DNA from: a virus
IMG/VR virus record: IMGVR_UViG_3300022187_000257
Span: 1-22,880 of that record
Strand: one strand, 5' to 3'
Length of the DNA stretch: 22,880 bases
Part shown: positions 1-22,880 of the stretch, piece by piece
Numbering within the stretch: position 1 is the first letter of the stretch
Layout: each line of letters begins with the position of its first letter
Notes under the pieces: model-generated
Database searches by the model: none
The model's input: only the letters and a program-made list of their open reading frames with translations
Told to the model about the DNA's origin: nothing
Position numbers and translations under genes: made by a program

Positions 1-171
1 GGAGACATAGCAGTATATGAGAATAAATTAAAGGCGTATTTATCTGATAATCAAGGTTCAATAACAGAGTTTGATAGTACAGTAGAATGGTATTACAAAA
101 AGAATTTAGAAAAGGTAGATACATCACAAGGTTTAACAAGTACTCCCAATAGGAGATATTCAGATTTTTAA
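1..171 (+). CDS. Tail protein, C-terminal fragment
   Basis: Frame 1 is open from the first base to a TAA at 169-171, giving the last 56 residues of a protein that begins outside the window. The piece is rich in charged and aromatic residues and shows no motif I recognise. It sits four bases before the tail-fibre gene, so a tail tip, baseplate or fibre-anchor protein is the natural inference. The large tail gene at the right edge of the window is also incomplete; if the genome is circular or the contig was cut in the late module, the two edges belong to neighbouring or even the same module. Assignment rests on position only. Confidence 0.6.
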   Translation, partial: GDIAVYENKLKAYLSDNQGSITEFDSTVEWYYKKNLEKVDTSQGLTSTPNRRYSDF

Positions 172-174
172 GAT

Positions 175-1194
175 ATGGCAGCAAGTACGATAACATATGC
201 AAATAAAGTTCAGGTAGTTGATCCAGATGTTGATGTAACAGAAAAGTATAGAGCCGTAGATGCTAATGAGGTTAAGACGGTTGTAAATGCAAACGCTACA
301 TTATTAGATACTAACACAACAGACATTGCTACTAATACTAGTAATATTGCTACCAACACATCTAGCATTTCTACTAATACATCTAACATTGCTACTAATA
401 CTAGTAACATTGCTACCAATACCTCTAACATTGCTACCAATACATCTAGCATTTCTACTAATACCTCTAATATTGCTACCAATACCTCTAATATTGCGAC
501 CAATACATCTAATATTGCGACTAACACATCTAATATTGCTACCAATACTTCTGATATAGCAAACAAAGTTGAGTTAGGTGGAGATATTGGTGGAACTATT
601 ACAACACCTACAATAAACGACGAGGCTATTACTAACGCTAAATTGGCTAATATACCAACCAACAGAATTAAAGGTAGAGCATCTGCTGGAAATGGTGTAG
701 TAGAGGATTTGACTGTTCCTCAAACTAAGGCTATGTTATCTTTAGACCAAGTAGATAACACAGCCGATTTAGAAAAGCCTATAAGTACGGATACTCAAAC
801 AGCCTTAAATACTAAGTTAAATTTATCAGGAGGCACAATGACAGGTGCTATTCTAGGAGATCAAAGTATAAGAGCTTATAGAGCTGTAGGAACTACTATA
901 ACAACATCTAATGCATTGGGTGATGCTTGTGCTACACCAAATACATTTTATCAAGTAGATAGCTCTGCTGCTGGTATTACGATAACAGTAGGCGATACAG
1001 ATGCTAGTGCAGCAACGATAGGATATGAATGGGAATTTTTCCAAACAAATGCTACTAATGGTGTTTCATTTGCCGTTTCAGGATCACAAATTATTAAAAG
1101 TGAAGATAGCTATTTAACTAGAGCGACTGTTGGGGGACTTCTTTTAAAGTACGTTGCTACAAATACTTGGATATTAATAGGAGCGACTTCATAA
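175..1194 (+). CDS. Tail fibre with 12 heptad repeats
   Basis: A 339-residue fibre protein. Residues 1-45 form the presumed attachment end. Residues 46-129 are twelve uninterrupted 7-residue units of the type TNTSNIA (variants TNTTDIA, TNTSSIS, TNTSDIA), a pattern with isoleucine at a fixed register as in trimeric coiled-coil fibre shafts. Residues 130-225 carry the segments typical of side-tail fibres (NRIKGRASAG, LTVPQTKAMLSL, LDQVDNTADLEKP). The C-terminal 110 residues are beta-rich and probably form the tip that contacts the host or the next adhesin. It is followed one base later by a second adhesin gene, so the two likely form one distal fibre. The antisense and out-of-frame reading frames over the repeat are artefacts of the 21-base periodicity. 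Confidence 0.85.
   Translation: MAASTITYANKVQVVDPDVDVTEKYRAVDANEVKTVVNANATLLDTNTTDIATNTSNIATNTSSISTNTSNIATNTSNIATNTSNIATNTSSISTNTSNIATNTSNIATNTSNIATNTSNIATNTSDIANKVELGGDIGGTITTPTINDEAITNAKLANIPTNRIKGRASAGNGVVEDLTVPQTKAMLSLDQVDNTADLEKPISTDTQTALNTKLNLSGGTMTGAILGDQSIRAYRAVGTTITTSNALGDACATPNTFYQVDSSAAGITITVGDTDASAATIGYEWEFFQTNATNGVSFAVSGSQIIKSEDSYLTRATVGGLLLKYVATNTWILIGATS
310..561 (+). repeat. 12 x 21-bp coding repeat in fibre gene
   Basis: Twelve tandem 21-base units encode the heptads of the fibre shaft. The units are similar but not identical at third positions (AATACATCT, AATACCTCT, AACACATCT), so the array is old enough to have drifted while the heptad stayed fixed. Such arrays can change length by slippage or recombination and so alter shaft length. 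Confidence 0.9.
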
Positions 1195-1195
1195 A

Positions 1196-2023
1196 ATGAT
1201 AGGAACTAAACTAGGCATATATTCTCAGCAGAATCAAGCTACGGTATCTTTATTGTTAGATACTTATCCCGCTACTGCTGCTTATTCGTTAAGAAAAATA
1301 AGAACAGCTTATTCAGGTTCAGCCATTAGAGTTAGACGAAGTTTAGATAATGCAGAGCAAGATATTGGGTTTGATGGTAGTAATAATTTAGATACATCCT
1401 CTTTGCTTTCTTTTGTAGGTGCTAATAATGGATTTGTAACCACTTGGTATGATCAACAAGGATCTGATAATGCTACAAATGTTACAGCAGCACAGCAGCC
1501 TCAGATTGTTTCTTCAGGCTCTGTAATATATGAAGGATCATTGCCTACATTAGATTTTGCAGGAGCGCAACAACTTATAAAATCATCTACCGCATTAAGC
1601 GATGTTAGTTTATTTACTGTAATGACATCTAATAATGCTAGTTCAGAGATGACGGCTATAAATTTACAAGACGGCACAAATACTTGCTTTTTACACCTTA
1701 ATAGGTCTACTAACAATTCATTGGTTTATGGATCATATAATGGAACGGCAGTTAGTCAAGAAGGCGGGAATATATCAGGACAATTATTAGCATCAGGGTT
1801 TTCAATATCTAATGCTTCAGCAAACTTGTTTATTGATGGCGTAGATGTTAATCAAGCTTATTTAGGTAGAAGTAATTTTGGTAACTCAACAATAGGCTCA
1901 AGAAGTGGATCTTTTTGGTTGACAGGTAATGTTAGCGAATTTATTTATTACAATTCAAGTCAATCAGCAAATAGAACTGCAATAGAGGCTAATATAAATT
2001 CTTATTATTCAATTTACCCATAA
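1196..2023 (+). CDS. Adhesin with arabinofuranosidase-like and LamG-like parts
   Basis: 275 residues. Residues about 28-105 (AYSLRKIRTAYSGSAIRVRR, then DIGFDG, then FVTTWYDQQGS) match the N-terminal region of the alpha-L-arabinofuranosidase B catalytic-type domain that recurs in phage fibre and tail-adhesin proteins. Residues about 115-270 look like a concanavalin/LamG-type beta-sandwich (LFIDGVDV, GNVSEFIYYNSS). The likely role is carbohydrate binding on the host surface, perhaps with hydrolysis; catalytic residues cannot be assigned by eye. It starts one base after the fibre gene and shares TAATG with the next small gene, indicating translation coupling. Enzyme versus pure binding module is unresolved. 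Confidence 0.7.
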   Translation: MIGTKLGIYSQQNQATVSLLLDTYPATAAYSLRKIRTAYSGSAIRVRRSLDNAEQDIGFDGSNNLDTSSLLSFVGANNGFVTTWYDQQGSDNATNVTAAQQPQIVSSGSVIYEGSLPTLDFAGAQQLIKSSTALSDVSLFTVMTSNNASSEMTAINLQDGTNTCFLHLNRSTNNSLVYGSYNGTAVSQEGGNISGQLLASGFSISNASANLFIDGVDVNQAYLGRSNFGNSTIGSRSGSFWLTGNVSEFIYYNSSQSANRTAIEANINSYYSIYP

Positions 2024-2220
2024 TGTATTATAAAGGAACAGAACAAGAATGCATTGGTTACAATACAACAGTAACAGCAGGAGAGAATTATAACGGAACA
2101 ACAACGCATTGGGCAAGCCCAATTCACTCCGAAGGTAATTGGTATATATCAAAGCATGAAAGTTATAGCTCATCTATGGAGTTGGTTTCTGAATTGCCAT
2201 TAACAAATGAAATTTCATGA
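2023..2220 (+). CDS. Small hypothetical tail-associated protein
   Basis: 65 residues, starting in a TAATG overlap with the adhesin gene and ending in an ATGA overlap with the next gene. The sequence is polar and aromatic (HWASPIHSEGNWYISKHE) with no signal peptide or membrane segment. I do not recognise the family. The tight coupling at both ends shows that it is a real gene; position suggests an accessory to the receptor-binding proteins. Confidence 0.6.
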   Translation: MYYKGTEQECIGYNTTVTAGENYNGTTTHWASPIHSEGNWYISKHESYSSSMELVSELPLTNEIS

Positions 2221-2492
2221 ATCACTTAGTTGACTTTTGGGAATTAATAACAGGGGTTGGAGTAGCCATCGGAACGGTTATTACTGCATGGATGAATATG
2301 CGAATAAATATATCTAGCTTAAAGCAAGATATGATGTATTTAGCAAAGGAATTAGAGGCAGAGAAAATAGGGAGTAAAGAATCTATAATGGCATTAACTG
2401 CTAAAATTGATACACTAATAGAAACGATAAACGAATTAAAAACAGATCTAGCAACTCAAAGAGCAAAGTATGAAAACAGTAGTAGTAATTAG
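2217..2492 (+). CDS. Holin-like membrane protein with coiled coil
   Basis: 91 residues. One hydrophobic segment at residues 9-26 (LITGVGVAIGTVITAWM) is followed by a long polar helix with heptad-like spacing (residues 30-85). This N-terminal anchor plus C-terminal coiled coil resembles small phage lysis-accessory proteins; XhlA-type proteins have the reverse order, so the match is architectural only. It lies directly before the DUF5675 gene and just ahead of another one-TM protein, which supports a lysis cassette. Overlaps both neighbours. Confidence 0.5.
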   Translation: MNHLVDFWELITGVGVAIGTVITAWMNMRINISSLKQDMMYLAKELEAEKIGSKESIMALTAKIDTLIETINELKTDLATQRAKYENSSSN

Positions 2493-2919
2493 GGACATAG
2501 GAGACGAGAAACAGCAGTTAGGAGTTTGTTATGTGATTGATGGAAAGAAAGTAATATTTAAATGCGAAAGCATTGAGAGGGGATGGATGGATAACAAGAG
2601 AAACGTATCTTGTGTGCCTGCTGAGATGTACCCATTAAAGAAAGAATACAGCCCTAGATTTAAGAAAGAACTATGGGAGCTAAAAGATGTAGAGGGTAGA
2701 AGTGAGTGTAAGTTTCATGCAGCTAACTACGCAAGACAGTTAAATGGGTGTATAGCTTTAGGAGAAACAAGAGCGGACATAGATAAAGACGGTTATTATG
2801 ATGTAACCAATTCAAGAGAGACAATGAGAAAGTTTCACAAAGCTATGGGAAATGACAAAGACGCTGTAATTATTATAGAAGATTTAATTAAATTTGATGA
2901 ATATGAAAAAGAAATTTGA
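2470..2919 (+). CDS. DUF5675 family protein, possible lysis enzyme
   Basis: 149 residues. The order of motifs fits the phage DUF5675 family: LGVCYVIDGK near residue 17, WMDNKRNVSCVPAEMYPLK at 39-57, SPRFKKELWEL at 61-71, then H83 and an NGCIALG segment with C94, and NSRETMRKFH at 114-123. The histidine followed ten residues later by GCI-A-L recalls the active-site layout of YkuD L,D-transpeptidases, but the spacing is shorter and this is only a resemblance. The family has no settled function that I know. Its place between two small membrane proteins at the end of the tail genes suggests a role in peptidoglycan or lysis. It overlaps the upstream gene by 23 bases. Confidence 0.75.
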   Translation: MKTVVVIRDIGDEKQQLGVCYVIDGKKVIFKCESIERGWMDNKRNVSCVPAEMYPLKKEYSPRFKKELWELKDVEGRSECKFHAANYARQLNGCIALGETRADIDKDGYYDVTNSRETMRKFHKAMGNDKDAVIIIEDLIKFDEYEKEI

Positions 2920-3214
2920 AGATACAAAGGTTGGCAAACTATTAAAGCCTGTTGCAAGGATAGCTAGAAGAGTTATGTTAGGTGCTTCAGGTGGAACATT
3001 GAAGCCGTTATTGGGTGCTGCTGTTGGATTGACAGAGGGCATAAAATCCGAGATCATAAACAACGTAAACTCAAAAGATGGTGGAGAAGGTCAAGTAGAT
3101 TGGGTAAGAATTATAGCGATGGTTGGAACTTTGGTTTTAATGGGCTTACTTGTATTTGGTAAGATAGATATTAGTACTTTTGAATCATTGGTAGAGCATT
3201 TGCAAGACTTTTAA
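2903..3214 (+). CDS. One-TM protein of the lysis-like group
   Basis: 103 residues from the ATG at 2903; an ATG at 2897 or a TTG at 2894 are alternatives in the same frame. The N-terminus is basic, the middle is glycine-rich, and residues 68-86 (VRIIAMVGTLVLMGLLVFG) form one clear membrane helix near the C-terminus. No family recognised; size and position fit a holin or antiholin partner of the protein at 2217. It overlaps the DUF5675 gene and is the last gene before a strong terminator. Confidence 0.6.
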   Translation: MKKKFEDTKVGKLLKPVARIARRVMLGASGGTLKPLLGAAVGLTEGIKSEIINNVNSKDGGEGQVDWVRIIAMVGTLVLMGLLVFGKIDISTFESLVEHLQDF

Positions 3215-3252
3215 GAATCTCTTTTCTTCATAGTTGCTTTGTTTGTTTGGGG

Positions 3253-3283
3253 AGGGGTTGCAATCGCAGCCCTTCTTTTTTTT
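3253..3283 (+). terminator. Rho-independent terminator after late genes
   Basis: A 9-bp stem (3253-3261 with 3266-3274, core GGGTTGC / GCAGCCC, with G-T wobbles) closes a 4-base loop AATC and is followed by C and eight T at 3276-3283. It separates the tail/lysis genes from the promoter that follows. Confidence 0.85.
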
Positions 3284-3290
3284 GCAAAAT

Positions 3291-3321
3291 TTTGGTAGTT
3301 TAAAATATAGTTCTATATTTG
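3291..3321 (+). promoter_or_regulatory. Bacteroidetes-type promoter
   Basis: TTTG at 3291-3294, 19 bases, then TATATTTG at 3314-3321, matching the Bacteroidetes sigma-factor consensus (TTG near -33, TAnnTTTG near -7). It lies between a terminator and the first gene of the replication region, so it likely drives that region with a leader of about 30 bases. Confidence 0.75.
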
Positions 3322-3358
3322 ATGAAACAAAACAAGTAATCACTTAAATTAAGTCACT

Positions 3359-3565
3359 ATGAAAACTTTAGAAAATATCGGAGACACATTTTTAAAACAA
3401 TCAATTATAACTACCATCATTAAGTTAGCTGAAAAAATAAGAGGGAGAGAATCTGTATCAAATCTAATCCAATACAGATACAAGGAGTTAATGAATCATA
3501 GCTATGAAGAATTAGAAGAAATTAGAGATAGTCATTTAAAAGTATATAACAATCAATCAATTTGA
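3359..3565 (+). CDS. Small hypothetical protein
   Basis: 68 residues, mostly predicted helix, with an acidic C-terminal part. First gene after the promoter at 3291-3321, the usual place for a small early host-takeover protein, but no motif supports a specific role. The start has an A-rich leader rather than a Shine-Dalgarno sequence. Confidence 0.55.
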   Translation: MKTLENIGDTFLKQSIITTIIKLAEKIRGRESVSNLIQYRYKELMNHSYEELEEIRDSHLKVYNNQSI

Positions 3566-3596
3566 TAATTAACCACAAACTAAAAACAATAAAGCT

Positions 3597-3962
3597 ATGA
3601 TAACAAGAATTGAAACTAGCAAACTGAAAAAGATTTTAGATCACGCTGAACAGAACGCTAATTTTGAAGTAGAAGTATCTGAAATGGATCGTGGACAGTA
3701 TTCAGGATCACTAGATGAGACATTAAACTTCAATGGTGAGAAGATTGTATTGTATTGCGACTACGATGTTGAAGGAACATGGACCCAAGCATATATTAGC
3801 ACTTTTGAGTATTCTCGCCCTTCTGAATGGGTATTTTCACGAGAGGGTATTTATTGCGCTGTACTTTTTATAGATGATGTTGAGATAGACTTATATCCAG
3901 ATCAGCAATTAATGCTAGATAATTTTCTTTCTAAGAAGTGTTATTCGGAGTATTCATATTAA
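3597..3962 (+). CDS. Hypothetical protein, acidic
   Basis: 121 residues, acidic, rich in aromatic residues, no membrane segment. The alternation of hydrophobic and polar residues around KIVLYCDYDVEG and AYISTFEYSRP suggests a small beta-rich fold. Not recognised. Reads in line with the early genes behind the 3291 promoter. Confidence 0.55.
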   Translation: MITRIETSKLKKILDHAEQNANFEVEVSEMDRGQYSGSLDETLNFNGEKIVLYCDYDVEGTWTQAYISTFEYSRPSEWVFSREGIYCAVLFIDDVEIDLYPDQQLMLDNFLSKKCYSEYSY

Positions 3963-3966
3963 ATGA

Positions 3967-4581
3967 ATGAACGCTAAAGCAAAACCATGCAAGGGTACTT
4001 CAACCGTTTCTGTAAAAGGATGCGGAAAGAGTACCCTTTTTCGTAAGTATGGTTTATGTCAGTCCTGTTTAAGAGATTGGTATCTAAACACAGAGGACGG
4101 TCAAGAAAAACTAAATAAAGCCACTTTAAAAGTCACACAAGAACGCAGAGAGCTTGAACAGGTAGAACGTAGGGAAAAAGAATATAGATCATTAGAGAGC
4201 CTTAAACGCAATGTTGCCAACGTAGTGCATAAGTACATAAGATTAAGAGATGAGGGTAAGCCATGTATTTCTTGCGGATCTGATTGGCGGTTTAATTTTC
4301 AAGCTGGGCATCTTTACAAAGCCGAGCTTTACTCTAGTTTAAAATACCATGAGGATAATATACATGGTCAATGTCAAGGATGTAACCTATATCGAGATGG
4401 CAACGAGAGTAAATACCATGAGAACCTACCTAACAGAATAGGCAAGATGAAATACTTACGTTTGACGGAACTAGCCGCAAAGGATAAGCATATGAATTTC
4501 AAATGGGATAGGAAAGAACTAAACAACATGCGAGAATATTACAAGGAGAAAATAAAAAATTTGCAAAATTCAAAAACTTGA
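3967..4581 (+). CDS. ninG: NinG/Rap-like Holliday junction nuclease
   Basis: 204 residues, the usual length of the lambda NinG (Rap) family, which cuts branched DNA during recombination. An N-terminal zinc-binding part has C8, C19, C31 and C34; a helical stretch at 55-90 leads to the nuclease part with C100-x2-C103, GH at 114-115, N131, H133, C136 and C139-N140, an HNH-like arrangement. It belongs with the annealing-like, exonuclease and SSB-like genes downstream as a recombination set that may resolve or debranch replication concatemers. Start taken at 3967; an ATG at 3963 leads to a stop after four codons. Confidence 0.85.
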   Translation: MNAKAKPCKGTSTVSVKGCGKSTLFRKYGLCQSCLRDWYLNTEDGQEKLNKATLKVTQERRELEQVERREKEYRSLESLKRNVANVVHKYIRLRDEGKPCISCGSDWRFNFQAGHLYKAELYSSLKYHEDNIHGQCQGCNLYRDGNESKYHENLPNRIGKMKYLRLTELAAKDKHMNFKWDRKELNNMREYYKEKIKNLQNSKT

Positions 4582-4591
4582 TATACCTTAG
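4561..4591 (+). promoter_or_regulatory. Promoter-like site, TAnCTTAG variant
   Basis: TTG at 4561-4563, 20 bases, then TACCTTAG at 4584-4591. It differs from the Bacteroidetes -7 box only by A for T (TTAG for TTTG). It overlaps the end of the ninG-like gene and precedes the next gene by 24 bases. Two further TAnCTTAG sites (12360, 15952) also precede genes, and the 30 bases from here to the ATG resemble those at 15952-15982. Confidence 0.45.
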
Positions 4592-4614
4592 TGGAAATTT
4601 AAAAACAAAGAACA

Positions 4615-4989
4615 ATGGAAAGAGAAAAGTTAGCAGAAATTTACAAGAAGTACGGACTAGAAAAAGAGGACGTATTTAAACACCAACACTACACTATCAT
4701 TACTCGATCAGGTATTGAGAAGATAGCAGCCATTGAGCAGATTACTATCGAATACGAAGTAATAAGATGCGAACCTAACTATGTTGTAATAAAGGCTAAG
4801 ACCAAACAGCTAGAAACTTTTGGGAGTGCTTTAAAAGGTGCTGATTATAAAAGCGGAAACACTACAACATGGTATGTTGCAGAGATGGCAGAGAAGCGTG
4901 CAATGAGTAGAGCTGTTTTAAAGACAGCAGGACTTTATGAGCATGGATTCTTTGGAGAAGATGAATCAGAATCTTTTAAGCGTGGATAA
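4615..4989 (+). CDS. Possible single-strand annealing (Sak/Rad52-like) protein
   Basis: 124 residues. The C-terminal region contains YVAEMAEKRAMSRAVLKTAG (residues 87-106) followed by an acidic GEDESE tail, a layout seen in short phage proteins related to recombination and to Rad52/Sak-like annealing proteins ('AEKRAxxRAxLK'). The N-terminal half has alternating strands. The gene sits between a NinG-like nuclease and other replication genes, where phages keep annealing proteins. It is short for a complete Rad52-like domain, so this is a lead and not a firm call. Confidence 0.4.
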   Translation: MEREKLAEIYKKYGLEKEDVFKHQHYTIITRSGIEKIAAIEQITIEYEVIRCEPNYVVIKAKTKQLETFGSALKGADYKSGNTTTWYVAEMAEKRAMSRAVLKTAGLYEHGFFGEDESESFKRG

Positions 4990-5263
4990 TCTAATTATCA
5001 ACTCTGATGACTTATTGAAGCTACCTGCGAATAGTGGGTATGCTTCATATCTCCTTAATCTTCTATCTACTTGCACTTTACCTTATTATGAAGTAAGGGA
5101 GATTGAAGGACAGGTATTAGATGGAGAAATTCGAATGGATGAATTAGATGGATTAATAATCTATTTAAAGGATGCGCAAGTTGATCCGATTGATGCTGGA
5201 CATCCGTATGGCATGAAACAAATTCATGACAAATTAAGAAGAATGAATGGAGAGTTATTATGA
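4961..5263 (+). CDS. Hypothetical protein
   Basis: 100 residues from the ATG at 4961 (ATG codons at 4937 and 4943 extend it by 8 or 6 residues and deepen the overlap with the previous gene). Helical, acidic, with a leucine-rich middle and a C-terminal KQIHDKLRRMNGELL helix. No family recognised. The end shares ATGA with the next gene, so the two are translationally coupled. Confidence 0.5.
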   Translation: MNQNLLSVDNLIINSDDLLKLPANSGYASYLLNLLSTCTLPYYEVREIEGQVLDGEIRMDELDGLIIYLKDAQVDPIDAGHPYGMKQIHDKLRRMNGELL

Positions 5264-5580
5264 CACTTGAAGAAGCAGTAAACAAAACATTTGAGATTAT
5301 AAGCCATTACGAAAGTGGTGCTTATATCGATTTAGAACACTTGCGTAGAATGATGAGAGGTTTAAGCGGATGCCATGCGATACTAACAAAGGAGAACATA
5401 GAGGCTTATAATAGACATAACGCAATTATGTATAACTTTGACGGATCAGCAGCAAGAGCCAAGATAGAAGCAGACAAAGAAGTACCTGAATTAAGAATGA
5501 CAAGAAAACTAATAGATACTATTGGAAAGGCTCACGATTCAATAAGATCTGAAATATCAATCATAAAACAAGAACAATGA
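5260..5580 (+). CDS. Hypothetical helical protein
   Basis: 106 residues, predicted largely alpha-helical (EEAVNKTFEII, LEHLRRMMRGL, RMTRKLIDTIGKAH). No catalytic motif seen. Coupled by ATGA to both the gene before and the 30-residue gene after it, so it belongs to one translated block in the replication region. Confidence 0.55.
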   Translation: MTLEEAVNKTFEIISHYESGAYIDLEHLRRMMRGLSGCHAILTKENIEAYNRHNAIMYNFDGSAARAKIEADKEVPELRMTRKLIDTIGKAHDSIRSEISIIKQEQ

Positions 5581-5669
5581 TACCCAATGAAATAGCAATA
5601 CTATGTGTATTAGCTTTATTAATACTATGGCTTTCAATAGATAGAATAAGAGAAATACTAAAAAAATGA
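5577..5669 (+). CDS. 30-residue membrane mini-protein
   Basis: An ATG at 5577 in an ATGA overlap with the previous stop opens 30 codons to the TGA at 5667-5669. Residues 5-20 (EIAILCVLALLILWLS) form one membrane helix, followed by a basic amphipathic tail (RIREILKK). The next mini-gene starts inside its stop. The overlap at both ends argues that it is translated. Function unknown; candidates are a membrane anchor, a superinfection-exclusion peptide or a lysis regulator. Confidence 0.55.
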   Translation: MIPNEIAILCVLALLILWLSIDRIREILKK

Positions 5670-5806
5670 AAATAAATCCTAAAGACTTACCAGATGGTTA
5701 TGATTTTGCAGCAGGATGTATTATCGGAATATCTATATTGATAGTATTCTGTTTGCTTTGCGCTATGTTAGTAATAGCGTTGTATAATTTGTATGCAATG
5801 ATTTAA
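5666..5806 (+). CDS. 46-residue membrane mini-protein
   Basis: Opens with ATG at 5666 (ATGA overlap with the 30-residue gene) and ends at TAA 5804-5806. A polar N-terminus with NPKDLPDGYD is followed by one long hydrophobic stretch at residues 17-42 with three cysteines. Too short for most gene callers. A pair of overlapping one-TM mini-proteins could act together in the host membrane; no family recognised. Confidence 0.55.
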   Translation: MKINPKDLPDGYDFAAGCIIGISILIVFCLLCAMLVIALYNLYAMI

Positions 5807-5819
5807 TTATCTTTGAGTT

Positions 5820-6755
5820 ATGGCAGGACAATACAAATACAGAAAAGAGGTTTATGAGTATATTAAAGTCCGTTGCGAAACTTGCAACAATAATACTCAG
5901 ATAGCAAAAGAAATAAGAGAGGTTTTTCGAAATGATGAAATAGTACAAAATGCTTCCGATCATGCGTTAAGACATCTAGTAAATAAAAAAAGATTAAAGG
6001 ATAGGCGTGAAATTAAACGCTTATTTTTTGATATAGAAACTAGTCCATTATTTGGATGGTTTTGGAGGACAGGAAAACAATGGGTTAATTATTCACAGAT
6101 AATTGAAGATAAGAAAATTATTTGCATATCTTATAAGTGGCAAGGATCAGACGAAGTGAAAACTTTGCAATGGTCTAATAAAACCCATTCAGATAAAAAA
6201 ATAATAAAGGACTTTATTAAGATACTTGGAGAGGCTGACGAAATAATAGCACATAACGGAGATAGATACGATATAAAAGAAATTCGCACCAGAGCGATTC
6301 AAGAAGGGTTATTGATGTTCCCTAAGTATCGTACCTTAGATACGCTTAAAAAGGCTCGTAAGTACTTTAATTTCCATTCTAATAAGCTAGACTATCTGGG
6401 AGAAGTTTTAAAGGTTGGACGTAAGATAGAACACGAAGGAATCGACTTATGGTTAAAAGTTTGTAAAAACGACTCCAAAGCCTTGTCGAATATGATTCAA
6501 TATTGCGAGCAAGATGTAATTTTATTAGAAGATGTATTCCATGTTTTATCACCGTACATAGACCATAATACAAATCATGCAGTACAGATGGGTGGTAAAA
6601 AGTATGATTGTCCTGAGTGCGGATCAAAGAAAGTAAGTCTATGCCATACGGATACAACACCGATGGGATATATTAAAAGGCATATGAAGTGTCACGATTG
6701 TAAGAAACAGTATCACATAAGCAATAAATCATACCTTTCATTTTTAAGTAAATAA
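5820..6755 (+). CDS. DEDD (DnaQ/RNase H-like) 3'-5' exonuclease with zinc ribbon
   Basis: 311 residues in three parts. Residues 1-65 look like a small helical DNA-binding region (TQIAKEIREVFRNDE). Residues 66-245 carry the RNase H-like exonuclease motifs: D71 and E73 in FFDIETSP (ExoI), AHNGDRYD with D148/D151 (ExoII), and YCEQDV with D232 (ExoIII). The C-terminal 50 residues form a probable zinc ribbon with C264-x2-C267 and C291-x2-C294. The likely reaction is two-metal-ion removal of nucleotides from DNA 3' ends, in proofreading, recombination or nucleotide recycling. No polymerase domain is attached or adjacent, so it acts as a stand-alone enzyme. Confidence 0.75.
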   Translation: MAGQYKYRKEVYEYIKVRCETCNNNTQIAKEIREVFRNDEIVQNASDHALRHLVNKKRLKDRREIKRLFFDIETSPLFGWFWRTGKQWVNYSQIIEDKKIICISYKWQGSDEVKTLQWSNKTHSDKKIIKDFIKILGEADEIIAHNGDRYDIKEIRTRAIQEGLLMFPKYRTLDTLKKARKYFNFHSNKLDYLGEVLKVGRKIEHEGIDLWLKVCKNDSKALSNMIQYCEQDVILLEDVFHVLSPYIDHNTNHAVQMGGKKYDCPECGSKKVSLCHTDTTPMGYIKRHMKCHDCKKQYHISNKSYLSFLSK

Positions 6756-6757
6756 CT

Positions 6758-6973
6758 ATGATACAAGACATAAAAGACGTAGAAATCAAAACGAAATTAA
6801 TTGGAAATCGATTACACATTACTGGGCTGTTTAGTGGCAATTTAGTAGTAGAGGATGTGGATAATAAAAGCTCACATGAATATTTAGTAAACTTAGCTTT
6901 TATGCTTAGACAAGCTAGTTCGCAAGTATTAAGAGAAGCCGACAAATATGAAGGGCAAGAATGGGAATTTTAA
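6758..6973 (+). CDS. Small hypothetical protein
   Basis: 71 residues starting two bases after the exonuclease stop. Strand-rich first half (KLIGNRLHITGLFSGNLVVEDV) and a helical second half. Not recognised; the spacing indicates cotranscription with the exonuclease and perhaps a functional link. Confidence 0.5.
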   Translation: MIQDIKDVEIKTKLIGNRLHITGLFSGNLVVEDVDNKSSHEYLVNLAFMLRQASSQVLREADKYEGQEWEF

Positions 6974-7006
6974 ATTTATAGCATACAAAACAATCAACTA
7001 TATTCG

Positions 7007-7702
7007 ATGAAAATAACAATAGTAACAGCAGTACATGGTAGAGATTACCTATGGGGTTACTTTAACCAATCCATAAGATACACTATTGATAAGTTTGAAT
7101 CTTTAGGATACGACGTTGATCGAGTTGCAGCAGTAACATCTGACAAAGAGCAAGAGTATTTTTACAACGCAGGATGGACTACTATTCAATGTTCTAATGA
7201 ATGGTTAGGTACTAAATGGAACAACGCAATAGAATACGCTTGGGAAGATGGATGCGATTATATTTTTATCATAGGGTCAGACGATATAGTTAGCGATGAA
7301 TTAATAGATCTATATCATCCATTGATTCAATTAGACGAGCCGATGTTTGGGATAGAGAAATTGTATTTTCTACAATTAGATAGAGATGTCATTAAAGAGT
7401 TTACAGGCTACACTCATAAGAAACAAATGGCTTTAGGTGCTGCTAAGATGATAAGCAAAAAAGCACTATCTAAGGTAGGTGGCAGACCTGCAAAGGACTT
7501 AATCAAAAGAGGATTAGACACTTCAATCTTGGTTAATTTAAGACAGCATGGTTATAATGATTACATTGTAGAAACAAATAAATTCTTAATTTTGGACATG
7601 AAAACAAAGGACAACTTAACACGCTGGGAGGACTTAAAAGGAATAGAGTACACAGCGAACTACGATAAACTAGAATCAATTTTTAACATTAAAATCAAGT
7701 AA
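7007..7702 (+). CDS. GT-A type glycosyltransferase
   Basis: 231 residues. The N-terminus ITIVTAVHGRDYL and the central FIIGSDDIVSDELI, with D92 and D93, are the nucleotide-sugar and metal-binding features of a GT-A fold; GLD at 169-171 and LDMK near 196-199 fit later acceptor-side motifs. It should transfer a sugar from a nucleotide donor to an unknown acceptor: host glycan, virion protein or modified DNA base. It lies inside the replication genes, between the exonuclease and the SSB-like gene, while a second GT-A gene lies at 11130. Retaining or inverting mechanism cannot be told by eye. Confidence 0.7.
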   Translation: MKITIVTAVHGRDYLWGYFNQSIRYTIDKFESLGYDVDRVAAVTSDKEQEYFYNAGWTTIQCSNEWLGTKWNNAIEYAWEDGCDYIFIIGSDDIVSDELIDLYHPLIQLDEPMFGIEKLYFLQLDRDVIKEFTGYTHKKQMALGAAKMISKKALSKVGGRPAKDLIKRGLDTSILVNLRQHGYNDYIVETNKFLILDMKTKDNLTRWEDLKGIEYTANYDKLESIFNIKIK

Positions 7703-7705
7703 ACT

Positions 7706-8059
7706 ATGAGTTACGAAATGGAAGGCACTTTAATTATGAGAGCCAATACAGTACAAGTATCAGACAAGTTCCAGAAGAGAGAATTTGCTATTGAAACAAG
7801 TGGAGAATATCCACAAAAGATTAAATTCCAATTAAAGCAAGATAAAGTTAGCTTAGTGGATGGTATTAACAAGGGAGACAAACTAAAGGTTTATTTTAAT
7901 GTAGATGGCTACAGCTGGGAAAAAAACAACGAAACTAACTACGGTGTAAACCTATCAGCATGGAAGATTGAAGTTGTAGAATCTACAAAAGAATCATTTG
8001 AAGATACCACTAATAAAGTTACAGAGGCAATAGATGCGGACAATGGTTTGCCATTTTAA
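7706..8059 (+). CDS. DUF3127 OB-fold protein, SSB-like
   Basis: 117 residues. The body (MEGTLIMRANTVQVSDKF, REFAIETSGEYPQKIKFQL, KGDKLKVYFNVDGYSW, NLSAWKIEVV) matches the DUF3127 family, a small OB-fold common in Bacteroidetes and their phages. The C-terminus is disordered and acidic and ends in DADNGLPF, like the acidic tip by which SSB proteins recruit helicases, nucleases and polymerases. The likely role is coating single-stranded DNA during phage replication, in line with its exonuclease and helicase neighbours. Confidence 0.75.
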   Translation: MSYEMEGTLIMRANTVQVSDKFQKREFAIETSGEYPQKIKFQLKQDKVSLVDGINKGDKLKVYFNVDGYSWEKNNETNYGVNLSAWKIEVVESTKESFEDTTNKVTEAIDADNGLPF

Positions 8060-8078
8060 TTAGTATATTCATAATGCT

Positions 8079-8151
8079 AGTGCAGTAGCAATTAAATTAT
8101 TTACAATCCGAGCCGAGTAGGACTGCACTCCGAAAGGCGTCGGATTTTTTT
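8079..8151 (+). terminator. Structured terminator with competing upstream arm
   Basis: The region after the SSB-like gene folds into a long interrupted hairpin: AATCCGA (8105-8111) with TCGGATT (8140-8146), GCC (8112-8114) with GGC (8136-8138), and GAGT (8115-8118) with ACTC (8127-8130), then a run of seven T (8145-8151). Upstream AGTGCAGT (8079-8086) is a perfect 8-base complement of ACTGCACT (8122-8129), which covers the loop and top stem. The two pairings cannot fully coexist, as in attenuators, or may form a pseudoknot. Confidence 0.65.
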
Positions 8152-8161
8152 ATTTTATACT

Positions 8162-8491
8162 ATGGAAGCAAAAGAACTAAGAATAGGTAATTGGGTATAT
8201 GATTCATATGACCACGTTAAAAGGCAATGGGGTGCTGATGATTTTGCGAACCCGTTGCAACATATAGAACCTATAGAACTCGCAGAAGAATGGCTAGAAA
8301 AGTTTGGGTTTAAGTTTTCAGGTAGTGGTTGGTGTAAAAAGGATGGCTTTTTATTTAATTGTAGATTAACGGAATTTGGATTAGATGTTATCGTTATAAT
8401 TAAAGGAACGCATAAAGGCATTAATAAATCATGCAAATACGTCCATCAACTTCAAAACCTTTACTTTGCATTAACAAAAGAAGAAATATGA
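8162..8491 (+). CDS. Conserved phage protein, 'ELRIGNWV' family
   Basis: 109 residues with the start ELRIGNWVYD, a central I-EPIELAEEWLEKFGF, and the end YVHQLQNLYFALTKEE. I recognise this as a protein seen repeatedly in Bacteroidetes phages and prophages beside replication genes, without a known function. It follows a terminator-like element and shares ATGA with the replication protein gene. Confidence 0.65.
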   Translation: MEAKELRIGNWVYDSYDHVKRQWGADDFANPLQHIEPIELAEEWLEKFGFKFSGSGWCKKDGFLFNCRLTEFGLDVIVIIKGTHKGINKSCKYVHQLQNLYFALTKEEI

Positions 8492-9186
8492 ATAACGGGT
8501 GGATTAAGATACACAGATCCTTATTAAATTGGGAGTGGTATGATGACAACAATACTAAAATATTATTTCTTCATCTACTTTTAAAAGCTAATCACAAGGA
8601 TAAAAAATTCAAGGGTAAGGTAATAAAAAGAGGTCAAGTTATGACAGGGTATTCTCTACTAGCTGAACAAACTCAACTAACAGTAAAAAAAGTTAGAGTA
8701 GCACTAAAACACTTAAAAAGGACAAACGAGGTGGCAATCGAAACAAGCTCAAAAGGTTCTATTATTCAAATAGTTAACTACGATAAATATCAAGTAGGGG
8801 CAAACGAAACGGCAAACAAAGGGCAAACAAAGGGCAAACAAAGGGCAACTAACAAGAATGATAAGAAAGAAAAGAATGAAAAGAATAAGAGAGTATTCCC
8901 ATCCCAAGATTATTTTATAAGATGGTTTAATGATCGAAAAGGGAAGCATACAGGTGTAGAAGGAAAAACTAAACTTCTAAACAAAGCAAGCGAAAACAAC
9001 TTTAAGAAGTTAAATGAATCTTATGAGCTACAAGATTTTGAGACAGCTATAAGCAACTTATTTAAAAATGAATGGGCAATAAATAACAATGGATTAAACC
9101 CAGCTCACTTTCTTAGAATTGATAACTTTACTCGATACCTAAACACAGAACAAAAAAAACTAAACATCTACGAGCAGCATAAATGA
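8488..9186 (+). CDS. Winged-helix replication initiation protein
   Basis: 232 residues from the ATG at 8488 (ATGA with the previous stop); an in-frame ATG at 8431 adds 19 residues that only restate the upstream gene out of frame. Residues 1-100 (GWIKIHRSLLNWEWYDD, then RGQVMTGYSLLAEQTQLTVKKVRVALKHL) are the winged-helix DNA-binding domain of phage replication proteins of the lambda O/DnaD-like type. Residues 103-135 are a basic polar linker; residues 136-232 resemble the helical C-terminal part that contacts helicase or loader. Iteron-like repeats lie in the linker codons, as in lambda O. The next gene, a RecA/DnaB-like ATPase, overlaps by ATGA. Confidence 0.75.
   Translation: MNNGWIKIHRSLLNWEWYDDNNTKILFLHLLLKANHKDKKFKGKVIKRGQVMTGYSLLAEQTQLTVKKVRVALKHLKRTNEVAIETSSKGSIIQIVNYDKYQVGANETANKGQTKGKQRATNKNDKKEKNEKNKRVFPSQDYFIRWFNDRKGKHTGVEGKTKLLNKASENNFKKLNESYELQDFETAISNLFKNEWAINNNGLNPAHFLRIDNFTRYLNTEQKKLNIYEQHK
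8798..8853 (+). repeat. 11-bp iteron-like repeats, candidate replication origin
   Basis: Five copies of an 11-base unit: GGGCAAACGAA (8798), CGGCAAACAAA (8810), GGGCAAACAAA (8821), GGGCAAACAAA (8832) and GGGCAACTAAC (8843); all adjacent except for one extra base after the first. Eleven is not a multiple of three, so the repeat cannot come from a repeated peptide; it is close to one DNA helical turn. Position within the linker of the initiator gene matches the lambda O/ori layout. Confidence 0.6.
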
Positions 9187-10061
9187 TACTTCAACAAAAT
9201 TTTGCGGATCAGTACTTAGAAGATTATCGAAATAACAAGATAAACAAAGGTCAAGGAATAGGACTAATTGACTTTGATGAACATTTAAGATTTAAAAAAT
9301 CTCAACTAAATTGTATTAACGGATTAGATAACGTAGGTAAAACTGCTTGGATGTTATGGTACTTTCTAGCATTAGCTGTTAGACATGGGTTGAGATTCGA
9401 TGTATATTCAGGAGAAAATAAACCTGAGGCTTTAGTAAGATTTTTAATTGAATGTTTAAACGAAAAGAAGCTATCTAATTTAGAGCCTAAGACAATCTAT
9501 AACAGTAAGGCATTTATACTAGAACACTTCAACTTTATAGATCATAAGGGATTTTATACCTTAGATGAATTATTAAGTATGTTTAAAAAGACAAATAGCG
9601 ATGCTTGTCTAATAGATCCATATACTGGATTAAATAGGGAATTTACTCATGCTGCTAATTATGAGTTTCTAAACACTTGCAGAAACTTTGTAAACAACGA
9701 GGGAAGAACTTTATATTTTAATACCCATCCAAATACAGAAGCAGCAAGAGCGACTTATTCAGATAATTACGGAGAAACTTTAATGGGCTATCATAAGCCT
9801 CCATCAAGATCACAGTCTGAAGGTGGGCAGCCATTTGCGAATAGGGTAGATGATTTTATAACTATCCATCGTTTAGTTGGACATCCTGAATATAACTATC
9901 AAACTCATATTTACATAAGGAAAGTAAAAGATACAGAGACAGGAGGTAAAGTAAGCCCGATAGATACACCACAAGTCTTTGAATGGAATCATGGATGTGG
10001 CTTTACAATGAACGGACAAAATCCTTTAAATAATTCAACAAAAGAAGAAACACCTTTTTAA
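9183..10061 (+). CDS. RecA/DnaB-like replicative ATPase (helicase)
   Basis: 292 residues. Walker A is GLDNVGKT at 47-54; Walker B is ACLID at 141-145; NTHPNTEAAR at 180-189 holds the histidine sensor seen in DnaB/RepA-type helicases; a late HIYIRKVKD segment fits the hexamer-interface arginine/lysine finger. The protein corresponds to the C-terminal RecA domain of DnaB with no N-terminal primase-binding domain. It probably unwinds DNA after loading by the initiator encoded just upstream. The last residues, KEETPF, are acidic followed by PF, like an SSB tip. The GTG-free start is ATG at 9183 overlapping the previous stop. Confidence 0.75.
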   Translation: MILQQNFADQYLEDYRNNKINKGQGIGLIDFDEHLRFKKSQLNCINGLDNVGKTAWMLWYFLALAVRHGLRFDVYSGENKPEALVRFLIECLNEKKLSNLEPKTIYNSKAFILEHFNFIDHKGFYTLDELLSMFKKTNSDACLIDPYTGLNREFTHAANYEFLNTCRNFVNNEGRTLYFNTHPNTEAARATYSDNYGETLMGYHKPPSRSQSEGGQPFANRVDDFITIHRLVGHPEYNYQTHIYIRKVKDTETGGKVSPIDTPQVFEWNHGCGFTMNGQNPLNNSTKEETPF

Positions 10062-10483
10062 TGATACTAGATTACGACAAATTAAGATATTTACTTAAAG
10101 ATACTCCATTACAAGGACTAAGTGATGAACAACTTTACAATGTAGCAATAGGAGAATACCCTATAATGTTTGGCTCAAAGCAATTTGATAGGATATGGTG
10201 GACGGTAATAGGTTCTGATAAATATCAAACGGAACTATTAAGAGTTCAAGAAGCGAAAGATTATTTAAGTAGCTTTAGAACAAAGTCAATTAAGAGCAAG
10301 AATACGGAAGTTGTAGATCAATTAGATATAATAGAAAGCACGATTAACAGAATGTTAGAAATACTGGCTACTAATGAAATATTATCAACTATGCAATTAA
10401 ACCAAGAAAAGGAACTTGTAAGTTATGAAATAAAGCTAAGAGAACTTAGGGAGCAGAATAAAAGATTAAAAGATGGATTATAA
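10061..10483 (+). CDS. Hypothetical coiled-coil protein
   Basis: 140 residues starting on the last base of the helicase stop (TAATG). N-terminal half has SDEQLYNVAIGEYPIMFGSKQFDRIWW; residues about 85-138 form a long charged helix with coiled-coil character. Its coupling to the helicase gene suggests a helicase partner, for example a loader or adaptor, but no motif proves it. Confidence 0.5.
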   Translation: MILDYDKLRYLLKDTPLQGLSDEQLYNVAIGEYPIMFGSKQFDRIWWTVIGSDKYQTELLRVQEAKDYLSSFRTKSIKSKNTEVVDQLDIIESTINRMLEILATNEILSTMQLNQEKELVSYEIKLRELREQNKRLKDGL

Positions 10484-10504
10484 ATAATTGATTAAATTTA
10501 AACT

Positions 10505-10960
10505 ATGAAACTAGATACTAACTACAAAGCATCAAACACCGCTTTAGTTGATCCAACTTCAGTAATAGGCGATGGAACAACTATCGGTCATTATGCTATC
10601 ATTGGGAAAAACGTAATAATAGGAGAAAACTGTAAGATAGGTAACTATTGCGAAATAAGAGACGGTGTTATAATTGGAGACAATACAACTTTAGGAAGTA
10701 GATGCACTATTTCAGCTCATGCAAGAATCGGTAAGAATTGCGTAATTAAATATGGATTCGTTCTAACAGATACACCTGACTTAAATAGTCCTTCTAAGGT
10801 AGTTGGCTCTGTATCTAATAACGTAAAAATAGGAGCTAATGTAACCTTAATGCCATCCTTTGTAATAGAAGATGGTGCAATAATAGGATCATGCAGTCAA
10901 GTGCGTTGTGATATTCCTGCTGGTCAAGTATGGTATGGAAACCCAGCTAAGAAGAAATGA
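10505..10960 (+). CDS. Left-handed beta-helix (hexapeptide) acyltransferase
   Basis: 151 residues made almost entirely of hexapeptide turns ([IV]-G-x-x-x-x), e.g. VIGDGTTIGHYAIIGKNVII, ending in the usual GNPAKKK cap. This is the LpxA/sugar O- or N-acetyltransferase fold, active as a trimer with acyl-CoA or acyl-ACP. Substrate unknown; a nucleotide sugar or a glycan acceptor is likely given the two GT-A genes nearby. It is coupled by overlap to the basic mini-gene at 10957. Confidence 0.75.
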   Translation: MKLDTNYKASNTALVDPTSVIGDGTTIGHYAIIGKNVIIGENCKIGNYCEIRDGVIIGDNTTLGSRCTISAHARIGKNCVIKYGFVLTDTPDLNSPSKVVGSVSNNVKIGANVTLMPSFVIEDGAIIGSCSQVRCDIPAGQVWYGNPAKKK

Positions 10961-11133
10961 GAAGATTAAAGAGACAAAGAAAGCAAAGAAACTCTAAGCT
11001 CATGAGAAAAGAGATAGAGAAGAAAGGAATAGAAGTAGTAGTATCTAATATCATTAAAGACTTTGAACTAGAAGAGACTGAAGAAAACATAGAGCATATT
11101 ACGAACTACGTTAAACGAATAGCTTACAAATGA
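10957..11133 (+). CDS. 58-residue basic protein
   Basis: ATG at 10957 (ATGA with the acyltransferase stop) opens 58 codons to TGA at 11131-11133, which overlaps the ATG of the next glycosyltransferase. The first 24 residues are strongly basic (MRRLKRQRKQRNSKLMRK), the rest is helical and acidic. Perfect coupling at both ends makes it a real gene despite its length. Function unknown; the basic end could bind nucleic acid or membrane. Confidence 0.6.
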   Translation: MRRLKRQRKQRNSKLMRKEIEKKGIEVVVSNIIKDFELEETEENIEHITNYVKRIAYK

Positions 11134-11858
11134 AAGTAGTTATTGCACCAATGATATGGAAACGTCCACAGGTCTTTGAAGTATTCGCAGAGGGCATTAA
11201 GATACTTAAAGGAAGGTTTGACAATGTAGAGTTTATTATTCATTGTGTAGGATCTGAAGGAGAGGAAAGTAAACAACGTGCAAAGGCTCATGGATTTAAC
11301 TACACCGAAGCACCTAACTATCCACTAAGCGAAAAGGCACAAATAAGACTAGAGGAAGTACGCAAGTATAAACCAGACTATTGGTTGAGCTTGTCGGATG
11401 ATGATTTCATTACGCCTTCATACTTTGCTTACATTCTTAATTTAATGTTTGAGGGCTACGAATACATTGCACCTTATGATATTTACTACTATCGAAATGG
11501 ATCAATATATTATTCATACGGTTATCCACAACATCATAGAAGAAATGGTGAACCTTTAGCAATAGGTAGATGTGTTTCATTTGAGCTTATGGATAGAATA
11601 GATTGGAATTTATGGGGAGAAAATACAATAGATAGAGGGTTAGATAGGGACGCTTATACTATCCTTAATGATAAAGCTAAGAGTAAACACTTCTTTAATT
11701 GCAGAGATATTGGAGGCATGGTAGTAGATGTTAAAAGTAATGTAAACAAATCCGCATGGACTTCTAGGCATGAACGGCATAAGGTAACAGATCATGCAGA
11801 CTTATTATTTGATTATAGATTAACGAAAAAACTAAACAATGTACCACACGCAAGGTAA
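11130..11858 (+). CDS. Second GT-A-like glycosyltransferase
   Basis: 242 residues. The start KVVIAPMIWKRPQVFEVF and the WLSLSDDDFITPSYF segment, with D90-D92, fit a GT-A nucleotide-sugar-binding domain with a DxD-type metal site. A later ENTIDRGLDRDAY is in the place of the acceptor/catalytic motif. It is flanked and overlapped by genes for two hexapeptide acyltransferases, so the product is probably an acylated sugar unit. Acceptor unknown. Confidence 0.65.
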   Translation: MKVVIAPMIWKRPQVFEVFAEGIKILKGRFDNVEFIIHCVGSEGEESKQRAKAHGFNYTEAPNYPLSEKAQIRLEEVRKYKPDYWLSLSDDDFITPSYFAYILNLMFEGYEYIAPYDIYYYRNGSIYYSYGYPQHHRRNGEPLAIGRCVSFELMDRIDWNLWGENTIDRGLDRDAYTILNDKAKSKHFFNCRDIGGMVVDVKSNVNKSAWTSRHERHKVTDHADLLFDYRLTKKLNNVPHAR

Positions 11859-12342
11859 ATACGCAGGCAACTATATCCATCCTACTGCATGGATAGGAGA
11901 TAATGTAGAAATGGGAAAAGGTAACTATATTGAAGCAGGTGCTGTTATCGGTGCTGCTGGTCATCTACGAACTCATAGAGTATCTGAAATGGAGGGGACC
12001 ATCCTAATAGGAGATAACAATAGAATAGGCGCAAACTCTGTTATTCATTATGGGGTTGAAGGTGTAACGGTCATAGGTAATAATAATATGATTATGGCAT
12101 TTGTAAATATAGGGCATGATGTTGTAGTAAGATCTAATATAGAAATATGCCCACATACTATTATCTGCGGTCATTCGATTATAGAAGAAGGTGTAAAGAT
12201 CAAATCTAATTGTATTGTAAGTCCAAAAAGGACATTATCAGAGGGGTGTTTTATCTATTCCGCAAGTAATGTAACGCAAAGTACGGAAAAGGGATGCAGC
12301 TATAAGGGCAGCCCAGCAAAAAAGATTGAGAAAAATTTTTAG
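11839..12342 (+). CDS. LpxA-like hexapeptide acyltransferase
   Basis: 167 residues, start inside the end of the glycosyltransferase gene (20-base overlap). Hexapeptide turns run from HPTAWIGDNVEMGKGNYIEA to the end, with inserted loops (AAGHLRTHRVSEMEGT and NIGHDVVVRSN) that recall LpxA-type UDP-GlcNAc acyltransferases, and a GSPAKKI cap. H residues in the inserted loops are candidates for the catalytic base. The second acyltransferase of the set, divergent from that at 10505. Confidence 0.75.
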   Translation: MYHTQGKYAGNYIHPTAWIGDNVEMGKGNYIEAGAVIGAAGHLRTHRVSEMEGTILIGDNNRIGANSVIHYGVEGVTVIGNNNMIMAFVNIGHDVVVRSNIEICPHTIICGHSIIEEGVKIKSNCIVSPKRTLSEGCFIYSASNVTQSTEKGCSYKGSPAKKIEKNF

Positions 12343-12367
12343 AATAAAAAAATAGTGTTTAGCTTAG
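12336..12367 (+). promoter_or_regulatory. Promoter-like site, TAnCTTAG variant
   Basis: TAGCTTAG at 12360-12367 lies 10 bases before the ATG of the next gene, with only a TTTTT run (12336-12340) at the -33 distance. It belongs to the same variant box seen at 4584 and 15952. The very short distance to the ATG would give an almost leaderless transcript, so confidence is low. Confidence 0.3.
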
Positions 12368-12377
12368 TCAAAAAAAA

Positions 12378-12572
12378 ATGGAAACAGTAAATAAAAGAGA
12401 CTGCAAATATTGGGTACAAGATGTAAATAAAATACCTATGAAAGTATTTGAGGCTAGGTATAATGAGTTGACCTTTGGACTACCGTTTGAGGCTTGTGAT
12501 GAATACGATCGAGAAGTATTCAATACAGCCCTTAATCAGTTGAGAAGGGAAAGACAAGCACAGCTGAACTAA
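12378..12572 (+). CDS. Small hypothetical protein
   Basis: 64 residues, helical, with a C-terminal TALNQLRRERQAQLN helix rich in arginine and glutamine. No family recognised. Starts a new block after a 35-base gap and a possible promoter; precedes a small HTH gene. Confidence 0.5.
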   Translation: METVNKRDCKYWVQDVNKIPMKVFEARYNELTFGLPFEACDEYDREVFNTALNQLRRERQAQLN

Positions 12573-12586
12573 AACCAATCAAGGTA

Positions 12587-12793
12587 ATGAGCAACAAATA
12601 CACACAAGCGCAAAAGAAAGAGATCTATCAAGAGTTCATGAGAACAGGAAAGTCTTATAACGAACTGGCAAAAAAACACATGGTATCAAACTATGTAGTT
12701 AAAAGAGCTATTGAAGATAGACTAAAAGCAAGGATGAAAAAGCCCGAAGAAGAGTATAGTGCATTTAAACAAATGAAATCCTTATCTTTGTAG
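12587..12793 (+). CDS. Small helix-turn-helix protein
   Basis: 68 residues. Residues about 5-45 (YTQAQKKEIYQEFMRTGKSY, then NELAKKHMVSNYVVKRAIED) form a homeodomain-like HTH similar to the N-terminus of transposase or small regulatory proteins. It lacks any catalytic domain. It lies before the ParB-like/Mom-like block and could regulate it or act as a terminase-region DNA-binding accessory. Confidence 0.55.
   Translation: MSNKYTQAQKKEIYQEFMRTGKSYNELAKKHMVSNYVVKRAIEDRLKARMKKPEEEYSAFKQMKSLSL
12783..12790 (+). promoter_or_regulatory. Weak -7 box before ParB-like gene
   Basis: TATCTTTG fits TAnnTTTG and lies at the end of the HTH gene, about 45 bases before the ParB-like start. No good TTG is found at the -33 distance (only TTT at 12764-12766, 16 bases away). 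Confidence 0.3.
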
Positions 12794-12835
12794 CATGCAA
12801 GACGGAGAAACGTACACATTTATTTATTGGGGATA

Positions 12836-13444
12836 ATGGCTAGTAAAATCAAAACAGAATGGATTAAAATAGGCAAAGTAAAAAACAACCCTAATAATCC
12901 GAGATTAATAAAAGATGACAAGTTTAAGAAGCTAGTCAATTCAATTAAAGAGTTTCCAAAAATGCTAGAGATACGTCCTATCGTAGTTAATGACGATATG
13001 ATAGTGCTAGGTGGCAACATGAGATTAAGAGCTTGCAAAGAAGCAGGATTAAAAGAAGTGCCTATAATTAAAGTAAGCGACCTTACTGAAGATGAGCAAA
13101 GGCAGTTTATAATCAAAGACAATGTAAGCGGTGGAGAATGGGATTGGGGAATGATTGCTAATGAATGGGATTCTGAACAATTGGAAGATTGGGGATTGGA
13201 TTTAATAGGATTTGATGATGTTGAAGATTTAGGGGAGGATTTTAGCCTTCCCGATGGGGACAAAGAACCTTTTCAGCAAATGACTTTTACTTTAGCAGAT
13301 GAACAAGCCGAAGTGATAAAAAACGCTTTGGATGAAATGAAAAAAACGGACGAATATAAGTATGCTGAAACGATGGGCAACATAAATAGCAACGGAAATG
13401 CACTTTATTTAATTGTAGCAGCATGGGCAGGGCAAAGGATATAA
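12836..13444 (+). CDS. ParB-like (ParB/Srx fold) protein
   Basis: 202 residues from the ATG at 12836; a TTG at 12827 adds three residues but is less likely. The N-terminal domain shows NPNNPRLIKDDKFKKLVNSI (18-37) and VLGGNMRLRACKEAG (57-71), the ParB N-domain boxes, followed by DEQRQFIIKDNVSGGEWDW, which is typical of the phage ParB-like domain often fused or adjacent to DNA methyltransferases. The C-terminal part is acidic and unassigned. The Mom-like gene begins inside its end (22-base overlap), so the pair is probably one functional unit in DNA modification, rather than in partitioning. Confidence 0.75.
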   Translation: MASKIKTEWIKIGKVKNNPNNPRLIKDDKFKKLVNSIKEFPKMLEIRPIVVNDDMIVLGGNMRLRACKEAGLKEVPIIKVSDLTEDEQRQFIIKDNVSGGEWDWGMIANEWDSEQLEDWGLDLIGFDDVEDLGEDFSLPDGDKEPFQQMTFTLADEQAEVIKNALDEMKKTDEYKYAETMGNINSNGNALYLIVAAWAGQRI

Positions 13445-14094
13445 TAATTAAGGTAATACCAGCAAAGATTGCTAATGAGTTTGTAAAGAAGCATCATTAT
13501 AGTGGTAAGGTTGTTCCAAATAGCACTTTACATTTTGGTTGTTTTTTAGATGGTAAATTGCACGGTGTTATGCAATATGGACCAAGTATAAATAAAAAAG
13601 GGACTATTAATTTAGTAGAGGGTACTAAATGGAATGAATTTATAGAACTTAACAGAATGGCATTTGATGACTATTTACCTAAATATTCAGAAAGTAGATG
13701 TATAGCAATTAGTATTAAACTAATAAAGAAAAATGCACCACAAATAAAATGGATAATATCATTTGCAGATGGCACGCAATGTGGAGATGGTACAATTTAT
13801 AGAGCGAGTGGTTTTAAACTAGTTGGCATTGTTGATAACACAGCATTAAGGATAAATCCTAAAACAGGAGATGCTATGCATGTTATACAAGCCCATCATT
13901 TAAAAATAAGTAGTGAGTTTAGAAAATGGAAACCATTTGAGGGTAAACAATTAAAATATATTTATTTAATAGATAAGAATTACAAGATAAACGCAAAAGT
14001 TTTACCATTTAGCAAAATAGATGAAATGGGAGCAGGGATGTATAAAGGAAAAAAGGTTACATTAGCAGAACGAAAAACCAAAAAAGATGTTTGA
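13423..14094 (+). CDS. Mom-like DNA adenine modification enzyme
   Basis: 223 residues. VKKHHYSGKV (21-30), LHFGCFLDGKLHGVMQYGPS (36-55), ELNRMAF (75-81) and the strongly marked ADGTQCGDGTIYRASGF (115-131) match the phage Mom-like group, which has a GNAT-related fold. Phage Mu Mom converts adenine in DNA to a carbamoylmethyl form that blocks many restriction enzymes. Here it would act before packaging, consistent with its place just upstream of the terminase genes. The substrate chemistry for this distant homologue is inferred, not shown. No Com-like zinc-finger activator is visible. Confidence 0.75.
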   Translation: MGRAKDIIIKVIPAKIANEFVKKHHYSGKVVPNSTLHFGCFLDGKLHGVMQYGPSINKKGTINLVEGTKWNEFIELNRMAFDDYLPKYSESRCIAISIKLIKKNAPQIKWIISFADGTQCGDGTIYRASGFKLVGIVDNTALRINPKTGDAMHVIQAHHLKISSEFRKWKPFEGKQLKYIYLIDKNYKINAKVLPFSKIDEMGAGMYKGKKVTLAERKTKKDV

Positions 14095-14314
14095 AAATAT
14101 AGGTTACGCAAAAGAATATTATTTAAAAGGTAAATACATAGCTTCTAAAAAAATATCAAAAAAAGACAGAAAAGAAACAGGATACTTTGGGAGAAAATTA
14201 GAAACCCCAAAAGAATCTTTTAAGATTGGTAAAAAGCAAATCAAGGAAGGTTTACAATATACAACAATATTAGTACCTTTATCAGGTAAAATAATACAAG
14301 CGGCAGAAGCATAA
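14087..14314 (+). CDS. Small basic hypothetical protein
   Basis: 75 residues, lysine-rich, overlapping the Mom-like gene by 8 bases. No fold recognised. Its last codons and stop double as the 5' strand and D-like arm of the tRNA-like element at 14300-14370, so translation to the stop codon would open that structure. Confidence 0.5.
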   Translation: MFENIGYAKEYYLKGKYIASKKISKKDRKETGYFGRKLETPKESFKIGKKQIKEGLQYTTILVPLSGKIIQAAEA

Positions 14315-14370
14315 AGAGTAATGCGCTTGGCATTCCAGCCAAGAGAAGGGGTGCAATTCCACCCTGCCGC
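14300..14370 (+). ncRNA. 71-nt tRNA-like cloverleaf before small terminase gene
   Basis: Seven-bp acceptor-like stem GCGGCAG (14300-14306) with CTGCCGC (14364-14370); two linker bases; 4-bp arm GCAT/ATGC (14309-14312, 14321-14324) with an 8-base loop; one base; 6-bp arm CTTGGC/GCCAAG (14326-14331, 14338-14343) with loop ATTCCA; four bases; arm GGGTG/CACCC (14349-14353, 14360-14364, the last base shared with the acceptor stem) with loop CAATTC. Order and linker lengths are those of a tRNA. It lacks the D-loop GG and a true TTC T-loop, and the middle loop has 6 (or 8) bases and not 7, so it is probably not a working tRNA. The small terminase ATG lies 15 bases after it. Confidence 0.65.
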
Positions 14371-14385
14371 TCAAAAGCTATTACA

Positions 14386-14751
14386 ATGGCATACGACAAA
14401 ACTAAAATATTTGAACAAGCTAAAGAAGCTATAAAGAAGAACAACCTTTTTTTTATTGAGGACATTGTAGCTTTCTTGCCATGCAGTAAGCCGACATTTT
14501 ATGAGTTCTTTCCACCTGAATCTAACAAACTTAACGCCCTTAAAGATTTGTTGGATGATAACAAGGTAAAGACAAAATCATCCATTAGAGCAAAGCTATG
14601 GAAGTCAGAAAAGGCAGCAGAGTTGCTAGCCCTTTACAGATTGATAGCAACACCTGAGGAACATAAGAAGTTAAATCAATCTTATATTGATCACACCTCA
14701 AAAGGGAAGGAGATTAACAGACCTGAATGGCTGACAACAAAGAAAGATTAA
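14386..14751 (+). CDS. terS: Terminase small subunit
   Basis: 121 residues. An N-terminal helical region with FIEDIVAFLPCSKPTFYEFF (an HTH-like segment) is followed by long helices (SSIRAKLWKSEKAAELLALYRLI) and a polar TPEEHKKLN tail, a pattern I recognise from small terminase proteins of Bacteroidetes phages. It recognises phage DNA and hands it to the large subunit. It overlaps the large subunit gene by 25 bases and is preceded by the tRNA-like element, which is in the right place for a packaging-related signal. Confidence 0.75.
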   Translation: MAYDKTKIFEQAKEAIKKNNLFFIEDIVAFLPCSKPTFYEFFPPESNKLNALKDLLDDNKVKTKSSIRAKLWKSEKAAELLALYRLIATPEEHKKLNQSYIDHTSKGKEINRPEWLTTKKD

Positions 14752-15935
14752 ACCCTAACTATTTATACTTACGAGATAAGCTACCTGAACAAAGATGGGT
14801 ATTCCTTCAAGGTGGCACTAGATCGGGTAAGACTTACTCTGTACTTCATTATCTTATAGCTTTGTGTTTAGACTATCCTAATGGCAAATTAGAGATAGAT
14901 ATAGTTCGTAATACCTTCAAGCTAGTTAAGTCAACTACATGGAAGGATATGCAGGACATATTAGAAGATATGAACCTCTATGATTTAAACCATCACAATA
15001 AGACAGACCATATCTATAACCTCAACGGTAATACGATTAACTATTACGGTGCAGATGATCCTGATAAAGCTCATGGACGCAAGAGAGATATTATCTTCTT
15101 GAATGAGTGCAATCAAATAGAAGAAGATACAATAGATCAAATAGAGCCAAGAACAACTTATCGTTTAATTGCCGACTATAACCCAGCTATTGGAGATGAT
15201 CATTGGCTAGATAGATTCTTAGAGACATATCCGCCACTTAAAACAACGTACAGAGATAACCCATACTTAACACCTGACCAAGTTGCTAGTATTGAGAGCA
15301 GAAAAGATAAGCCGTATTGGTGGACTGTTTACGGTACAGGAGAAAGAGCAAAGAGAGAAGGTGTTATCTTCCCTAATTGGGAGTATGGAGAATTTGACAC
15401 TTCATTGCCCTTTTACTATGGCTTAGACTTTGGATATAAGAATGACCCTGATGCTTGTGTTAAAGTAGCGATTGACGAAAAGCGAGAGATTATTTATGTA
15501 GATGAATTGTTCTATGATTACGGCAACACTATAAACGAGATAGCTAAAAGAGTAAAGGAATTACCCAAAGCTCCAATGGTAGCGGATTCGGCAGAGCAGA
15601 GATTGATTAATCATTTAGTAACCAAATCAGGGCAAGCGATAAGACCTGTTAAGAAGGGTCAAGGATCTGTCCTTCAAGGTATCAAGCTAATGGAGAACTA
15701 TAAGATCGTAATAACTAAGCGTAGCTCTAATTTAAAGGTTGAGATGAATAATTACAGCTGGTCAGATAAATCAGCTACAGCCCCTATTGACGATTATAAC
15801 CACGCTATTGATGCGATTAGATATGTAGTGTTCACGTATTGCAATAGAGCTTATCCAAAGCAAAATGTATCTAATACACTTAGTGCTAGAATTGCAAGAG
15901 GGGAGAGTTTAGGTAGTGAAGGAATTGAATGGTAG
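14727..15935 (+). CDS. terL: Terminase large subunit
   Basis: 402 residues. The ATPase domain has Walker A GGTRSGKT (29-36), Walker B DIIFLNE (121-127) and a following coupling motif near YRLIADYNP (145-153). The nuclease domain has D234 in YGLDFGYKNDP, D287 in VADSAE and D362 in DDYNHAIDAIRY, the acidic triad of the RNase H-like headful/cos nuclease. It packages DNA through the portal and cuts concatemers. A portal gene would be expected next but is not seen. Confidence 0.92.
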   Translation: MADNKERLNPNYLYLRDKLPEQRWVFLQGGTRSGKTYSVLHYLIALCLDYPNGKLEIDIVRNTFKLVKSTTWKDMQDILEDMNLYDLNHHNKTDHIYNLNGNTINYYGADDPDKAHGRKRDIIFLNECNQIEEDTIDQIEPRTTYRLIADYNPAIGDDHWLDRFLETYPPLKTTYRDNPYLTPDQVASIESRKDKPYWWTVYGTGERAKREGVIFPNWEYGEFDTSLPFYYGLDFGYKNDPDACVKVAIDEKREIIYVDELFYDYGNTINEIAKRVKELPKAPMVADSAEQRLINHLVTKSGQAIRPVKKGQGSVLQGIKLMENYKIVITKRSSNLKVEMNNYSWSDKSATAPIDDYNHAIDAIRYVVFTYCNRAYPKQNVSNTLSARIARGESLGSEGIEW

Positions 15936-15959
15936 GTTAAAATAAATGTATTACCTTAG
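15925..15959 (+). promoter_or_regulatory. Promoter-like site, TAnCTTAG variant
   Basis: TTG at 15925-15927 (24 bases upstream, long) and TACCTTAG at 15952-15959. From the box to the ATG, the leader ACCTTAG..GAATTAAAACCAAAGACAATG resembles that at 4585-4617. Placed in the gap between the large terminase gene and the next gene. Confidence 0.4.
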
Positions 15960-15979
15960 CCGAATTAAAACCAAAGACA

Positions 15980-16291
15980 ATGAGCGAATACAAGAAAATA
16001 CTTTCACATAAGGTTACATTAACTAAAGATGGAAGACAAAACATTGAATTTGAGATAGAGGGAGACAGTGAAAAAATACCTTCATACTTCATATATCCTG
16101 AAGAAATAACCCACGAGAGAACCTTTCTAACTCAGGCAAACATTTACAGGAACTTATTGACCGTTGTTCGTCTCAATGGAAAGTTGATTAATCTATACTA
16201 TACTGACGAAAAATGGGACTGGTCAAAGGATTGCGTTGCAGCCCCACTTCCATACGATTACTTTAACCAAAAAAGAGTAGACATTGAGTGA
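15980..16291 (+). CDS. Hypothetical protein
   Basis: 103 residues, polar and aromatic, likely alpha/beta, ends with LPYDYFNQKRVDIE. No family recognised and no feature of a portal or capsid protein (much too short). A-rich leader before the ATG. Confidence 0.55.
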   Translation: MSEYKKILSHKVTLTKDGRQNIEFEIEGDSEKIPSYFIYPEEITHERTFLTQANIYRNLLTVVRLNGKLINLYYTDEKWDWSKDCVAAPLPYDYFNQKRVDIE

Positions 16292-16508
16292 TTGCAAAAG
16301 CATTAAAGGGAATATAAAGAGCATAGAGCAAAAGATTAGGATATCCACAGAATTTGCGTTTATAGATCTAATCAACGAACTAGGGTATCGAGACAAAAAG
16401 CCTTGGGATGACTCTGAATCAGGAGGGTTGACTAATCTAATGAAGTTGGCTGAAAAACATACAGAAAGGATTATTGAAATAATTGAAAATTATCCAAGTA
16501 AAATATAG
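16284..16508 (+). CDS. Small hypothetical helical protein
   Basis: 74 residues using a TTG start at 16284 that overlaps the previous stop; no ATG alternative gives this frame its full length. Mostly helical (IKSIEQKIRIS, NLMKLAEKHTERIIEIIENY). Not recognised. Confidence 0.45.
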   Translation: MSDCKSIKGNIKSIEQKIRISTEFAFIDLINELGYRDKKPWDDSESGGLTNLMKLAEKHTERIIEIIENYPSKI

Positions 16509-16539
16509 TACACAAATACTTACATATAAATAATTTGTG

Positions 16540-16547
16540 TATATTTG
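16540..16547 (+). promoter_or_regulatory. -7 box TATATTTG before leader ORF
   Basis: Exact TAnnTTTG match, in the gap after the gene ending at 16508. The -33 position (about 16518-16520) reads ACT, not TTG, so the promoter is incomplete by consensus. If used, transcription would start near 16554, about 17 bases before the 25-codon ORF. Confidence 0.5.
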
Positions 16548-16570
16548 CGACTTAACGATTTAGAATTTCA

Positions 16571-16648
16571 ATGCAATTAGTAAGAAATATAGGCTTTACC
16601 GCGATTACGGATAAAAACGTGATCAGGGGGTCTATTGACGATATGTAA
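16571..16648 (+). CDS. 25-codon leader ORF
   Basis: ATG at 16571 to TAA at 16646-16648 encodes MQLVRNIGFTAITDKNVIRG and five more residues. It sits behind a TATATTTG box, and its last codons (16626-16634) form one arm of the antiterminator-like pairing. No run of one amino acid is present, so if it acts in attenuation it is not a simple amino-acid sensor. It may also be just a small protein or chance. Confidence 0.4.
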   Translation: MQLVRNIGFTAITDKNVIRGSIDDM

Positions 16649-16699
16649 GTAATTGCAATTAAGATAAAGTAGACCCTCAGAGAAATCTGGGGGTTTTTT
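16626..16699 (+). promoter_or_regulatory. Attenuator-like alternative hairpins
   Basis: GGGGGTCTA (16626-16634) pairs with TAGACCCTC (16670-16678), 9 bp with one G-T. CCCTCAGA (16674-16681) instead pairs with TCTGGGGG (16686-16693) to form the terminator. The shared CCCTC (16674-16678) makes the two pairings exclusive. The first arm lies in the leader ORF, so a ribosome there would block the antiterminator and favour the terminator. Confidence 0.5.
16674..16699 (+). terminator. Rho-independent terminator with GAAA loop
   Basis: Eight-bp stem CCCTCAGA / TCTGGGGG (one T-G wobble) closing a GAAA tetraloop, followed by six T at 16694-16699. It lies 42 bases before the next gene start. Confidence 0.8.
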
Positions 16700-16740
16700 G
16701 ATTTTGGGATAGAGATATAAGTACCGACCATTACGATGCA

Positions 16741-16869
16741 ATGCTAAGGCACTTGATGGACCACGAAGAAAACCCTATTGATGATGACCAGCAACTTCAT
16801 TTAGCTAAGGTGGCTTGGAGAGCATTGGCAGGTTTGCAAGTTTATTTAGAATCAATTAAACGATCATGA
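16741..16869 (+). CDS. 42-residue hypothetical protein
   Basis: ATG at 16741 to TGA at 16867-16869, sharing ATGA with the next gene. The protein (HLMDHEENPIDDDQQLHLAK, then a VAWRALAGLQVYLESIK helix) has good coding character. The frame stays open and protein-like upstream to 16702 (FWDRDISTDHYDA) but has no start codon there, directly after the terminator T run. Position suggests a small tail-assembly partner of the next gene. Confidence 0.55.
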   Translation: MLRHLMDHEENPIDDDQQLHLAKVAWRALAGLQVYLESIKRS

Positions 16870-17690
16870 GAGTAAGAATACCTGATAACACAACTGAATT
16901 AACATTAGAGCAATATCAGTTCTTAATGGGAAACTTAAACACTAATGTAGAGCGAGGCGAGTATATCATTAAGCACTTCTCTCAAGATAATGGCTTTTGT
17001 ACTTATCTGATTCGGAATAGATATAATCGTAGAATTTTGAATTTTGCTCCGATCCCATTATTTATACGCTATTTTTTTAACATAATTCTTAAGCCATTCA
17101 CAAAACGAGATCCCGATAAGTTTGATGATGACACTAAGTCGGCTGTGTTCTTAACTATGATGAAGTTGTTTGAGAATGAAGAAAGCTTTGAGCCTGAAAA
17201 GGAAATAGAAGGCTATCGCATACCAAGCGAATTACTTAAAATAAGAGTAGGGCATTTCATCGAGATAGTAAACGCTGAAATAGATCAAGTATCAATGGTC
17301 AACGCTGAGATACTAATGGGTTGTTTCTATCGAAAGGATTGGGATAAAGATTTTAGTGAAGAAGAGATACTAAGCACAGCAGAGTTCTTTCAAACAAGGC
17401 CATTAAGAGAAACAATAGGAGGTGTAATATTGATGGGTAGATTAATTCAGCGTTTAAGAGACACTTACCCTTTATTGTATGATGACAAAGTAAACGAAGA
17501 AGCAGAAATAGAAAAGACGGAGGATGAAGGTAGAAGGTTGTATGATATGCTTATGGGATTAGCAAATGGAGAAGCAACAAAAATGTTTAAGGCAAAATGT
17601 ATGAGATTAGGAGATGCTTTTGTATATTTGGAGGAATTAAAGAAAGAAAAGATTAAAGAACGATTAAACGCTAAAAACAAAAACGGATGA
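16866..17690 (+). CDS. Possible tail assembly chaperone-like protein
   Basis: 274 residues. The beginning VRIPDNTTELTLEQYQFLMG resembles Bacteroidetes phage proteins encoded just ahead of tail genes (I know them as tail-chaperone-like, 'IPDS..ITLGQYQ'). Two conspicuous regions follow: IPLFIRYFFNIILKPF (63-78) is hydrophobic but charged at the ends; the last 60 residues are charged helix. No slippery site or fused second frame was noticed. The assignment rests on N-terminal resemblance and position and remains tentative. Confidence 0.4.
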   Translation: MRVRIPDNTTELTLEQYQFLMGNLNTNVERGEYIIKHFSQDNGFCTYLIRNRYNRRILNFAPIPLFIRYFFNIILKPFTKRDPDKFDDDTKSAVFLTMMKLFENEESFEPEKEIEGYRIPSELLKIRVGHFIEIVNAEIDQVSMVNAEILMGCFYRKDWDKDFSEEEILSTAEFFQTRPLRETIGGVILMGRLIQRLRDTYPLLYDDKVNEEAEIEKTEDEGRRLYDMLMGLANGEATKMFKAKCMRLGDAFVYLEELKKEKIKERLNAKNKNG

Positions 17691-17737
17691 AACTAACATT
17701 AACATATACAGATAATTTGAGACAGATAGGCAGTTAG
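17687..17737 (+). pseudogene. Short ORF, possible truncated gene start
   Basis: ATG at 17687 (ATGA with the previous stop) encodes 16 residues (MKLTLTYTDNLRQIGS) before TAG. Shifting frame by one base near 17733 continues as LDKYLMN and stops at 17755-17757. The start looks like that of a normal coupled phage gene, so this may be the scar of a deleted or frameshifted gene just before the promoter at 17746. Could be chance. Confidence 0.25.
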
Positions 17738-17745
17738 ATAAATAC

Positions 17746-17775
17746 TTGATGAATTAAAATATAATTCGATATTTG
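17746..17775 (+). promoter_or_regulatory. Bacteroidetes-type promoter (one mismatch)
   Basis: TTG at 17746-17748, 19 bases, GATATTTG at 17768-17775; the spacing equals that of the promoter at 3291. The next ATG is 38 bases downstream after an A-rich leader. Confidence 0.6.
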
Positions 17776-17813
17776 CAAACAATTAATAAACATTAAACTA
17801 AAATTAAACAACA

Positions 17814-18140
17814 ATGAAGAAATTAATGAAACACGAAGTTGGTGATTCAATCAACGGAACTTACAAGACTAATACACTAAGAGGTGTTACATACTACGAA
17901 CTATTTAATGCACTTGGTCAACCAACATACGAGCATCCATCAGAAGATAATAAAACGCAGGTTGAGTGGGTTATTGAATGGAAGGATGAGGTATATACTA
18001 TCTACGATTGGAAAACCTACGATAGAGAATACACTATCAACGAACTTAATACTTGGAGTATCGGCAGTAAAGTGCCATCATATGCATTTGAAGATGTTCT
18101 AATTAACTTAATCGACAAGGATGTAGTAGATAGAAAATAA
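17814..18140 (+). CDS. Hypothetical phage protein, monocistronic
   Basis: 108 residues with repeated W/Y residues (TQVEWVIEWKDEVYTIYDWK, then ELNTWSIGSK). I recall similar 'YDWKxYD..IGSK' proteins in phages but no function. It has its own promoter (17746-17775) and terminator (18165-18196), so it is transcribed as an independent unit within the tail region, as in early or moron genes. Confidence 0.6.
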   Translation: MKKLMKHEVGDSINGTYKTNTLRGVTYYELFNALGQPTYEHPSEDNKTQVEWVIEWKDEVYTIYDWKTYDREYTINELNTWSIGSKVPSYAFEDVLINLIDKDVVDRK

Positions 18141-18164
18141 GATTTTATTTTTTTGGTTAATTAC

Positions 18165-18196
18165 AAAGGGCTATATTGATTTATAGCTCTTTTTTT
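18165..18196 (+). terminator. Rho-independent terminator
   Basis: Eleven-bp stem AAAGGGCTATA (18165-18175) with TATAGCTCTTT (18182-18192), one G-T wobble, 6-base loop, then T run to 18196. Ends the single-gene unit 17814-18140. Confidence 0.85.
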
Positions 18197-18209
18197 ATTC
18201 TTAACTTTG
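18176..18209 (+). promoter_or_regulatory. Promoter for the tail gene block
   Basis: TTG at 18176-18178 (in the terminator loop), 23 bases, TAACTTTG at 18202-18209. The -7 box is an exact TAnnTTTG match. Transcription from about 18216 fixes the next start at ATG 18231 and not the upstream TTG at 18207. Confidence 0.55.
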
Positions 18210-18230
18210 TATAAGTTAAATATTTTTCGT

Positions 18231-18455
18231 ATGAAGTACCCTACTCATATAAATATGCAAAATCTTGGAGACGGCAACTATAAAGTAACCGACGATAAAG
18301 AGAATAGATATTTTATAGGAGAACTTGATGAGGCATTAGATTTTTACTCTGCTTGGAGTTTAGGGAAAGAGCCTTATGATGATATTGAGTACATTGTAGA
18401 TATAGAAGGATTAGAGTTTGAATGTGATTTTGATATAGAAGAGGATGAAGATTAG
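18231..18455 (+). CDS. Small acidic hypothetical protein
   Basis: 74 residues from ATG 18231, chosen because the TTG at 18207 falls inside the promoter box. Very acidic C-terminus (FECDFDIEEDED). No family recognised; resembles small DNA-mimic-like or head-tail accessory proteins only in charge. Overlaps the next gene by 11 bases. Confidence 0.55.
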   Translation: MKYPTHINMQNLGDGNYKVTDDKENRYFIGELDEALDFYSAWSLGKEPYDDIEYIVDIEGLEFECDFDIEEDED

Positions 18456-18885
18456 CCCAAAGGAAATAATAGAAACAATAGAGAGTAAGATTACAACGGT
18501 TCTCTCGAATGAAATAGTTACCTACAATTACGTCTCTACTTTAGATCAAGTTGATATAGACGCTAAAAAGAACTTCCCTAGAGTTTACTTTAATTGGAGT
18601 TCTTCAGGAAGTTTAAACGAGAATAACAACACCGTAGTAATTACATTTATGTTCGTAGATGTAGCAGAGGGTAAAAGTGATAGTGTCAAAAGAGACTATG
18701 AGATCAAGTCGGATATGCTACAAGCTGCGAGTAAGTTTGTAGATAATTTGTCAAGAGAAGAACTATTGCCAGACTTTGAATATGCGGTTAGTTATGATCC
18801 ATTAAGCGGTCGATACAACAATGGTCTATCTGGTATTCAATTCAGTTTAACATTTGCGATAAATCAACCTTGCTATAATATTTAG
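18445..18885 (+). CDS. Possible tail terminator/completion protein
   Basis: 146 residues. An N-terminal helix (SPKEIIETIESKITTVL) is followed by strands and the segment VVITFMFVDVAEGKSDSVKR, then EIKSDMLQAASKFVDNL helix and a final strand region ending in AINQPCYNI. This order (helix, beta, 'VQSDxLQ' helix, beta) resembles the tail-completion proteins found beside HK97-gp10-like genes in Bacteroidetes phages. The next gene is such a gp10-like protein, which supports the call. Confidence 0.5.
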   Translation: MKISPKEIIETIESKITTVLSNEIVTYNYVSTLDQVDIDAKKNFPRVYFNWSSSGSLNENNNTVVITFMFVDVAEGKSDSVKRDYEIKSDMLQAASKFVDNLSREELLPDFEYAVSYDPLSGRYNNGLSGIQFSLTFAINQPCYNI

Positions 18886-19421
18886 TGGAATTAGATAACA
18901 CATATAAGGCATTAGAAGAATACTCAGATAGAGTAGTTGCGAGAGCAAGAAAGAATCTAAACACTACTGGCTTTGCTCATAGAGGACGCAAAATAAACGC
19001 TTCTAAGGAACTATCTAAAGGGCTAGGGTATAAGATATCAAAGAACAACAATGGATTAATAGCAGAGTACACAAGCAAGAAAGACTATGCACCATTTGTA
19101 GAAGAAGGTAGAAAGAAAGGTAAACGTCCTCCATTAGCACCAATTATCAAATGGATTAAGCAGAAAAAGATAAGGCTACAAAATAAGAAAAGCGGAGGCT
19201 TTATTAAGATGAGTGATACAAACATCAAAGGAGCTGCTTATACTATTGCGAGAAAGATAGGAAGAAAAGGAACAAAGGCTACTCACTTCTATGGCGATGC
19301 TATGGAGTATGAGTTCAAACAATTACCTCAGCCACTCGGAGAAGCATTAGTAAAAGATATGGAGAAAGTAATAGTAGATGCTTTCCAAAAGAATGATAAT
19401 ATTAAAGCAATGATTAAATAA
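18885..19421 (+). CDS. HK97 gp10-like tail/neck protein
   Basis: 178 residues with a GTG start at 18885 overlapping the previous TAG. The DYAPFVEEGRKKGKRPPLAP (86-105) and following IIKWIKQK are the signature of HK97 gp10-like (minor tail/head-tail joining) proteins, which have YAxFVExGt and a PPxxxIxxWI segment. Strongly basic overall. It likely joins head and tail or completes the tail tube. Confidence 0.65.
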   Translation: MELDNTYKALEEYSDRVVARARKNLNTTGFAHRGRKINASKELSKGLGYKISKNNNGLIAEYTSKKDYAPFVEEGRKKGKRPPLAPIIKWIKQKKIRLQNKKSGGFIKMSDTNIKGAAYTIARKIGRKGTKATHFYGDAMEYEFKQLPQPLGEALVKDMEKVIVDAFQKNDNIKAMIK

Positions 19422-19422
19422 A

Positions 19423-20637
19423 ATGGCTTGTACGGTTACAATAAATAGCACTAATCCAACAAAGGGTACATATGGGGTATATAATTCCAATGCTGTATTT
19501 ATAGAGAACGTATCAGGAAGTACGACTAACTTAAAATTTAGAGTAAGAATAACAGATGCAGATAGCACTCAATATACTTTAGATGTAGTGCCTAATGCCA
19601 ATAATGACGCTATCATTGATCCGTTTATTAGGCTAAGAGATACTTACTTTAAAGGTAATTATAGTGGATTTGCGGAAGTAGTAAATGCAGAAGGATGGAA
19701 TACGGTTCAAATAGAAGTAGGCGAAATAAGCGGAACGCCTGCAACTTTTCAAGGCTATGACACAGATGATACCATATACTTTCACAATGGCTATTCTAAA
19801 GACGTAGAACAGCAGAACGGATACAGAGAAAGTAACTGGTATAATAGCACTCCATTTCTACTTCCCAAGACAAAGAAAACGCTTTATTTGCAACTTAATG
19901 ATTTAGAGATAATAAGTATTCCTAATCCTGTTAATGCAACGACTGGTGTTTATTTTGCAAATGATTTTGTAATAACTTATTATGATGCAAGCGGTGCGGT
20001 GTTGAGTACAACTACAATAGATCTTACAGCTCGTCCTGCATTTAGTGCGAATCCAACAGGATATTGGGAGTTTAATATGAATAGTGCTACTTTGCATAAT
20101 GGCACAACAGCTTACGCTGAAGCGTATGTTGTTTATGAAACAGCAGAAGCGGAAATAGTAAATAGTGAAGTAATTACAATGTATCCACAATCATGTCAAC
20201 CTAAGTACGATTACTTTAGATTGGCATGGGTTAATAGATATGGTGGATGGGAATTTCAGAACTATACAATGAGACGAAGTGAGAATATTCAAATCACTAG
20301 AGGTAAGAAAATCCTATCCGATGGTAATGATTATGCATCTACAACTTATGCAGGAATAAAAGATGTAAATAACCCCCAAATAACAGAGTTTGGTAAGTCT
20401 TATCAGAGACAACATACACTAAGGTCTAATTGGCTGACACAAGAAGAAATTGACTCATTGGAGGAATGCTTTACTTCTCCTAAAGTTATCATGCTTGATT
20501 CACTTGGATTTTTTGGAACATTAACACCTGTTATTGTAGAAGATAGCTCATATGAAATCAAGGATGTTAAACAAGGATTGAAAAAAGTAGAAGTAAGAGT
20601 ATCAATAGCTAATAGACAGCCAACGCAATTACGATAG
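19423..20637 (+). CDS. Tail tip/structural protein
   Basis: 404 residues, beta-rich. The C-terminal 150 residues (YFRLAWVNRYGGWEFQNYTM, then RQHTLRSNWLTQEEIDSLEE, then FTSPKVIMLD and VEDSSYEIKD) match a region I know from tail-tip proteins of Bacteroidetes phages; the N-terminal part looks like Ig-like sheets. It ends directly against the next large tail gene. Baseplate/tail tip is the likely location; not a sheath or tape-measure protein by sequence character. Confidence 0.6.
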   Translation: MACTVTINSTNPTKGTYGVYNSNAVFIENVSGSTTNLKFRVRITDADSTQYTLDVVPNANNDAIIDPFIRLRDTYFKGNYSGFAEVVNAEGWNTVQIEVGEISGTPATFQGYDTDDTIYFHNGYSKDVEQQNGYRESNWYNSTPFLLPKTKKTLYLQLNDLEIISIPNPVNATTGVYFANDFVITYYDASGAVLSTTTIDLTARPAFSANPTGYWEFNMNSATLHNGTTAYAEAYVVYETAEAEIVNSEVITMYPQSCQPKYDYFRLAWVNRYGGWEFQNYTMRRSENIQITRGKKILSDGNDYASTTYAGIKDVNNPQITEFGKSYQRQHTLRSNWLTQEEIDSLEECFTSPKVIMLDSLGFFGTLTPVIVEDSSYEIKDVKQGLKKVEVRVSIANRQPTQLR

Positions 20638-22880
20638 ATGGATAGTATAATTTCACTAAGGCTAAGAGTAGACGGTACAGATTATATCGTCAATACATTT
20701 GAAAATACTACACTTCAAATAACGAGGTCTGTTCAATCTTTGGATTATATTACTTCAGATCAAAAGACGGTAACCGAGCAAACGTTTAGAGTTCCTTTAA
20801 ATGGCGAATTAGTGGAGGCTTTAGGGGACCTTGCAGATCCTTCACAAGATGCTAATGTAGATTTAAGAAAAGCAATAAGCGGTTCAGTATTAGTAGATGG
20901 TTATCCTTTGTATGAGGGTACATTTCAAGTTGTATCTGTTGTTTTTGCTCCTAATAATAATGCAAGAGAAGTAGAGCTGTTGTTTAAAGGGAATGAGAGC
21001 TCATTAAAAGCAGAGCTGGATGTAATACCTTTAAGAGATGCTTTTGATGGAGAAACGATACCTTATGATGTTGACGAAATTGCGAGCTACTATAATGCGC
21101 CTTCAACCTATATAACGAGCAATGGCTACACATGGGACTTGATAGACTGGGGACAAAACTTAGTGGTAGGCACAGCAGGAGCAGGGGAAGTATCAATAAA
21201 TGATTCTTCTAATCCTTTAAGTCAATTAAACTTCAAGCCTAGTGTGACGGTTCAAAAGATGCTAGACCAAATAGAAACTACGACAGGTTATTTTATATCT
21301 GTTGATTCTAGCTTTAGTGAAATAGAGAATCACATTATGCCGCTTCACAATAACAAAAGCAATATACCTATCCTAGATACTAGCCCTAATGATTATACGG
21401 GTTATATGAATAGAACGAATACACTTGCTTATACCGCTAATAACGATACTACAACATCTCCCCAGTTGATGAACTTTAATCAAGCTGTAAACTATAATCA
21501 AACAGTATTCAATGTAGGTGCAGGATTTGATCGTTATACTTGTCCAACAGGTGTAAATGGTACTTTTAACTTCAGACTAGATTATGAATTTGACATTACT
21601 GAATCAGGGTTAGCATCGAGCGCAAGTGGGGAGGTAAGACTATATCTATATAAAAATGGTGTTGCTGTTGGTGGAGCTATAACTAATAATTATGCCCTAT
21701 TGGCAGGGGGGTCCGCTAATGTAGAGGGCAGTTATTCATTTTCTCTTAACCTAAATGCAACAGACTACATAGATTTTAGATTGGTATTTTACCAACTTTC
21801 AATTCCTACTGATCCTTCCTACACAATAACTTATACTCAAACAGCGGCAAGTCAATTAGTATGTACTTCATCGCCTGCTTATACAAGCTCTTCTAATGTC
21901 AGAGTGCCTGAAAATATAGATGAGGATTTGACGTGCTGGGATATTGTATCAGATATTATTAAACGTTGTAATGGTATTCTAGTTAAAACAGATTCTAGCA
22001 CTTATTCGATAGTGCCTTGGGCTACTTGGATAGATGATAATGCAGATATAATTAATTTAAATGGTAGGCTGTTAAAAGATGGTGCTATACAAATTGAGCC
22101 AACAGGAGCAACAGGAGCAAAGTCTATTAGATTCACATATCCTGAAAGTGATCTATTCTATAACCAAAAGTTTAGAGAACTACAAGCTCAAGAATACGGG
22201 GAGCTATTAATAGCGGACACGGGTAGCGATTTCACTACAAAAGAATACGTATTAGAAAGTAGGTTCGTTAATCCTGTTCCTGTTCCTATGGAGGATTCCC
22301 CAATTACAATTATAAGAGTAATAGATGAGGATGGTGTGCTAATAGAGACGAAGCCTATGCTTATACCTAGATCAAACTATTCAAGGTATCAAAGAATAGA
22401 AATGCAAGATGTATATGGCGGTACTGCTTATTCTTATGACTTTATACCTGCTACAAACCATTGGTATGATTCTCAAAATGGTGGCTTCACAGAAAAGGAT
22501 ATGAATTTTGGAACGTCTTTGACTTTCTTTGCAGGAGCTGGTTATCCAAACAATACACTATACGAGAGATTTTGGAGAAGATACATTAGAGAGACTTATG
22601 GCGAAGATTCGAGAAAGCTAAAGATGCAAGTTAGTATTACCCCTATTGAATTTCAAACATGGTTACTAAATGAGAATCTATTATACAAGGGAAGTTATTT
22701 TAGATTTAATTCAATAGATAACTTTAATCTAAACAAAAGAGAGCCATGTAGTGTAGAAATCGTAAAGAGATTAACGCTTTTAAATTCTGACATTGCACCT
22801 TATTATCCTTATAATGTTTTATTGGGTGTAGTTCAATGGAAGGATAGTTCAGACAATTCAGATGTAGGAGATGGCAGTAC
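20638..22880 (+). CDS. Large tail tip/hub protein, 3' end missing
   Basis: ATG at 20638 immediately follows the previous TAG; the frame is open for 747 codons and leaves the window. The N-terminus (SLRLRVDGTDYIVNTFENTT, SDQKTVTEQTFRVPLNGELV, then SGSVLVDGYPLYEGTFQVVS) and the later ENIDEDLTCWDIVSDIIKRC, ILVKTDSSTYSIVPW are typical of large Bacteroidetes-phage tail-hub proteins with an OB/gp27-like core. Residues about 255-420 are beta-rich inserts. No hydrolase motif is visible in the part present. Confidence 0.65.
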   Translation, partial: MDSIISLRLRVDGTDYIVNTFENTTLQITRSVQSLDYITSDQKTVTEQTFRVPLNGELVEALGDLADPSQDANVDLRKAISGSVLVDGYPLYEGTFQVVSVVFAPNNNAREVELLFKGNESSLKAELDVIPLRDAFDGETIPYDVDEIASYYNAPSTYITSNGYTWDLIDWGQNLVVGTAGAGEVSINDSSNPLSQLNFKPSVTVQKMLDQIETTTGYFISVDSSFSEIENHIMPLHNNKSNIPILDTSPNDYTGYMNRTNTLAYTANNDTTTSPQLMNFNQAVNYNQTVFNVGAGFDRYTCPTGVNGTFNFRLDYEFDITESGLASSASGEVRLYLYKNGVAVGGAITNNYALLAGGSANVEGSYSFSLNLNATDYIDFRLVFYQLSIPTDPSYTITYTQTAASQLVCTSSPAYTSSSNVRVPENIDEDLTCWDIVSDIIKRCNGILVKTDSSTYSIVPWATWIDDNADIINLNGRLLKDGAIQIEPTGATGAKSIRFTYPESDLFYNQKFRELQAQEYGELLIADTGSDFTTKEYVLESRFVNPVPVPMEDSPITIIRVIDEDGVLIETKPMLIPRSNYSRYQRIEMQDVYGGTAYSYDFIPATNHWYDSQNGGFTEKDMNFGTSLTFFAGAGYPNNTLYERFWRRYIRETYGEDSRKLKMQVSITPIEFQTWLLNENLLYKGSYFRFNSIDNFNLNKREPCSVEIVKRLTLLNSDIAPYYPYNVLLGVVQWKDSSDNSDVGDGS

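Follow-up and report, generated by a model that had tools for sequence, protein, structure and literature searches.

The window analysed here is the whole of IMG/VR virus record IMGVR_UViG_3300022187_000257, positions 1 to 22,880 (22,880 bases). The best-scoring matches of its terminase (14727-15935) were phages of Parabacteroides and Bacteroides, and those of its neck-type protein (18885-19421) were phages of Nonlabens and Parabacteroides, so that the host, judged from these matches, is likely a member of the Bacteroidota. Genes in the window start in A-rich contexts, with A at position -11 in 23 of 29 and at -3 in 19 of 29; in Flavobacterium johnsoniae an A at -3 was reported as a positive determinant (PMC6847099).

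Two related contigs, L033 and L037, were retrieved by a profile search with a terminase alignment. In both, the terminase ORF overlaps at its end with the start of the homologue of the gene at 16866-17690 (plus strand; 43% over 162 aa in L033), and the genes that come next adjoin without a gap. Compared with these contigs, which run without a gap at both points, the stretches 15936-16865 (plus strand, from the terminase to the 16866 gene) and 17691-18444 are therefore insertions, a word that here denotes a comparison with two contigs only and covers gain in this phage as well as loss in the others. The 16866 gene, the first conserved one past the terminator described below, had no Pfam or PHROG match; from its position, its product is perhaps a tail-assembly protein. 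The initial annotation placed an RNA element upstream of tail genes, which is fair by position, but the region is wholly missing in L033 and L037, and the element is therefore not a regulatory feature common to such late operons.

The first insertion carries two small ORFs, starting at 15980 and 16284, besides a gene remnant. The latter is a 42-codon ORF (16741-16869, plus strand) that resembles the C-terminal part of a dATP/dGTP diphosphohydrolase (PF18909, E 5e-4, below the curated cut-off) and joins the next gene through an ATGA overlap. Homology to the diphosphohydrolase-like protein starts at 16705, directly past the terminator; the homologues are longer, and their N-terminal part was not found upstream, so by its sequence the ORF is left over from a longer gene that was truncated. 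An in-frame TGA follows immediately after the terminator and precedes this ORF. We also weighed a type III toxin-antitoxin arrangement but gave it up, since the gene downstream is a conserved phage gene and not a toxin. The second insertion contains an ORF (17814-18140), a terminator (18165-18192) and a promoter-like GATATTTG with a TTG 19 nt upstream (17768).

An intrinsic terminator lies at 16671-16699 on the plus strand, with an 11-bp stem (16671-16696), a GAAA loop and a U tract; its hairpin was calculated at -16.5 kcal/mol, with a z of -3.7 against shuffles. Upstream, GGGGGUCUA (16626-16634) is complementary to UAGACCCUC (16670-16678), as the initial annotation had noted under the name of an antiterminator-like pairing. 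The complementarity was found to reach further than described, to 11 bp between segment 2 (16626-16636, plus strand) and segment 3 (16668-16678, plus strand), the latter overlapping the 5' arm of the terminator, and the hairpin closed by this 2:3 pairing reaches -17.0 kcal/mol (z -4.4). The duplex between the upstream region and the terminator 5' arm was calculated at -18.1 kcal/mol, a value matched in 1 of 3000 shuffles and in none of 976 other windows along this phage; such a pairing is unlikely to arise by chance. The 2:3 and terminator pairings are mutually exclusive because both use the CCCTC at 16674-16678, a shared segment that had also been pointed out and is present, with the terminator stem now placed at 16671-16696 and followed by Ts. 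The proposal of mutually exclusive hairpins is supported by fold z-scores, duplex statistics and predicted folds. Among 49 strong terminators in the compared sequences, a z of -2 or lower was reached only by the two copies of the element and by loci fetched with a 2:3-type pattern, which itself requires a 2:3-like pairing.

The larger RNA is also structured. With a 5' end assumed from the promoter-like box discussed below, the stretch 16554-16699 (plus strand, about 146 nt) has a minimum free energy of -40.3 kcal/mol and a z of -5.12, and none of 200 shuffles folded as well; the minus strand over nearly the same stretch folded at chance (z +0.48). Both the minimum-energy and the centroid fold contain an upstream hairpin at 16572-16657 on the plus strand, built of P1 (16572-16579/16650-16657), P2 (16589-16595/16629-16635) and P3 (16603-16609/16618-16624). 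P2 is the pairing of segment 1 with segment 2, and as a duplex alone it is not significant, being equalled in 409 of 2000 shuffles. When the growing transcript was folded at equilibrium, the 1:2 pairing prevailed up to 16670, the 2:3 pairing at 16678-16690 and the 3:4 pairing of the terminator from 16692 on, an order of folds along the transcript that is switch-like in the model. At full length the terminator fold has a probability of about 1.0; a 2:3 state could thus arise only kinetically.

A 25-codon ORF, from ATG to TAA with the translation MQLVRNIGFTAITDKNVIRGSIDDM, occupies 16571-16648 on the plus strand. The initial annotation saw in the whole a translation-coupled attenuator, in which a ribosome stalled in this ORF would free segment 2 for segment 3 and let the polymerase pass. 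The layout is indeed the classical one of the trp, his and phe attenuators (RF01859 Phe_leader, RF00514 His_leader): 1:2, 2:3 and 3:4 pairings follow each other and exclude each other, a terminator closes the series, and a short ORF spans segments 1 and 2. An exclusive antiterminator and terminator, a mark of ribosome-mediated attenuators, are found here among predicted folds, and by E-value the best Rfam match was Phe_leader, with a score of only 18.7 bits where the threshold is 55. The ORF itself exists as annotated, but looks non-coding. Its codon score of -0.127 is equalled or exceeded by 40% of non-coding open windows, and only 1.4% of coding windows score so low; its start context is equalled or exceeded by 53% of other ATGs. 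For an ORF this short, codon usage and start context are indirect guides, and they suggest that it is probably untranslated. As had been said of it, MQLVRNIGFTAITDKNVIRGSIDDM holds no run of codons for a regulated amino acid, in which it differs from the known attenuators, as it does in showing no sign of translation, in having phage structural genes rather than biosynthetic ones downstream and in Rfam scores far below threshold. With a stalled ribosome represented by 30 masked nucleotides, the 2:3 pairing gained a majority in the full transcript only at codons 6-7 (0.85-0.86), whereas every other single-ribosome stall position in this simple model left the terminator favoured. Coupling to translation is accordingly left unsupported, and a ribosome-driven attenuator is quite improbable.

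Whether the RNA has its own promoter bears on two further explanations. The box TATATTTG that the initial annotation had listed stands at 16540-16547 on the plus strand and fits the Bacteroidota -7 consensus TANNTTTG quoted in PMC6847099, but it occurs in the window at chance frequency (3 times against 3.25 expected; for TANNTTTG, 24 against 28.6, likewise not beyond chance), and the -33 element is absent, no TTG being found 18-21 nt upstream of it. It is a weak promoter candidate. A perfect 9-bp inverted repeat, TACACAAAT-N15-ATTTGTGTA (16509-16541), overlaps its first two bases; this is one of only two perfect dyads with 9-bp arms and a spacing of 3-20 in the window, folds as RNA with only -5.9 kcal/mol and is a possible operator. 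The window's best promoter match lies elsewhere, at 3249-3321, where a full TTTG-N19-TATATTTG promoter comes between a terminator and an ORF at 3359.

The box, dyad, structured body and terminator, which share a gap some 230 nt long within an insertion, could be read as an independent small RNA about 145 nt long, the alternative already named in the initial annotation; it would be a moron-like unit acting in trans or as a decoy, with the 2:3 pairing incidental. The nearby second insertion, whose ORF likewise has promoter-like and terminator-like signals, agrees with such a reading. The weakness of the box speaks against it, and in a simple small RNA a stable competitor of the terminator would be a disadvantage. 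In addition, no Rfam leader or riboswitch family matched at its gathering threshold, and a relaxed threshold gave nothing convincing. A free small RNA is doubtful, though of real weight as a reading. Morons were originally described as complete transcription units, and the term now also covers insertions unique or limited to few genomes (PMC6316719). The unit here is moron-like as extra DNA between conserved late genes that is absent from the relatives L033 and L037, and may be so in having a promoter and terminator of its own, of which the terminator is strong and the promoter a weak candidate; unlike morons, it seemingly has no protein gene, and the insertion also holds the two small ORFs and the remnant.

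A late leader of the lambda type would combine such a promoter with an early terminator, overridden by a phage antitermination protein so that the late genes are expressed. In lambda, the pR'-tR' late leader with its 6S RNA is short, ends at a terminator and precedes the late genes. The present element recalls it, since here too a promoter-like box, a short leader and a strong terminator stand before late genes. Unlike pR'-tR', the element sits inside the late cluster and not at its head; L033 and L037 are without it, and its promoter is only a candidate. Among the features identified, with profile scans of some of the window's genes, there is neither an antitermination protein nor a site for one. 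This reading of the element is highly improbable.

The only other copy found was in contig IMGVR_UViG_3300025853_008468, which is identical over 16400-16900 and has 15 differences in 8.5 kb, all within 14397-14617. Since there are only two copies, identical there, the pairings offer no covariation signal to compare. Scanning the collection for the 2:3 pairing plus terminator gave 8 loci, namely the identical contig and seven that are unrelated in surrounding sequence, while a scan for P3 plus segment 2 returned, besides the identical contig, one match, which falls within a coding ORF on an unrelated contig. The two rows from which covariance model R1 was built are identical, so that it comes close to a single-sequence model; run over 11 records and 100 sources (99 loci besides the window), it recovered only the window itself. 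A match in L045 (E 0.43) was rejected as lying inside a coding ORF, and a further match, in L085, has an E of 4. Distant blastn found nothing in plasmids, and in phages its sole hit was a stretch of 32 nt shared with four Agrobacterium phage records. As single queries, the proteins starting at 16866, 15980, 19423 and 16284 recovered the identical contig only, and scans of genome contigs with the 16866 protein and the terminase gave nothing. The searches for diverged copies comprised exact-pattern scans and an effectively one-sequence model. The RNA element is an orphan: a single, unreplicated sequence whose folding statistics are good but which has no support from comparison. Positions 1-962 of L015, an otherwise near-identical contig, differ from 13090-14384 of the window, which includes a Mom-like gene (13423-14094); the difference suggests a local replacement.

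That pattern, covariance-model and protein searches found no diverged copy agrees with a passive terminator that merely closes the insertion genes at 15980 and 16284 in decaying accessory DNA, its rival pairing being a functionless local duplication. Segment 2 falls in a stretch that directly repeats the 3' arm of the terminator (16622-16638 against 16685-16701, 82%). The 2:3 pairing follows from this repeat, which may be an accident of duplication; the neighbouring 16741 ORF, which is truncated, is also in keeping with decay. On the other side, the portion without the terminator still folds better than chance (z -3.15), and the stem starts about 160 nt past the upstream stop codon, which is far for an end-of-operon terminator. 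A purely passive terminator is on balance unlikely.

We favour the reading that 16509-16700 is an accessory RNA unit within the insertion whose intrinsic terminator is conditional and gates readthrough into the tail genes without translation, and give it a probability of roughly 40%. Its predicted fold is beyond chance, its pairings are exclusive, and two relatives lack the region, which is an insertion by comparison with them; that the unit is transcribed, that it switches and that some trigger sets the switch, we infer. RNA from the unit would end in the strong terminator. The 2:3 pairing (16626-16636/16668-16678) would occupy the terminator 5' arm and produce a readthrough state, while the hairpin at 16572-16657 would occupy the upstream partner of that pairing and favour termination. 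Such a terminator would limit how much transcription, arriving from upstream or from the unit's own weak promoter, reaches the 16741 ORF and the 16866 gene. Independence from translation is preferred because the 25-codon ORF looks untranslated; its translation would not be needed, and the level of readthrough would depend on folding kinetics or on a factor binding the hairpin. The 16866 gene may need this readthrough, because no Bacteroidota-type promoter box was found between the terminator and the gene, which is kept in L033 and L037; phage late promoters may differ from the host consensus. The broader proposition, that a Bacteroidota phage acquired by insertion an RNA switch which controls transcription of its tail genes as a translation-independent, signal-sensing conditional terminator, is distinctly unlikely. 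If true, it would mean that a late operon gained a conditional terminator through insertion, and that a conserved gene of the structural cluster was made dependent on a newly acquired RNA element.

A similar competing-hairpin logic was seen in unrelated surroundings, in recurrent GGGTCTA...TAGACCC...GGGTTTTT elements of L017, L018, L019 and L023, on contigs of 58-266 kb; all four loci contain tRNA genes.
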